From a virus, in the IMG/VR virus record IMGVR_UViG_3300021508_000002, positions 1 to 57,620 of that record: a stretch of DNA of 57,620 nt; one strand, 5' to 3'. Below the pieces are notes generated by a model that ran no database searches, was not told the DNA's origin, and saw nothing but the letters and a program-made list of their open reading frames with translations. Positions 1 to 57,620 of this stretch are shown piece after piece (positions within the stretch are counted from its first letter, which is position 1; the number at the start of each line of letters is the position of its first letter). Position numbers and translations under genes: made by a program.

Positions 1-728
1 TCATTACGTAATTCATTTTCTAATTCATTACCTAATCCCCTACCTAATTCATTATGTAATTCATTACGTAATTCATTATTTAATTCATTATCTAATTTAT
101 TATATAATTCATTACCTAATTCATTATCTAATTCATTATGTAATTCATTATCTAATTCATTATTTAATTCATTACCTAATTCATTACGTAATGAATTATC
201 TAATTTACTACTTAATTCAGCATATAATTCATTACTTAATTCATTTTCTAATTCATTACTTAATTCAGCATATAATTCATTACTTAATTCATTACGTAAT
301 TCATTATCTAATTCATTACGTAATTCATTATCTAATTCATTATTTAATTCATTACCTAATTCATTATGTAATTCATTATCTAATTCATTATGTAATTCAT
401 TATCTAATTCATTACCTAATTCATTATCTAATTCATTACCTAATTCATTACGTAACATACTTTTTTTTCTTCGCTTTAGTATCGAAGAAAATAGATTAGT
501 ATTAAATATTTTGTTAAACATAAATTTGTAACTCATAGGATTATTTGCAATAATCACTAAAGGTTTTTTATACCCTGCAATATCATATACTCTAGTTATA
601 TAGTCTACAGTGTCTTGTCTAACATTTGTTTTATGTTCTTCTCCTGAATATAAATCATCTCTAACTTTAGTTTTGTATAGCTCTATTTTATCTCTTATTT
701 CTGGTGTCAGATCTTTAATTGTTTTCAT
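1..728 (-). CDS. Tetrapeptide-repeat (x-N-E-L) protein, 3' end beyond the left edge
   Basis: The reading frame opens at ATG 728 on the minus strand and stays open to position 1, so it is cut by the window edge. Residues 1 to about 91 are ordinary sequence (starting MKTIKDLTPEIRDKIELYK) and end in a basic patch, KRRKKS. The chain then turns into at least 37 consecutive four-residue units, mostly x-N-E-L, with x being G, D, R, H, N, S, E or Y. A few units differ (Y-A-E-L, Y-N-K-L, S-S-K-L, D-N-S-L, G-R-G-L). No unit breaks frame. I do not recognise a family, and a period of four is not a standard coiled-coil heptad. The head has no signal peptide. The CAAACTTA (reverse TAAGTTTG) motif at 786-793 is a candidate promoter. 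A frame on the other strand over the same repeats is an artefact of the period being a multiple of three. Confidence 0.75.
   Translation of the reverse strand, partial: MKTIKDLTPEIRDKIELYKTKVRDDLYSGEEHKTNVRQDTVDYITRVYDIAGYKKPLVIIANNPMSYKFMFNKIFNTNLFSSILKRRKKSMLRNELGNELDNELGNELDNELHNELDNELHNELGNELNNELDNELRNELDNELRNELSNELYAELSNELENELSNELYAELSSKLDNSLRNELGNELNNELDNELHNELDNELGNELYNKLDNELNNELRNELHNELGRGLGNELENELRN
9..452. repeat. 12-bp tandem repeat, 37 units (TAATTCATTAnn)
   Basis: There are 37 uninterrupted 12-base units with consensus TAATTCATTA followed by two variable bases. Every unit is exactly 12 long, so the array keeps the reading frame of the minus-strand gene containing it. Variation sits mainly in the two last bases, which fall in the first codon of each unit. 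A TAATTCAGCATA variant occurs twice (213-224 and 261-272) in similar surroundings, which suggests duplication of a larger block. Confidence 0.95.
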
Positions 729-785
729 GGCATTGTTTATTTTTATATTTTAGTAGTATTAATGTAAGATATCTTTCTTTTAGTA

Positions 786-793
786 CAAACTTA
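786..793 (-). promoter_or_regulatory. TAnnTTTG promoter motif (TAAGTTTG) for the repeat-protein gene
   Basis: The plus strand reads CAAACTTA, giving TAAGTTTG on the coding strand 57 bases before ATG 728. This matches the Bacteroidota -7 consensus TAnnTTTG. I found no clear -33 TTTG at the proper distance, so the call is weak. Confidence 0.35.
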
Positions 794-1108
794 ATCTCAA
801 ACCCTTTTGAATTATTACCTTTCTTATAAGCTTAATTTCTTTCTTTTTCGTTTCATTTCGTCTCTATAATTAAGTATATTTATCGTTAATCGTATTTTTC
901 TTTCCCTCTAATGGCTCTACGTAGTATGTTAAATTAACCAATGGTGGTATATGGATGGTTAAATGGTATGTGATTCTTTGTAATTGTTTGAAAATGTTTA
1001 TTAATAATTAGGGGTAAATTGTAATGGTAATGTGTTGAAAAGAGAATTGGGTGTTTTGTATACCCGTGTAGGCAACTATGTGATGTATGTCACACAACTC
1101 TCCTCATT

Positions 1109-1249
1109 TTACTTCCATAGAGATAAATCTTTTCTTATTTTATCTAATCTGTTAGAAATTTTACCCCATTTAGAGTTATCCTTAGTAGATTCTATTATTT
1201 CCTCTATGTTAGGTTCTATATATAGAGAAAGTTTTTCTGCTTTACGCAC
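1109..1249 (-). CDS. Possible short or decayed ORF, 46 codons
   Basis: A GTG-started frame encodes a charged 46-residue peptide ending KDLSLWK. No ATG and no cassette promoter precede it. A separate 15-codon ATG frame lies just upstream at about 1315. Together they may be the remains of one small helical protein broken by a frameshift. I assign no function. Confidence 0.25.
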   Translation of the reverse strand: MRKAEKLSLYIEPNIEEIIESTKDNSKWGKISNRLDKIRKDLSLWK

Positions 1250-1334
1250 AAACTTTTCCCCTATTTAACTATTTTAAGTGTTTCTTTCCTGATTTTTCTA
1301 ACTCTTTCTTTGTCATAATTTTTCTCTTTATTTA

Positions 1335-1369
1335 CTTAAAAGAAAGGTGTAGTAATTTCTCACTACACC
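1335..1369 (-). terminator. Rho-independent terminator of the 2196-1424 operon
   Basis: The arms GGTGTAGT (1346-1353) and ACTACACC (1362-1369) form a perfect 8-bp stem with an 8-base loop. On the minus strand the stem is followed by TTTCTTTT. It lies 55 bases after the stop of the leftward beta-helix-like gene. Confidence 0.85.
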
Positions 1370-1423
1370 AATCTATTTGGGTTAAACCTTTACCAATCCG
1401 TTTGACTGTTAAATCTACCTGGT

Positions 1424-2017
1424 TTAACTTATTTTAATCCCCTTAATAATGTATTTATATAATCTAAACAATTCCACCCTTTCAGCACTCCTTAAATTAA
1501 ATTCATCAAACTCTAAAGGGTTGTTCCAAAAGTCTTTTTCCCAGTCCCCTAGTGTTCTAAGATAACATCCTAATTGTATATACCATGTTTTACTATTTAA
1601 TTCATAATAACATCTTGATTGGTACTTATAGTTATTAGGTATTATAATATGGTTACATATTTTAAACCCACTTCTCGCTCTAAAATTATATCCTGAACGA
1701 AAATGCTTATCTACATGAAAATTATTCCCCACTCTAAATCTTCTTCCTGCTCTAAAACCTATATCAGAGTAGAAATTGTTTACTGCCACAAAATGGTCAT
1801 CCACTTTGAAATCGTTTTCAGCGGTAAAATTATTACCAACTCTAAATCCACAACCGACTTTAAAAGGCGTATTTATTATAGCATTATCTCCAAATTTTGG
1901 TGTATCTGCAAAAATAATTGATTCATTATACTTGGATCTATATTCTTGTAATATATATCTCAAATCTTCTTGGGAGTTGTATTTGTGTTTTTCTCCATCT
2001 ATTGTAATAGTTTTCAT
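1424..2017 (-). CDS. Small protein with aromatic hexapeptide repeats (left-handed beta-helix-like)
   Basis: This is a 197-residue protein. Residues of about 50-125 form roughly a dozen six-residue turns with Phe at the first position of nearly every turn, for example GFRVGN, NFTAEN, DFKVDD, HFVAVN, RFRVGN and NFHVDK. A strict six-residue period with one hydrophobic anchor is what left-handed beta-helix (hexapeptide) folds show, although those usually carry Leu/Ile/Val rather than Phe. The N-terminus and the roughly 65-residue C-terminus lie outside the repeat. No catalytic motif is visible, and a structural or binding role is inference. Its ATG overlaps the TGA of the upstream gene (ATGA), so the two are translationally coupled. 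The terminator at 1335-1369 follows. Confidence 0.75.
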   Translation of the reverse strand: MKTITIDGEKHKYNSQEDLRYILQEYRSKYNESIIFADTPKFGDNAIINTPFKVGCGFRVGNNFTAENDFKVDDHFVAVNNFYSDIGFRAGRRFRVGNNFHVDKHFRSGYNFRARSGFKICNHIIIPNNYKYQSRCYYELNSKTWYIQLGCYLRTLGDWEKDFWNNPLEFDEFNLRSAERVELFRLYKYIIKGIKIS

Positions 2018-2196
2018 AATACCTCTTCTTCTGTAAAGTCTCCATCTGCTAATTCCTCCAAGAACTGTTCAAAGTTCTCATTATAAGTAGAGTCACTAAT
2101 TAATATTTCGTTATAAGACTCAGTTAATACTACTCTCATAGCATCTTCTTCTAATTGTTGTAATTCAATAATACTAAGCATATCTGTTATTGACAT
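2014..2196 (-). CDS. Small acidic helical protein of the leftward block
   Basis: I start this 60-residue gene at ATG 2196 rather than at an upstream ATG at 2271. The extra 25 codons would translate a conserved non-coding leader cassette and a hairpin. The box AAAATATA (plus strand, 2216-2223) lies 19 bases before the start, the same distance as in the neighbouring small genes. The product is acidic and mostly helical (starting MSITDMLSIIELQQ, ending TEEEVL). I do not recognise a family. Its stop overlaps the start of the hexapeptide-repeat gene by four bases. Confidence 0.7.
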   Translation of the reverse strand: MSITDMLSIIELQQLEEDAMRVVLTESYNEILISDSTYNENFEQFLEELADGDFTEEEVL

Positions 2197-2235
2197 AATA
2201 ATTGTGTTTAAGTTTAAAATATATTTAGGTTCTTT
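2197..2235 (-). promoter_or_regulatory. Leader cassette, partial copy (gene 2196)
   Basis: It shares TATATTTTAAACTTAAACA and the AATTATTATG start context with the other leader cassettes but lacks the distal CATTACCCTTA box. An imperfect hairpin (GAAGCT...AGCTTC with an inner TTATGCA/TGCATAA stem, about 2249-2275) lies upstream and may end the transcript of the preceding gene. Confidence 0.6.
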
Positions 2236-2291
2236 GTGTTTAAGAAGCTCATTATGCAATTTGCATAACAAGCTTCACTTAAACAACACTT

Positions 2292-2350
2292 GAATTGCTG
2301 TAAGACTCGAACTTACTTAAGCTTTCACTTAACCTCCCGGAGGAACAACT
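2292..2350 (-). ncRNA. 59-nt tRNA-like structure without a normal anticodon arm
   Basis: Reading the minus strand, a 7-bp acceptor-like stem AGTTGTT (2350-2344) pairs with AGCAATT (2299-2293), with two G-U pairs. A canonical T arm follows the rules exactly: stem GTAAG/CTTAC (2316-2312 and 2304-2300) with loop TTCGAGT. Only 27 bases lie between acceptor and T arm instead of the usual 40 or so. They fold into two mini-hairpins, CCTC/GAGG and TTAAG/CTTAA. The second has a six-base loop TGAAAG. No CCA is encoded. It sits in the 3' region of the 59-residue membrane protein gene, just after a strong hairpin at 2357-2384. It could be an RNase P/Z processing signal, a tRNA mimic or a decayed tRNA. 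Confidence 0.5.
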
Positions 2351-2356
2351 TTTCCA

Positions 2357-2384
2357 CTATGTAGATCCCACGCAGGATACATAG
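2357..2384 (-). other. Strong hairpin in the 3' region of gene 2585-2406
   Basis: CTATGT (2357-2362) pairs with ACATAG (2379-2384), and ATCC (2365-2368) with GGAT (2375-2378), leaving a two-base bulge. No U-run follows on the minus strand, so it is not a classical terminator. It may protect the mRNA end or set off the adjacent tRNA-like element. Confidence 0.6.
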
Positions 2385-2405
2385 CTTACCACTTTGCAAA
2401 GATCT

Positions 2406-2585
2406 TTAATTCTTTAGTTTTAGAATGACATAAGCTGAAGCTACATAAGTCGCTAATATGCTTAGTAATGCTATAGACATATATACCAGTATCAACATCT
2501 GTGGTTGGGCTACTATTGTGGCTCCAATTGATGTACTCACTAAAAGTATCAGTATAATAGCTAATAATATATTTAAATTCTTCAT
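2406..2585 (-). CDS. Small membrane protein with two predicted transmembrane helices
   Basis: The gene encodes 59 residues from ATG 2585, which is placed directly after a full leader cassette. Residues about 4-26 and 30-54 are strongly hydrophobic and are separated by a short turn containing Gln and Pro. The C-terminus is basic (KLKN). A longer frame in another register covers the same bases (2386-2700) but has no cassette at its start and reads unlike a protein. The function is unknown. Small early membrane proteins of phages often affect host envelope functions, but that is only an analogy here. Confidence 0.75.
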   Translation of the reverse strand: MKNLNILLAIILILLVSTSIGATIVAQPQMLILVYMSIALLSILATYVASAYVILKLKN

Positions 2586-2645
2586 AATTATTGTTGTTTA
2601 AGTTTAAAGTAATAACTATGACTTTGTAAGGGTAATGGCCAAGAC
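2586..2645 (-). promoter_or_regulatory. Leader cassette, full copy (gene 2585)
   Basis: On the minus strand it reads, in order, CTTGGCCATTACCCTTA, AAGTCATAGTTATTACTTT and AAACTTAAACA, then ATG. It is one of three full copies of this module; the others precede the genes at 3479 and 3844. The AT box lies about 20 bases before the start codon. Confidence 0.75.
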
Positions 2646-2665
2646 ATATAATAAGAGAAAATAAC

Positions 2666-2679
2666 ACCTCATACGAGGT
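2666..2679 (-). terminator. Short hairpin terminator after gene 2806-2681
   Basis: ACCTC (2666-2670) pairs with GAGGT (2675-2679) around a 4-base loop, followed on the minus strand by GTTATTTTC. It starts two bases after the stop codon. The stem is short, so termination may be partial. Confidence 0.55.
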
Positions 2680-2680
2680 A

Positions 2681-2806
2681 TTACTTTCTAGGCTTGGCAT
2701 CTTCTTTAAACATAAAGAACCAAATTAGATACGCAAAAAACAGTGCATGTAATAAGGTTGTAAAATTCCATCCATATATAAATTCTGAAATTGCTCCTCC
2801 TGGCAT
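2681..2806 (-). CDS. 41-residue single-span membrane protein
   Basis: ATG 2806 opens a frame starting MPGGAISEFIYGW, followed by one hydrophobic helix (about residues 14-32) and a basic tail ending KPRK. The leader box TATATTTTACATTTAAAT precedes it at the usual distance (20 bases), and a hairpin follows the stop. Size, promoter and terminator make it an independent gene. I do not recognise a family. Confidence 0.7.
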   Translation of the reverse strand: MPGGAISEFIYGWNFTTLLHALFFAYLIWFFMFKEDAKPRK

Positions 2807-3045
2807 AATATATAAAATTTAAATGTAAAATATAACTGTGACTCCTATCCCTTTACCCCCTCCAAAGCACTACGCCCCAGAACGGTATTTAAAGAGAGTA
2901 TATTTGCTTGTAAACGTTTATAAGTGCTTATAACACATTTTAAAGAGGTTTAAGGGAATTCCCTTCAATATGAACCTAACACATAAAAACTTTTAAATAA
3001 CTCAGCACAAGTCTTGTGTGAAGGTCATTTTAAGTTTAAATCTCT
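2807..3045. other. Non-coding region with partial leader cassette and several palindromes
   Basis: Next to gene 2806 lies a partial leader cassette (2807-2843). Farther right are the inverted repeats TTATAAG/CTTATAA (about 2919-2934), the 14-base perfect palindrome AAGGGAATTCCCTT (2952-2965) and CACAAG/CTTGTG (about 3005-3018). Three palindromes in 100 bases suggest operator sites or stem-loops. I see no gene. A plus-strand TATATTTG at 2899-2906 has no gene after it. Confidence 0.55.
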
Positions 3046-3138
3046 CTAATCCTCTGTTTTCTTTGATTTATAATCTCCAAATATTAAGTAAGCTGCAATT
3101 CCTTGTACTATTACCAGCACCAGTTCAAAGTATGACAT
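3046..3138 (-). CDS. 30-residue single-span membrane peptide
   Basis: ATG 3138 opens MSYFELVLVIVQGIAAYLIF, a hydrophobic helix, followed by a charged tail (GDYKSKKTED). The leader TACTTAGACACAATTGTT and the AT box 19 bases upstream match the neighbouring cassette pattern. It is too short for most gene finders, but the conserved upstream context supports it. Confidence 0.6.
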   Translation of the reverse strand: MSYFELVLVIVQGIAAYLIFGDYKSKKTED

Positions 3139-3200
3139 AACAATTGTGTCTAAGTATAAAATAAGCAAAGCAAGGATCTCTCCTCACTTTGTAAATTGTA

Positions 3201-3479
3201 TTAATAACTGTAATCAGCTGGTGTATGTTGAACGATTCTATAACGAGTATAGTCACCTTTCTCACCTTTTGCAGTTTCTTCTTGAAGAGCTAAGCTCTTT
3301 AATTCAGCTCCATGTTGCTCTAGATTATCAATAGTATCTTTAGCGATACTTACCATAGCTCTAGGCTCATTAATCCAATGGTTGTACCAATCTTTATTAA
3401 CAACTCCATCTGCATCTGTTGCAGCACGAAAATCTAATTGTTTGACACCTAACTCTTCTTTAATTTGTAAAATATTCAT
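3201..3479 (-). CDS. 92-residue protein of the leftward block, function unknown
   Basis: I start the gene at ATG 3479 because the 26 codons upstream in frame translate the conserved cassette. The product begins MNILQIKEELGVKQLDFRA and contains the stretch WYNHWINEPRAMVS. The first third could form a helix pair, and the C-terminus carries aromatic residues (YTRYRIV, YSY). No catalytic pattern is evident. A hairpin (CAAAG 3166-3170 with CTTTG 3187-3191, inner AGGA/TCCT) follows the stop and may terminate the transcript. Confidence 0.7.
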   Translation of the reverse strand: MNILQIKEELGVKQLDFRAATDADGVVNKDWYNHWINEPRAMVSIAKDTIDNLEQHGAELKSLALQEETAKGEKGDYTRYRIVQHTPADYSY

Positions 3480-3537
3480 CCTTTTATTATTTAAATGTAA
3501 AATATAACTAGGACTAAGTAAGGGTAATGACCTAGAC
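3480..3537 (-). promoter_or_regulatory. Leader cassette, full copy (gene 3479)
   Basis: The minus strand reads GTCTAGGTCATTACCCTTA, TTAGTCCTAGTTATATTTT, then ACATTTAAAT and the start. The TATATTTT box is 19 bases from ATG. AAAAGG sits immediately before ATG, too close to act as a normal Shine-Dalgarno. Confidence 0.8.
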
Positions 3538-3555
3538 GTTTCTTTTGAGTAACAC

Positions 3556-3583
3556 AAAGAAATGACTAGCTAGTCATTTCTTT
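3556..3583 (-). terminator. 28-bp perfect palindrome that contains the end of gene 3844-3566
   Basis: The arms AAAGAAATGACTAG and its exact reverse complement abut at 3569/3570. The last five codons and stop of the upstream gene (K-E-M-T-S-stop) lie within the palindrome. In RNA it forms a long hairpin ending in UUUCUUU, so it can act as terminator between two cassette genes. Confidence 0.7.
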
Positions 3584-3844
3584 ATATAGCAACAATTCTA
3601 ACACATTATCAGTATCTGTTATTTCTGCGAGCTCTAGATAGAACTCCGCATATTTAATTAGCAAATCAAGCCCACCGTAGATGCCACAAATCACTTCTAA
3701 TATGGCATAATCTATAGGTTTTATTCCTAATGACTCTGCAACAAAACGCTCTGCTATATCCTTTACTATAGAATCACTCTCTTTAACACCACCAAACTTG
3801 TTTATCATATCAATATACACATCTACTGATTCACTATTTTTCAT
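3566..3844 (-). CDS. 92-residue helical protein of the leftward block
   Basis: ATG 3844 follows a full leader cassette. The product starts MKNSESVDVYIDMINKFGG and is predicted mostly helical, with hydrophobic residues spaced for amphipathic helices (AILEVICGIYGGLDLLIKYA). It has one Cys and no recognisable motif. Its last codons are part of the palindromic terminator. Function unknown. Confidence 0.75.
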   Translation of the reverse strand: MKNSESVDVYIDMINKFGGVKESDSIVKDIAERFVAESLGIKPIDYAILEVICGIYGGLDLLIKYAEFYLELAEITDTDNVLELLLYKEMTS

Positions 3845-3901
3845 AATCGCACAATTTAAATTAAAAATATAACTAGAACTTAATAAGGGTAATGGTCAAG
3901 A
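3845..3901 (-). promoter_or_regulatory. Leader cassette, full copy (gene 3844)
   Basis: The minus strand reads TCTTGACCATTACCCTTA, TTAAGTTCTAGTTATATTTT, TAATTTAAATTG, then ATG. The AT box lies 19 bases from the start. It aligns with the copies at 2586-2645 and 3480-3537 over about 50 bases. Confidence 0.8.
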
Positions 3902-3933
3902 TAGTTATAAAGAAAGAAAGAAAAAAATTTCGA

Positions 3934-4001
3934 TCATTTTCTTTAAAGATTGACCTGTCAGGAACGTAGCGACTGACAGAACAAAGGTTTGGAGAAAATG
4001 A
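3934..4001. other. Two-tier stem-loop in a 223-base gap
   Basis: The outer stem pairs TCATTTTCT (3934-3942) with AGAAAATGA (3993-4001). The inner stem pairs CTGTCAG (3955-3961) with CTGACAG (3973-3979) around an 11-base loop. The arms are perfect and nested with unpaired bases between. It lies downstream of gene 4292-4068 and upstream of the cassette of gene 3844. It may be a structured 3' end or a small RNA; no ORF occupies the gap. Confidence 0.6.
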
Positions 4002-4067
4002 CAAAGTTAGAGCAAATCCCCTTACTCTACCTAATAGGACTTATTTTATTGGTGTAATAAGAGAAGA

Positions 4068-4292
4068 TTAATCCTCTCTTATTATGTTTACCAATATGAT
4101 TATAATGCCTAATACTACACTGAATGCTAACAGTAACAATCCACTCTGTGTAGATTCTGTTATACTTAGCTTCCAATATGGAACTCTCAAGTTTACTCCA
4201 AGTGTAGTTAAAATGAATAAACCTGTTGATCCTAGAAGGATAGAACCTACGTACAGTTGTAAAATGTACTTACGTATTAATTTAATTATCAT
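4068..4292 (-). CDS. 74-residue membrane protein with two transmembrane helices
   Basis: This is the first gene of the leftward block. The N-terminus is basic (MIIKLIRKY), a helix spans about residues 12-33, a polar loop with YWKLSITEST follows, and a second helix covers about 49-70 before RED at the end. The topology suggests both ends on the same side of the membrane. Its leader differs from the repeated cassette but contains TAAATTTAAG near the start. Function unknown. Confidence 0.7.
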   Translation of the reverse strand: MIIKLIRKYILQLYVGSILLGSTGLFILTTLGVNLRVPYWKLSITESTQSGLLLLAFSVVLGIIIILVNIIRED

Positions 4293-4353
4293 GTCCGCTT
4301 AAATTTATGTTTTGTAGCAATAGTGCCGGGGGTGTTAGATACTAGGAATTTGT

Positions 4354-4375
4354 GGGGGTTATGGGGGAGGGAGGG
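4354..4375 (+). other. G-quadruplex motif
   Basis: Four G-runs, GGGGG (4354-4358), GGGGG (4363-4367), GGG (4369-4371) and GGG (4373-4375), have loops of 4, 1 and 1 bases. This satisfies the usual G3+N1-7 rule. A further GGGGG lies at 4328-4332. Such runs are rare in this AT-rich sequence. Confidence 0.75.
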
Positions 4376-4504
4376 TCATATATAAACAACCCTCTAATTT
4401 TTTAACAACCCTTAAATTTTTCATAAAAAATTTTCTGAGGTCTTTTAATCCCATTAACTACAATTACTATAATAAACAAATTTCCAATTCTCCACAATAA
4501 CTTT

Positions 4505-4532
4505 TGTGCAATTAGTTCAATTAATGTGCAAT
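4505..4532. repeat. Pair of TGTGCAAT direct repeats
   Basis: TGTGCAAT occurs at 4505-4512 and 4525-4532, a 20-base repeat distance (about two helical turns). Between them lie the related words CAATTAG and CAATTAA. The spacing suits two proteins bound on one DNA face. Confidence 0.55.
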
Positions 4533-4650
4533 AAAAGCCAGGCCCCTATAGCAGGAACCTGACGTTAGAGTAAAACCAAACTTGACCGCAAGATTTAAAC
4601 AAGTCTTAAATGTTATATTGTAAATATATTCAAAATTATTATATTATCAC

Positions 4651-4658
4651 TACATTTG
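4651..4658 (+). promoter_or_regulatory. TAnnTTTG promoter (TACATTTG) for the OB-fold gene
   Basis: TACATTTG lies 19 bases before ATG 4678 and matches the Bacteroidota -7 consensus. No good -33 TTTG is visible at 19-21 bases upstream. Confidence 0.6.
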
Positions 4659-4677
4659 CCTAAACAAAATAACAGAT

Positions 4678-5100
4678 ATGAAAGATATTGCAGTAGTGGG
4701 TAAATTAATAGAAAGGGGAAAAACAAAAACATGGGATAACAGATCCATAAGACATTTTATTCTCTCCTGTGGGGAGAAGGCTAATATGATGGAGTTTGCT
4801 ATTATGAGCCCTAAAGAGTTAAACAACTTCAAACCATTCAAAGAGGGGGATTTACTTAAAGTGATCTTTTCTATAAATACTGGACCTTATATAGATAAGG
4901 ACGGCAAAGATAGGTGCTACACCTTCTTAAAAGCCCTAAGTACTACTTTGGTACAACGGAAGGATTTAAATGTCATGAAGGTTACTTATAATGCTTCTAT
5001 GGAGAAGATTAAGAAGAGTTACAGTAAGGCCTATCAAAGTGAGCGATTAGAAAAGAGAGCAGATGAACTTTTAAACAAGAGTCCTCTAAGAAAGGTATAA
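4678..5100 (+). CDS. OB-fold-like protein resembling DUF3127, putative ssDNA-binding
   Basis: The protein has 140 residues. The order of elements fits the small OB-fold family DUF3127 common in Bacteroidota and their phages: an initial strand (VVGKLIERG), a strand with RHFILSC, then MEFAIMSPKELN, a turn with FKEGDLLKVIFSI, and a final strand pair with DRCYTFLKAL. DUF3127 proteins are suspected single-strand binders. The C-terminal 40 residues are basic and helical (KIKKSYSKAYQSERLEKRADELL). It is the first gene of the rightward block. The family call is from pattern memory and needs a profile search. Confidence 0.55.
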   Translation: MKDIAVVGKLIERGKTKTWDNRSIRHFILSCGEKANMMEFAIMSPKELNNFKPFKEGDLLKVIFSINTGPYIDKDGKDRCYTFLKALSTTLVQRKDLNVMKVTYNASMEKIKKSYSKAYQSERLEKRADELLNKSPLRKV

Positions 5101-5103
5101 TCT

Positions 5104-5137
5104 TTTTTGGTTATGACCACACATTACTTTACCTTTG
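5104..5137 (+). promoter_or_regulatory. Promoter directly before the start codon (TACCTTTG)
   Basis: TACCTTTG (5130-5137) has TTTTTGG (5104-5110) about 20 bases upstream as the -33 element. ATG 5142 begins four bases after the motif, so the transcript should start at or next to the start codon (leaderless). Confidence 0.65.
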
Positions 5138-5141
5138 CCAA

Positions 5142-5348
5142 ATGATTACAAATAAAACAATATCTTCTTATGCGTCTGAGAACACGATTGGGGATTTATT
5201 GTGTAGTCAAGTTAAAAGACAATACAATGGGGGTTACACACTGTCAGAGTTACCGAAAGATACGACTCGTAACAGCCTACTAGAGCAGGTAAAAAAAGTT
5301 GATGCAATGGTGCAAGCTAGTACAGCACCGGAGAACTTCTCATTATAG
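5142..5348 (+). CDS. 68-residue protein of unknown function, probably leaderless mRNA
   Basis: The product begins MITNKTISSYASENTIGDLL and is rich in Ser/Thr and charged residues, with no membrane segment or Cys cluster. The start is fixed by the promoter four bases upstream. A long imperfect hairpin (5351-5397) begins just after the stop. I do not recognise a family. Confidence 0.6.
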   Translation: MITNKTISSYASENTIGDLLCSQVKRQYNGGYTLSELPKDTTRNSLLEQVKKVDAMVQASTAPENFSL

Positions 5349-5350
5349 CT

Positions 5351-5397
5351 GGTCTAAGGTAACCACTCCTTTAGGAATAAGGTTATCTTCTAAGACT
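5351..5397 (+). other. Long bulged hairpin after gene 5142-5348
   Basis: GGTCT (5351-5355) pairs with AGACT (5393-5397). AAGGTAACC (5356-5364) pairs with GGTTATCTT (5381-5389). A CTA bulge separates the stems, and a small nested TCC/GGA hairpin sits in the loop. No U-tract follows, so it is more likely a stabilising or processing structure than a terminator. The rest of 5398-5621 is non-coding with an A/T-rich tract and no clear gene. Confidence 0.6.
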
Positions 5398-5531
5398 GGT
5401 AAGAAGTTTCAGCGTCCCAACACCTTTTTTTTTAAAGATGGTGACTAGGGAACCTGTAACTTCTTTTTGAAGGAAACAAAGACAGTAAAAGAAATAAAAA
5501 GAAATATAATAATAAATATAGATAATATTAT

Positions 5532-5539
5532 TATATTTG
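5532..5539 (+). promoter_or_regulatory. TATATTTG motif without an adjacent gene
   Basis: It matches TAnnTTTG but lacks a -33 element and has no ORF after it. It could be a second, weaker entry into the tRNA transcription unit or a chance match in an AT-rich tract. Confidence 0.3.
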
Positions 5540-5621
5540 TATATCCCTTATAGAATAGGCGAGTGGGCGAGCTAACCTGACACTCTGTTAACTAGTATTT
5601 TAATAATAAAAGAAGAATTAA

Positions 5622-5653
5622 TTTTGTTATATAGTTAATTTAAACTATATTTG
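5622..5653 (+). promoter_or_regulatory. Promoter of the leader peptide and tRNA operon
   Basis: TTTTG (5622-5626) and TATATTTG (5646-5653) are separated by 19 bases, a full match to the Bacteroidota -33/-7 consensus. ATG 5658 begins four bases later, the same spacing as at 5130-5142, 33394-33406 and 37042-37054. I see no other promoter between here and the tRNAs. Confidence 0.75.
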
Positions 5654-5657
5654 CCTC

Positions 5658-5717
5658 ATGGTAATGAAACAACTACATTTGAATCAACCGAAACCGCTTA
5701 AACTATTTAAGGGATGA
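5658..5717 (+). CDS. 19-residue leader peptide rich in C-first codons
   Basis: The frame reads MVMKQLHLNQPKPLKLFKG followed by TGA. Eight of its 19 codons start with C: CAA, CTA, CAT, CAA, CCG, CCG, CTT and CTA. They specify Gln, Leu, His and Pro, four of the five amino acids served by the tRNAs downstream; Arg is absent. The start lies four bases after a strong promoter, so translation would begin at the 5' end. The frame ends about 28 bases before a Rho-independent terminator, and the stop codon lies inside an element that can pair with the terminator arm. This is the layout of an attenuation leader peptide. The peptide itself need not have a function. Confidence 0.6.
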   Translation: MVMKQLHLNQPKPLKLFKG

Positions 5718-5753
5718 TTTAATATGTACCGGCAATACTGTTAAACCCATTCC
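5697..5753 (+). promoter_or_regulatory. Alternative hairpins of a putative attenuator
   Basis: A first hairpin pairs CTTAAA (5697-5702) with TTTAAG (5706-5711). An alternative, antiterminator-like helix pairs GGGATG (5711-5716) with CATTCC (5748-5753) and TTTAA (5718-5722) with TTAAA (5741-5745), with a 1x2 internal loop. The second helix uses six of the eight bases of the terminator's 5' arm, so it excludes the terminator. A ribosome stalled on the early Gln/Leu/His/Pro codons leaves 5711-5722 free. A ribosome at the stop codon covers it. The pairing is seen in the sequence; its role is inference. Confidence 0.55.
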
Positions 5754-5773
5754 TACCGAATGGGTCTTTTTTT
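5745..5773 (+). terminator. Rho-independent terminator before the tRNA cluster
   Basis: ACCCATTC (5745-5752) and GAATGGGT (5758-5765) form a perfect 8-bp stem around loop CTACC, followed by CTTTTTTT. It lies 12 bases before the first tRNA and after the leader peptide. The tRNAs can only be made if polymerase reads through it, unless an unseen promoter exists. Confidence 0.9.
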
Positions 5774-5784
5774 GTGTTATAAAT

Positions 5785-5862
5785 CTTGGTGTTAGGTGCA
5801 GATGGCTATACCCGCCCGACTTGGAATCGGGAGATCCGTTGGTTCGAATCCAACCACTGAGA
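5785..5862 (+). tRNA. tRNA-Pro (anticodon UGG)
   Basis: Acceptor CTTGGTG (5785-5791) pairs with CACTGAG (5855-5861), and the discriminator is A. The anticodon stem is CCCGA/TCGGG with loop CTTGGAA (anticodon 5822-5824). The T arm is GTTGG/CCAAC with loop TTCGAAT. Position 37 is A, whereas bacterial tRNA-Pro normally has G37. CCA is not encoded. A single UGG tRNA can read all CCN codons if U34 is not restricted by modification. Confidence 0.9.
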
Positions 5863-5938
5863 CGAAATAGTTTTGACCTTGCGTTCTAAAATGACGTCTT
5901 AAAAAACATGAGGTGACCTTCAGGGAGAGGCCTGACCA

Positions 5939-6010
5939 TGAAGTATGATGTAATTGGTAGCATACGAAACTTTGATTTTCGTTGTTTGGGTTCGAGTCCT
6001 GATACTTCAA
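5939..6010 (+). tRNA. tRNA-Gln (anticodon UUG)
   Basis: Acceptor TGAAGTA (5939-5945) pairs perfectly with TACTTCA (6003-6009). The anticodon arm is CGAAA/TTTCG with loop CTTTGAT, giving TTG at 5972-5974. The T arm is TTGGG/CCTGA (two wobble-type pairs) with loop TTCGAGT. A37. No encoded CCA. Confidence 0.93.
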
Positions 6011-6016
6011 CAAAAT

Positions 6017-6090
6017 GGTATCTTTAGTATAACCGGTTAGTACAATGGGTTGTGATCCCATAAGTTTGAGTTCAAGTCTCAATTGATACC
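6017..6090 (+). tRNA. tRNA-His (anticodon GUG)
   Basis: The anticodon arm is ATGGG/CCCAT with loop TTGTGAT, giving GTG. The T arm is TTGAG/CTCAA with loop TTCAAGT. An extra G (6017) opposite C (6090) gives the G-1:C73 pair typical of bacterial tRNA-His. The inner acceptor stem has two apparent T-T mismatches, which is unusual and may mean that the stem register differs slightly from this call. A37. Confidence 0.85.
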
Positions 6091-6095
6091 CAAAT

Positions 6096-6177
6096 GCAGA
6101 AGTGTTGGAATTGGTAGACATTGCGGGTTTAGAACCCGTTGCTTAATAGCGTGCGAGTTCGAGTCTCGCCTTCTGTA
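6096..6177 (+). tRNA. tRNA-Leu (anticodon UAG)
   Basis: Acceptor GCAGAAG (6096-6102) pairs with CTTCTGT (6170-6176), discriminator A. The anticodon arm GCGGG/CCCGT carries loop TTTAGAA, giving TAG. A long variable arm between the anticodon and T arms is typical of tRNA-Leu. The T arm is GCGAG/CTCGC with loop TTCGAGT. Position 37 is A, whereas bacterial tRNA-Leu(UAG) normally has G37. Confidence 0.93.
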
Positions 6178-6181
6178 CTTT

Positions 6182-6253
6182 ATTTTCATAGTTTAACTGG
6201 AAAAACATTGGGTTTCGACCCCAAAGATGTAGGTTCGAGTCCTACTGAAAATT
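6182..6253 (+). tRNA. tRNA-Arg (anticodon UCG)
   Basis: Acceptor ATTTTCA (6182-6188) pairs with TGAAAAT (6246-6252), and the discriminator is T. The anticodon arm is TTGGG/CCCAA with loop TTTCGAC, giving TCG. The T arm is GTAGG/CCTAC with loop TTCGAGT. Most bacteria read CGN with an ACG tRNA whose A34 is converted to inosine. A UCG tRNA reads the box in the style of organelles. A37. Confidence 0.9.
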
Positions 6254-6345
6254 TTATAGTATGTCTCCTATGACATTTTACCTAAAATCCTTTGATAAAC
6301 AAGTTAAATACTGTTATTTTGCAGTAAACATATAATAAAGATTAA

Positions 6346-6723
6346 ATGGAGGTTCTGAAGTATTCTAAGGTATTAAGTGGTGTTGAGTATTACATAGCAC
6401 ACTTAAATATTATAAACTCCATATTTGATGTAAAGCTATCCTCTAAGGAGATTAGTGTATTGTCTTCTTTTATGTCACAAGAGGAGTCCATAGTGCAGGG
6501 AGATAGATTCAATTCTTTTATAAGAAAGCGTGTGAGAGTAGCTCTATCTTTGTCTCCTGGTGGTTTGGGTAATTACTTAAACACTATGGTTAAGAAGGGA
6601 TTTTTAATACGTAATAGTATCACAGGGAACTTAACTATACAGAAATATCTATTTCCAAGTAGTGCGGGACAAGGATATCAATTTAAAATAATCCATAAAA
6701 GTAATGAGGATGGTGGAATATGA
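6346..6723 (+). CDS. Winged-helix-like DNA-binding protein
   Basis: The protein has 125 residues. Residues about 30-105 show the pattern of a winged helix: a helix with SSKEISVLSSFM, a helix with RKRVRVALSL, the recognition-helix region SPGGLGNYLNTMVKKGFL, and a wing with GNLTIQKYLFP. Similar small proteins of crAss-like phages precede the head-gene region. The role is probably transcriptional control, possibly of the genes that follow. No promoter consensus is clean upstream; a near match (TTATTTTGC) lies at about 6316. The last codons overlap a zinc-ribbon ORF starting at 6710. Confidence 0.6.
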   Translation: MEVLKYSKVLSGVEYYIAHLNIINSIFDVKLSSKEISVLSSFMSQEESIVQGDRFNSFIRKRVRVALSLSPGGLGNYLNTMVKKGFLIRNSITGNLTIQKYLFPSSAGQGYQFKIIHKSNEDGGI

Positions 6724-6877
6724 AAGATGCCCAAAATGTCATGGGGTGGGTAGAGATAATAAAGGATTCTCCAAAGGGTCTTTTGAGAATGGGGATTGTA
6801 TTAAGTGTTATGGAAAAGGGTATTTAGATGGAACGGAGTTATATTTCACAGAAAATGCTTCTAAAAGAATACTATAA
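6710..6877 (+). CDS. Small zinc-ribbon protein with two DnaJ-type CxxCxGxG motifs
   Basis: This 55-residue frame begins inside the end of the winged-helix gene and runs 50 bases into the next gene. It contains CPKCHGVG at residues 7-14 and CIKCYGKG at 30-37, two motifs of the CxxCxGxG type that bind zinc in DnaJ. A second frame over the same bases has no such pattern. Two perfect motifs in 55 residues make chance unlikely. It lacks a J domain, so a chaperone role is not implied; a zinc-stabilised RNA or protein-binding domain is more likely. Confidence 0.65.
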   Translation: MVEYERCPKCHGVGRDNKGFSKGSFENGDCIKCYGKGYLDGTELYFTENASKRIL

Positions 6878-7295
6878 TAGTATAAAAGAAGATTATCCTA
6901 ATTTATCTTTAAAGGAATTTACTATTGCAGTAAAAACTGCCTGGGAGGATGCTAGACAAGATATGAGGAATGGTAAAGTGTCTACCTTAAAATTTAAAGG
7001 GTTTGGTACATTTAAACCAAGTTTTCGACATTTTAAAATGTATAGTAGAAGGGTGGAACTATCGCATGCGGATGGGAATATTTCAGAGGAAGATTATAAA
7101 GATTACCAAAAATTATATAAAAGATATATAGATGCTTATGGAAAAGATTTCATACATACTGAGAAATATGATCCCATATATGATGGGGTCTTACAGAAAC
7201 TTGCTAAACGAAAAGGGCTTACAGTTTCTTATGAGGGACCATATTTTGGAACAGTGGACCTTCCGGATGAAAGTGATGGACAGGGAATGCTATAA
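6828..7295 (+). CDS. IHF/HU-like DNA-bending protein (first of two)
   Basis: The protein has 155 residues. The core at about 28-65 has the helix pair and first strands of bacterial histone-like proteins: LKEFTIAVKTAWEDARQDM followed by GKVSTLKFKGFGTFKPS, where the F-G-x-F turn matches the HU/IHF signature. Crassvirales genomes commonly encode IHF-like subunits, and a second candidate lies at 38496. ATG 6828 gives the full frame; Met-10 is an alternative start. The C-terminal 60 residues are an extension beyond the usual 90-100-residue fold. It is likely to bend DNA in packaging, replication or transcription. Confidence 0.6.
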   Translation: MERSYISQKMLLKEYYNSIKEDYPNLSLKEFTIAVKTAWEDARQDMRNGKVSTLKFKGFGTFKPSFRHFKMYSRRVELSHADGNISEEDYKDYQKLYKRYIDAYGKDFIHTEKYDPIYDGVLQKLAKRKGLTVSYEGPYFGTVDLPDESDGQGML

Positions 7296-7431
7296 TCAGG
7301 GATCTTGTAAATATTGTGGTTGTGAGGTTCCTGCATTACAATTCTCTAATAATCGTTGTGAAGGTGATTGTTATCCTCCCATAATGTCCAAATCTGAATG
7401 GTATAAGTATAAACAGGAAAATAGTATATAA
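7267..7431 (+). CDS. Small Cys-rich putative zinc-binding protein
   Basis: This is a 54-residue product starting MKVMDRECYNQGSCKYCGC. Six Cys residues occur as C-x5-C-x2-C-x-C and a later C-x3-C, followed by YPPIMSKSEWYKYK. The frame is open upstream to 7132, but that part overlaps the IHF-like gene and reads unlike a protein, so I choose the ATG at 7267 (7276 is also possible). The stop overlaps the next start by one base, which ties it into the same operon. I recall similar short Cys-rich proteins in other crAss-like phages; the function is unknown. Confidence 0.6.
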   Translation: MKVMDRECYNQGSCKYCGCEVPALQFSNNRCEGDCYPPIMSKSEWYKYKQENSI

Positions 7432-7739
7432 TGGAGGTTACAAAAACGTGGTTTACATATGATTTTAAAGATGTTGGGGAAGTAATTGCCGGTAAGCAGG
7501 TATTAGTGAAATTCTATGCTAAAGAGGGAATCCCTAAAATAAAAAGTTTAGCGGCCTCTTGTGGTTGCAGTAAACCTACATATGACAAGAAAAGTGAAGA
7601 AATTAAAATTTTATATAAACCAAATCCAATCCCCACCCATTTATTATCACAAGGGTATTATACAACAAAGAAGACTGTGACAGTAGTTTTTGAGAGTGGG
7701 GAAGTAAATAAGTTAGTATTTAAATCTAAAGTAGTATGA
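7431..7739 (+). CDS. DUF1573-like immunoglobulin-fold protein
   Basis: The protein has 102 residues. The signature ASCGCSKPTYDKKSEEIKI is the conserved centre of DUF1573, a beta-sandwich domain frequent in Bacteroidota and their phages. It is preceded by strands FKDVGEVIAGKQVLVKFYAK and followed by a strand ending TVVFESGEVNKLVF. No signal peptide is present, so it may act in the cytoplasm or the virion. It overlaps both neighbours by a few bases. Confidence 0.65.
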   Translation: MEVTKTWFTYDFKDVGEVIAGKQVLVKFYAKEGIPKIKSLAASCGCSKPTYDKKSEEIKILYKPNPIPTHLLSQGYYTTKKTVTVVFESGEVNKLVFKSKVV

Positions 7740-8197
7740 AAAGCAAGATATCAAAACACATCTCTTTAAGAGAAGCAACATTTAGTATCACTGCCATAAG
7801 AAAGGGATATTCAAATATACCTAACAAAGAACAATTAGAAAATATGAAATATGTTGCAGAAAACATATTTGAACCTGTAAGAGAGCATTTCAACAGTCCT
7901 ATACGTGTGAGTTCCATGTTTAGGTCTTATAAAGTAAATAGGGCAATAGGTGGATCAAAATCAAGCCAGCACATGAAAGGTGAAGCTATGGACATCAACA
8001 ACAGAGATAAAAAGCCTTCAAATTCTGAAATATTCAATTACATAAAGGATAATTTAGTGTTCGACCAATTGATTTGGGAATTTGGAGATAAAGATAATCC
8101 AGCCTGGGTACATGTATCTTTAAAGGAGTGTAAGAATAGAAATCAAATATTGAAAGCATATTCTAAGAATAGGAGAACTTACTACGAAAATTATTAA
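7736..8197 (+). CDS. Peptidase M15-type endolysin (zinc D-Ala-D-Ala or L-Ala-D-Glu peptidase)
   Basis: The protein has 153 residues. The zinc ligands are in the expected order: H79 in SSQHMKGEAMD, D86 in the same motif, and H126 in AWVHVS. The stretch FDQLIWEFG supplies the candidate catalytic acid (E115). The N-terminal SKHISLREATFSITAIRKG is the usual lead of the phage M15_3 subgroup. No signal peptide is present, so release would depend on a holin. It should cut peptidoglycan cross-bridges or stems at lysis. It lies about 26 kb from the holin- and spanin-like genes. Confidence 0.85.
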   Translation: MKSKISKHISLREATFSITAIRKGYSNIPNKEQLENMKYVAENIFEPVREHFNSPIRVSSMFRSYKVNRAIGGSKSSQHMKGEAMDINNRDKKPSNSEIFNYIKDNLVFDQLIWEFGDKDNPAWVHVSLKECKNRNQILKAYSKNRRTYYENY

Positions 8198-8206
8198 CTT
8201 GTTATT

Positions 8207-8299
8207 ATGGGAAATTTTATTTTATTTTTATTATTGATAGTAGTCACAATAGGGGTCTTCGATTATATAATGAATGATGTTGAAGATGGTATGTTTTAA
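8207..8299 (+). CDS. 30-residue membrane peptide after the endolysin
   Basis: ATG 8207 opens MGNFILFLLLIVVTIGVFDY, one hydrophobic helix, followed by an acidic tail with NDVEDGMF. It starts 10 bases after the endolysin stop. Position and topology would suit a lysis accessory protein, but the size allows no family call. Confidence 0.5.
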   Translation: MGNFILFLLLIVVTIGVFDYIMNDVEDGMF

Positions 8300-8309
8300 C
8301 TTTAGTCTT

Positions 8310-8633
8310 ATGATAAAAAAACTATTTACTGTTATTACTCTTCTACTAATAAGTTCCTTGGTGTATTCTCAAGAGACACAAATAAAAGAGGTATTAAAGT
8401 CTGTGGACTCTGATATGGATTGGTGTCCCAAATGTTTAGAAGAATCGAGACACAGTAGGAGATATGATATTATATTAGCTAAAACATATGTGATATTAAC
8501 ATACCACATAGAAAGAGAATATCCAAATTATATACTAAGAGTGGAGGATATGTTTGGTAATAAGGTACCCATAAGTAATAAAGAGAAGGGTCAGATACGT
8601 AAAATTATTTTAACTAGATGGTATCAGGACTGA
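8310..8633 (+). CDS. Secreted or periplasmic small protein with signal peptide and CxxC
   Basis: I start at ATG 8310, which gives MIKKLFTVITLLLISSLVYS followed by QETQ, a typical signal peptide with cleavage near Ser-Gln. Twelve codons upstream in frame would spoil this. The mature part of about 87 residues contains WCPKCLEESRHSRR, a CxxC pair that could bind metal or form a disulfide, then a tract with HIEREYPNYILRVEDMFGN. Family unknown. It may act in the periplasm during lysis, given its neighbours. Confidence 0.6.
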   Translation: MIKKLFTVITLLLISSLVYSQETQIKEVLKSVDSDMDWCPKCLEESRHSRRYDIILAKTYVILTYHIEREYPNYILRVEDMFGNKVPISNKEKGQIRKIILTRWYQD

Positions 8634-8704
8634 TAATTGTATTACTTATTTTCATTGTAAAAAGAATCCTCCACAGTGAAGAGGATTGGTTTATTTCAGA
8701 TTAA
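8618..8704 (+). CDS. 28-residue membrane peptide
   Basis: The frame begins in the end of the preceding gene and reads MVSGLIIVLLIFIVKRILHS with a short acidic, aromatic tail (EEDWFISD). It is a single hydrophobic helix with a basic flank. It stops three bases before the next gene. Supported only by composition and tight packing. Confidence 0.45.
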   Translation: MVSGLIIVLLIFIVKRILHSEEDWFISD

Positions 8705-8707
8705 TTT

Positions 8708-9280
8708 ATGGCTAGTCTATTTATAGTAGAAGATAAAGTGGTAATACCACACACGGAGACACTTTTAATATCTCCATTCAAAGAAATATGGGATAGAGAT
8801 AAAAGTAAAACCAGAGAGTTCGCAACAGAGGACTTTTGTTATATGGAGTTTATGGCTTCAATGAAAGCTAGTAACCCCTATAGGCAATATCCCGAAGACA
8901 AGAAGCATGAGATAATATCTGAGGCAGTAATAACAAGGTCTAAGTGGGTGCCCGATGAATTAATAATAGAGGGAATCCTCAAAATACAAATGTTTCAAAA
9001 AGAAGCCTCCACTACATATTCTTATTACATGGCTGCTAAACAAGCTGTAGATAATATGCAAGAATTCTTTGAAACTGTAGATTTAAATGAGAGGAATGGA
9101 AAAACTGGAACACCAATATACAAACCTAGAGACTTAACCTCTGCTTTAAATGACACTGGAAAAGTGTTGGCTAATCTAAAAGCATTGGAGAAGAAGGTTG
9201 AGGAAGAATTGTACGAAAGTGCCAAAAAACGGTCAGATAAGGAAATTAGTCCTTTTGCAGAACCCTCTAGTTTGAAGTGA
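8708..9280 (+). CDS. Conserved crAss-like protein before TerL, candidate small terminase
   Basis: The protein has 190 residues. The opening MASLFIVEDKVVIPHTETLL followed by SPFKEIWDRDKSKTREFA and WVPDELIIEGILK resembles a protein found next to TerL in many crAss-like phages. The C-terminus is helical and charged. Position suggests a terminase small subunit or packaging accessory, but I see no clear helix-turn-helix, so the role is inference. Its TGA stop overlaps the next ATG (TGATG). Confidence 0.6.
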   Translation: MASLFIVEDKVVIPHTETLLISPFKEIWDRDKSKTREFATEDFCYMEFMASMKASNPYRQYPEDKKHEIISEAVITRSKWVPDELIIEGILKIQMFQKEASTTYSYYMAAKQAVDNMQEFFETVDLNERNGKTGTPIYKPRDLTSALNDTGKVLANLKALEKKVEEELYESAKKRSDKEISPFAEPSSLK

Positions 9281-9525
9281 TGGGGAGACAAATATTTGTA
9301 TGTGAGTGTCATTCCCTAGAACACCAAGTGGTTTTTTGGTATGACCAAGAAGAGGGCTCCCTATATTGTGAGCCTCATTTGACAACCAATAGAAATTTCA
9401 TAGAGAGATTCTGGTATGGTGTGAAGTATGCTTTGGGGTACAAAAGTAGATTTGGGGATTGGGACAGTACTATATTTCAAAAGGGAGACTTGGAAAAACT
9501 AAAAAAACATTTGAACTCTATTTAA
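9280..9525 (+). CDS. Conserved small protein between TerS candidate and TerL
   Basis: I start at ATG 9280, which overlaps the previous stop; a GTG just upstream is the other choice. The 81-residue product starts MGRQIFVCECHSLEHQVVFW and contains a tract with ERFWYGVKYALGYKSRFGDWD. The CxC-x3-H cluster near the start could bind metal. I recall similar short proteins in Crassvirales at this position, without a known function. Confidence 0.6.
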   Translation: MGRQIFVCECHSLEHQVVFWYDQEEGSLYCEPHLTTNRNFIERFWYGVKYALGYKSRFGDWDSTIFQKGDLEKLKKHLNSI

Positions 9526-9528
9526 GGT

Positions 9529-12500
9529 TTGGCAAAGAAAGTAGTAAAAGAGAAGAAACCGAGAAAGAAACGTATTGCACCTCTGAGGGGTTCTAACGGT
9601 GTTTGGTTGAACACCAAACCATTCAAAGAAGTTGGTGAGTATTTCATGAAGCATGGATACTATATTGCAGACCCTTGGGGATCTCCTGCATGGTATGATT
9701 TCTGGAAAAGGGAGCGAGATAGGTGTATGAATGGATATGCTATTTCTAAATATAAGATTACAGGAGATTACTATTTCTATCTCAACTATTGCCCTATACA
9801 GAAAGTAGACATAGAAAATGCTGTAGGTAAAAGAGCAAGTAAGATAAAGGGGTTTCCGGATTTTTGGGATGGGGACTATGAATACTTCTGGTTTAGAGAA
9901 ATAGCAAGAAATGGTATTTTAGAAGCCTTAAATGTACCATTAACAAAACAACAAGTTGTATATAATCTTCCTGAAGAAGAGAAGATTGAAATATATAAAA
10001 AACACTTAGATAGTTTGGGTCTAAAAATGAAGCCTGTACTTTCTAGTGTAAATTTAGAAGGTGGTAAAGATTTGATACTGGGGAAAGCTCGGCGTCGTGG
10101 CTTTAGTTATAAAAACAGTGCTGTTGTAGTCAACAATTATTTCACTAGACCAAACAAGTACAACCTTTTAATGGCTTATGAAAAAAAGTATTTGTACCCT
10201 GGCATAAAAACCATATTCGGAAAATGTCAATCTTATATAAACTTTATAAATGAATATACAGGGTGGCTAATGCCCTCTGATGTTATTGATAAACAAAGTC
10301 ACATAAAAGCATCTTACATAGAGTATAAGAATGGTAAGAAAATAGAGAAAGGGTTTCTTTCTGAAATAGAAGCTATTTCTTTTAAAGATAATCCTGATGC
10401 AGGTAGGGGGGCAGATACTTATGAAACAATTGGTGAAGAGGTTGGTGCTTGGGGAGTTCCAGGGGGGTTAAAAGCTACCATAGCTGCTATGCGGTCTTCT
10501 TCGGAAGCTGGTGGATTTAAAACAGGTATGATGACCCTCTTCGGATGTGTGTGTAAAGGTACTAAAGTTTATTTGCCTAATGGGGCTATTTGTAACATAG
10601 AGGATGTGCATGAATCTGTAGGTATAATAGGTTACACAGGGGGGGGTGTTATTTCTGAAAGGATTATTAATATAAATCCTATTATTAAAAAAGAATGCTA
10701 TAGAATAGAAACCACTAATGGAGATTTTATAGAGTGCAGTAATGACCACCCACTACTTTGGAGTTCTCCTAAATACAAAAAACCCGGGAAAGATGGGAAG
10801 AAAGTTACCTTTAAGAAAGCAGAAGACATACTTGTTGGAGACCAACTTATGTTACTTAGGCAAATACCTGTTTTTGGGAAAAAGAAAATGCCTTACGCAA
10901 GACTTATTGGTTTATTAATAGGTGATGGCTACTATGGCTCTATCAATGGTAGGACATCCACACCACAATTAGCCATTAATAATGAAGGTGTATTTGATTA
11001 TGTTAAATCAACCGGGTTGTTTTATAAAGTGTACAAAAACAAAGGTTCTTTCAATTACATAGGAATACACTCTTTCCAGGGCATATTGAAGGTCTTACAA
11101 ATAGATGGGCAAAGCAAGAAACAAAAAAGACTACCCAAAAAATTGTATGAATATGATTTACAGTCTATTGCAGATCTTTTGGGTGGATACTACGATGCTG
11201 TTGGGAATGTTAATTTAACAAAAAAGAAAAATAATAATGTTTCTATTGCTATAAGATTAACCTCCGTTGTGAGACCTTTACTTGAAGAAGTTCAAGAAGC
11301 ATTGAGGAGATTTGGGGTATTGTCTAGTATAATTAAAAGAAGACATAAGCCAGGGACTCTTCTTAAAAGTAGTATAACAGGTAATACTTCTGTCATAAAT
11401 ACGTTAATTTCATACTCTTTGGAAATAACAGATAGGGAATCTTTAAGGTCTTTCCAGAAACATATATCTTTCACCGATAGCTTAAAAAAGGAGAGATTAA
11501 AAAACTATTGTACAGATAGAAGTGATAATGAGCGTCAACTCAATAATTTTACATATGAAAAAACAGTAAAGGGTGAGTACTTTACAGACAAAAAACTAGA
11601 TGGGTTAACTTCAAGAAAGGTCTTAAATACAATAAAACTGGGGGAAAGAGATGTGTATAATTTAGGTACAGAAGAAACACACACTTATATCACCAATAAT
11701 TTTGTATCTCACAATACCTCTGGAAGTTTGGAAAAAGGTACTGCTGATTTTGCAGATTTATTCAACAGACCAGGTGCGAATAACTTCATGGAATTCTACG
11801 ATATTTGGGGAGAGCACCCTGAAAAAGTAGAGGGTTTCTTTTTTCCCAAACAGCTTAATACAGAAGGGTTTTATGACAAGAATGGTAACTCTGATTTTCA
11901 AGGGGCAGAGAACCAGGAAATGGGTGTTCGAAAGTCTTTAATAGAAAAGGGGGCAACTTCTACTGAGATTTTAAAAAGAATGCAGGAAGAGCCATTAAAT
12001 TCGGCAGAGGCCTTTTCAATGGTATCCCAAAATAATTTCCCTGTTGTAGAGATTAGACAACAACTAAATAAGTTAATAGCTAAGGGTTGGCAAAACACTA
12101 AAGGTACACCGGTAAAATTACACTATGTAGATGGTAAAATTACTGCAACACCAATCTTGAATGGGAAAGTTGAGCCCATAACATCTTTAAGAAATCTGCC
12201 ATTTGACTTAAGTGGTTGTCCTGTGATATATGAGGCTCCTATAAGTAAACCACCAAGAGGGTTGTACAAAATGGGATATGATCCTGTAAGACAAGACACT
12301 GGAACTTCTTTAGCAGCTATTGTGGTATATAAGTCTTTTCATGCAGGGTCTGTATACCACAGTACAATAGTGGCAGAGTATATAGGTAGGTATAAGACAC
12401 CAGAAGATATAGACAGAACAGCGGAGATGTTTGCAGATTTATTCAATACAACTATTATGTATGAGAATGAGGTGACAGGTACAAAGAATTACTTTCGCAG

Positions 12501-12891
12501 AATAAAGAGGTTGCACTTATTGGCTGTACAACCTGATGCGGTGATAAGTAAAAATGTGAAAACATCTCGTGTTGCTAGGGTTTATGGGTGTCATATGAAT
12601 GAGCAATTAAAAGATGCAGGAGAGAGGTATGTGAAAGAGTGGCTATTGACAGTTTTGGATCATGATGAGAATGGAAACAAGATACTGGTAATAGATAGGA
12701 TATATTCTAGGAGATTATTAGAGGAATTAATAAACTATACGAGAAAGGGTAACTATGATTTAATATCTTCTTTGTTTATGTGCATGTTTCAAGTTCAGGA
12801 AGAACAACTTGGTAAAGTGTATGGAGATGGTGAAGAAAATAAAAATGCCAAAAAATTACTAAATATGATTGAAAGGATGTATAGAAAATAG
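9529..12891 (+). CDS. terL: Terminase large subunit (TerL) with an in-frame intein
   Basis: The 1120-residue frame is a 730-residue TerL interrupted by a 390-residue intein (residues 340-729). TerL uses ATP to pump DNA into the procapsid and cuts the concatemer. ATPase features include GKARRRGFSYKNS (about 185-197, atypical Walker A region) and the acidic motif TIGEEVGAW (about 300-308). The intein sits after TLFG, in a conserved ATPase motif that continues TSGSLEKG. The nuclease half starts with MGYDPVRQDTG (D918) and has further acids at YENE and near D1077. The start is TTG with AAGG five bases before; no suitable ATG lies nearby. Confidence 0.92.
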   Translation: MAKKVVKEKKPRKKRIAPLRGSNGVWLNTKPFKEVGEYFMKHGYYIADPWGSPAWYDFWKRERDRCMNGYAISKYKITGDYYFYLNYCPIQKVDIENAVGKRASKIKGFPDFWDGDYEYFWFREIARNGILEALNVPLTKQQVVYNLPEEEKIEIYKKHLDSLGLKMKPVLSSVNLEGGKDLILGKARRRGFSYKNSAVVVNNYFTRPNKYNLLMAYEKKYLYPGIKTIFGKCQSYINFINEYTGWLMPSDVIDKQSHIKASYIEYKNGKKIEKGFLSEIEAISFKDNPDAGRGADTYETIGEEVGAWGVPGGLKATIAAMRSSSEAGGFKTGMMTLFGCVCKGTKVYLPNGAICNIEDVHESVGIIGYTGGGVISERIININPIIKKECYRIETTNGDFIECSNDHPLLWSSPKYKKPGKDGKKVTFKKAEDILVGDQLMLLRQIPVFGKKKMPYARLIGLLIGDGYYGSINGRTSTPQLAINNEGVFDYVKSTGLFYKVYKNKGSFNYIGIHSFQGILKVLQIDGQSKKQKRLPKKLYEYDLQSIADLLGGYYDAVGNVNLTKKKNNNVSIAIRLTSVVRPLLEEVQEALRRFGVLSSIIKRRHKPGTLLKSSITGNTSVINTLISYSLEITDRESLRSFQKHISFTDSLKKERLKNYCTDRSDNERQLNNFTYEKTVKGEYFTDKKLDGLTSRKVLNTIKLGERDVYNLGTEETHTYITNNFVSHNTSGSLEKGTADFADLFNRPGANNFMEFYDIWGEHPEKVEGFFFPKQLNTEGFYDKNGNSDFQGAENQEMGVRKSLIEKGATSTEILKRMQEEPLNSAEAFSMVSQNNFPVVEIRQQLNKLIAKGWQNTKGTPVKLHYVDGKITATPILNGKVEPITSLRNLPFDLSGCPVIYEAPISKPPRGLYKMGYDPVRQDTGTSLAAIVVYKSFHAGSVYHSTIVAEYIGRYKTPEDIDRTAEMFADLFNTTIMYENEVTGTKNYFRRIKRLHLLAVQPDAVISKNVKTSRVARVYGCHMNEQLKDAGERYVKEWLLTVLDHDENGNKILVIDRIYSRRLLEELINYTRKGNYDLISSLFMCMFQVQEEQLGKVYGDGEENKNAKKLLNMIERMYRK
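10546..11715 (+). mobile_element. Class 1 intein with degenerate LAGLIDADG homing endonuclease
   Basis: The element starts with Cys-1 (CVCKGTKV, block A) and ends VSHN before Thr+1. Block B carries SNDHP with the conserved His. Block C, LIGLLIGDG (intein residue about 120), keeps the catalytic Asp. Block E reads LLGGYYDAVG, with Val where the second catalytic Asp is expected. Block F is VYNLGTEETHTYI. All splicing residues are present, so splicing should restore a normal TerL. The endonuclease is probably impaired or dead. The length of 390 residues is normal for a bifunctional intein. Confidence 0.92.
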
Positions 12892-12901
12892 GCTATCTTT
12901 G
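12869..12901 (+). promoter_or_regulatory. Promoter before the portal gene (TATCTTTG)
   Basis: TATCTTTG (12894-12901) has TTG (12869-12871) 22 bases upstream. It overlaps the terL stop region and lies 23 bases before the portal ATG, leaving a short leader. Confidence 0.6.
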
Positions 12902-12924
12902 CAGGTAGCATATAACTCACTCAA

Positions 12925-15342
12925 ATGAACGACAGAAAAGTAAAACAGAATCAGAGGCTTACCACTAAGGAAAAGAATGCAAAAAATAAACAGTGGTACA
13001 AGGATCAGGCAGATATGCTTGATGACTATCATGGTAATCTGAGATCTAGTGCTATCTCTAATAACACAGATGACATTTCTGAGTATAGACGAATGAAGAT
13101 AAATTATGATCTATACAACAATATCTTAAATCTTTCAGATTTTAAATATGTCTGCAAACCTTTTGGAGAGGAGGGTGGTGAGCTCCCTGCTAAGATGGTT
13201 AATAGGGATATAGTGTCTGGTAAAATAAAAGCTGTCTTGGGGATGGAAATGAAAAGGCCATTCTCTTGGAAAGTCATAGCAACAAACAAAGAAGCTACGA
13301 CAAGAATTGAAAAAGAAGAGTTTTCTAAAATAAGAGACTTTGTAATATCTTCTGTAATGAATCCAATTCAGGAGAAGATTAATACGCAGGCAGAGCAAGA
13401 GAATAAAGGTAGAGAACTATCACCAGATGAACAAGCACAAATACAACAAAAAGTAGAAGAAGATTATAAAGCTGCTACACCAGAGGAGGTTAAGCGATAT
13501 ATGAAAAGAGATCATCAAGATCCGGCAGAAGTCCTATCTCACCAATTGCTGAATTATCTCATAGAGAAAATAAACCTTAAAAGAAAATTCAATGATGGGT
13601 TTAAACATATGCACTTGTCAGCCAAGGAGATTTTTTATGTGGGAACATTTAATGGGGAGCCAGAGGTTTGGAATGTTAATCCACTAAGGTTTAATTGTGA
13701 TATCTCCCCTGATACTCAATTTATAGAGGATGGTGAGTGGGCCACTTGTGAGTATAGAATGACCCCTTCAGAAGTCATACAATATTTTAACTCAGAACTA
13801 TCACAAAGTGAAATAGATAAAATATACACAGATTATGCAAAATATGAAAATCTCAGAGTAGAAGATCGGATATTTTCATTTACAGAAATAGATGAAGAAG
13901 ATACAAGTAACACTGTACGGGTTCTACACTGTACTTGGAAGTCTTTAAGAAAATTGAAGTTTTTAGAGTATATAGGAGAAGATGGAGAAACAGCTTCTAT
14001 GATAGTAGATGAAACTTACAAGTTAGATAGAGAGTCGGGAGACATCTCTACAGAAGAAGTTTGGATACCTGAAGTGTATGAGGCTTGGAAAATAGGGAAT
14101 GATATTTACAAAAATATGCAACCTATTCCCGGTCAGTTTAAAGACTTAGATAATCTATATTATTGTAAGCTTCCTTATTATGGTGCCATATGTGACAATA
14201 TGAACTCTATTGCTACAGGGATCATGGACAGGTTAAAAGTGTATCAATACTATTATAATATTGTGATGTATAGAGTGGAACTTCTCTTAGCTTCAGACGA
14301 GGGTAAAAAAGTCCTAATGAATATTAATGCTATACCAGATAGTGCAGGAATAGATATAGAGAAGTGGACCTATTTTATGAAATCCTCATCTATCATGTGG
14401 TACGATCCAAATGAAGAAGGCTCATCTTATCAAGATGTGAATACAGTAGCAAAAACAATAGATTTATCTCTTGCCTCTGATATTGGAAGGTACATAGAGT
14501 TAGCTGAGTATTTAAAAAAACAAGCGGGAATTTCTGTGGGTATTACAGAAGCTATTGAAGGACAAATAGGAACCAATGAGTCTGTAGGTAATTCACAAGC
14601 CAATTTAATAAACTCTTCTCACATATTAGAACCCTATTTTGAATTGCATAATAATGTAAAGAGAAATGTGTTACAAGCATTATTAGAGACTGCTAAAGTG
14701 GCTTATGCAAATTCTAAACCTAGAAAACTGAACTATGTATTAGATGACATGTCTAGGGAAATAATAGATTTAGATCCTGTACTGCTAGATAATTCTACAC
14801 TGGGAATATTTGTATCGAATTCTTCTAAAGCTGATCAATCTATGCAAACTATACAACAACTTGCTCATGCAGCAATGCAAAATCAAAGAGTGGAATTGTC
14901 TGATGTTATTACTGTATTGAGACAAGAGGGATTAGTGGAAGCGGAAGAAGTGTTAAAGGTTGCTGAAGACAATAGAAGAGAGCAAGAAGGTGCAGCGCAA
15001 AAAGCACAACAAGAGGCTATAGCCGAAGAAGAAAAGAAGAAGAGGGAGTTTAGAAAGACAGAACATGAAATGGAGAAAGAGACTATCATATTAAAAGAGG
15101 AAGAGAAGAGAAAGACAGAGGTTATAAAAGGGTCCTTAATGGCAGCCTCCTTTAATGCAGATCAAGATGTTGATAATGATGGTGTAAATGACTTTGTTGA
15201 AATAGCAAGAGATGGGTTGAATGCTGACATTAAGAGAGAAAAGAATCAATTGGATAGGGAGAAGTTTGAGCATCAAAAGAAAGTAGATACTGAAAAAATA
15301 AAAATAGAGAAGGTAAAAATAAAGAAAGATAAGAATAATTAG
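12925..15342 (+). CDS. Portal protein
   Basis: The 805-residue protein follows TerL directly, as portal does in crAss-like and other tailed phages. It would form the dodecameric ring through which DNA passes. The central region includes the long aromatic helix stretch DRLKVYQYYYNIVMYRVELL (about residues 434-453), and the EIDEEDTSNTVRVLHCTWKS region fits crAss portals as I remember them. The C-terminal 130 residues are highly charged coiled coil (EAIAEEEKKKREFRKTEHEM), followed by an Asp-rich insert DQDVDNDGVNDF that resembles a calcium-binding loop. Confidence 0.82.
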   Translation: MNDRKVKQNQRLTTKEKNAKNKQWYKDQADMLDDYHGNLRSSAISNNTDDISEYRRMKINYDLYNNILNLSDFKYVCKPFGEEGGELPAKMVNRDIVSGKIKAVLGMEMKRPFSWKVIATNKEATTRIEKEEFSKIRDFVISSVMNPIQEKINTQAEQENKGRELSPDEQAQIQQKVEEDYKAATPEEVKRYMKRDHQDPAEVLSHQLLNYLIEKINLKRKFNDGFKHMHLSAKEIFYVGTFNGEPEVWNVNPLRFNCDISPDTQFIEDGEWATCEYRMTPSEVIQYFNSELSQSEIDKIYTDYAKYENLRVEDRIFSFTEIDEEDTSNTVRVLHCTWKSLRKLKFLEYIGEDGETASMIVDETYKLDRESGDISTEEVWIPEVYEAWKIGNDIYKNMQPIPGQFKDLDNLYYCKLPYYGAICDNMNSIATGIMDRLKVYQYYYNIVMYRVELLLASDEGKKVLMNINAIPDSAGIDIEKWTYFMKSSSIMWYDPNEEGSSYQDVNTVAKTIDLSLASDIGRYIELAEYLKKQAGISVGITEAIEGQIGTNESVGNSQANLINSSHILEPYFELHNNVKRNVLQALLETAKVAYANSKPRKLNYVLDDMSREIIDLDPVLLDNSTLGIFVSNSSKADQSMQTIQQLAHAAMQNQRVELSDVITVLRQEGLVEAEEVLKVAEDNRREQEGAAQKAQQEAIAEEEKKKREFRKTEHEMEKETIILKEEEKRKTEVIKGSLMAASFNADQDVDNDGVNDFVEIARDGLNADIKREKNQLDREKFEHQKKVDTEKIKIEKVKIKKDKNN

Positions 15343-15408
15343 GTAAAAGGTTATTAGGACAACCTTCCTATTAATGTATATAAGCTATTAATAAATAATT
15401 TTTAACAT

Positions 15409-15416
15409 TAAATTTG
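15409..15416 (+). promoter_or_regulatory. TAAATTTG promoter motif before the assembly protein gene
   Basis: It matches TAnnTTTG and lies 7 bases before ATG 15424. No -33 TTTG is seen at the expected distance. The 81-base gap after the portal gene supports an independent start. Confidence 0.5.
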
Positions 15417-15423
15417 TAATTAA

Positions 15424-16551
15424 ATGGATAATGAGAAAGTAGAAAATGTATTTAGTGGGTGGGAAACGCAAGAGGGAGGGAGTTTTTTTGGAGATGCTGT
15501 AGTAGAAACCTCACCTGAAGAAGAAAAAGAAGAAGGGATTGCTGAAGAGGAAAAGGTAGATGTAGAAGACAAAGAGGTTGAAGAAGTTGAAGAAAAAGAA
15601 GACATCTTTGAAAACATTACAGCAGAACCAGAAGATACTACGCAAGTAGAGGAAGTAGAAGAAGTGGAAGCAGGGGAGCAAGATAGTGCTGCAATCACAA
15701 CACTTAATTATTTAAGGGAAAGTGGTGTTGCAGATCTTGGTTCCGAGGGAGAAGATCTCTCTTCTGAAGATGCAGAAGAACTTATACAAGATTCTATTAA
15801 TAAGAGTGTGGATACTACTATTGGTGAAATGTTTAGTGATCTACCTCAAGTTGTTAAAGATATCAACAAATATGTATTAGATGGGGGTAATGTAGAAGAG
15901 TTTCTTTCAAGTATTGTAAAATCTAATAGTGTTGGCATAACTGAGAACATAGATTTAACTGAAGAGGTTAATCAAAAAAAGGTTATAATAAATCAATTGA
16001 AATCTGAGGGGTATGACCAGGATTATATAGATAGCCAAATAGATTTTTTGAAAGATTCAGATAAATTGGAAAGCACTTCAAAAACTCATTTCAAAAGATG
16101 GAAACAAAAAACAGCAACAGAAAGAGAAGATCTGTTGGCAAAACAAGAAGAGCAAAAGCAAATAAAAAAGAAACAAGCATTAGAGTTCAAACGAAAAGTA
16201 AAAGACTTTGTAAGAAAATCAAATAAAGTTAAGGGATTTACTTTATCTAAGCAAGATAAGTTGGAACTTCCAAAATATACAACAGAGAGAACTGTAAAAT
16301 TAAGCAATGGTTCTGTAGTTACAGAAATGCAAAGTGATTTATATAAGGCATTAGAGGATGAAGAGAATTTTATGCTAATGGCTAAATTATTAAAATCAGA
16401 TTTTGATTTTTCTAATATAGAAACAAATATAAAAACTGAGGTAAGTAAAGAGATAAAAGCTTCTGTAAGAAGGGCTTCTAAAAATAAACCGTCTAGGTCG
16501 GCAACACAAGGTTCACAAAAACAAAAAAATGAGTTGGCTGATTTCTTTTAA
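15424..16551 (+). CDS. Acidic capsid assembly (scaffold-like) protein
   Basis: The protein has 375 residues. The first 90 are extremely acidic, with runs of Glu and Asp interrupted by Val (EEVEEVEAGEQ). The middle is helical, and residues about 215-270 are basic coiled coil (EEQKQIKKKQALEFKRKVKD). Position between portal and major capsid genes, acidity and coiled coil fit a scaffold or assembly chaperone that is absent or cleaved in the mature head. This is inference from context, since scaffolds are poorly conserved. Confidence 0.65.
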   Translation: MDNEKVENVFSGWETQEGGSFFGDAVVETSPEEEKEEGIAEEEKVDVEDKEVEEVEEKEDIFENITAEPEDTTQVEEVEEVEAGEQDSAAITTLNYLRESGVADLGSEGEDLSSEDAEELIQDSINKSVDTTIGEMFSDLPQVVKDINKYVLDGGNVEEFLSSIVKSNSVGITENIDLTEEVNQKKVIINQLKSEGYDQDYIDSQIDFLKDSDKLESTSKTHFKRWKQKTATEREDLLAKQEEQKQIKKKQALEFKRKVKDFVRKSNKVKGFTLSKQDKLELPKYTTERTVKLSNGSVVTEMQSDLYKALEDEENFMLMAKLLKSDFDFSNIETNIKTEVSKEIKASVRRASKNKPSRSATQGSQKQKNELADFF

Positions 16552-16577
16552 CAATTAAACTATTATAAATAAAAATT

Positions 16578-18029
16578 ATGGCAACACTTGGAAGTAAACT
16601 AATTACTAAAGAGATGGAATGGAATGCTAATATGACAGATCTCAACCATTTGGGGTCAGCCTTAGTAGCAAAACCTGCAAAACTCATGGGGAAAATGGAT
16701 CAACTGTTTTCAGCCCAAAACTATTACTCTGACAACCCTCTATTATCTATCTTAGGTGGTGGTAAGGAAAAGGAGCACCCAACAACAGATTGGACTTGGG
16801 AATTAAAAGGTGCAAATACGAGACCATTAGTTGTAATGGAAAATGTATTACCGGTATCTGAAGCTACCCCTGGAAAATTTGGGTTAGAGTTTAAGATAAA
16901 ATTAGATGAGAACTGGTTTGTACCTGGGGATGTGTTAAGTCCTGGAGCTTCTAACAAGAAGTATCAAGTACGTGTAATGCAAGAAGTGCAAAGACATGGG
17001 GATGGTTGGGTGTATTCTGTGCAAATGGTTACGAATAATGACTCTGATTTTATACCTGTTAAGTATTTAACACCTGGAACACAGTGGTCTAAACTATTCT
17101 CTCAGTATGAGGAGGCTACAGAGCAATCAGGATCTACTCAATTTAGTTTACCTATGTCTTTGAAAAATCACATGGGTAAATATCGTAAAAAGTATAAAAT
17201 TACTGATTATGCTTCAACTGAAGTGTTAGCGGTGGCAATACCTGACTCTAATGGGAAAATGCACACTTCTTGGATGAAATATGCTGAAGTTGAATATTGG
17301 AAGCAATGGTATAAGGAATTAGAAAGAGGTGCTTGGTATTCAAGATCTTCTGAAACTGTTATTGGAGCAAATGGGAGACCTGTTAGGTCAGGTGCCGGAT
17401 TGCAAGAGCAACTAGAAGATTCTCATGTACATAAATATTCTCATTTATCTGCAAAATTGATACAAGAGTACCTAATGGATATTTTCTATTCAAGGAAAAA
17501 ACCGGGTTCAGGAAGAAATGTGAAAGCTTATACTGGAGAGTATGGAATGATTATCTTTCATGAAGCTATTCAAGATTTAATGAATAAATCTGGATTTATC
17601 CAAAATGTAGAAGTTTATACAAATAAAGTTAAATCTGATTATCACGATAATGCTTTGGGGGCAGGATATCAGTTTGTTAGGTATAGTTTAGCTAATGGTG
17701 GAAGTATCGAATTGATTCATAACCCATTATATGATGACAGAGAGATTAATTCCGAGATAGACCCTGTAACAGGTTATCCCGTAGAATCTATGAGATTCAC
17801 ATTTTTAGATTTTGCTGGAGAAGGTGGTTCTGATAACATTCAATTAATGAAGAAAAAAGACAGTGAGTCTTTTGTATATGTTAATGGGTCTTTTGGGCCA
17901 ACTGGACCAAGTAAGGCAGGTACTGCTGCACATGCTGGAGACTACTATGAAATGCACGTAGGTAAAGTTTGTGGTTTGCACGTACAAGATGTGAGTAGGT
18001 GTGGGGAATTGATCTTATCTAGATCATAA
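16578..18029 (+). CDS. Major capsid protein (HK97 fold)
   Basis: The protein has 483 residues, close to the size of crAss-like major capsid proteins. Recognisable tracts include MATLGSKLITKEMEWNANMT at the N-terminus, the VRVMQEVQRHGDGWVYSVQM region and the extended HEAIQDLMNKSGFIQ tract in the second half. A strong terminator follows, which suits a gene expressed at high level. It would form the icosahedral shell. Confidence 0.85.
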   Translation: MATLGSKLITKEMEWNANMTDLNHLGSALVAKPAKLMGKMDQLFSAQNYYSDNPLLSILGGGKEKEHPTTDWTWELKGANTRPLVVMENVLPVSEATPGKFGLEFKIKLDENWFVPGDVLSPGASNKKYQVRVMQEVQRHGDGWVYSVQMVTNNDSDFIPVKYLTPGTQWSKLFSQYEEATEQSGSTQFSLPMSLKNHMGKYRKKYKITDYASTEVLAVAIPDSNGKMHTSWMKYAEVEYWKQWYKELERGAWYSRSSETVIGANGRPVRSGAGLQEQLEDSHVHKYSHLSAKLIQEYLMDIFYSRKKPGSGRNVKAYTGEYGMIIFHEAIQDLMNKSGFIQNVEVYTNKVKSDYHDNALGAGYQFVRYSLANGGSIELIHNPLYDDREINSEIDPVTGYPVESMRFTFLDFAGEGGSDNIQLMKKKDSESFVYVNGSFGPTGPSKAGTAAHAGDYYEMHVGKVCGLHVQDVSRCGELILSRS

Positions 18030-18056
18030 TATTTACTTATTAGACAATTATAGAGG

Positions 18057-18094
18057 TCTTACAGCTGCAATAGCTGTAAGACTTCTTTTTTTTA
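18057..18094 (+). terminator. Rho-independent terminator after the major capsid gene
   Basis: GTCTTACAGCT (18057-18067) and AGCTGTAAGAC (18073-18083) form an 11-bp perfect stem with loop GCAAT, followed by TTCTTTTTTTT. Confidence 0.95.
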
Positions 18095-18109
18095 TGATGT
18101 TATTTCTTT

Positions 18110-18117
18110 ATCTTTGC
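18110..18117 (+). promoter_or_regulatory. TATCTTTG promoter after the capsid terminator
   Basis: It matches TAnnTTTG and lies 32 bases before ATG 18150. The terminator immediately upstream means the following genes need this promoter. Confidence 0.65.
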
Positions 18118-18149
18118 AAATAAAGAAAGTTTAATTTACTGAAAAAATT

Positions 18150-18944
18150 ATGAGAATTGAGGTAAGGCCATTAGAAATAAAGAGATGGCATAATAAAAAG
18201 GGGAAAGAAAGTTTTAAAAATCCTATAAAAATACAAGCACTTGTAGATCCTTACAAGATGACATACAGTACAGGACTCTCTAGTTCTGATATAGATAAAC
18301 TCAAAAATAAAGGGTTTAATTATGATCTAACAAATAATTACATGAAAGGGGAATTACACCCTTTTTGGGATAGCTCAATGGGAGTTGTAAAGTTAGAAAA
18401 TCATAGTATGTTTTTTGACACTGAAAATCCCGTAGATTTTATTAAAGTTAAAATAATGAAAGCTTCTGAACAAGTTGCTAATTCAAAACAAGAGTGGGAA
18501 AATGGAATATTCCCTGATGCTACTCATGTAATATATGATGAAAATGCAGGAGTGGAGGTTAAAGCTACTAAAATAGCTGCCAAGAAGAAAGTTATTATTG
18601 AGTCAGCAAATCTTTCCAAAGAAAGGAAAGCACAAATAGTTGTAATACTCAGTGGAAAATCTTGTGCTGGGAAAAGTGATAACTTTGTTGAGGTGGCTTT
18701 GGATGAACTAACTGAAAAGAATCCAATAGAATTATTACGTTATGTAAGAATGGATTCTGAAGATGTGTCATTGCAAGCTTTAGTTTCAGAGTGTCTTCTT
18801 AGAAGTATTTTGATAAAGAAGGGGCACAAGATTTATTATATGGATTCTAATTTGGGAGCTAATGTCTTAGATGTAGTAGAATACTTAAAAGAGCCGGAAA
18901 ATCAAGATTTGAGGCTAAGATTAACTTTGGGACTAGAAGATTAA
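18150..18944 (+). CDS. Conserved Crassvirales protein following MCP (head or head-tail protein)
   Basis: The protein has 264 residues. The opening IEVRPLEIKRWHNKKGKE, followed by PIKIQALVDPYKMTYSTGL and the middle motif KLENHSMFFDTENPVDFIKV, is familiar from the gene right after MCP in crAss-like phages. The C-terminal third is helical (RKAQIVVILSGKSCAGKSDNF). The string CAGKSD looks like part of a P-loop but lacks its context, so I do not call an ATPase. The role is structural by position. Confidence 0.7.
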   Translation: MRIEVRPLEIKRWHNKKGKESFKNPIKIQALVDPYKMTYSTGLSSSDIDKLKNKGFNYDLTNNYMKGELHPFWDSSMGVVKLENHSMFFDTENPVDFIKVKIMKASEQVANSKQEWENGIFPDATHVIYDENAGVEVKATKIAAKKKVIIESANLSKERKAQIVVILSGKSCAGKSDNFVEVALDELTEKNPIELLRYVRMDSEDVSLQALVSECLLRSILIKKGHKIYYMDSNLGANVLDVVEYLKEPENQDLRLRLTLGLED

Positions 18945-19646
18945 ATGACGATAGAGGAAATGCACTATGACTTCAAAATGAAGTTAAATAAAGTTGATAG
19001 TCAACAGTATAAGAATTTCCTCATTCCAGAAATCGATTGGTTATTAAATGAAGCACAAGAGATATTTGTCAAGATAGTTGCGGAACCAAGAAAAAGAAGT
19101 TATTTGGGGTTTGAAAAGACTCAAAGGACAATAGACGATATTAGGACAATAGTAATTACTGATAAAATTGTCCCCATAGAAAAAAGTATAGCACTATTAC
19201 CCACAGATTATTGGCATTTCTTGAAAGCAAATGTTAGAATGACTAAGGGGGGGTGTAAAAATATAAATGCAAGGTTGAAGCTCAGGCAACACGATGATGA
19301 GTTTGAGAATAGCCCTTTTGACAATTCTTCTTTTGAATGGAGAACTGTTAATGGAGTTTTTAATAAAGATGGTATTAAGTTTTATACAGATGGTACATTT
19401 ACCAATACGGATGTTGAGCTAAGTTATATAAAAAAATTAAAATATATACACAATGCTAAAGACTTCCGTAGTGGAAAATATAAGTTGCCTTCTGGGATTC
19501 TCTTGGATAAGTTCTGTAATTGTGAACTACCGAACCAAACACATAGGGAAATAGTTGATTTAGCAGTATTAATTGTAACAGGACAAATATATATTCCTGA
19601 TTATCAAATTAAGCTAAATAAATTAAATTTAAATGATTTAAAATAA
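18945..19646 (+). CDS. Tail-tubular/portal-adaptor type structural protein
   Basis: The 233-residue gene starts on the base after the previous stop. It shows the pattern of a conserved crAss family: YDFKMKLNKVDSQQYKNFLI, PEIDWLLNEAQEIFVK, LGFEKTQRTIDDIR and FEWRTVNGVFNKDGIKFYTD. The helical N-terminal part resembles head-completion or adaptor proteins (P22 gp4-like) that dock beneath the portal. CNCELPNQTHREIVDLAVLI is a conserved tract near the C-terminus. Confidence 0.7.
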   Translation: MTIEEMHYDFKMKLNKVDSQQYKNFLIPEIDWLLNEAQEIFVKIVAEPRKRSYLGFEKTQRTIDDIRTIVITDKIVPIEKSIALLPTDYWHFLKANVRMTKGGCKNINARLKLRQHDDEFENSPFDNSSFEWRTVNGVFNKDGIKFYTDGTFTNTDVELSYIKKLKYIHNAKDFRSGKYKLPSGILLDKFCNCELPNQTHREIVDLAVLIVTGQIYIPDYQIKLNKLNLNDLK

Positions 19647-19653
19647 TACAATT

Positions 19654-20841
19654 ATGAGTGTAAATAATGATGTATTTCAAGTTTTAGTAACAAAAGGTAA
19701 TCAAGCAGTACTTCCAGCAGGGGGTAAAGTAGATACTCTTGGAGTAGGGCAAATTGGGGTATTTGATGCAAATACAAATTTATCTTTTACGGCAGGGGCT
19801 ACTGTGAAAGACTTTTTTATCGCAGTTGGTGTAGATAAGACAGGGGGGAGTGTTACTAATTCTATAAACACCTCTGCTGGACAATTAATCCAGAAGAAAA
19901 ATATTAGAGCATATAGTTTTAGACCTCATACAGCAGCAAGGCCCCAGGTAACAGAACTTACAGACTTCACATCAAGTTGTGATACTGATTATTCTGTGAA
20001 GATAGAATTTAGGAATCAAGAAGTTTATCGTAGACAGGGGTACAATCAGTTTACTAAACTATATTCAGTTAGAACAGCTTGTTGTGATGGTTGTGAAACC
20101 TGTCCTACAGGTGATTGTAACGAATTAGCAAAACTTTTGATTGAGAATATTAATTCAGATTCTTCAGGATTAATATTAGCAGAAGCTATTGATGGACCGG
20201 GCGGTGCTGTTGTTGCGGATATTGATGCATTTATTGCAACAAATGCTGCGGTGAATAGTGATGCAGATAAAACAAATGATGTTTGTCTTTCTATTAGGTT
20301 GACTACTATCCCATCTGCTGTAGAATCTTATTGTAGTATTAACACTAGGTATTTTAAGCCTAGGGATACTGTAGTTATTGTTTCTTTGGCAGGGGGTTTT
20401 GACTGTACAGGTAAAATTACTGTAACACAAGAGGCTGCTTTCGAAGAGGGTTCCGGTTATGATGTTATGCAAAGAGAATATAAGGCAGGAGGTTACAATG
20501 GTAAACCAGGGCCTTATAGAGCAGATGCAACTACTGGACTAGCGACTACAGGATTTAAATATTTTGCAGAAGCTGGTATACAGTATGATAAAATTGCTTT
20601 GACATATGATATGTTTTCTGTAAGTGGGTGGCAAGAACATTTTAATAACTTAGCAACAGAAATTGCCGTACCTGCAGTAGACATTATTACTAGAGATGCT
20701 CTAGTGGCAGTGTTAGATAGTATTGTCACTCCATTTGGATATGATGCATTAGCAGATGATGCAGCAAGTGCAAGTGTTGATCCAACAGTAGTAGAAACTA
20801 CTTCGGGACAAGACGACCCAGCATTGGATGGAATTGGTTAA
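19654..20841 (+). CDS. Virion structural protein with a Cys cluster
   Basis: This 395-residue protein begins MSVNNDVFQVLVTKGNQAVL, with a Gly-rich beta-type N-terminus (GKVDTLGVGQIGVF). A Cys-rich insert at about residues 142-155 reads CCDGCETCPTGDC and could bind metal or form disulfides. The C-terminus is acidic and low in complexity (ADDAASASVDPT). Position after the adaptor and before a terminator suggests a head decoration, tail or sheath-like component; I cannot decide which. Confidence 0.6.
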   Translation: MSVNNDVFQVLVTKGNQAVLPAGGKVDTLGVGQIGVFDANTNLSFTAGATVKDFFIAVGVDKTGGSVTNSINTSAGQLIQKKNIRAYSFRPHTAARPQVTELTDFTSSCDTDYSVKIEFRNQEVYRRQGYNQFTKLYSVRTACCDGCETCPTGDCNELAKLLIENINSDSSGLILAEAIDGPGGAVVADIDAFIATNAAVNSDADKTNDVCLSIRLTTIPSAVESYCSINTRYFKPRDTVVIVSLAGGFDCTGKITVTQEAAFEEGSGYDVMQREYKAGGYNGKPGPYRADATTGLATTGFKYFAEAGIQYDKIALTYDMFSVSGWQEHFNNLATEIAVPAVDIITRDALVAVLDSIVTPFGYDALADDAASASVDPTVVETTSGQDDPALDGIG

Positions 20842-20892
20842 GATGAAAAGTATATTTTTTTAACTTTAATTAATATATTTTTCCCAATAAAG

Positions 20893-20927
20893 AAAGAGGG
20901 TGCATTTATTGTAACCCTCTTTTTTTT
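20893..20927 (+). terminator. Rho-independent terminator after the head-gene operon
   Basis: AAAGAGGGT (20893-20901) pairs with ACCCTCTTT (20914-20922), and a T-run extends to 20927. The 12-base loop holds the possible -33 TTG of the next promoter. Confidence 0.93.
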
Positions 20928-20939
20928 GAAGTATCTTTG
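20909..20939 (+). promoter_or_regulatory. Promoter of the fibre gene operon (TATCTTTG)
   Basis: TATCTTTG (20932-20939) has TTG at 20909-20911, 20 bases upstream, inside the terminator loop. Terminator and promoter are thus interleaved. ATG 20959 follows 19 bases later. Confidence 0.65.
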
Positions 20940-20958
20940 TAGCTAAATATGTTCCACC

Positions 20959-21549
20959 ATGATTAATCTAAATTCTATAACCATTGATCAATTCTCCTCA
21001 AAAATAGATGTAGATGTCTCTACAGATGTTGGGAACCTTTTTACTAAGGTACTTTTATGGAAATCAAAAGATTTTAAAAAGTCTTCCAAAGTAATTGATC
21101 TATCTCAACTACTTCAAAAAACTAATAATATTGAGTCTTTTGCAATATCTGCACAAGATATTGAAATGAAAAATGTAACAGGGTTGTTCTTTATAGAGTT
21201 CTTCACAGATGAGGTGATAGTCCCAGAAGATTGTGTGAAGAACAGCAATGTTTCTTTAGCAGTAGTGGCCAACCTTTTGCCATATAAAGAGTGTGTGCTA
21301 AGTAAAACCCTATCTCTTGATATAAAAGGTTGTGGTACGGGGGGTTGTGAGAGTGTTACATTAATATCTACTTTATTAAGCACATTACAGACAACAATTA
21401 AGTATGGATTCTACGAGGAGGCTGTTAAAATTATAGAATCCTTAGATGAGTTATGCACGGATTGCGACAATTGCCCAGATTACAAAAACACACTTCTAAT
21501 AAATGAAGAGGGGTTTGGGACTGTAAATAACGCTATCATACTTATTTAA
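20959..21549 (+). CDS. Conserved Crassvirales virion protein with C-terminal Cys motif
   Basis: The protein has 196 residues. The N-terminal half is beta-rich, with IDVDVSTDVGNLFTKVLLW. The C-terminal part is helical and ends with ELCTDCDNCPDYKNTLLINE and FGTVNNAIILI, a pattern I recall from a conserved gene next to the fibres in crAss-like phages. Three Cys in CTDCDNC suggest metal binding or a disulfide knot. It ends on the base before the next start, so it is co-translated with the fibre and may be an adaptor or chaperone for it. Confidence 0.6.
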   Translation: MINLNSITIDQFSSKIDVDVSTDVGNLFTKVLLWKSKDFKKSSKVIDLSQLLQKTNNIESFAISAQDIEMKNVTGLFFIEFFTDEVIVPEDCVKNSNVSLAVVANLLPYKECVLSKTLSLDIKGCGTGGCESVTLISTLLSTLQTTIKYGFYEEAVKIIESLDELCTDCDNCPDYKNTLLINEEGFGTVNNAIILI

Positions 21550-24375
21550 ATGTCTCAGATAAATAATAGGAAAATATTGATTGGTAGCACATCTAAAAAA
21601 CTAGATGAAGATATTATCTTGGGACATAGAAGTAAATCTATTCTTCCTATACTCTCCGTATTAATAGAAGCTATTAGGTATTGTACAGAACAATATAATA
21701 GTAGTATTTCACAAAATTTCGGAGATCTCGGAAAGTATGAAGAAAAAATTAAATTCTTAAATATAAAACTTCAAATATTAAAATATAAATGTAAAGATGT
21801 TTGTATTTATAAAGATAGATTTGTAAAGGTAGGTTTTACAAGCACTGCACCCACAATTCAAGACAACCTGATAGAACTCCCTATATTAAACGAGTTCCAA
21901 GATTTAAATTTTACAGATGTTGTATATAGTTTTAATGACCCTGAAAACAATTTAATATCAAATGTTGTGGTATTATCAAAGGATTCAGAAAATACTTTAA
22001 AGCTAAATACTTTAGACGCTAGTATTAATACACTAGTTCCTGTACCTGTATATTTTACGGCAAGATATAAAACTGATAACTACATATATTTAATAAAGAA
22101 CACAGGAGACCCTTGTACATCAAATATTATAGAAATTGACAAGTCAGATTATGACAATAAGATAAATTCTAATTGGAATGTGCTAGAACTATTCAATGCT
22201 AATCAAACAACATTTCAAAAATATGCAGATGGTGCCTTTGTGACAGAAACATTACCTTCTATAGATTTAGGAACTTCAGTAGATGTTCAAATGTCAGTAA
22301 AGGTACAGGATAATAATCCTATAAATCCCTTGTTTTCTAATGTAGCCAATATAATACTTAGATACACTTCAGAGTGTATACAGGTACTTGCCTGTACTTC
22401 CGGAATTACTAAAAATATAAATTTACCGTTTGGGGAAAACTATACATTCTTATGGGATGATTTTACTTCAGATGTAGCAGCAGAGAAAGTAAAAATAACC
22501 TCTTTACTTTTAACACAAGGAGCTTTGCAGTTTGACAATACAGATATTATAAGTCTTCCTATAATATTAACCAAAAGTAACATACAGGGTGGAAATTTAA
22601 TATATGTTGTAGACACATTGGCACAAAATATCACAACTATAGAGGTGGGGTTTAATGTTTCTAAAGAAGGAGACTCTAATTTTTGTACTGAAACTTCTAT
22701 TATAGAAATTAAAAAAGAAGCCAATCCAATTATACCACCTGTAATTTTAGGACAGGATTTAAATTTAGTAGTACCTTTACCTGATAGCATTACATCTTCT
22801 AATATGGATATAGGTATAACTTACCCTGGATTAGACGGTTACACTATTTTGTGGGAGTTGGTTTCAGGTGATATTGATGTACAGTTAAATAACCCAATAG
22901 CAGAAGATTTAAGTTTAAGTAATTTGAAAGTTGGCGTTTATGTGGTTAAAATAACTGTAACTACAAATGTACAACCTTTTACAGTTACGGAAAACTATAC
23001 AATTACAGTAACATCCAATTACACACTGCCTACCATTGATGCAGGATCTGATAAGAGTATAACATTACCTGTGAACTTTAGTAGTGCAATAGCAACTAAT
23101 ACTGGAATATTTTCATCAATATTATGGTCACAAGCATCTGGACCAAATACAGCAATAATAAATAACATAGGTTCTTTAACACCATCATTTGACAGTTTAG
23201 TTGAAGGTATATATCAGTTTACAATAACAGGGAGTGATAACTATAGTAATATTGTCACAGACACTATGCAAGTTACAGTATCTCCTCCACAGCCTACGAT
23301 GACTGTACATGCAGGTAATCCTATAACAATAACATTACCGATTAATAATACTGCCTCTCAAGCTATTGCTTCTAATAGTACAGGGACTGTAACATATTTA
23401 TGGTCACAAATATCTGGCCCAAACACTGGGGGGTTACCCTTCCCTACAAATTCAACGGGAGTTTTTAATACTCTTATTGAAGGTATTTATGTATTTCAAG
23501 TACAGGCAACTGATGATAATGGTACGGCCACTGATACTGTGCAGATAACTGTATTACCTTCTATCATACCATTTTCAATTGATGTTGGTGCAGATGTGAT
23601 AATAACATTACCTACAAACAGTTCTGGTACACAGGCTATTCCCACAGGTGGTGTGGGTGTTATCACATATGTGTGGACACAACTTTCTGGACCTAACACA
23701 GCACTTTTGACTACACCTAATACAAATAGTGTGGGGTTTACACAACTAATTGAGGGTGTATATGTATTTCAATGTGTTGCCACTGATGATAATGGAACAG
23801 CTACTGATACAATACAAGTTATTGTAGAACCTGAACCTATAGCACCTTTAGCTATCACTGTCCCAAATGAAAATATAACACTTCCTATAAATTCTGTTAT
23901 ATTACAAGGTGTTGTGACAAGTGGTTCTGCAACATCTTACAGTTGGTCACAAGTCTCCGGTCCGACTTCTGCAACCATTACAAATGGTACTACCATAACT
24001 CCTACCATGTCTAATTTATTTGAAGGTAGTTATGTATTTGAAATTGTAGGGACCCAATCTGTCGGAGCAAATGTTATAGTATCTTGCACGGTTACAGTTA
24101 ATCCGGCCTTACAGGAGCTAACCATAACAGTCCAAAATACGACAATTACATTGCCTGTTAATAGTGTACAGGGAGCGGGAATTGTTATAGCAGGCACTGC
24201 CTCTATTAATTTATGGACACAAGTATCAGGACCAAATACAGCTACTATAGTTTCAGGAGATACAACAGATCCTTTATTGTCTGGTTTAATCCAAGGAGCT
24301 TATGTATTTAATTGGTCAGCAAGTGATGGAGTGACTACTGTAAATGTGGACAAAAATGTAACCGTGACAATATAA
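21550..24375 (+). CDS. Fibre protein with six PKD-type immunoglobulin repeats
   Basis: The protein has 941 residues. The first 400 or so are unique, starting MSQINNRKILIGSTSKKLDE; this end probably attaches to the virion. From about residue 400 there are six repeats of about 85-95 residues. Each runs D-x-G-x-x-x-x-I-T-L-P near its start, W-(S/T)-Q-x-S-G-P in the middle, and E-G-x-Y-x-F late. This is the PKD/REJ-type fold typical of Bacteroidota surface proteins. The chain ends at the last repeat. The array likely forms a rod that holds or extends a receptor-binding tip. Confidence 0.75.
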   Translation: MSQINNRKILIGSTSKKLDEDIILGHRSKSILPILSVLIEAIRYCTEQYNSSISQNFGDLGKYEEKIKFLNIKLQILKYKCKDVCIYKDRFVKVGFTSTAPTIQDNLIELPILNEFQDLNFTDVVYSFNDPENNLISNVVVLSKDSENTLKLNTLDASINTLVPVPVYFTARYKTDNYIYLIKNTGDPCTSNIIEIDKSDYDNKINSNWNVLELFNANQTTFQKYADGAFVTETLPSIDLGTSVDVQMSVKVQDNNPINPLFSNVANIILRYTSECIQVLACTSGITKNINLPFGENYTFLWDDFTSDVAAEKVKITSLLLTQGALQFDNTDIISLPIILTKSNIQGGNLIYVVDTLAQNITTIEVGFNVSKEGDSNFCTETSIIEIKKEANPIIPPVILGQDLNLVVPLPDSITSSNMDIGITYPGLDGYTILWELVSGDIDVQLNNPIAEDLSLSNLKVGVYVVKITVTTNVQPFTVTENYTITVTSNYTLPTIDAGSDKSITLPVNFSSAIATNTGIFSSILWSQASGPNTAIINNIGSLTPSFDSLVEGIYQFTITGSDNYSNIVTDTMQVTVSPPQPTMTVHAGNPITITLPINNTASQAIASNSTGTVTYLWSQISGPNTGGLPFPTNSTGVFNTLIEGIYVFQVQATDDNGTATDTVQITVLPSIIPFSIDVGADVIITLPTNSSGTQAIPTGGVGVITYVWTQLSGPNTALLTTPNTNSVGFTQLIEGVYVFQCVATDDNGTATDTIQVIVEPEPIAPLAITVPNENITLPINSVILQGVVTSGSATSYSWSQVSGPTSATITNGTTITPTMSNLFEGSYVFEIVGTQSVGANVIVSCTVTVNPALQELTITVQNTTITLPVNSVQGAGIVIAGTASINLWTQVSGPNTATIVSGDTTDPLLSGLIQGAYVFNWSASDGVTTVNVDKNVTVTI

Positions 24376-24379
24376 TAAT

Positions 24380-27300
24380 ATGTTAAACTTTGAGCAAGAA
24401 ATAAGAAGAAAAATACAATACCTTGTAGAACAAATACAATGTATAAAAGAGGGGGGATGTGCTTTTACTGAACCTTTGTTGGATTATAATTCCAGTAATG
24501 ATACATTATCTTCCACATATGTAAATAATCAAACAAAAACTGCATTAATACAATTACCTAAGAAAACTTCAGATTTAATTAATGATGGTGATGGAGTTTC
24601 CGGGCCTTTTGGAACAGGTGGAACAGGTGGTATAGGTGATATGGTTAAGACTGTATATGATCCTGATAGCATTAATGCAAATGCTTTTGATTATAATAAT
24701 CTAATTAATGTTCCTATAAATTCTGATGTAAAGGTTGTTAGTGGTTTTGTTGTAGGGAATAATTTAACTTTAGTATTATCAGATAATAACAATGTTATTA
24801 TAGATGTAACTACATTAGTGGATGGTGGTTCGGATATAAGGGTATCTTCAGGAAGTGTCTCAGGAAATAATTTAACTTTAACATTATCAGATTCTAGTAC
24901 TGTTGTTATAGATGTTTCAACATTAGTGACTGGATTGGATGTTAAACTAATTTCTGGTACTGTTTTAGGAAATGACTTAACTTTTACATTGTCAGATTCT
25001 AGTACTATTATTGTGGATGTTTCAACATTAGTCGGTGGAGGGTCTGCCAACCCATTAGTTCAAAACCTAACTTTACCAAATATTACAGATGTATTAAGTA
25101 CACAAGGAGTTCAAAATGCATTAAATTTACTAACAGATATTAAGTTAACCTCTGGAGTAATCTTAGGAACGAGCTTACTTTTAACATTAAGTGATTCAAC
25201 AATAGTATCAGTAGATGTAACAACATTAACGGATACAGGAAGTGACACTGTCCCAGTCTCAGGTGTTGTTGTAGGAAATAATCTTACTATAACCATGAGT
25301 GATGCATCCACAATCATTGTTGATGTCACAACATTATCGGGAGGTGGGTCTGGTAATCCACTAGTACAAGATTTAACATCCCCAAATGCAATAGACGTAT
25401 TAAGTACTCAGGGAATCCAAGATGCACTGAACGCAATGGGAGGTGGAGGAACAGATGATGAAAAGTGGATTCCAAATCATGATTATGCTGCAAAAGAAAC
25501 ATTTACAATTTCTCCGACTCAGCAAAATGCAGTATTAGCAAGCGGTCAAAAATTGACATTAGGAAAAGTGTATTCGGTGTATTATGATGTCGCAACAACG
25601 TCCTCAGCAACACTGGTATTATCTGAGATTTTAAAATTAGAACTATCAAATCCAAATGAATTGGTAAAAAGTAGGGAATTCGTAAACGGATCAATGCTTT
25701 TTGACGGAAATGTAATATACGATACTATTCACGTTCAAAGTGGTGTGGAATCATTTGCCTTGGTTTCCTCTGCTGATAACGTGCCAGGAGCTGAACACTA
25801 TTTAAAATACACTTCCAACGGAGATGTTATTAATTCAACAGCGGTCTTTAACGATTTTGGGAAAGGTGTTTTTGCATATATGCAATCCAATCCAGATACC
25901 TATGAATTAAAATTTGAATACATAAAAACCGATAATATTGAAGAAATATGGATTACTGCCAAAAGAGCTGAGTCTGTTGGTGTTTCAGACGTAACGGGGC
26001 AGCACCAAGGAAGCTACAACGAAGGAGATACGCTACCGGATGCAACTATTAATAGTGGAGATTTTATTTTCATATCAAAAAACAACAATGAATTTTGGAT
26101 TCAAGTATCAAATGGAGCAACGTGGGTTGATGATAAACAAATTGTAGACCCTATTGCAATACAGGCATTAACTATTGCGAATAATGTTCAGATACAATTA
26201 AATGACATATCGGTAGTGTCAAGACCATTTACACCTGTAATTACTTTTGATAGAGATGTAACTCACGCACCAATTTATAATCAAACAGGAGATATTACTT
26301 TGTCATTGGCGTCTTCTGGAAATATAACCGGAAAATCTCAATTTGTAAGATTTGTATCTAATGGAGGACAGATTAATTTTCCAACAGCATTTAAAGAAAT
26401 GCAGCTTGGTATGATTAACTATATGATATCAAATCCGGGGTCATATCCATTTATGACAATGTACATGGAAGAAATAGGCGAGGTGTGGATGTCGAGCCCA
26501 AGAGCCTCGTCTGGAGATGCGTCTACACCACAAGTAGCAACAATAGTTACCTTAAGTGTTTTGACAATTCAAGAAAACAACACCTTAAATCAAGAAATAG
26601 GAGACCTCGGAAGTGATGCTGTTCCAGATGCCACCTCATATGTATTAGCTGGTGCAGATGCGGCACACTTCAACGTTTTTGATAATGGAGGAATTTTAAA
26701 GTTAAGAGCTACTACCCTATTCAATTTCGAAGCCCCCGGTTCAGCAGCGAGCAGTAACGATTATTCATTAACATTTGCAGCGGTGAACAGTGAAGGGACA
26801 CAGGTAACGCCAACATCAATTACAGTATCTGTTACAGACGTTAGTGAGGCTGGCAACACCGTTCCAGATCATGTTGTAAACATCTTTGTAAGACCAGATG
26901 CTGGGGCTATAGATGACGCTATTCATATACAATGGGAATTGCCCATAAGTGATGGTGGCACACCAATAACAGGATACCAGATAGAAAGATCAACAGTGCT
27001 TGGGGGCGCTTGGAGCGTATTGGTTGTAGATACTGGAAATACAAATCTTGAGTATATTGATACAGGCGTTGGAGAGGGATTCTATGCACTATATAGAGTT
27101 GCTGCAATTAATAATGTGGGAACTGGAATTGCTTTTGGAATCGCAACCGCAATAACCGTAGATTTAATATCAGGAGGCGGATTTACAGGAGCTGTTGACA
27201 ATTTCAATACACATGCCGTTGGCACTAGCCCTTCAACGTTTGACGAACTATTAGGAAATTCTGTCACAGAAGATATTAGCGGAGGTGTCATTAGAGCATT

Positions 27301-28744
27301 GTCTTGGGATTCAAAAACAGGAGGTTCATACGCCACAAATCCTTGGGGGACAGCACAATCAAAATTCAATCTATTTTCAGATGCGCAGACAGATTATACA
27401 GTTCTGTGTCATATGACCTTTAAATCACAGGCATCAAAAGCTGGCATTTGGGTTCGTTCAACAACAAACGGAAGCTTTACAGAGGGATACTTTTTGCAAT
27501 TTGATCAGGTTACAGATGAATTAAAATTATGGAGTATTCATAGTGGAGGACAATTTGATCAAATAAATCCTGCTACAGTTACAACCTCAATGACACTGAA
27601 CGATAGACATTTAATTAAGATAGACATTGTTGGAAGTTTAATAGAGGTTTTCATTAATAATATGACCGCTCCTATTATATCCCATACATTTATTCAGAAT
27701 CTCCACGCATCTGGTGGCGTTGTGTTATCTGCTGGATGGGATGGAACAAATGAAAACAACGTGCAATATGACAATTTGTATTGTACTCTTTGGGATGCTG
27801 CTACCGCACTTCCAACCGCACCGCTATCGTTAGTGGCTGCTGCTGGTGCAGTTCCCGAAACTGAAATAGATTTGACATGGCTAGTGCCTGCTAGTGATGG
27901 TGGGAGTGCAATTACAGGATATAGAATAGAGAGAGAGAGTCCTACAGGAAATGGGTTTGCGTTAATAGTAGCAGACACAGGAGATACGAATCTATCATAT
28001 AGTGACACTACTCTAACTAGTGGCGTTCAATATAATTATAGAGTTAGTGCCATTAATGGTGTGGGTACAGGGTCTTTTAGCAATTCAAGTTCGTTGAGCA
28101 CCACAACCTCTAATGTGTTGTTGACAATTGGAACTCCTGATTATCTTTATTCGGCAGATGTTGTTGTTGGTGTCGAACCTGTACAGCAAGTGATAGGAAG
28201 TCCTGACTACCAGACAATAGCATCTAGTGTAACTATTATCACAGGAATGAATGGACTGCCTGTCTGGAAGTTTTCAACAGTTGCCAGCTATATAAGGACA
28301 GTTACCAATATTGCTACAGTGCCTCAGGGGTTCTATAGATTCATGCTCATTGAATTCAAATCTATATCTGGAGGTAACGAGTATTTTGGAGACGGCAACG
28401 CTGCTCCTGCTCCGAATAGGATAGGTCTAAAATCTGGGAAGTGGGCTATTTATGGTGGCTCGTGGGTTGAATCTACCTCTTCTCCCGTTGTTGACACGCC
28501 TTATTTAATTGAAATATACGCAAATGGAGCGGCGTCATATATGAGGGTTAACGACTTAGAGGTTCTTTCTGGCAATCCTGGATCAAACGACTTAAGAGGC
28601 ACGGTTTTGGGTAATCTCAGTGCGATGAACGCAGGGTGTGACGTTGAAATAGGTCTGGATTATGTTAATTCTTCGAATTTATCAGCGCAAAATCTTCTTG
28701 ACATTAGAACAGAGATAGCAACGATGGCAGGAATTTCCCTATAA
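24380..28744 (+). CDS. Large mosaic tail fibre: repeats, cadherin-like, Fn3 and LamG-like domains
   Basis: The protein has 1454 residues. The N-terminal 110 residues hold the short motif GTGGTGGIG. Residues about 115-320 hold five repeats of about 35 residues (SG-x-x-x-GNNLTLTLSDSSTxxxDVSTL). A central part of about 400 residues contains a double tract around TSNGDVINSTAVFNDF and SNGGQINFPTAFKEM. A cadherin-like segment follows (about 720-820), then a first Fn3 domain (about 840-925), a LamG/concanavalin-like sugar-binding domain (about 935-1140), a second Fn3 (about 1145-1235) and a second LamG-like C-terminus. From about 25.45 kb the sequence becomes markedly richer in CpG than the 5' third, a sign of module exchange. 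Confidence 0.7.
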   Translation: MLNFEQEIRRKIQYLVEQIQCIKEGGCAFTEPLLDYNSSNDTLSSTYVNNQTKTALIQLPKKTSDLINDGDGVSGPFGTGGTGGIGDMVKTVYDPDSINANAFDYNNLINVPINSDVKVVSGFVVGNNLTLVLSDNNNVIIDVTTLVDGGSDIRVSSGSVSGNNLTLTLSDSSTVVIDVSTLVTGLDVKLISGTVLGNDLTFTLSDSSTIIVDVSTLVGGGSANPLVQNLTLPNITDVLSTQGVQNALNLLTDIKLTSGVILGTSLLLTLSDSTIVSVDVTTLTDTGSDTVPVSGVVVGNNLTITMSDASTIIVDVTTLSGGGSGNPLVQDLTSPNAIDVLSTQGIQDALNAMGGGGTDDEKWIPNHDYAAKETFTISPTQQNAVLASGQKLTLGKVYSVYYDVATTSSATLVLSEILKLELSNPNELVKSREFVNGSMLFDGNVIYDTIHVQSGVESFALVSSADNVPGAEHYLKYTSNGDVINSTAVFNDFGKGVFAYMQSNPDTYELKFEYIKTDNIEEIWITAKRAESVGVSDVTGQHQGSYNEGDTLPDATINSGDFIFISKNNNEFWIQVSNGATWVDDKQIVDPIAIQALTIANNVQIQLNDISVVSRPFTPVITFDRDVTHAPIYNQTGDITLSLASSGNITGKSQFVRFVSNGGQINFPTAFKEMQLGMINYMISNPGSYPFMTMYMEEIGEVWMSSPRASSGDASTPQVATIVTLSVLTIQENNTLNQEIGDLGSDAVPDATSYVLAGADAAHFNVFDNGGILKLRATTLFNFEAPGSAASSNDYSLTFAAVNSEGTQVTPTSITVSVTDVSEAGNTVPDHVVNIFVRPDAGAIDDAIHIQWELPISDGGTPITGYQIERSTVLGGAWSVLVVDTGNTNLEYIDTGVGEGFYALYRVAAINNVGTGIAFGIATAITVDLISGGGFTGAVDNFNTHAVGTSPSTFDELLGNSVTEDISGGVIRALSWDSKTGGSYATNPWGTAQSKFNLFSDAQTDYTVLCHMTFKSQASKAGIWVRSTTNGSFTEGYFLQFDQVTDELKLWSIHSGGQFDQINPATVTTSMTLNDRHLIKIDIVGSLIEVFINNMTAPIISHTFIQNLHASGGVVLSAGWDGTNENNVQYDNLYCTLWDAATALPTAPLSLVAAAGAVPETEIDLTWLVPASDGGSAITGYRIERESPTGNGFALIVADTGDTNLSYSDTTLTSGVQYNYRVSAINGVGTGSFSNSSSLSTTTSNVLLTIGTPDYLYSADVVVGVEPVQQVIGSPDYQTIASSVTIITGMNGLPVWKFSTVASYIRTVTNIATVPQGFYRFMLIEFKSISGGNEYFGDGNAAPAPNRIGLKSGKWAIYGGSWVESTSSPVVDTPYLIEIYANGAASYMRVNDLEVLSGNPGSNDLRGTVLGNLSAMNAGCDVEIGLDYVNSSNLSAQNLLDIRTEIATMAGISL

Positions 28745-28756
28745 ATTAAAATAATT

Positions 28757-30439
28757 ATGATGTCAACATTTCTATTCTCATTGTCTAGGAGCTCTTCAGT
28801 AAGCGTTCCTCCATCATTCCCGCCTGTTTCTGGACAAGAGGAATCTTTTGAGATTTTGCCAAAGAAGATGGTAAATCTGTCGTATAATTCTTCATCTAAA
28901 GTATATGAAAAGACTTCTGGAAATCAAAAATATGATGCAGGATTTATTGCCGACAAAATGATTTTCGCAAATACAGGAGCTGTCATATGTCAAGTGGAAG
29001 GCGAAGATGTGAGTAGATTCATTGCTTTAAGTGCCGATCATCAGAACTGGTCGTTTGAAACAATGGATTTCGGATTACTTTTTGGCAATAACGGAGCTTG
29101 TCAAATTAATGAAAATACAGTACCTGCAACTCAGAACTTACAGCCAATTGCGTATCAAGATGTGTGGTTCAAAATAGAGGTAACTCCTGACTTGAATGAC
29201 AGCCTATTGGGAAATGTAAAGTACTATTCTAGTACAGATGGCATAAGCTGGGGAAGTCCAATTTATGAGTCAAATAATAAGACTCCATATCCGATTTACG
29301 TTACAAGCTCTCTTTATAACATCGGAAATAAATTAAAAAACTGCTCCATTGTTGGCACAAATATTGTCGATACAATTTTACCGTTAAAATTTGTAAAAAA
29401 GTTTTTATCTGACAATAATTATAACGCCTTCGGTCAATCATTTTCATACTATAATTCAAACGGAAATATACCAATAGATGAAGTCCATCATTACACAAGA
29501 GCAGGAGTAGGTGGACATATAGGCGTCTATGCATATACCATTAAAAATGTCTATCATAAATCTACAGATACGTGGGATGCCCCAATAAATGTCATTGATG
29601 AAGGGAATGCATACGATTTAAGAGACCCGAGAGGTGGTTATATTGGGAATACATTATTTATTTTCATGCAAAAAAATACCACAAATTTGGCGGAGCAAAA
29701 ATTCGGATATTACAAGTCCTCAAATAATGGGGCTTCTTTTGGTGGCTTTACAGAAATACTCGGATATGACGAAAAGAGGGCTTTCCCTTTTGGGTATTTG
29801 CAGCCGTCAAATGTCCCTGGCACATATTTTCAATATTTTACAGATTTTGACCATAATGCAAATTCAAAATATAACAACTATATTTTGAAAACGATTGACA
29901 ATGGCATTAACTGGACTATTATCAAAATTAATTCAGGGCTGACGGTTAATGATTTTATAACAGAAAGTGCATTGTCTTGGCTTGGTGGACAGAAATACTT
30001 ACTTCTTATGAGAAATGGTTCTGGGGTGTTAATGCAAATGACGTCCTCCGACAACTGGCAAACTTGGACTAGTCCTGTTGTCACTAATTTAGGCGGTACT
30101 GGTTATCCCGCTAGTCTATTGCCGACAATGTGCGACATATATTATAACCACCCAACTGATGATTTATATATAATTTACCAAGACAGAACTATCGGAAGAA
30201 TTGAGGGAATTAAAGTAAAATCAGTCGATGTATTTTCTTCTCCAACAAATTATCCTGCACCGATTTTTACAGAAAGAAATAGGCAGGGCATTCATAACGG
30301 AATTGGATACCCTTCAATCATAAAAATTCAAGACAATCCTTTAAAACTTCACATGGTATACAGCGATGAGTCAACTCCTGAGAGGACAAATGATTTTTGT
30401 GATGCGAAATATACACTATTTGATGAAAATTTAAGATAA
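28757..30439 (+). CDS. Sialidase-like beta-propeller protein (Asp-box repeats), putative tail-associated glycan enzyme or lectin
   Basis: The protein has 560 residues. Four Asp-box-like turns are visible: SSTDGISWGSP, KSSNNGASFGGF, KTIDNGINWTI and SSDNWQTWTSP. They are spaced as in six-bladed sialidase/BNR propellers. The acidic and arginine residues needed for catalysis cannot be assigned by eye. The first 70 residues lack a signal peptide, so the protein is likely part of the virion. CpG content is high, like the 3' part of the preceding gene, which suggests joint acquisition. It may cleave or bind host capsule or exopolysaccharide. Confidence 0.6.
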   Translation: MMSTFLFSLSRSSSVSVPPSFPPVSGQEESFEILPKKMVNLSYNSSSKVYEKTSGNQKYDAGFIADKMIFANTGAVICQVEGEDVSRFIALSADHQNWSFETMDFGLLFGNNGACQINENTVPATQNLQPIAYQDVWFKIEVTPDLNDSLLGNVKYYSSTDGISWGSPIYESNNKTPYPIYVTSSLYNIGNKLKNCSIVGTNIVDTILPLKFVKKFLSDNNYNAFGQSFSYYNSNGNIPIDEVHHYTRAGVGGHIGVYAYTIKNVYHKSTDTWDAPINVIDEGNAYDLRDPRGGYIGNTLFIFMQKNTTNLAEQKFGYYKSSNNGASFGGFTEILGYDEKRAFPFGYLQPSNVPGTYFQYFTDFDHNANSKYNNYILKTIDNGINWTIIKINSGLTVNDFITESALSWLGGQKYLLLMRNGSGVLMQMTSSDNWQTWTSPVVTNLGGTGYPASLLPTMCDIYYNHPTDDLYIIYQDRTIGRIEGIKVKSVDVFSSPTNYPAPIFTERNRQGIHNGIGYPSIIKIQDNPLKLHMVYSDESTPERTNDFCDAKYTLFDENLR

Positions 30440-30445
30440 TAATTT

Positions 30446-30547
30446 ATGAAAAAAATAGCAACAAAATTTTTGACAACATTAGTTTTGACAATAATTATCT
30501 TGACTGAAAATGCCACAACGTATTACGTAAGAACAACAAATATATAA
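30446..30547 (+). pseudogene. Remnant of a secreted beta-helix enzyme: signal peptide plus TYYV start
   Basis: A 33-codon frame gives MKKIATKFLTTLVLTIIILT followed by ENATTYYVRTTNI and a stop. The first part is a clean signal peptide. The rest matches how mature pectate-lyase-like beta-helix proteins begin (TYYV-x-T-T), and resembles the start of the very next gene (ATYYISTTGT). This suggests that a bacterial secreted enzyme gene was acquired and lost, or that the next gene lost its signal peptide by rearrangement. It could also be a true 33-residue peptide. Confidence 0.5.
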
Positions 30548-30571
30548 TTATCTAATGGTAAAATTATAAGA

Positions 30572-33283
30572 ATGGCAACATACTATATATCAACAACTGG
30601 AACAATTACAGCAGCAGGTACAGAACTTGATCCATATTCAATGAAATATTTAGAACTTGCAAATAATCATGCAGGAGATACATTTCTAGTTAAGAATGGA
30701 GAGTATAATAAAAATTGGAAATTCTTAGTATTTGGAGTGGCAGGTAATCCAGTTAAAGTGAAAGCAGAGAATTGGAAACAAGCAAAGATAGTAGGAGGTA
30801 CAAATAAGTATGATAATAAAAGATCAGTTATAAAATTATCAGGCCCCTTTTGTTGGGTTATGGATTTTGAGATATTTGATAACAATCAAAAGAGGATATG
30901 GATTAATTGGAGTGATGATATTTTAATGAGTACTGGTTGCGAATTATTTGCTCCAGGAACTAAATTTATTAATAATTCCATAAACAACCTAATAGAGGGT
31001 ATAGAATGTTGGAGTACAGCCGAAGGAGCTGCTAATAGAAACGATGCTGCGGAAGCTCATTTTAATGTTATATATAATATAGGATTAGACTTCTCAGATG
31101 ACCCCAGACCACAATCAGGCCATGGCCATGCTATATACGCTCAGAATAAAGAAGGGGCAGATTTACCTAAATACTTTACAGGTAATACTATATGGGGAAA
31201 TTTTGCAGAAGGTATTCATTTTTATACTGAAGGGGGTAATATAAAAAGCATGGTTTGCCAAGATAATTCTGTCTTTAATATGATTGGGTATGCTATAGAT
31301 AAGATTAAATCAAGAGCTACCATTATTGGATCACTTAGTAAAACATTTGATAATTTAGTTTATGAAAGAAATATAATATTCGAAGAAGCAGTAAGTATAG
31401 GATACGGTAATCCTTGGCAACAAAATGTAAAGGTTAATGATAATGCTTTTTACACCCCATCAGGAATAACAATGAAAAGATTCTTTGGTGCAGGAACAGA
31501 AGTCAAAAGGAATATATTCCATACAGAAAATGGTACTCTATTTAATTACTCATTATCTGTACAGAGTGATTTAGATTTACTAAATCTTCATGATAACAGT
31601 ATGATAAATACTTCTACACAATGGTCTACTGTTATTGGAATCCAACCTCCTGGTGGAGGTACTACTCAGTTAACAGAACCCAATTGGGGACCAAATTCCG
31701 TTAACAATACAGTCACCACAACCCCTCCCCCATTAAATATAAAAATTACAACTAATGATTATGATAATAATTTCATAAAAGTAACAATAGTAAATTATGC
31801 AGCTACTAATACGGTTAATGTGACTACAATGCCTTTTGTGAATGGTGATATTTTGGAAATATATGATACTCAAAATATGAATGGAACTCCAATAAGTATA
31901 ACATATAATGGTAGTTCTTATGATTTCCCCATGAATAATACAGATTTTGCACCTCTTTTCCAAAATGATGTAGATGTATCCCACGCTTCCCATACAGATA
32001 GTAGATTTGCAGAATTTTTAGTTAGAAGAGTGACAGGAAGTGGAAATCCTACTCCAGATCAAATTATTGCAAAGAATGATACAGGTAATAATTTAGAAGA
32101 GGGTATTGCTGGTCAAATTGTTGCATCTGTATTAAATGATAATGGGAATGGAGTGGACATATTAGATGGAGTAGCAGCGACTCTTGCTGCTGTAACAATA
32201 TCACTTGTTAGTAAAACTGATATTGGAATTTCCTTAAATACAGTTACAGGGGAAGTGACAGTTGATGCAAATGTTTTAGTAGGGAATCATAATTTAGTTT
32301 ATCAAATATGTCAACAATCTGATCCAACAAATTGCGATAATGGTACCATTACATTTAGTATCACTAATACTGCACCAACGATTCAAGCAGTCAATTCATT
32401 CACATTATATGATGGAAGTCAAAATATAGTAAGTGGATTCACAACCATTCCAAATAATGCGGTAATCAATCTCCAAAGTGTGCCAACCTCATTGAACATA
32501 CGTGCGAATACAACCCCAACAATAGTTGGGAGTGTATATTTTCAGCTTGATGCAGCGTTTACAGGAGAAAATGTAGCACCCTATGATTGGTTTGGAAACG
32601 GTTCGGGCACTTTTTCATTAGGAGCACATACTATTACAGCAACTCCATATACAGAAATAGGACAAGCGGGAGCAATTGGCACCCCATTAACAATAAACTT
32701 TACAGTAATAGATACTTCATCTACACCTATTCAAGCTTTTAATGATAGTTTTTCCGGAGATACAGATGGAGGAGATGTTGGTATAGTGACAGAAAATGAT
32801 TTATTCAACAATATAAATGCTGATATTAATTTAATTACAGCTACTCTAACTAGTGATGGTGGAAGTGGGGCTAGCATAACTGGTGGTAATACTCTAAGCA
32901 TGCCTATAGGTATTAATTCAGGAACATATAACCTCACTTACGAAATTTGTGAAATAGCCTCCCCAGCCAATTGTGATTCAGCAAATATTACTGTAGTGAT
33001 TACTGACCCTGTTTCTGGAAAAACAGAACAGGTAAATTTCCAAACTACTTTCAGAATCTATAAAGATAATATTAGTGATGTATATTCTGTAGATTTTACT
33101 GTTGATACAGTTGTTGAAAAAATATTAGTATATACAGAACAGGGGGACCTTGTCATATTTAAAGACTATTTAAACCAAGTAAATGAAAAAGTATATGAAT
33201 TAACTGGTGTAACGGCTGGTAGTTTTTATATTGTGATATATTTTCAAGGTTATTATATTGGAGAATTTATTACTTTAGATTAA
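30572..33283 (+). CDS. Beta-helix tailspike-like protein with C-terminal Ig-like and sorting-type domains
   Basis: The protein has 903 residues. It starts MATYYISTTGTITAAGTELD, the usual opening of parallel beta-helix glycan lyases. Residues about 90-340 form the helix (FINNSINNLIEGIECWS, GHGHAIYAQNKEG, FTGNTIWGNFAEGIHFY), with His/Asp-rich turns that could be catalytic. Two repeats around residues 505-600 and 720-815 share the pattern NDNGNG...NLVYQICQ-x5-NCD and NLTYEICE-x5-NCD, as in adhesins of Bacteroidota. The C-terminal 85 residues resemble, in length and strand pattern, the domains that end Bacteroidota secreted proteins. No signal peptide is present. It is probably the depolymerase or receptor-binding spike. 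Confidence 0.6.
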   Translation: MATYYISTTGTITAAGTELDPYSMKYLELANNHAGDTFLVKNGEYNKNWKFLVFGVAGNPVKVKAENWKQAKIVGGTNKYDNKRSVIKLSGPFCWVMDFEIFDNNQKRIWINWSDDILMSTGCELFAPGTKFINNSINNLIEGIECWSTAEGAANRNDAAEAHFNVIYNIGLDFSDDPRPQSGHGHAIYAQNKEGADLPKYFTGNTIWGNFAEGIHFYTEGGNIKSMVCQDNSVFNMIGYAIDKIKSRATIIGSLSKTFDNLVYERNIIFEEAVSIGYGNPWQQNVKVNDNAFYTPSGITMKRFFGAGTEVKRNIFHTENGTLFNYSLSVQSDLDLLNLHDNSMINTSTQWSTVIGIQPPGGGTTQLTEPNWGPNSVNNTVTTTPPPLNIKITTNDYDNNFIKVTIVNYAATNTVNVTTMPFVNGDILEIYDTQNMNGTPISITYNGSSYDFPMNNTDFAPLFQNDVDVSHASHTDSRFAEFLVRRVTGSGNPTPDQIIAKNDTGNNLEEGIAGQIVASVLNDNGNGVDILDGVAATLAAVTISLVSKTDIGISLNTVTGEVTVDANVLVGNHNLVYQICQQSDPTNCDNGTITFSITNTAPTIQAVNSFTLYDGSQNIVSGFTTIPNNAVINLQSVPTSLNIRANTTPTIVGSVYFQLDAAFTGENVAPYDWFGNGSGTFSLGAHTITATPYTEIGQAGAIGTPLTINFTVIDTSSTPIQAFNDSFSGDTDGGDVGIVTENDLFNNINADINLITATLTSDGGSGASITGGNTLSMPIGINSGTYNLTYEICEIASPANCDSANITVVITDPVSGKTEQVNFQTTFRIYKDNISDVYSVDFTVDTVVEKILVYTEQGDLVIFKDYLNQVNEKVYELTGVTAGSFYIVIYFQGYYIGEFITLD

Positions 33284-33393
33284 AGAGAGTAATTTTTATG
33301 AATAGAGCGTAAAACTCATTAATCAATTTTTCAGGAGTTGATGCTATGTAAGTTGTCCTATTAAATAAGATATTTTAAATATTAAATTATAGT

Positions 33394-33401
33394 TACCTTT
33401 G
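33394..33401 (+). promoter_or_regulatory. TACCTTTG promoter four bases before a start codon
   Basis: TACCTTTG is followed by CATC and then ATG 33406, predicting a leaderless transcript. A TTTTAAA tract lies at the -33 distance in place of TTTG. The rest of 33284-33405 is non-coding. Confidence 0.6.
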
Positions 33402-33405
33402 CATC

Positions 33406-33786
33406 ATGCAAGAGATAGACAAATACAATAGTCCGGGTTATTCTGTGATCCAGACGTGGAAGATGTATGCTCTTTTCTTAGCACCCATAATCACAAGTAT
33501 TGGTATCCTCGCTTTCATTGTTAGAAAAACCGACTTGACTTTTGACAATCAAAAACAAAAATATGATACAGTCCAGCACCACGAAAATGGGTATAGTCAT
33601 ATGACCTTTGAAAAAGGAAATAAAATAGAAGTTCTCGATTTAAAAGTAAATAGTCTGATAAAAGAGCAACAGGAAATGAATACTAAAATAGATAATGAAG
33701 CCATTAGGAGTAAAGGGGCTGACAAAAAATTGGGAGGGGACTTGGCGGAAATAAAAGTTAAAATTGATAATATCAATAAAAAATAG
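33406..33786 (+). CDS. Single-span membrane protein with coiled-coil tail
   Basis: The protein has 126 residues. The hydrophobic helix lies at about residues 19-43 (TWKMYALFLAPIITSIGILA). It is followed by a polar linker and a charged coiled coil rich in Lys, Ile and Glu to the C-terminus. It heads a run of membrane genes, so a lysis or membrane-remodelling role (antiholin or spanin-like) is possible. I do not recognise the family. Confidence 0.55.
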   Translation: MQEIDKYNSPGYSVIQTWKMYALFLAPIITSIGILAFIVRKTDLTFDNQKQKYDTVQHHENGYSHMTFEKGNKIEVLDLKVNSLIKEQQEMNTKIDNEAIRSKGADKKLGGDLAEIKVKIDNINKK

Positions 33787-33794
33787 TATATTTG
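33787..33794 (+). promoter_or_regulatory. TATATTTG promoter before the holin-like gene
   Basis: It directly follows the upstream stop and lies 19 bases before ATG 33814. It matches TAnnTTTG; the -33 region lies in the preceding gene and has no TTTG. Confidence 0.6.
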
Positions 33795-33813
33795 CCCAAA
33801 CTAAATAAAAATT

Positions 33814-33984
33814 ATGAAAGGTTATAAAACATTAATTTTCAATATTATTGCAGCTCTGCTTATGATAGCAGAGAATTATGGAGTGACATTTGGATTATCA
33901 GCGGAAATAGTAGGGTACATTGCCGTTATAGGTAATTTTGTGCTAAGATTTTTCACTACGACTTCTGTATTGAAATCTGAATAG
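33814..33984 (+). CDS. Holin-like protein
   Basis: The product has 56 residues with two hydrophobic helices (about 6-19 and 29-48) separated by NYGVTFGLSAE, and a C-terminal tail RFFTTTSVLKSE. Small two-span proteins ending in the R-x3-T-T-x type of tail are frequent phage holins. It would form the membrane lesion that lets the M15 endolysin reach the wall. The gene is too short for many predictors, but it has a promoter and a good start. Confidence 0.6.
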   Translation: MKGYKTLIFNIIAALLMIAENYGVTFGLSAEIVGYIAVIGNFVLRFFTTTSVLKSE

Positions 33985-34025
33985 ATAACATATTTTAGTG
34001 TTTGTTTCAATTTGGTAAGTGTTTT

Positions 34026-34523
34026 ATGAATTATTTAAAGAGTCTGTTACAAATAGTTGTAATAACTGCAGGCCTTTTTTTCACTTCAGAGTCTTTTAGT
34101 CAAAAGAAAGATGTTAATTTCTGGGCTAATAGATACAAATACACAGTGCCATTAATGTTCACTTCTGGTATAGTCGATGGTCATGTAGAGATTTTAAATC
34201 ATAAGTATCACAAGTTCAAAGAAAAGCATCCAAACGCCAATGATAAATTTTGGAACCCAAACATTTCTTGGCGGAATAAATGGAAAAATGGAGATAGGTC
34301 ACAAGGTGAGAAGTTTCTATTAAGCTCTACAATACTTGTCAGCACTACAGATGCCTATCATATGCTCAGAACCTATGAGCATGTGAGCACTGTAACGGCA
34401 GTAATTATACCTGTAGCAGGGAAAAGATATAAGTTTTGGGTATATTTGATTGACTTTTTGGTAATTTCAGGATCAAAATCGTTAGGGTTTTATTTAACTT
34501 ATGAGCTATATTATGAAGGGTGA
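34026..34523 (+). CDS. Conserved membrane-associated protein with signal sequence
   Basis: I start at ATG 34026, which gives MNYLKSLLQIVVITAGLFFT followed by SESFSQ, a signal peptide or anchor; a TTG start eight codons earlier is less likely. The mature part contains SGIVDGHVEILNHKYHKFKE, HPNANDKFWNPNISW, TTDAYHMLRTYEHVS and a C-terminal hydrophobic helix. I recall similar proteins in crAss-like phages and Bacteroidota prophages. The conserved His, Asp and Trp could form a site, but the function is unknown. The end overlaps the next gene by 23 bases. Confidence 0.6.
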   Translation: MNYLKSLLQIVVITAGLFFTSESFSQKKDVNFWANRYKYTVPLMFTSGIVDGHVEILNHKYHKFKEKHPNANDKFWNPNISWRNKWKNGDRSQGEKFLLSSTILVSTTDAYHMLRTYEHVSTVTAVIIPVAGKRYKFWVYLIDFLVISGSKSLGFYLTYELYYEG

Positions 34524-34878
34524 GCTAAAATCTATCATACAACTGCTTGTTATTTGCGTTCTTATATTAATGGCTTCCATAATATATTTTAAGGATAGAA
34601 AAATAACAAAACAAGAGGAAATTATAAGAATGATAAGTAAAGATAATGACATCGATAAAAACCTTTTGAAAAACGATTCTATAATTTCAAAAATGGACAG
34701 TATTATTAACGTAATTTATATTGATTCAGTAACTTACACGAATAATATTGATGTAATAATTGAAGAGAATAAGAAATTAAAGCACCAAATTTGGCGAAGT
34801 AGAAACGATAAAAAGTATAGGAATTTATTTGGTTGGTTAGAGGACAGTTTAAAATATTATACAGTATTTAAGAAGTAA
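34501..34878 (+). CDS. Inner-membrane spanin-like protein (one span plus coiled coil)
   Basis: The protein has 125 residues. An N-terminal anchor spans about 13-30 (QLLVICVLILMASIIYF), followed by a basic stop and a long periplasmic helix rich in Lys, Ile, Asp and Asn. This is the layout of Rz-type i-spanins. Gene overlap with the preceding membrane gene is common in spanin cassettes. Met-5 is an alternative start. The call rests on topology and position. Confidence 0.45.
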   Translation: MSYIMKGELKSIIQLLVICVLILMASIIYFKDRKITKQEEIIRMISKDNDIDKNLLKNDSIISKMDSIINVIYIDSVTYTNNIDVIIEENKKLKHQIWRSRNDKKYRNLFGWLEDSLKYYTVFKK

Positions 34879-34906
34879 ATGGAAACGCCTTAAACCATTT
34901 GAAATC

Positions 34907-35281
34907 ATGAAAGAAATATTATTTGTAATATTATTGTTTTGTGCCCTTCCGTATTCATCGGCTCAGGGGATAGATGACTATGCTCCTGAGACTATTGCCA
35001 ATCTTAAGGCAGGTTACAACTGTAAACTCACCCTAGACAAGATGGAGCAACAAATTGATAGTATTGTATCAAGGGGCGCACGCCAATATCTAGCCTATCA
35101 GGCTCTAAATTCTTACATATCACAATTAAAGCAAAATAATTCTGATATGAAATTCAACAATAAAAGTCTTAAAGTGAGATTAGCAGAATTCGAAATAAAA
35201 GAAAAGAAATATGATAAGGAAAAGAGAATAATGAGAATTGTTGTTGGGGGTGTACTTTTACTAGTTGGACTTAGTTTATAA
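34907..35281 (+). CDS. Exported coiled-coil protein with C-terminal membrane anchor
   Basis: The protein has 124 residues. MKEILFVILLFCALPYSSAQ is a clear signal peptide. The mature chain is helical (LTLDKMEQQIDSIVSRGARQ) with a basic segment KEKKYDKEKR and ends in a hydrophobic anchor (about 108-124). It could partner the previous gene in bridging the envelope. No lipobox Cys follows the signal, which argues against a classical o-spanin. Confidence 0.5.
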   Translation: MKEILFVILLFCALPYSSAQGIDDYAPETIANLKAGYNCKLTLDKMEQQIDSIVSRGARQYLAYQALNSYISQLKQNNSDMKFNNKSLKVRLAEFEIKEKKYDKEKRIMRIVVGGVLLLVGLSL

Positions 35282-35319
35282 TGTGAGTCAGTTTTACAAA
35301 ATACACCACTTTATAAAAC

Positions 35320-35688
35320 ATGATTCCTACAAATAAAAATTTATATTTTCTCCCAACGTTAATACTCTCCATATTTGTATTATTATCCCTACTTCAATAT
35401 AATTTCTTTACAAGAGACTATTATATTTTGCATAATACAGTTGTGATTTTATTTATATTGGTAACAATTAGTACTTTAATAGCTAAGTTAGTATCTAACT
35501 CCAAAAAATATGATTTATGGTTGAGACTTGTTTTGGCAGATTTGTTGATTTTTAATATGATTGAGTTGTTCAATTATATTTTAAATATAAAATATCAATT
35601 GTCTTTAGACTTAGAAGTAGCAATAATATTATCAATTATTTTCATAGTAGCTTTTGTCTACGTACACATAAAAAAGATAGATTTTTAA
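35320..35688 (+). CDS. Four-span membrane protein
   Basis: The 122 residues hold four hydrophobic helices at about 9-24, 36-56, 66-88 and 96-114. The short loops carry a few charges. It has no recognisable motif. Position after the spanin-like genes suggests a lysis or superinfection role, which is a guess. Confidence 0.55.
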   Translation: MIPTNKNLYFLPTLILSIFVLLSLLQYNFFTRDYYILHNTVVILFILVTISTLIAKLVSNSKKYDLWLRLVLADLLIFNMIELFNYILNIKYQLSLDLEVAIILSIIFIVAFVYVHIKKIDF

Positions 35689-35713
35689 TTATTTCCCACT
35701 AAAATTTAATATT

Positions 35714-37033
35714 TTGAAACATAAAGTGATTACTTTAATGAAAAAAAATGCAGGTAGTTTACCTGAAAATGAGACTTGGTATGGTGTGGCAGTGTCTTGT
35801 GGAATTAGTCCTAGGAACAAAAAAAGGGCCTTAACAGATTCTAAATATAAAATTAAAAGTGTATCAAGGAAAGCACAAAGCTATTGGCAATCTTATTTAA
35901 AACAGGAGAATAGACTAAAATTACAAAAACAAGTTTTTAAAGATGGGAAGATTTTTGTAGAGACTTATACAAAACAACCAGAACCTGCTCCTGAAGTAAA
36001 TTTAGATGATTTTTTTGTAGAGAAAATGACCACAAATCCACATGGAGGTTCTTGGATGAAGTATAAGAGGAAAGAGAATTTCTATACAGAAGAGCACCTA
36101 GAATCCCTAAAAGAAGTTCTAATTAAGGAAATAGAACCCGTTAAGTTTAAAGAACCAAAAAAGAATAATAAAAAAGCTTTGTTTGTTTATGGATCAGATA
36201 AACATATAGGAGCTTTAACAAAGGAGGGGTCCATCTATACTAACAAGTATGATAGACAAGAAATAAAAAATAGGGTAGTTGTAGAAACTTTAAAACTTGT
36301 CTTAGATTCAGTAGATTTATACGGAACTTTTGAAGATCTCTATATAATGGATTTAGGAGATGCTTTAGATGGGTTTAATCAAAAGACAACAGGTGGTCTT
36401 AGGGGGCACTCTGCTCATACATTACCACAACAATTAAATAATAGAGAGCAACATGATTTTTATGTAGAGACACATAAGATTCTTTTTGACTCCTTAGTTA
36501 AATTTCAAGTTGCCAAGAATATATTTTTCGTAGCTACATCTAATTCTAACCATGGTGGGGATTTTGAGTATGGTGCTATGAGAAATTTAGAAACTTACTT
36601 GAATGTAAAGTATCCACAAATAAAAACATATATATCTTACAAATCCTATAATCACTTGATTTATGGAGAGCATGCTATTATTTTTGGCCATGGGAAAGAT
36701 GATGAAGATATGAGAAATGGTTTACCACTTGTATTGAACCCTAAAGTTGAGATGGTACTTTCCGACTATCTTAGGGTGAATGATTTGAATAAATACAATG
36801 TAACGTTTGTTAGTGGTGACTTGCACCAATCAGCAGAGACTTATGCTAAGAATTTCAGATATAAAAAAGTCTTGTCTCAATTTGGTAGTAGCAAGTGGGC
36901 ACATACAAATTTTGGGTCTGGTACTCCAGGGGTATCTTATGAGGTGTTCTTTAAAGAGAGTCCAGTTATAATAAAACAAGATAAGTTTTTCGATATAGGG
37001 AATCAGTCTAATACCGGCATAGAATTCTCCTAA
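35714..37033 (+). CDS. Calcineurin-like metallophosphoesterase
   Basis: The 439-residue protein has the five metal-binding blocks of the family in order: GSDKHIG (D162, H164), GDALDG (D216), NSNHGG (N279, H280), FGHGKDD (H326) and SGDLHQS (H371 region). The first 110 residues form a basic domain that may bind DNA. It would cleave phosphodiesters or phosphomonoesters, perhaps in DNA processing; crAss-like phages often carry one next to a PD-(D/E)XK nuclease, as here. The start is TTG at 35714 or ATG at 35738; neither has a good ribosome binding site. Confidence 0.8.
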   Translation: MKHKVITLMKKNAGSLPENETWYGVAVSCGISPRNKKRALTDSKYKIKSVSRKAQSYWQSYLKQENRLKLQKQVFKDGKIFVETYTKQPEPAPEVNLDDFFVEKMTTNPHGGSWMKYKRKENFYTEEHLESLKEVLIKEIEPVKFKEPKKNNKKALFVYGSDKHIGALTKEGSIYTNKYDRQEIKNRVVVETLKLVLDSVDLYGTFEDLYIMDLGDALDGFNQKTTGGLRGHSAHTLPQQLNNREQHDFYVETHKILFDSLVKFQVAKNIFFVATSNSNHGGDFEYGAMRNLETYLNVKYPQIKTYISYKSYNHLIYGEHAIIFGHGKDDEDMRNGLPLVLNPKVEMVLSDYLRVNDLNKYNVTFVSGDLHQSAETYAKNFRYKKVLSQFGSSKWAHTNFGSGTPGVSYEVFFKESPVIIKQDKFFDIGNQSNTGIEFS

Positions 37034-37041
37034 ATTCTCCT

Positions 37042-37049
37042 TACCTTTG
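37042..37049 (+). promoter_or_regulatory. TACCTTTG promoter four bases before the nuclease start
   Basis: TACCTTTG is followed by TGGG and ATG 37054. It overlaps the end region of the previous gene and predicts a leaderless transcript. No -33 TTTG is evident. Confidence 0.6.
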
Positions 37050-37053
37050 TGGG

Positions 37054-37770
37054 ATGCTGCAAATAAGAGATAAAGTATTGGATTTTTTTAAAGATTTATA
37101 TTTTGAAGAAGAAAAACATAAATATTTTGTAAGTGGTACTCCTATAAAATCTTCTGTTTCAAAAATATTAAAAGTATTTGTTGAGGCAGTGGATTTTGAT
37201 CTTATAGCACATTTTATTGATAAAAGAGATAAATTAACTTCCGGTGTCACTAAAAAGAGGTGGGACTTGAATTCTAAGATTTCTCTAGCAATAGGAATAA
37301 GTAGCCATTACTTTGGGGAATTGTATGCTTTTAATAAAAACATAAAGCCCACATCTGGATATGAAGAAGCTGTGGTTAAGTTTTGGGATAGCTTACCGAA
37401 ACACATATTACCATTTGAAATGGAATTGCAAATGTACCACAAAGAGTATATGTTTGCCGGTACAGCAGATATTTTACTTTATAACACTAAAACAGGTAAG
37501 TTCATATTATGTGATTTTAAAACCAATAAAGACTTATTCAAAAATTATAAGGGTAAAAAAATGATGGGTGAGTTTAGAGATTTGCCCGACACACCATTAA
37601 ACCATTATCAACTCCAATTATCTTTTTATCAAATTTTATTCGAACAGACAGGATTTAAGGTGGAGAACAGAGCAGTTATTTCTCTAAGGCCAGACGGAGA
37701 ATTTAAAATGTACAGCACTGAAGATTATACAAAAGTGTTGGTGGAGTACCTCAAAAATAATAAAGTTTAA
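37054..37770 (+). CDS. PD-(D/E)XK superfamily nuclease
   Basis: The protein has 238 residues. Core motifs are E122/E124 in the FEMELQMY strand, GTADILL with D139, and LCDFKTNKD with D154 and K156, the D-x(14)-D-x-K layout of this superfamily (PDDEXK_1/Cas4-RecB type). A later QLSFYQILFE helix matches the common Q-x3-Y-x4 motif of the RecB-like branch. It may process DNA ends in replication, recombination or packaging. It stops three bases before the next gene. Confidence 0.82.
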   Translation: MLQIRDKVLDFFKDLYFEEEKHKYFVSGTPIKSSVSKILKVFVEAVDFDLIAHFIDKRDKLTSGVTKKRWDLNSKISLAIGISSHYFGELYAFNKNIKPTSGYEEAVVKFWDSLPKHILPFEMELQMYHKEYMFAGTADILLYNTKTGKFILCDFKTNKDLFKNYKGKKMMGEFRDLPDTPLNHYQLQLSFYQILFEQTGFKVENRAVISLRPDGEFKMYSTEDYTKVLVEYLKNNKV

Positions 37771-37773
37771 CAC

Positions 37774-38499
37774 ATGGTTTTAAGAGAACTAATACAAAGA
37801 GTGCAAAGCCTTTATTCTAAAGGTGTGCACAGTGATGATACTAGATTATCTGATAGACATATTTATAGTAAGTTATTATCATTGAGGTCAAAACTTATTT
37901 CAGATAAGGTTAAAAAGAAACAAAAACTAACTCAATGGAGTTATCAAACGTTACCTTGTGTGCAATTAACTAAAGCCTTTCCGTATGAATGTCCATGCTT
38001 ACCATCTGTGGGATGTGAAGTACTTAAAACTACTATCAAATTACCTGATGTATTAACTAGTTATAGCAAACATTTAATACAATCTGTAACATCCCTAGAT
38101 GGGAGTATAGAGTATTCTGAATCTTCTTGGGAAGCTCAAAAGTACAAAAGCTCAAGTAGGTATACTAGTGACAAGGCTGATTATTATATAAGAGACAATT
38201 ACTTGTACATAACACACAAAAGTGGACCTAAAGTTGTTTCTGTAACTGCATTGTTTGAAAATCCTATTAGTGCACTACAATACCCATCATACTGTTGTGA
38301 AAAGGGGGATGATTGTGAAGATACAAGCCCTTGTAAAGAATCCTGTTGGTCCCCTTTAGATTTAGAGTTTCCCATCGAACTATCTTTAGTAGATGTGTTA
38401 ATAGATTTAGCAGTTAAAGAACTTATATTCACATTCAATCAGGGAATTGAGGATTTGACTAATGACAGCAAGGATAATATAACTGAAAGCAGTAAATGA
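37774..38499 (+). CDS. Crassvirales tail ring/adaptor structural protein
   Basis: The protein has 241 residues. The opening LRELIQRVQSLYSKGVHSDD, then RLSDRHIYSKLLSLRSKL, QWSYQTLPCVQL and YYIRDNYLYITHKSGPKV, closely fits a conserved crAss family placed between nuclease and IHF-like genes, as I remember it. Cys-rich parts (CPCLPSVGC and CCEKGDDCEDTSPCKESC) suggest disulfides or metal. By analogy with the solved crAss virion it is likely one of the ring proteins of the short tail. It overlaps the next gene by four bases. Confidence 0.65.
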   Translation: MVLRELIQRVQSLYSKGVHSDDTRLSDRHIYSKLLSLRSKLISDKVKKKQKLTQWSYQTLPCVQLTKAFPYECPCLPSVGCEVLKTTIKLPDVLTSYSKHLIQSVTSLDGSIEYSESSWEAQKYKSSSRYTSDKADYYIRDNYLYITHKSGPKVVSVTALFENPISALQYPSYCCEKGDDCEDTSPCKESCWSPLDLEFPIELSLVDVLIDLAVKELIFTFNQGIEDLTNDSKDNITESSK

Positions 38500-39029
38500 T
38501 TGGGAAAAGAAAAAGTTCATATTATAAAACTGAGAAATACTTAAAGTATAAAAAATCTGTTTATACGAGTTATAAGGAATATAGAAAACAAAGCAGGGCT
38601 TTGAACAAAGAATCATATTTACATATTGCCAATGGATATAATAACTTTATGTTAGATAAGATACTGTCCGGGGAGGAAATAGAATTACCAGCCAGATTTG
38701 GTAGAATGTCTATAACAGGGTCAAAACCTAGAGTATCTTTTGGAGAAGACGGCTTTCCAAAAGGATTAATGCCAGATTGGGGGAAAACTGTACCATTTTG
38801 GGAAAAGTATCCAGAGGCAAAAAAACTAGGAAAATTTATTTACCACTTAAATCCTCACACAGATGGTGTAGTTTATAAATATTTTTGGTCACAAAAAAGA
38901 GTTTTAATAAAATATAAGAAGTTGTATAAATTTTTTCCAGTTAGAAGTGCAAAAACAAAGTTGGGAAAGAAAATACGTAGTGGGGCAGAGTATGTAATAA
39001 AGCCACATTATATGGAAAATAGAATATAA
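38496..39029 (+). CDS. Second IHF-like protein
   Basis: The protein has 177 residues. The core at about 45-75 reads NNFMLDKILSGEEIELPARF followed by GRMSI, corresponding to the helix-turn-strand of HU/IHF proteins where x-G-x-x-V-x-L-P-x-x-G-x-x is typical. Both flanks are very basic and aromatic (YKTEKYLKYKKSVYTSYKEY). Crassvirales commonly carry IHF-like genes between the ring genes, as here. It may bend DNA or belong to the virion. Confidence 0.6.
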   Translation: MIGKRKSSYYKTEKYLKYKKSVYTSYKEYRKQSRALNKESYLHIANGYNNFMLDKILSGEEIELPARFGRMSITGSKPRVSFGEDGFPKGLMPDWGKTVPFWEKYPEAKKLGKFIYHLNPHTDGVVYKYFWSQKRVLIKYKKLYKFFPVRSAKTKLGKKIRSGAEYVIKPHYMENRI

Positions 39030-39032
39030 AAT

Positions 39033-40004
39033 ATGAAGTATATTTCAATAGATAGGGTATTAAACAAATTCCAAAGGGATTTAAAGGGTACTGAAATAAA
39101 TGAAACAGATGCTATAGAGTGGATTGGAGAAGCCTTAGAATTCTTACAAGTATATGGTTCACAAGAGGAAGTTGTTGCCTTCGTTGAAGTTAAAGACTAT
39201 TCTATAGAACTCCCTAAAAACTTACAGACAATACTCCAGATAGCAAGAGATAATTCTTGGACATCACAAAAGCAGACTTGTATTAAAGATATTTGCGATA
39301 AAAAACAAGAAGGGGTTAACAGAGTTTCTTGCCCCACAGATCACCCCGCTAACATTGCAGGATACCCTATCCCACTTGACTGTAATGGAAAACCTATTAC
39401 AGACTATGATGTTGCTTATTACAGACCTTATTTTGATCTTAAATGGGAATATGAGGGTTGGAACAATAGTTCTTACAGGACAGAACAGTATACACCCATA
39501 AGACTAGCAAATAATATTTTCTTTAAATCTATTGTATGTAAAGAGAGAGATATGGAAATTTATAATTCTTGTCAAGATGAGTATACCATAGTAGGGAATG
39601 AAGATAGAAAAATTAAATTTTCTTTTGCAGAAGGGGCTATAGCCATATCTTACTTACGTTCTAAAATATCTGAAGATACGGGATACCCATTGATTCCTGA
39701 AAACCCATCTTACATGGCAGCAATAACTTACTACCTTAAATGGAAAATATCTGAATGGCATTTATGGAGTGGGAGAGAAGGTTATGTAGGTATTGCACAA
39801 GATAGTGAGAGAAAATGGTTAAAATATGCTAGGCAAGCAAAAAATTACATGAAGATGCCTAAGAGTATTGATGATTACCAGAATCTGTTAGATCAAAGTC
39901 ATTATTTAATACCAAATCATAAAAGATATTATGGTTTCTTTGGAAATTTAGCTGTTCCTGAAAATAGAAATTTTAACAATCCACATTCGTATGGCCGAAA
40001 TTGA
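39033..40004 (+). CDS. Crassvirales tail ring/tube protein
   Basis: The protein has 323 residues. ISIDRVLNKFQRDLKGTEIN, followed by DAIEWIGEALEFLQVYGS and IELPKNLQTILQIAR, is a helical N-terminus like that of tail-completion and adaptor proteins. The middle is beta-rich (QYTPIRLANNIFFKSIVC), and SYMAAITYYLKWKISEWHLW near residue 228 resembles the adaptor fold's last helix. The position just before the muzzle gene matches the order in crAss-like phages. The end overlaps the next start by 14 bases. Confidence 0.65.
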   Translation: MKYISIDRVLNKFQRDLKGTEINETDAIEWIGEALEFLQVYGSQEEVVAFVEVKDYSIELPKNLQTILQIARDNSWTSQKQTCIKDICDKKQEGVNRVSCPTDHPANIAGYPIPLDCNGKPITDYDVAYYRPYFDLKWEYEGWNNSSYRTEQYTPIRLANNIFFKSIVCKERDMEIYNSCQDEYTIVGNEDRKIKFSFAEGAIAISYLRSKISEDTGYPLIPENPSYMAAITYYLKWKISEWHLWSGREGYVGIAQDSERKWLKYARQAKNYMKMPKSIDDYQNLLDQSHYLIPNHKRYYGFFGNLAVPENRNFNNPHSYGRN

Positions 40005-43000
40005 TATCACTAAAGCTAATAAAGGTTTACACACTGATAATTCTTATATAAGTCAACCAAAGGGAACATACTCTTTTGCACTAAATGCTATAAATGAGAC
40101 TTATCAAGGGGATTTAATAGAGAATTCTAACGAGGAGAGTAATATAGAGTGTGCAAAATTACCAAATGGTTATATACCTATTGGTAAAGTTTATATAGGA
40201 GATGAAAATACATTAATATTTTCAATAGGAGAAAATTCTGAGATAGGTATATTAGATAGGGATTGTAGGTATGAAACTGTTGTTAACGGAGAATTAAACT
40301 TTAAATTAACACATCAGATTGATGCCACATTTAGGCTAAGACGTGGATGTGAACGAACTATTTATTGGGTTGATGGCAATAACAACAAACCTTTATATTT
40401 TAACATAGATAGCCCTGATAAGTTTAAAACAGGTGGTGTCTTTGATTTATCAAAATTTGAACTGACAAGATCTTATACAAAAATCCCTAGGTTTTTTTCT
40501 GTTAAAGTACATAATTCTGGAGGTAATCTTGCTCCAGGTAGTTACAACATAGGAATTCAATATCTAGACGATAATCTAAATCCTACAGAATGGATAACAA
40601 CAAGTGAGATTATTAACGTATATAATGATAGTACTACAGAAGATTTTTTAGATATTAGGGGGTCTATAAATAGTGAGATAGATTACATTAATTTTCCTAA
40701 TACAAATAAGTCTATTGAAATAGAATTATCTAATTTAGATCAAAAATTCACTTTCTATAGATTGGCTTTTATACAAGCTACTGTTGGAAATGGCCAAGTG
40801 TCTGATATATTTTACTCTCAAAAATTACCTACAAGTAAAAAAGAATTTATTTATACAGGAAATAACCATGAAACTAAAGGAACACAAGAAGAGATTGCAG
40901 TATTTAACAATGTTATTGAAAGTGCGGGATCTATAGAGCAAGTTGAAAATAGACTAATATTAGCCAACACTAAAGGTAAGAAAGTTAACTTTTGTAACCT
41001 TCAACAATATGCATCTACTATTAAAGCAGATGTTGTTACTAAAGAAGTTATAAATAATGCTACTGTTCCCGGTAGTTTAAAGAGTCCTACAATACATTTT
41101 GAAAGTGTAGGTTATATGCCTGGGGAAATATATTCTTTCGGGATTGTTTATATATTTGAAGATGCTACACTATCCCCCGTGTATCATATACCGGGGAAAA
41201 ATCAAAGTGTATCTTCTGAAACTACGTATACGCAAGGCGATAATATATATGCAATGTCAAATGACAATGTATCTCAGACAAATGTCTATACAGATAATTC
41301 AAGTTGTGAGCACAAAGAGTACTGGGGAGTGGATTCAGAAGGAGATTTATTAAAAAATACACCTGTAAGACACCACAGATTTCCATTAAGAACAGACATT
41401 AATGTACCAATGCTTAAAGTTGGGGATAATACTACTTCACAAACAGATGTAAAACAGATTATCTTAACAGGGATAGGAACTATAAATACACCTTGTACTC
41501 AAGAAGATATAGATAATGGTGATTGTGCAATACTGCAGGATGCCCCATCTTTCCAAGTACAAGTCACATATGACGAGGATGGTGTTATAAAAACATTTAA
41601 TCATCAAATAAACCCTGCAATATATTTTGAATTTGATGGGACTTCTGATATAGAAATTGAAATAAGATCTCCATTTCTTCCAGGGTCTATTGTTAGTATT
41701 GTATCAATAGAGGAATCTTTGGATGTGGGTGGAGTGCAGGATGTAACTGATGGAAACCCTTCCCCCCATGGTGTATCATATACTACAACAATTGTAGATA
41801 CAACACTAAGTTCTTCTAATTCGATTTACAAAACAGATATTTTTGGAATTAAATTTTCAGGAATTGTCTTACCTCCGGATGGTGAGATTGGTGGAGAAAA
41901 AATAGTAGGGTATTACATAGTACGGAATGAAAGGATTGAACAGGAAAAAACAATATTAGATAGTGGAGTTTTAGTTTCTTCTGTGGTAAATGATAAATTT
42001 ATTTCCCATGGATTACTAGGTTCAGAATTTCAAAATGAAGATAGAATATCTAAAAAGTTTTTTGGATTAATTCATCCAGAACATAAGTTTAAGGGTAGGG
42101 AATATAGTGAGTATACAGAAATAATACAACAAGGGGAGTTTAATATAGTAGATAGAAAGAAAAGTAAGAGTAGGTATGTAGATGTCCTAGATGGAACCTC
42201 TTTTGATGAAGAACATCACAAGAAGCCGGAAGATGATGATGGGTGGGCACTAAAAACTATATCAAGAGACAGTGTGGTGGAATATTCTCCTAAAGTGGAT
42301 GAATATAGTCATAATAGTGCAAATATAAAATCTACATTCTACTTATCTGCATTAGAAAGTAAAGAGATCTCTGGAGAGACTGTATATAATATTTCAGGAG
42401 ACAACAAAGTAGGTTTTATAGAATTAGACACAGATAATATAAATCCAATAAAAGATAAGTTCCCTTATGTGTACATTAAAAAATCTATAGCAAATTCATA
42501 TTCTACGTTCAGAAGTCTACCTTATTACAAGACTTCTCTAAATGTTGAAACAAATAGTAGTGTTGAAGTATTTAATGGAGATTCTTATGTGTCTCCTGTT
42601 AGATATGTAAATACTATGTTTTGGGATAACCGCATAGCAGAGAGGGCAACTAAAAAATCTTTTTGGCAAATATTAGCCGGTGTTGTTTTGGTTATTGTGG
42701 GTGCTGTTCTTACATTCTTTACAGCAGGTGCGTCTACTATAATTATTGGTGCAGGAGTGGCTTTAATAGGTGGAGGTGCGCTATTTGTATCTTCAGGTAT
42801 AAAAAAATCTGCTTGGAATAAGGCCTATAATAATGAGTATAAGTTAGGGCTAAGAGAAACTGTTTTAGATGATTGGACACATGGAGAATATAATTACGCA
42901 AATTACACACAAGCAACCACTCCTGGAGATGATGAGATCCAATGGATAGGGGATTGTGTAACAGATTTATGGTTTGAGTCTAAAATAAACACTTCTTTAA

Positions 43001-45693
43001 GACACAAGATGGTGTCTTCTGTCCCAACATTCTTAGATGCTCCTGGTAACGTAGAATCGGGTAGAGAGGGATTAGAAGCTACGGGAAAAACAAAGAGTGT
43101 GCATTGGGTAGCAAAAGTTCCACTAGACCCATTTACTAAGCTTGACACTCATTTGATGGATAAATTATCAACCTTCGACCCTGAAAGAAGTAGTGGTAAA
43201 TCTTATTTAGGACATTGCTTGGGAGAATGGTATCAAGTTAATCCTGATTATGAAAGATTAAACAAAGAAAAAATATTTTTTCACCTAGCTTTAGAGTATG
43301 ACTGCTGTTCAGAGTGTCAAGAAGAGTTTCCACATAGGGTTTTGTATTCAGAGCAATCTTTCCAAGAGGAATTAACTGATAATTTTAAAGTATTCCTACC
43401 TAATAATTATAGAGATATTGAAGGTGAGACTGGGGAGATTACAGATTTATTCCGTATAAAAAATAATCTATATATACACACAGAAGAAAATTTGTGGCAT
43501 TTACCTCAAAATTATCAAGAAAGAATTACAGACAACATAGTTTCTTTCATTGGCTCGGGTGATTATTTTAACATCCCACCTAGAAGAGTAGTAGACCAAA
43601 ATAGAATATCAGGAGGATGCTCCCACAAGTGGGCTACACTTCAAACAAAACATGGAGTTTTCTTTGTTTCTGAAAGGGAGGGTAAAATCTACAGGTTTAC
43701 AGGAAACGAGTTGATAATATTAAGTGATATTGGAAATTCTAATTGGTTTAGGGAAAATATTGAGTTGAAGATGTTAAATGATTATCACAAAGCTAGTGGT
43801 GCACCATATCTCTATTCTAATAATCCATCAAATAAAGAGAGTGTTGGATTCATATCTACTTATGATACAGAGAAGGAGCGTATAATATTTACAAAAAAAG
43901 ATGGTGTTTTAGCAGAAGAGTTACAAAATAAGGAAGATTTCAGAATTTGTAATCATGATGGTGTTTATACAGTTTTTGAAAACTATGGTGAGACAATACA
44001 AAACAGAATAAATAATGGTTGGTCATTTGAGGGTATAGAAGAATGTAAGTTGGTATTCAGAAAAGTTTTTTATGATGAGATTTCTGAAACTAGATATGAG
44101 ACTAGTACTAGCTCTATACCAAATGACAGTGCAGTAGTTGTGCAGATGGATTTATCTGTATCTTTTGGTGAAACTTCTAGGGATCAAATAAAAAGTTCTG
44201 TGATAAGTTGGAAGAATACTTTTGGTGCTGCTAACCCCGACTGGATAGGTAGCTTGTATTTCATTGACAAACCACTACCACTCTCTGCGGAAGAACAAGT
44301 GGATAGTGAGAGGTGGTTAAAAGGTCTTGAATGGGCTTTAGCAGGGACTAACTTGACAGATCAAAATGGTAATACTACAACTATAAGTAGTAGTAATATT
44401 ATACTTGTTTCATTTGTCAATGAAAATTCTACACTTTCTGCATTTCCTACACACTATCATGAAATTAACTATAATAACCCAGCGCCTAATCCAACATCTG
44501 GGTATGCTCCAGACTATAACAGTTACACAACAGCCTACAATAATCACATTGCAGGTGGTGGAACTTTTAGAGGCTTGATATATCCTATTGTTTTTGAGTC
44601 AGGGATACCAAATTATGAACATACGGAAGGTTTTGTACAACATGTTTTAGCAGCTTTAAAGAATACTTATACGCAAGCAGAGATAAATATACTAAATCTT
44701 AATGCTAATCCACACACAGTTAATTGGCAAAGTATTACAGCAGGATTATTAGGGACCAATAACTACCCACCAGGTTTAGAAGACTTTGGGTGGGCCACTA
44801 TATATAATAGGGGTTGGGATGGTATAGGAGATGTCTTAACCGCCACACAATTCCAAGAAGATATGAATTCTTTTCTTACAGGAGAAACTATTATAACAGA
44901 GAAAGAAATTTATAAATTAATAAAGAAGCCCAGGACGGAGTATGAAAATGGAGTGGGAATACACCCACCTAAAATAATAGAATTAGATAATTCTTGGACT
45001 GTGAGTTTCTCTTTGAAAACAAACAATTGGATTTCTTGGCATTCTTACTTACCCAACTTCTATTATTCCTTAGCTAATAAGTTTTTCTCTTGGGTGCATG
45101 GAAGTCCCTATTTTTGGAAACATGGATTAAAGGGTAAATTTCAAACTTTCTACAAAAAACACTATCCATATATTGTAGAGTATGTAACTATCTCCAATCC
45201 CCTACAAACTAAAATCTATGAAGATTTGATGTTACATACAGAGGCCAGAAAATATCAAGGTGATGACTGTGTTGATCAGAGGTTTACAACTTTTAATAAA
45301 GCTATTTTTTACAATACAAAACAATGTACAGGAGAGTTGAAATTAACTATTAAAGAAGATAACCAAGACTATATGTTGCAACAAGTAGTTAATGTAACAC
45401 CTGGAACTATACTTATTGATAGAAATGAGCGTAATTGGACTCTGAATGATGTAAGGGACATTCGTATAGATTATGATCAACCAATTTTTAAATCTGACAT
45501 TGTTAGTCGTAAAGATAATTATTTCATTGATAAGGTTTTAAATGATTCCACTTTAGATTTTAATAAAAATTGGGACGAGCTACAGAATCTAAGGGATAAA
45601 TTTATAGTTGTGAGATTGATTTTTGATTCTCATGAAGATGTTAAGTTATTACTTAACTATTCTATAGACACAATCAATGAATCCCCACGTTAA
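39991..45693 (+). CDS. Muzzle / tail stabilization protein
   Basis: The protein has 1900 residues. The opening MAEIDITKANKGLHTDNSYI, then QPKGTYSFALNAINETYQGD and IPIGKVYIGDENTLIFSIGE, is the hallmark start of the crAss stabilization or muzzle protein that closes the tail tip. A Gly/Ala-rich hydrophobic segment at about 890-940 (VLVIVGAVLTFFTAGAS) could insert in a membrane during injection. Residues 1380-1530 look like a von Willebrand A-type insertion: DLSVS at 1387-1391 and GGGT at 1522-1525. The HGVFFVSEREGKIYRFTGNE tract is also typical. The last 150 residues are beta-rich. Confidence 0.8.
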   Translation: MAEIDITKANKGLHTDNSYISQPKGTYSFALNAINETYQGDLIENSNEESNIECAKLPNGYIPIGKVYIGDENTLIFSIGENSEIGILDRDCRYETVVNGELNFKLTHQIDATFRLRRGCERTIYWVDGNNNKPLYFNIDSPDKFKTGGVFDLSKFELTRSYTKIPRFFSVKVHNSGGNLAPGSYNIGIQYLDDNLNPTEWITTSEIINVYNDSTTEDFLDIRGSINSEIDYINFPNTNKSIEIELSNLDQKFTFYRLAFIQATVGNGQVSDIFYSQKLPTSKKEFIYTGNNHETKGTQEEIAVFNNVIESAGSIEQVENRLILANTKGKKVNFCNLQQYASTIKADVVTKEVINNATVPGSLKSPTIHFESVGYMPGEIYSFGIVYIFEDATLSPVYHIPGKNQSVSSETTYTQGDNIYAMSNDNVSQTNVYTDNSSCEHKEYWGVDSEGDLLKNTPVRHHRFPLRTDINVPMLKVGDNTTSQTDVKQIILTGIGTINTPCTQEDIDNGDCAILQDAPSFQVQVTYDEDGVIKTFNHQINPAIYFEFDGTSDIEIEIRSPFLPGSIVSIVSIEESLDVGGVQDVTDGNPSPHGVSYTTTIVDTTLSSSNSIYKTDIFGIKFSGIVLPPDGEIGGEKIVGYYIVRNERIEQEKTILDSGVLVSSVVNDKFISHGLLGSEFQNEDRISKKFFGLIHPEHKFKGREYSEYTEIIQQGEFNIVDRKKSKSRYVDVLDGTSFDEEHHKKPEDDDGWALKTISRDSVVEYSPKVDEYSHNSANIKSTFYLSALESKEISGETVYNISGDNKVGFIELDTDNINPIKDKFPYVYIKKSIANSYSTFRSLPYYKTSLNVETNSSVEVFNGDSYVSPVRYVNTMFWDNRIAERATKKSFWQILAGVVLVIVGAVLTFFTAGASTIIIGAGVALIGGGALFVSSGIKKSAWNKAYNNEYKLGLRETVLDDWTHGEYNYANYTQATTPGDDEIQWIGDCVTDLWFESKINTSLRHKMVSSVPTFLDAPGNVESGREGLEATGKTKSVHWVAKVPLDPFTKLDTHLMDKLSTFDPERSSGKSYLGHCLGEWYQVNPDYERLNKEKIFFHLALEYDCCSECQEEFPHRVLYSEQSFQEELTDNFKVFLPNNYRDIEGETGEITDLFRIKNNLYIHTEENLWHLPQNYQERITDNIVSFIGSGDYFNIPPRRVVDQNRISGGCSHKWATLQTKHGVFFVSEREGKIYRFTGNELIILSDIGNSNWFRENIELKMLNDYHKASGAPYLYSNNPSNKESVGFISTYDTEKERIIFTKKDGVLAEELQNKEDFRICNHDGVYTVFENYGETIQNRINNGWSFEGIEECKLVFRKVFYDEISETRYETSTSSIPNDSAVVVQMDLSVSFGETSRDQIKSSVISWKNTFGAANPDWIGSLYFIDKPLPLSAEEQVDSERWLKGLEWALAGTNLTDQNGNTTTISSSNIILVSFVNENSTLSAFPTHYHEINYNNPAPNPTSGYAPDYNSYTTAYNNHIAGGGTFRGLIYPIVFESGIPNYEHTEGFVQHVLAALKNTYTQAEINILNLNANPHTVNWQSITAGLLGTNNYPPGLEDFGWATIYNRGWDGIGDVLTATQFQEDMNSFLTGETIITEKEIYKLIKKPRTEYENGVGIHPPKIIELDNSWTVSFSLKTNNWISWHSYLPNFYYSLANKFFSWVHGSPYFWKHGLKGKFQTFYKKHYPYIVEYVTISNPLQTKIYEDLMLHTEARKYQGDDCVDQRFTTFNKAIFYNTKQCTGELKLTIKEDNQDYMLQQVVNVTPGTILIDRNERNWTLNDVRDIRIDYDQPIFKSDIVSRKDNYFIDKVLNDSTLDFNKNWDELQNLRDKFIVVRLIFDSHEDVKLLLNYSIDTINESPR

Positions 45694-45700
45694 AGGGAGG

Positions 45701-45731
45701 TTGCTTACCATCTCAATAATGCATATCTTTG
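45701..45731 (+). promoter_or_regulatory. Promoter of the cargo gene operon (TATCTTTG)
   Basis: TTG (45701-45703) and TATCTTTG (45724-45731) are 20 bases apart. ATG 45796 follows 64 bases later, so this transcript has a longer leader than most. It drives the genes for proteins thought to be packaged in the virion. Confidence 0.65.
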
Positions 45732-45795
45732 TGGTGTGAAATCTTTATTTAATACTTTAAGATATTAAGATTAAAATTAACTAATTCAGATAATT

Positions 45796-47676
45796 ATGCA
45801 GAAAAGGAAGCAACGGATGAAATATTCATTAGGTACTAATAAAAGAGGAATCTTGAGAAATTACATAGAGGATCCCAGTACGGCATTAGCAGAGAACGAT
45901 ATTGCTATTGCAAAAGCTGAACAGAAAGTTGATTCTAATCCTTGGTTAAAGGGTTTAGATATGGCAGGTAACCTAGCTCTACAAGCAGGTAATGGACCTT
46001 TAGGGGGAGTTCTCCAGGGCGTGAACCAAGCAACAAGATACGCAGATGGAGGCACTGTCCCTGTGGAGGTGGAGGGAGAGGAGGTTGCAGAAACCCCAGA
46101 CGGTTCCCTTTTAGACTTCCAAGGAAATTCTCATGAAGTGGGCGGTATTAATGTAGATTTACCAGAAGGTACAGAAATATTCTCCAAACGCATTAAAGTT
46201 AAAGGAAAAACCCTGGCAGACAGAAAAAAGAAAAGAGAGAAGAGGGTAAGTAAACTCAGGAAAAAACTTGCAGGGGATAAGTTAGATAAGATAACAAAAA
46301 GTACCCTAGAGAAGTCCCTAGCAAACAACGATAAAGAGGAGCAAAAAGATCAAGAGAAGCAAAAAATAGCTAAGGCCATAAAGCAAATGATGTTTGCTAA
46401 TGGTATAGATAGACAATCTTATGCTTTTGGGGACACTGTAGTTGATCTGGTTAAAGACGGGGAAGAGTTAGAACCTTGGGAGATAAAACAAATAGAACGT
46501 AGAGAAAGGATTATAAGTCAAGCTAAGGGGTCTGTAGCAGATAGGCAGCAGCAAAACCAACCATTGTATGATTTAATGGACTCTGAACAAGTGTTCGAAG
46601 ATGAATCTTTTGAAGAACTGGATAAAGAGTTACTTAGAAAAAACAGACATGATAAAGCAGGATTGTCGTATGCTTATGGCACAGATGGTGTGACAGACCC
46701 TGTAGAGGGGGATGATGTGGCACCACAACTAGAGCCTTGGGAATTAGATGAGATAATGTATAGGAATGCACAAATGGGGAAAGCAAAACAATCTCTTGAT
46801 AAAAGAGATCAATTACATAACCTATTAGACCAAGATCCTGTGTATGAAGGAGAAACTGTAGACTCTATTGAGGGCGAGCAGTATGCTCAGGGAGGTACTA
46901 TACCTTATATGAAAGGTTTTGGTGCAGACATAGATCCAGTAGACCCGGATATGAGTGGTATAATCAAAGGGGTTCCTGAAACTCAGAGGGGTTACAAAGT
47001 TGGAAGACAAAAGCTAATGGACTTTCTAGGAAATGCAGGGGAAATTGCAGGGGAGTTTAATGGGGGTGATGCAGTTGGTTTAGCAGGAACATTATATTCT
47101 GCATTTAAGCCTATGGAAAATACTAAAAAGAATAGGGCAGGAGATACAGCTAATATTAATGCATTCCAAGATTACGGTCAAGAAGGTTTAGACACTTTAG
47201 ATCAATCTATGGAATATGTAGATGATCAAAGAGCTAACACTTTAAGAAATTTAGAATCTTCTAGAGTGGGTAGTATTCAAAGGGGTAGAAATTCTTCTCG
47301 TGGAGTCAACACTAACAGAGCATTGGATTTGGCAGGGCAACTACAAACTAACAAAGCAGTTGGTGATGTGTATTCTAATTATGCAGGACAAATGCAAGGA
47401 CTTCTAGGACAAAAATCTCAGAAACAAGATAGAAGAGACCAAATGGTTATGAGAGGGGAGGACACTAGGGATACAAGAGATAGACAAGATAGGGACAACT
47501 ACTACACACAATTAGCTAGAGATATTTCCACTAAAGGAGAGGGTGTACAAAGAGTGGGAGGGTATATTAATAGTATAAAAGAGAACAAAGTTTCTCAACG
47601 ACTTATTAACCAACTATCTAAATATGGATTCAGAGTGGATAATAAAGGTAATATCATACAAGACACTAAAAAGTAA
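45796..47676 (+). CDS. Virion cargo protein (crAss-type)
   Basis: The protein has 626 residues. The segment FQGNSHEVGGINVDLPEGTE followed by IFSKRIKVKGKTLADRKKK is a signature I recall from a conserved protein after the muzzle gene in crAss-like phages, where it is packaged in the head and ejected. A second theme repeats: EPWEIKQIERRERIISQAKG and EPWELDEIMYRNAQMGKAKQ, about 90 residues apart, each with LYDLMDSE/LHNLLDQD after it. The C-terminus is basic with many Arg-Asp pairs (DTRDTRDRQDRDN). Met-8 is an alternative start. Confidence 0.7.
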   Translation: MQKRKQRMKYSLGTNKRGILRNYIEDPSTALAENDIAIAKAEQKVDSNPWLKGLDMAGNLALQAGNGPLGGVLQGVNQATRYADGGTVPVEVEGEEVAETPDGSLLDFQGNSHEVGGINVDLPEGTEIFSKRIKVKGKTLADRKKKREKRVSKLRKKLAGDKLDKITKSTLEKSLANNDKEEQKDQEKQKIAKAIKQMMFANGIDRQSYAFGDTVVDLVKDGEELEPWEIKQIERRERIISQAKGSVADRQQQNQPLYDLMDSEQVFEDESFEELDKELLRKNRHDKAGLSYAYGTDGVTDPVEGDDVAPQLEPWELDEIMYRNAQMGKAKQSLDKRDQLHNLLDQDPVYEGETVDSIEGEQYAQGGTIPYMKGFGADIDPVDPDMSGIIKGVPETQRGYKVGRQKLMDFLGNAGEIAGEFNGGDAVGLAGTLYSAFKPMENTKKNRAGDTANINAFQDYGQEGLDTLDQSMEYVDDQRANTLRNLESSRVGSIQRGRNSSRGVNTNRALDLAGQLQTNKAVGDVYSNYAGQMQGLLGQKSQKQDRRDQMVMRGEDTRDTRDRQDRDNYYTQLARDISTKGEGVQRVGGYINSIKENKVSQRLINQLSKYGFRVDNKGNIIQDTKK

Positions 47677-49484
47677 TGGGGAGGTTTTACAACACTGCAC
47701 AAGCATCTTTTGTAGATGATATAATGTATGAGGCTCCAACAGACTTGATGACTCAAGCTATAGGTGTGAAGGATCAAGAGAGACAAAATACTGAAAATGA
47801 GATAGGTTCTTTAAATTCTTTACTGAAAGGTTTGGGGAATTTAAAGCAAGATGACCAAGAAGTCAACGATAAACGGTTGGAATATACCCAAAAAATTAAT
47901 GACCTATCTCAAATGGTGTATGAAAATAAAGATGGGTATCAAAAGAGACTCCCGGAAATATCAAAATTGAGTCAAGAACTGTTGGCAGAATTAGATACAG
48001 GTGTATTTGGTTCTGCAAAGAAGAATTTAGATAGGGAGAATGCATTAGTAGAAAGAGTTAATAAAAACAAAGATTTTACAGATAGACAAAAGCAAGCTCT
48101 CATAAATACCAGAAAAGGTCGTTATAAGGGACTGAATTTCAATGATACTGGAGATTATAAACAATATGATGATTCCGGTGAAATACTCCAATCCTTAGAT
48201 TATGATGATATAAGGAAAAATACAAAAGATGCAATAACAGCAGATCAAACAGCAACCGCAAGTTCTTTTAATTCTAAAACAGGTTATATATATAAACTTA
48301 AAGGTACTAATAAGTTTGTTACAGAAGATACTATAATAAAATCTATAGACAATAACCCTGAATTTCAAAAGTTCATAGATAAAGAGGCTCAAACTTTAAG
48401 GAGAGAAGGTGAATTGAGTGGGGAAGATCCAAACATAACAGAGCAAAAGATTAGAGATTTTCACAATAAATCAAGAAATGGCTTAATCAATGACTTGTCT
48501 TATAATCAAGAAACTAAAGACAAGTCAATGAAAAATGATAGTTTATTTAATAAAAGAGAAGCAGATGCTAGGAAACAAGCTGAAAGAAATGAGGATGTGA
48601 ACATGTTTGTTCCTAGAATAAATGTTAATAGGAGTACGGGAAATAACTTTAATTCTACTGCAACTGAAATTGCAATAGGAGAAAAACACAAAAAATCATT
48701 GGCTAAAGCTTTCAGTGTTGGTGGATTTACTGACCTAAAAGATTACGCAGCTAAAACAGCCACACCGCAGGCTAAGAGGGAGTCAGACAAAGCTATATAT
48801 GACAAGCTTGGGCAGAAAGGTCTTGATGAATTTGTAGAGGCTAGAAATGATGCTTATAAAAATGTTGATAGATTTGGTATTACATATAAAGGAGAGGGTT
48901 CTGAAAATTTAACTCCTTTACAGAAATCAAAAATGGACAAAAAGTTTAAAGATGCTATAGTAGAAAGCATTAATAATAGACCTGGTGATCAAGAGGTTAA
49001 TAAAGCCAATATTATATTACCTAACGGCAGTGTGAAAACCTTGGAAGACATCAATGGTGCAATTAGTACTGTAGCAGGGGTTAATAAATTTGTTGTAGAC
49101 TCTGGAATCAAAATATTTCCTCAAAATAAAGCCTATACAGAAATTGTTAAAAGGGATGACATGGATAATATCTTAGATGAGAATGGTAATACTATTCTTG
49201 GAGAGGGTGGATTTCCTATAAAAGAATTATCTGATGTTCCTAATGACATTAAGATAGGAGTAGATCAAGAAGTGAAATACATACAGGCAGTAAATGATAA
49301 ATCTTTAGCTGTAAATCCTAACAAAGTCATGGAATATATGGAACATAGGGCAAATCCCTGGGAAAAGGATACCAAAACCTCCATGATTACATATTCTGTT
49401 CAGGGATTAGACCAGAATAATAGGTTGATTACGATAGAGGTAACAGATAAATTAGAGGATTTAGAGCCTGAATTAATAAAGTAA
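47676..49484 (+). CDS. Second virion cargo/ejection-type protein
   Basis: The 602-residue protein overlaps the preceding stop by one base. It begins MGRFYNTAQASFVDDIMYEA, then has a long helical region (QEVNDKRLEYTQKINDLSQM) and is charged throughout with almost no Cys. No enzyme motif is visible. Context between one cargo gene and the giant gene, and the helical, soluble character, suggest it is ejected with the genome. I give no more specific function. Confidence 0.6.
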   Translation: MGRFYNTAQASFVDDIMYEAPTDLMTQAIGVKDQERQNTENEIGSLNSLLKGLGNLKQDDQEVNDKRLEYTQKINDLSQMVYENKDGYQKRLPEISKLSQELLAELDTGVFGSAKKNLDRENALVERVNKNKDFTDRQKQALINTRKGRYKGLNFNDTGDYKQYDDSGEILQSLDYDDIRKNTKDAITADQTATASSFNSKTGYIYKLKGTNKFVTEDTIIKSIDNNPEFQKFIDKEAQTLRREGELSGEDPNITEQKIRDFHNKSRNGLINDLSYNQETKDKSMKNDSLFNKREADARKQAERNEDVNMFVPRINVNRSTGNNFNSTATEIAIGEKHKKSLAKAFSVGGFTDLKDYAAKTATPQAKRESDKAIYDKLGQKGLDEFVEARNDAYKNVDRFGITYKGEGSENLTPLQKSKMDKKFKDAIVESINNRPGDQEVNKANIILPNGSVKTLEDINGAISTVAGVNKFVVDSGIKIFPQNKAYTEIVKRDDMDNILDENGNTILGEGGFPIKELSDVPNDIKIGVDQEVKYIQAVNDKSLAVNPNKVMEYMEHRANPWEKDTKTSMITYSVQGLDQNNRLITIEVTDKLEDLEPELIK

Positions 49485-49485
49485 G

Positions 49486-52400
49486 ATGGATGAAAAACAA
49501 TTAGCTTACCTGGAAGGGTTAGGGTATAAATACAGTGATGGTGCAATCACAGATAATAAAGGTAATTATGTTTCATCTGTGGCTTATGGGGATGGACAAA
49601 TTATATCTGCAATGCCTGATTATGTCTATAAGGAAAAGACAGAGTATGAAAACAGATTAAAAAACAAAGGTTTTAAAGAGGATTATAATTCAGAGATTCC
49701 AAGGACATCCCAAATCCAACAATTTGAAGCCTTCCATAAAGTAAAGGAGTTTGAAAAATCACCTGATAAAATAAACTTACCCAAAGATGGCGAAGAAGGT
49801 TCCGAACTTGTTGTAGAGGCCTTACAAAAGAGGGGGGAAGGGAAACCATCCTATACCAATGTTAAGGATTTTGAGGATACCAAACAGATGCAGTACACTG
49901 CTGAGACAGGTGATACTACTTTAGAGGTATTAGATAGAGTAGCTCCTGAAAACAAGGCAGAGTATAAGGACGTGCAGAACAGAATTTCTGAAATAATGAA
50001 AGAAGATCCTGACCAAAAAACATGGCATTTAAATGACCTAAAAAAAGAAGAGGGGGATGAAAACTTTTTAGAGGGTCTATATAGAGGTGGGTATAATGCA
50101 TTAACCAAGGTGGGAGCAGCTCTATCAAAGGATGGAAAGGGCATGAAAAACCCTGAACTACAAAAGGAGTATGCTGCATTGAGGAAACGTAGGAAGGGCT
50201 TAATAGAACCGGCACTGACAGCACAGACTAATATATTGAAAGAAGAGAGGGATTCTGTACTGAAAGAGCTAGAGGGTATGGACATAACTGAACAATATAA
50301 CTTCTCTCAAGATAGTGAACTTTTGATGAGGAGAAGAGATATATTAGAGAAGGCAATAACCTCTTCTGAAGCATCTTTGGAGGATGAATCTTTATTTAAT
50401 CCATTCAATTTAGACACTGGTGGTAGATTTACATCTTTTGGGTTAATCCCACTTTATAGGAGTTGGGACTTTAATAGGATAAAAGGTAAGCTTGAAAATG
50501 ATGAAGAACTAACTGATGCAGAAAAATCACTTGTAGAGACACAAGCTAGGGTAGATGAACTCCAAGGTATTAATTACAAAAAACCTTTTTCTTATGAGTT
50601 GGTAGAGGGGACTGTTGAATCTACACACTTCTTACAGGAATCTATGGGGGGTAGAAGAGTGGCAGCTAAACTATTAGCTAAACAACTTTTAAAGAAGGGT
50701 GCAGCAAAAATATTACCTAAAATAGCACAGATAGGGACTCAAACCATTTTACATCCACAAACATACAGTAAGGCTTTTGAAAGACATGCAGGTCAAATAA
50801 CAGTGACAGAAGGCGAGGATGGGAATCCTGTTTATGAGACGAATACTAGAACTTACAAAGCCACTAAAATAGCTGGAGAGAACGCTTTAAAAAATAATGA
50901 GGAATTATTAAGAGAAGAAAAAGATCCTAAAAAGGTTAAAGATTTAAAGCTACAAAGAGTAGAAATACAAAAATCCTTAGATTCCCTAAAAGAGCCTATG
51001 GACATGAAAAATAGTTTGATTTATGGGGCCTCTGATGTATTCAAAGAAGTTGTAATAGAAGATTACGCAAGGTATTTATACAAAAACCCATTAACTAAAA
51101 AACTTTTCTCTAATCCGCTGTTTGATAAGTTAAAAAGTAAACAATCAAATGGTTTATTTAAAGGTGGGTTAGATAAACTGAATAAGTATTTAGGTGGTGG
51201 AAGTACTATTGGGGGATTGGGTGAGGAAACTTTTGAGGAAGTGTTGGCTCAAGCGGTGCCGGAGTATGAAAGTAATAAACTAGAGCGTGCTAAACAGTGG
51301 GAAGAGTTAACTAACCCGGAGTTTTATGCTAAAGTAATGGGGCAAACTCTTTTGATGAGAGGTGCTTTAGGGGGCAGTACACAAGCCTACAGTAAACTGA
51401 CAGAGGGTAAGAGCTTACGAGATAAAAAGAAGTTTTTTAACAGCCTATATAAAGACTTAGACAATAGTGGGTTGTCACAAGAACAATTCAATACTATTTT
51501 TGCTAAAACAGGGGAGGGTAACCTGTCTGTAACAGAGTATAATAATGCTATTCAAAAAGAAAAGGATTCAGGGAATATAGATGCAGCTAATGAAATAGAG
51601 AGAAACAAGTATTTTAACATGGGCAAAACTGCCATAAGGTATGGTAAGGGGGATAAATTTATAAAGTCACTTGACCAAGCTGTTAAAAATACAAATTTAG
51701 ATGGCCACACAATATTAGCTATACAGAAAGCAAAAGAGGAAGTGAAGGATATACAGAATACCTTAAACGATTTACCTTCTTTACGTAATATGGATGAGGT
51801 TTTAGAATTGAAGTCTAAAATACGATACAATGAAAATAACACGGAAGAATTAAAGAAAGAAATAGATAAGATCTCGGAAAAGGACTTAAAGATTCCTGAA
51901 ATAAAAACCAAGAAGGAGTCTTTAGAAACACTAATTAAAGATTTGGAGACCTCTAATGCAAAATTAAATTCTGCTTTAATAAAATCCACTTCATACAAAG
52001 TCCAAAAAGAACTTCAAGCAGAGGACAACTTTATAAAGACAATTGACCAAGCCCTGAAGACTCTAAAGAGACAACCTAAGCTGCAAGACATAAAAACTAT
52101 TAGGGATACTGTTGGTGCGCAGTTTAAGGGTAAAATGAAGCCTGAAAACATTGAAGTTATACTAAAGCAGTATGAGCATAATATCAGTGTTTTAGACTCC
52201 TCTAAGAAAGAAAAGAAAGTAGAGGAGACCATAAAGTCTGTAAAAAAAGAAAATGCACCAAAAGAAACCATACCAGAGGTAAAGGAAAAGGGTGGGGAGT
52301 TAAAAGAGGATTTACCCGGAGAAAGAAGTTATGATGATGCAGCGGATAGATTCTTAGCTAGTTTAGTGCCACTTCATATAAACAAACAAAGTCCTGAAAA

Positions 52401-55400
52401 AAAAGTTGAGGAAAAAGATGATGATACAAATGTAGATGGTTCTCCAAAATCTAATGAACCGCCAGCATTTAGTTTTTTACTTGCTTCTGATGGTGGAGAA
52501 TATAACCAAGAAGATTTGAGTGAATCTTCTGATGCTATAAAAGAATTTTCAGAAGCTTACAAAAACATTAATGGAACCACTCCTAAGTTTAAAAATATAA
52601 TAGAGTCCTTTGTGGATAGAGTTGATGGAGAAGCACATCTACTAAAAGATCACTTTGAATCTATTGGATTAGCTTGGGAACAAGCTGGATTAGGTGAAAG
52701 TGGTTGGAAGAATTTATATAACACTTATTATAAGAATATAGACAACGCTGTAGATAAAGCTTTTGGTGCTCTAAAAATTAAAACTAAAGCAGAGACTATA
52801 GGGGAAGCTACAGCAAAAGTGGTAACTGAGGTACAAGCCGTAGAGAATACACTCTCTGAAAAATCAAAAGAATCTAGTGTACTTACAGATCCTGTAACAG
52901 GAGAGACAGTTAAGGCTACTCTAAATATTGGAAAGACTTCAACTGCTGACCATAAATTGAGATATTCTGCTATAGAGTATGAAATACAAAGGGAAGAAGT
53001 CGATGGTAAAACTATTACAACCTATCAGAACGAAGCTAAACCAAACCTCAGAAAACCTGATTATGTAGATATAAGGGACCTTGTTAACCCAAATAAAAAT
53101 AATCCTGGAGACAAGTTATCTGCAAACCTAACAGAATCCACTGATTGGGATGCAGTAAAAATAACCAAAAGAGACAAGTATGGAGTTCCTATTGGAACTG
53201 AACTATTTTCAGACTGGGTTACAGATAATAAGAAAGGGTTCAAATCTCTAGAGGACTTTTATGCATCTGACAAATTTATTTCAAAAGTCCCAATAGTGTA
53301 CAAAGATTCACAAGGAAATAAAGTCAGTTTTGTTCCTGATGTAGATTCGTACAACAATTTTAGTACATCGGATTTGAGTAAAGAGTTTGGTGATGAGGTT
53401 GATTTAAAAAACCCAACACCTATACAACTAGATTTAATAAAAGAAGGGAAAGAGAATTTATTGGGTCTTAGGAAATCTATCCTCAATGGGGATGTAGAGA
53501 GTGTCAGGATTGAAGATAATACTTCATTCAAATTCATCACAATACCTCACAAAACCAAAGATGGGAATGTTGTACCATTACCGTATTTATCTGAGGTTGC
53601 ACCAGGTTCCACTGTTGTTATAGCTAATAAGGATGGTACTTTACTAGGACTAGACAGTAAAGTTGTTAGTAAAGAAAATATTCTTGGTATAGAGAGTCTA
53701 ATACAATTTAAAGGAGAAAAACTCCCATCAGGGGAGGTAGTTCCAAGATTTACAAATACAGGAATACCATTATACCTCAGTCACACAACTGAGTTGGATG
53801 GTAAGAAAAAATATGTTGCGATAAAAGCAATGCAGTATAGTGAAGATAGTAAGCCAGTTGCTAGGACACAGGATATGACCACTGCTAAGTGGATTTCTGC
53901 TGCCCAAGAGATTTTAGCTTTAGGAGATAAGTCATCTGTACTACAAGATAAGAAGCATTTATACAACCTCTCTGTTGTAGAAGCTAAAAATATACAGAGA
54001 CAAGTGTTGGATGTTACAGGTTATGATATTAAAAACTCTAAGAGTTATTTCCAAGTACTAAAATCTTTAGTTGCTTTAAGGACAGAAACAGGTAAGAGTT
54101 TTGATCCCAAACAAACCACAAATGCATTGTTATCTAATTCAGTGTCTTTCGGAGGTAATATATCGATATCTTATAAAGGTAAGGGTGTAGCTGCTGTTAA
54201 GAGAAATGCAGAGGGTTCTATACAAGTGGATAAAATTGCAGACAGTTATGAAGATTACCTTAAAAACACTTTGTCAACTAATGTTATGGGCTATAATGTT
54301 GGAACTAAGGAGAATCCGATATTTACCCCAGCCGTGCAACAGAATATTCTAGTACAACCTCTTATAAAAGACCCTACTAAACTTTTCAAGAAAAAAGAAG
54401 AAACAGGGGTTGTAAAAAATAGAGAAGGGGAAGCTCCTATATTAGGAGACACTTTATCCTTTTTAGAAGATCTAAAGATAGAGGTTGCTGATTACTTGAT
54501 AGAGGTGAATAATCAGCTCGCACCTGACCTGTCTGATACAAAATCCCTAGAAAGCTCCTCTAAAATGGTGGAAGGGTTTACCATAAGACAACAATTAGAC
54601 ATAAGAGATTTTACAGTTTCTTTAATAGCTAAAAACTCTAATAAGGAAGAGGTACAAAATAAATATAATGAATTTTATGTAAGTAGGAAAAATCTCATTT
54701 CTAATCATGTGAAGAGTTTAGGGTTAAAGATTGAAACTATAGAAGATGCAGAGACATTAAATAAAGCAAATAAAATACTAAAAGGGTTATCTTCTGAGGT
54801 ATTTAAAATTGACACTATAATAGAGAGTTTTGATAAAGTGTTTCATGAAGCTGCTGATACTGCTAGTAAGTTCACTAAAATAGAAGACGAATTCACGAAG
54901 GATTTCAGTACTATAATAGAGGGTAAAAACTATGCCAAAGAGGGTTGGGAAGAAAGTCCAATCAGCAAGGTTGGACCAATTGTAAAGAGGGTGTTTGCCA
55001 AAGTTAGTAATGGGGATACTGGATTATATGGTGTCCCAAGATATAGTCCTTTTAAAACCATGTTTGATTCTGTAATGGAAATTGTTGCAGGGGACACTCA
55101 TAAATCTCCATCCTTTAATGTAATGATGGATAAGCTAAAGTTATATCAAAAATCATTACCCTGGGTCAACCCTCTCATAAAAGAATTGGAGGATACAGAT
55201 AGGCAGGCTAAAAATCAATTTGTTGTTAATTTTTATAAAGAGAAAGTTAATCCTGTGTTTATTGCAGTTACTAAAAAAGGAAAAGACATTGAAACCAAAA
55301 TCTTTGAGAGTAACTCGAATGCACCTAAGAGGGTTTTGCTAGAGGGTTGGGAAAGTAATTTCAACAGGATTAAAAGTAAATCAGCAAGCTATAAAAGAGC

Positions 55401-57620
55401 TTTGTCTATCTGGAATAATTCTGCTACAGACCCTGTAAAAAACCAAAAAGACTTTAAGGAATTTCTTGATCTGTTTGGTATAAATGTGTCAGAGAAAACT
55501 TGGGATGCTATCCTTAAAGGGCAGTTGGCAGTTAAAACCATAGCAGGAACTCAGAGAACACCATACACCACTCTTTTTACAAATAATAAAGGGCATATAT
55601 TTTATTCTCTAAAAGAGTTTGCAAAAAAGGAGTTAAAAGACACGAAAGAAAACTCTTCTCCTTTTTCTCAGATGGGATCCATATTAGATAACCTGAGTAA
55701 AATTGAGAATTTCTACAATCCACAGAATCCTAGCAGCACTAGGTATGTTGGTGGCAAAAGTATTACAGAATATGAAAACCCTAATTATTTTTATTCTCAG
55801 ATAAATAAACTAAAGGGGTCTGCTTTAAAAAATGGAGAGTATATTAAATCCATGAAAAGTTTAAGCTTTTCAAAAAACTCTTTACTTTTAAATTTACTTG
55901 AAGATAAAAACTTTGCGGAGGAGTTTAAGCATATCACAATAGATAATACAGCTTTGAAAGACTTGCACTCAAATAGTAGTACACCAAGTGGTATTACGGA
56001 TTTGAATGAGGTAGACCATATGCTAGTAAAGCGAGGCCTTTTTCAGGACACAAAGCTTTCAGGGAAGTTGGAGGATTACAATGGCTCACCAATGCGTTAT
56101 GCCATGATGACTACACCAACACCTTCAGATAAGGGTAGGATGCATGCGATTAAGACTGGAGTTTTTGATATTTATAAAAACCCCGAACTGTTTTTTGAAA
56201 ATGAGACCTTCTCTAATTCTTTAAATGATTTATTGTATGAGCAACTTGTAGCACCAGAAGTTGCTAGGGCATTAAAACACACTGAAACTAACTACCCTGC
56301 ATATGACAATGCAGCAAAGCAAATTGTCTTATTTCCAACATTAAATGATGTAGCAAATGAAGAGGGTGTGACAGTAGGAGATGTCTTGAAAACAGATATT
56401 ACAGAAGAGGGGTTTAAGAAATTATTTGCACCTCAAGTAGCTAAACATATTGAGCAAATCATTAAAGATGAGGTTGGTCACAATCTAAGAGTTGTGGGAG
56501 ATTCAAATATCAATAGTGTAACATACTTAGGTGAAAAGGGGGACAAAACTTTAGCAGAATATGATTTTGTTATTAACTCTATGGTTACAAACCAGGATAT
56601 GTTTAAGACTTTGGTAGGAGACCCTGCCCAATTTCATAACTCCGAAAAGGGAGATGTGAATGAGATAGAGGCTCTAAATTTGAACTTAGGTAAAAGATTA
56701 GCTTTACTAATAGCTCCTGGTAGTACACTTGCAGAATCAAGAGGGGAAAAATACTATCAAGTATTCCTGAAAGATGCTTCTGTTGTTGCAGAAAACATAA
56801 AAGATATATTATCCTATAAATATGGAAATAAGGCATTAGAGGAGACCATAGAGGGTGTGAAGGTGAAAGATGTAATCTCTAATTTTGGAGAGTCTAGCCC
56901 CGAAGTGAAAAATGAAATTTACAAAAGGTTTCCTGCAATAAAAGATTTCCTGAACATTGAAAGTACAGATGCACAAGAATTGACCACAGATAGAGAGCAC
57001 ATAAATTTACTTTTTAAAGAAGGTAAACTATCTGAGGAAGATCATATAAGGTTAACAGATAAGATAACTAAAAGAAGGGCGAAAGAGAAGAGGGGGGATA
57101 AATTATTAGAATCAGATAAATTGAGTTCTACAGATATAGATTTAATCTTACAACCGGTTAAACCTGTATATTCAGGTACACATATTGATTTAGAGCAAGA
57201 TTTAAACAGAGTAGTTTACATAAAATCTTCTTCCTACCCATTACTTTCAGAGGTTACTAAAGGCAGTAAGTTAGATGCTTTAAGGGTGAAGTTAGAACAG
57301 TTAGAGGATACACTAGGCGGAAAGTCTGTAGATGGTAGCCCCTCAATGACAGGCGTGAGAGCATCCTACAATTCTGCTAACAAGGTTGGTGCTTTGAGGG
57401 AGTCTATTGACCCATTTGATGATAGTAGCTTAGATAATTTAAATTCTGTAGATGGTTTAGGAAAATACTATTTGGAGTTAGATAGAAGTAATCTAAAAAT
57501 ACAGCAACAAATACCTTACAAATCAAAAGACAAAAAAGATGACGGGGTTAGTATGAGTACGCAAATACACAAGCTTCTTTTTGGAAATAATGTAAATAAA
57601 CTTGAAGGGTTTATATATAA
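49486..57620 (+). CDS. Giant virion protein, N-terminal 2711 residues (putative virion RNA polymerase polyprotein), cut by the right edge
   Basis: ATG 49486 lies one base after the previous stop, and the frame stays open to the end of the window. The first half is charged and helical with coiled coils (about 700-900). Recognisable tracts lie late: VINSMVTNQDMFKTLVGDPA (about 2363-2382), NLGKRLALLIAPGSTLAES (about 2401-2419), a DAQELTTDREHINLLFKEG tract (about 2493-2511) and VVYIKSSSYPLLSEVTKGS (about 2576-2594). These resemble the giant crAss proteins that contain the virion RNA polymerase injected with the genome. The catalytic DxDxD loop is not in the window and should lie downstream if the call is right. 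Truncated here only by the window. Confidence 0.65.
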   Translation, partial: MDEKQLAYLEGLGYKYSDGAITDNKGNYVSSVAYGDGQIISAMPDYVYKEKTEYENRLKNKGFKEDYNSEIPRTSQIQQFEAFHKVKEFEKSPDKINLPKDGEEGSELVVEALQKRGEGKPSYTNVKDFEDTKQMQYTAETGDTTLEVLDRVAPENKAEYKDVQNRISEIMKEDPDQKTWHLNDLKKEEGDENFLEGLYRGGYNALTKVGAALSKDGKGMKNPELQKEYAALRKRRKGLIEPALTAQTNILKEERDSVLKELEGMDITEQYNFSQDSELLMRRRDILEKAITSSEASLEDESLFNPFNLDTGGRFTSFGLIPLYRSWDFNRIKGKLENDEELTDAEKSLVETQARVDELQGINYKKPFSYELVEGTVESTHFLQESMGGRRVAAKLLAKQLLKKGAAKILPKIAQIGTQTILHPQTYSKAFERHAGQITVTEGEDGNPVYETNTRTYKATKIAGENALKNNEELLREEKDPKKVKDLKLQRVEIQKSLDSLKEPMDMKNSLIYGASDVFKEVVIEDYARYLYKNPLTKKLFSNPLFDKLKSKQSNGLFKGGLDKLNKYLGGGSTIGGLGEETFEEVLAQAVPEYESNKLERAKQWEELTNPEFYAKVMGQTLLMRGALGGSTQAYSKLTEGKSLRDKKKFFNSLYKDLDNSGLSQEQFNTIFAKTGEGNLSVTEYNNAIQKEKDSGNIDAANEIERNKYFNMGKTAIRYGKGDKFIKSLDQAVKNTNLDGHTILAIQKAKEEVKDIQNTLNDLPSLRNMDEVLELKSKIRYNENNTEELKKEIDKISEKDLKIPEIKTKKESLETLIKDLETSNAKLNSALIKSTSYKVQKELQAEDNFIKTIDQALKTLKRQPKLQDIKTIRDTVGAQFKGKMKPENIEVILKQYEHNISVLDSSKKEKKVEETIKSVKKENAPKETIPEVKEKGGELKEDLPGERSYDDAADRFLASLVPLHINKQSPEKKVEEKDDDTNVDGSPKSNEPPAFSFLLASDGGEYNQEDLSESSDAIKEFSEAYKNINGTTPKFKNIIESFVDRVDGEAHLLKDHFESIGLAWEQAGLGESGWKNLYNTYYKNIDNAVDKAFGALKIKTKAETIGEATAKVVTEVQAVENTLSEKSKESSVLTDPVTGETVKATLNIGKTSTADHKLRYSAIEYEIQREEVDGKTITTYQNEAKPNLRKPDYVDIRDLVNPNKNNPGDKLSANLTESTDWDAVKITKRDKYGVPIGTELFSDWVTDNKKGFKSLEDFYASDKFISKVPIVYKDSQGNKVSFVPDVDSYNNFSTSDLSKEFGDEVDLKNPTPIQLDLIKEGKENLLGLRKSILNGDVESVRIEDNTSFKFITIPHKTKDGNVVPLPYLSEVAPGSTVVIANKDGTLLGLDSKVVSKENILGIESLIQFKGEKLPSGEVVPRFTNTGIPLYLSHTTELDGKKKYVAIKAMQYSEDSKPVARTQDMTTAKWISAAQEILALGDKSSVLQDKKHLYNLSVVEAKNIQRQVLDVTGYDIKNSKSYFQVLKSLVALRTETGKSFDPKQTTNALLSNSVSFGGNISISYKGKGVAAVKRNAEGSIQVDKIADSYEDYLKNTLSTNVMGYNVGTKENPIFTPAVQQNILVQPLIKDPTKLFKKKEETGVVKNREGEAPILGDTLSFLEDLKIEVADYLIEVNNQLAPDLSDTKSLESSSKMVEGFTIRQQLDIRDFTVSLIAKNSNKEEVQNKYNEFYVSRKNLISNHVKSLGLKIETIEDAETLNKANKILKGLSSEVFKIDTIIESFDKVFHEAADTASKFTKIEDEFTKDFSTIIEGKNYAKEGWEESPISKVGPIVKRVFAKVSNGDTGLYGVPRYSPFKTMFDSVMEIVAGDTHKSPSFNVMMDKLKLYQKSLPWVNPLIKELEDTDRQAKNQFVVNFYKEKVNPVFIAVTKKGKDIETKIFESNSNAPKRVLLEGWESNFNRIKSKSASYKRALSIWNNSATDPVKNQKDFKEFLDLFGINVSEKTWDAILKGQLAVKTIAGTQRTPYTTLFTNNKGHIFYSLKEFAKKELKDTKENSSPFSQMGSILDNLSKIENFYNPQNPSSTRYVGGKSITEYENPNYFYSQINKLKGSALKNGEYIKSMKSLSFSKNSLLLNLLEDKNFAEEFKHITIDNTALKDLHSNSSTPSGITDLNEVDHMLVKRGLFQDTKLSGKLEDYNGSPMRYAMMTTPTPSDKGRMHAIKTGVFDIYKNPELFFENETFSNSLNDLLYEQLVAPEVARALKHTETNYPAYDNAAKQIVLFPTLNDVANEEGVTVGDVLKTDITEEGFKKLFAPQVAKHIEQIIKDEVGHNLRVVGDSNINSVTYLGEKGDKTLAEYDFVINSMVTNQDMFKTLVGDPAQFHNSEKGDVNEIEALNLNLGKRLALLIAPGSTLAESRGEKYYQVFLKDASVVAENIKDILSYKYGNKALEETIEGVKVKDVISNFGESSPEVKNEIYKRFPAIKDFLNIESTDAQELTTDREHINLLFKEGKLSEEDHIRLTDKITKRRAKEKRGDKLLESDKLSSTDIDLILQPVKPVYSGTHIDLEQDLNRVVYIKSSSYPLLSEVTKGSKLDALRVKLEQLEDTLGGKSVDGSPSMTGVRASYNSANKVGALRESIDPFDDSSLDNLNSVDGLGKYYLELDRSNLKIQQQIPYKSKDKKDDGVSMSTQIHKLLFGNNVNKLEGFIY

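Follow-up and report, generated by a model that had tools for sequence, protein, structure and literature searches.

Attenuators of the trp, his, thr, and leu type consist of a short translated leader containing regulatory codons, a terminator, and a mutually exclusive antiterminator, with the position of the ribosome acting as the signal. T-box leaders sense uncharged tRNA and switch a terminator by binding the tRNA directly, without translation. It has long been asked why phages carry tRNA genes, the explanations including codon usage, replacement of degraded host tRNAs, and evasion of tRNA-cutting defences. Leader peptides have been described before hisS and hisZ in bacilli and, that case aside, leader-peptide systems had previously been known only from Proteobacteria and Actinobacteria (Naville and Gautheret 2010, PMC2965389). 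Moreover, phage tRNAs have been shown to evade tRNA-targeting defences (e.g., PMC11555353).

The window analysed here, the complete 57,620-nt stretch of the IMG/VR virus record IMGVR_UViG_3300021508_000002, contains a tRNA operon that is very probably controlled by a ribosome-mediated transcription attenuator of the trp/his type, with tRNA as its output. The predicted features of the locus are the following:

5622–5653, + strand: promoter, Bacteroidota-type (TTTG 5623–5626, 19-nt spacer, TATATTTG 5646–5653)
5658–5717, + strand: leader peptide frame MVMKQLHLNQPKPLKLFKG (ATG 5658, stop TGA 5715–5717)
5670–5705, + strand: sensor codons of the leader (CAA CTA CAT .. CAA CCG .. CCG CTT .. CTA)
5674–5689, + strand: possible region 1, pairing with region 2 (about 5713–5728) in the minimum-energy fold when the ribosome is absent
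5710–5722, + strand: antiterminator 5′ strand (region 2), overlapping the stop codon and the last codons of the leader; pairs verified
5741–5754, + strand: antiterminator 3′ strand (region 3), with 5745–5752 common to the terminator 5′ arm
5745–5773, + strand: intrinsic terminator (8-bp stem 5745–5765, T-run 5767–5773)
5785–5863, + strand: tRNA-Pro(TGG), ARAGORN
5939–6011, + strand: tRNA-Gln(TTG), ARAGORN and Rfam scan
6018–6091, + strand: tRNA-His(GTG), ARAGORN and Rfam scan
6096–6178, + strand: tRNA-Leu(TAG), ARAGORN and Rfam scan
6182–6253, + strand: tRNA-Arg(TCG), ARAGORN and Rfam scan

The first-pass annotation of this DNA had proposed such a layout, and its parts were recovered on re-examination: the promoter is TTTG-N19-TATATTTG, the leader ATG lies four bases past the box, the frame has 19 sense codons of which eight are C-first (CAA, CTA, CAT, CAA, CCG, CCG, CTT, CTA), the 8-bp terminator is present, and ARAGORN finds the five tRNAs named. 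The leader indeed codes for four of the five tRNA amino acids, an Arg codon being absent despite the tRNA-Arg in the operon. The 11-pair antiterminator-like helix also withstood a pair-by-pair check, with 11/11 pairs standard, arranged as 6 + 5 around a small internal loop and lengthened by a further pair, A5710–U5754. The leader transcript is probably leaderless or nearly so. The terminator ends 11 nt before the first tRNA, and the tRNA genes are tightly spaced save for 75 nt behind tRNA-Pro. At the place of this spacer (5864–5938) other operons have a tRNA-Glu, and Cellulophaga phage phi19:1 has a similar Pro/Gln spacer with an apparent small hairpin around GAGA, in which the stem letters are changed. 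The gap between leader and terminator (5724–5744) holds a second mini-frame, ATG TAC CGG CAA TAC TGT TAA, with Arg and Gln codons.

Taken alone, the window statistics are suggestive. C-first codons make up 11.7% of the codons of the phage and 8/18 in the leader (p about 5e-4 without correction for choice), and chance alone gives other mini-frames a similar share; the fold of the leader has a z of −1.8, the antiterminator duplex is equalled by 7/100 shuffles, and its core alone falls outside the best 5%. When the RNA is folded with a masking ribosome around CAA 5685 or CTT 5697, the antiterminator forms, whereas the terminator is obtained when the mask sits at the stop codon. With the ribosome close to the first sensor codons, the antiterminator appears as long as the transcript stops short of the 3′ arm of the terminator, but not once that arm is included, and the naked RNA folds into the 1:2 helix plus the terminator. 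The conclusion is carried by comparative evidence and not by the window.

The neighbouring proteins of the window led to almost no relatives, and therefore relatives were sought through tRNA-operon patterns. A first scan of viral contigs, based on Gln-His-Leu tRNA spacing and ignoring the leader, returned 26 loci, in which every Pro-(Glu)-Gln-His-(Leu)-Arg operon had, flanked by a promoter-like box and a hairpin, a comparable leader frame rich in the codons of its own operon. That relatives keep the leader thus held throughout this leader-blind scan, but not in a few relatives from later scans (L046, L047, L057), in which the start or the frame has decayed. Two more scans added many operons with different tRNA contents, and a held-out scan with a generic D-arm/T-arm tRNA pattern contributed 10 clusters in addition to the 40 described next, mostly of non-C-row tRNAs. 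With the terminator required within 45 nt of the first tRNA, and the leader defined, irrespective of codons and tRNAs, as the longest ATG frame of 12–45 codons ending 12–50 nt before the terminator, 59 terminator-preceded operons with a leader frame were obtained. They were grouped at 50% identity into 40 clusters, which lessens but does not abolish the dependence among related leaders. In the generic scan, a terminator lies close upstream in 15/131 operons and a leader frame accompanies it in 11 of those 15, but two of the four scans favoured a T-run upstream, and the counts are no estimate of prevalence. The hairpins of the set are G+C-rich, followed by T runs, and mostly lie 4–17 nt ahead of the first tRNA. 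A TAnnnTTG box occurs within 30 nt of the ATG in 31/59 rule-based leaders (28 are without it), and in 22 of these 31 its distance to the ATG is exactly 4 nt, whereas at control positions a box stands 2–7 nt upstream in 45/1180. Some larger phage contigs (L004, L006, L018, L020, and similar ones) have long tRNA clusters that showed no rule-passing terminator or leader and were kept out of the class.

The leaders match the tRNAs of their own operons. With one leader per cluster, the tRNAs of the same operon can read a share of 0.365 of the leader codons, versus 0.227 with permuted tRNA sets (z 10.2, 0/20,000), and the other two reading frames of the leaders reach 0.18 and 0.13. The match recurs in the held-out scan (0.336 vs. 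0.236, z 4.1, 2/20,000 permutations) and when all C-row operons are represented by the window alone, alongside 26 other leaders, with only leaders less than 35% identical kept (27 in total; z 8.5, 0/50,000). Chance was considered as the cause of this matching and is ruled out by the permutations, the held-out scan, and the C-row collapse. The match is concentrated 10–36 nt upstream of the antiterminator strand (own 0.53–0.67 vs. expected 0.26–0.35), is weak farther upstream, and is absent at −9 to +26 of that strand, which is the spacing expected because of the downstream footprint of the ribosome. Leader content varies accordingly from operon to operon, with MRTFANIFDFAFEFAAEADKS ahead of Phe-Glu-Asp-Pro-Ala, MTKFVVDTHDCKTRRDGRGFGKHDKDRY ahead of Asp-Asp-Lys-Gly-Lys, MNLNNNISTTTTNRWHRRTRTSQ ahead of His-Arg-Arg-Thr, MKTIINNNFRNFPIFSEAF ahead of Asn-Phe-Pro, and MRTSSTLSLTSLQHLTRSENSTEV ahead of His-Ser-Ser-Arg-Gln-Gln-Thr-Leu..., while five rule-passing operons lack a codon match (L009, L258, L269, L275, L094). 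Among C-row leaders, a Glu codon (last eight codons excluded) occurs in 10/11 operons with tRNA-Glu versus 2/16 without it, a p of 8e-5 that is only indicative because the C-row sequences are related. Close leader pairs show the same substitution, with IQRLPQH in operons lacking tRNA-Glu and IERLPQH or IQRLPEH in those having it; in L137, whose operon includes tRNA-Asp, the leader reads ILDP where relatives have LQEP, so that Asp replaces Glu. The sensor is thus not restricted to the C-first codons originally proposed; judged by codon content, it is specific to whichever tRNAs follow.

Named phages show the same arrangement. In Cellulophaga phage phi19:1 (Assiduviridae), found by BLAST, the same five tRNAs stand in the same order as in the window, directly preceded by an unannotated leader, MNNNTIHIQRLPQPKRFGEF..., and a terminator. 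Cellulophaga phage Calle_3 (Pervagoviridae) has about 20 tRNAs split over three operons with attenuator anatomy: MKTIMNIATDIRTKGVK... precedes Ala-Lys-Ile-Gly-Met-Asp-Thr-Val-Arg(TCT), MKTNMTYNNFSWYSNCSFSSYN... precedes Tyr-Ser-Ser-Asn-Trp-Phe, and MNARLLHQEPLEQLRLP... precedes Pro-Glu-Gln-His-Leu-Leu(TAA)-Arg. These leaders match their own tRNA sets at 0.71, 0.68, and 0.57, and the other two sets of the same phage at 0.08–0.25, where the unannotated Ala, Tyr, and Glu genes and an assumed tRNA-Cys of the second set are readings by eye, that of Cys being doubtful. In Tenacibaculum phage Gundel_1 (Pachyviridae), a Tyr/Ser/Cys/Phe/Trp leader, MKTKLYSYSCFSSWFKNRAG, is followed by Tyr-Trp-Phe-Ser-Cys-Ser, with Tyr, Trp, and Cys as our own readings.

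The second line of evidence concerns the switch. The 3′ part of each leader pairs with its own terminator 5′ arm at −12.8 kcal/mol, versus −8.1 with swapped arms (z −12.6, 0/20,000; 40 clusters), and 29/40 fall within the best 5% of dinucleotide shuffles; this repeats in the held-out set (z −5.3) and in the collapsed set (z −10.5). When a ribosome mask is applied in folding, sequestration of the terminator 5′ arm is 0.64 with the ribosome at cognate codons versus 0.21 with the ribosome at the stop codon, the difference exceeding 0.3 in 36/47 operons. The 1:2 helix is only weakly general (z −2.6, best 5% in 9/47), and thus ribosome position by itself may suffice in many members. Overall, the attenuator interpretation of the first-pass annotation is supported, since across operons the leaders follow the tRNAs in content and each terminator has an antiterminator strand that changes with it.

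In the proposed mechanism, RNA polymerase would initiate from the TTTG/TATATTTG promoter, and the leader would be translated by a ribosome from or near the 5′ end of the transcript. With decoding at normal speed on the Pro, Gln, His, and Leu codons, the ribosome would reach the stop codon and mask region 2 (5710–5722), the terminator at 5745–5773 would form, and transcription would stop ahead of the tRNAs. When charged cognate tRNA is scarce, the ribosome would stall at the sensor codons, leaving region 2 exposed to pair with 5741–5754; no terminator would then form, and the polymerase would enter tRNA-Pro-Gln-His-Leu-Arg, whose products would end the stall in a negative feedback loop. The same device, its leader codons fitted to the tRNAs that follow, would stand ahead of many other phage tRNA operons. 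Its sequence-based support consists of anatomy, codon–tRNA matching, spacing, mutually exclusive helices that change together, and occurrence in unrelated phages; from this we infer leader translation, stalling, termination, and read-through in cells. Rapid departure of the ribosome from the stop codon, or no translation, could alter the logic of the switch, and our guess is that what usually sets it off is the loss of host tRNAs in the course of infection, by destruction or shut-off.

An attenuator with identical mechanics could instead read the general state of translation, such as ribosome occupancy, antibiotics, or starvation, with the codon match arising from, for example, co-selection of rare codons. 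CGN codons are very rare (0.33%) and CTN codons uncommon (2.5%) in the window phage, CAN and CCN less so; nevertheless, the Phe/Glu/Asp/Ala leader ahead of Phe-Glu-Asp-Pro-Ala, the Asp/Lys/Gly leader ahead of Asp-Lys-Gly, and the three different leaders of Calle_3, each fitting its own set within one phage, make this very unlikely. Still less likely is that the leader is a small functional protein or a chance frame, that the hairpin ends an upstream unit, and that the tRNAs are transcribed otherwise. The C-first enrichment of the window alone is not extreme, and leaders within a family conserve residues beyond the sensor, for example MKT and GGxxV. However, the conserved GG codons form the antiterminator strand and change along with the terminator, leader content follows tRNA content in unrelated leaders, and across six C-row core columns the C-first position is kept in 619/1050 pairs that differ in amino acid, which protein function does not explain. 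Least likely is control of RNA processing or stability, in which the leader ribosome would shield or bare a cleavage site, the hairpin would be a processing signal, and tRNA maturation would be regulated: tRNA precursors require 5′ trimming and termination is itself predicted from sequence, but the G+C-rich hairpins with T runs each have an alternative partner overlapping the 5′ arm, and for this reason a terminator/antiterminator choice is preferred.

The attenuator anatomy was found in three named phage families and in the window phage, which indicates that the putative device recurs or moves between unrelated phages; many phages appear to place a codon-testing mini-gene and a stop signal ahead of their tRNA genes. 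Sigma-70-like promoters with an ATG close behind the −10 box in L108 and L115 make hosts outside Bacteroidota likely. In crAss001, the tRNA cluster starts straight after the promoter, with no leader or terminator, and most operons of the generic scan lack a close terminator; therefore, the device is not universal in phage tRNA operons. The crAss001 cluster lies directly behind TATCTTTG (L276:1590–1640), and this phage could serve as a useful negative control. A leader was sought and not seen in Lak-A1. BLAST of the L110, L043, L174, and L007 operons against named phages matched mostly tRNA bodies, with no leader except that of Gundel_1. The portal of the window phage is 53% identical to that of Flavobacterium phage Fpv1, and no tRNA is annotated in the examined genome parts of such named portal relatives. 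Elsewhere in the window, the terminase large subunit (9529–12891) matches its family in two stretches around an intein-like insert (about residues 345–727, CVCKGTKVYLPNG...NNFVSHNTS), and HYLIHYLIHYVIHY is repeated at length in a frame at 191–499, probably as a simple tandem repeat.

Similar arrangements were also observed in bacterial sequences. A 337-kb contig of a Bacteroidia MAG (L141:250–3080) has a GTG leader, VKNMILHFIQPQQLRPQSEEGDNYA, a terminator, and Pro-Gln-His-Leu; behind these come another terminator, tRNA-Arg-Phe, and a gene for the RNA ligase RtcB, possibly a tRNA damage response. In a Chitinophagaceae MAG (L147:4076–4690), a leader, MNLVLHIQRPLQPGSGLCERLCIY, and a hairpin with a T-run precede Pro-Gln-His-Leu-Arg on a bacterial contig, apparently outside any prophage. 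Three Obscuribacterales-type genomes (L145, L146, L148) have a frame, VIWSLQHQSLNGSQFNWLNPLRHGF..., directly before Pro-Asn-Gln-His-Leu-Trp-Phe, with cognate codons at 0.60–0.62 in frame versus 0.13–0.28 in the other frames and no terminator seen between frame and tRNAs; the neighbour genes in L148 have a chromosomal look. The tRNA pattern gave few chromosomal relatives, and no further instance was recognised in searches among the relatives of two of these.

It is an evenly balanced proposition that phage tRNAs function as codon-specific alarms, with an operon for each block of the genetic code that is silent when its codons are decoded well and activated once the corresponding tRNAs are cleaved or run short, for example through host anticodon nucleases, and that some bacterial chromosomes share the switch, once beside an RtcB RNA-repair unit. 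If so, phage tRNAs would be conditional replacements and not constant helpers of codon usage, a view favoured by a switch that responds to slow reading of its own codons and testable in cultured phages. The leaders would then show, codon by codon, the tRNA shortages that each phage is selected to expect, and the reach of leader-peptide attenuation would widen to include tRNA genes, the sensing of several codons by one leader, and phages of Bacteroidota and probably others.

As with the trp, his, thr, and leu attenuators, the phage device has leader codons, a terminator, an exclusive antiterminator, and a predicted ribosome-position signal. However, it is phage-borne and its output is tRNA genes instead of enzymes; one leader addresses several amino acids, with up to nine tRNA species (Calle_3 operon 1), its start is often near-leaderless, the final part of the leader frame contains region 2, and the protecting 1:2 helix is weak or absent in many members. 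The hisS/hisZ leaders similarly attenuate a gene that supplies charged tRNA, but this is a synthetase protein gene on a bacterial chromosome and involves a single amino acid, and the text of PMC2965389 mentions neither tRNA genes nor phages. T-box leaders share the sensing of tRNA charge and the terminator switch but act without translation, and an Rfam scan of the window returned tRNAs only, with no T-box or other leader family at threshold. The work on defence evasion (PMC11555353) shares the output, the production of phage tRNAs while those of the host are under attack, but its subject is tRNA function, and attenuation, leader peptides, and tRNA operons are not mentioned. Searches of the open-licence full-text literature brought up no tRNA operon, of phages or of any other source, with a leader-peptide attenuator, in line with the first-pass annotation, which knew of none for phages, although a report that we did not see is possible. 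The mechanism is of a known kind, whereas what is new to us is the tRNA output, the sensor for several codons, and the setting.
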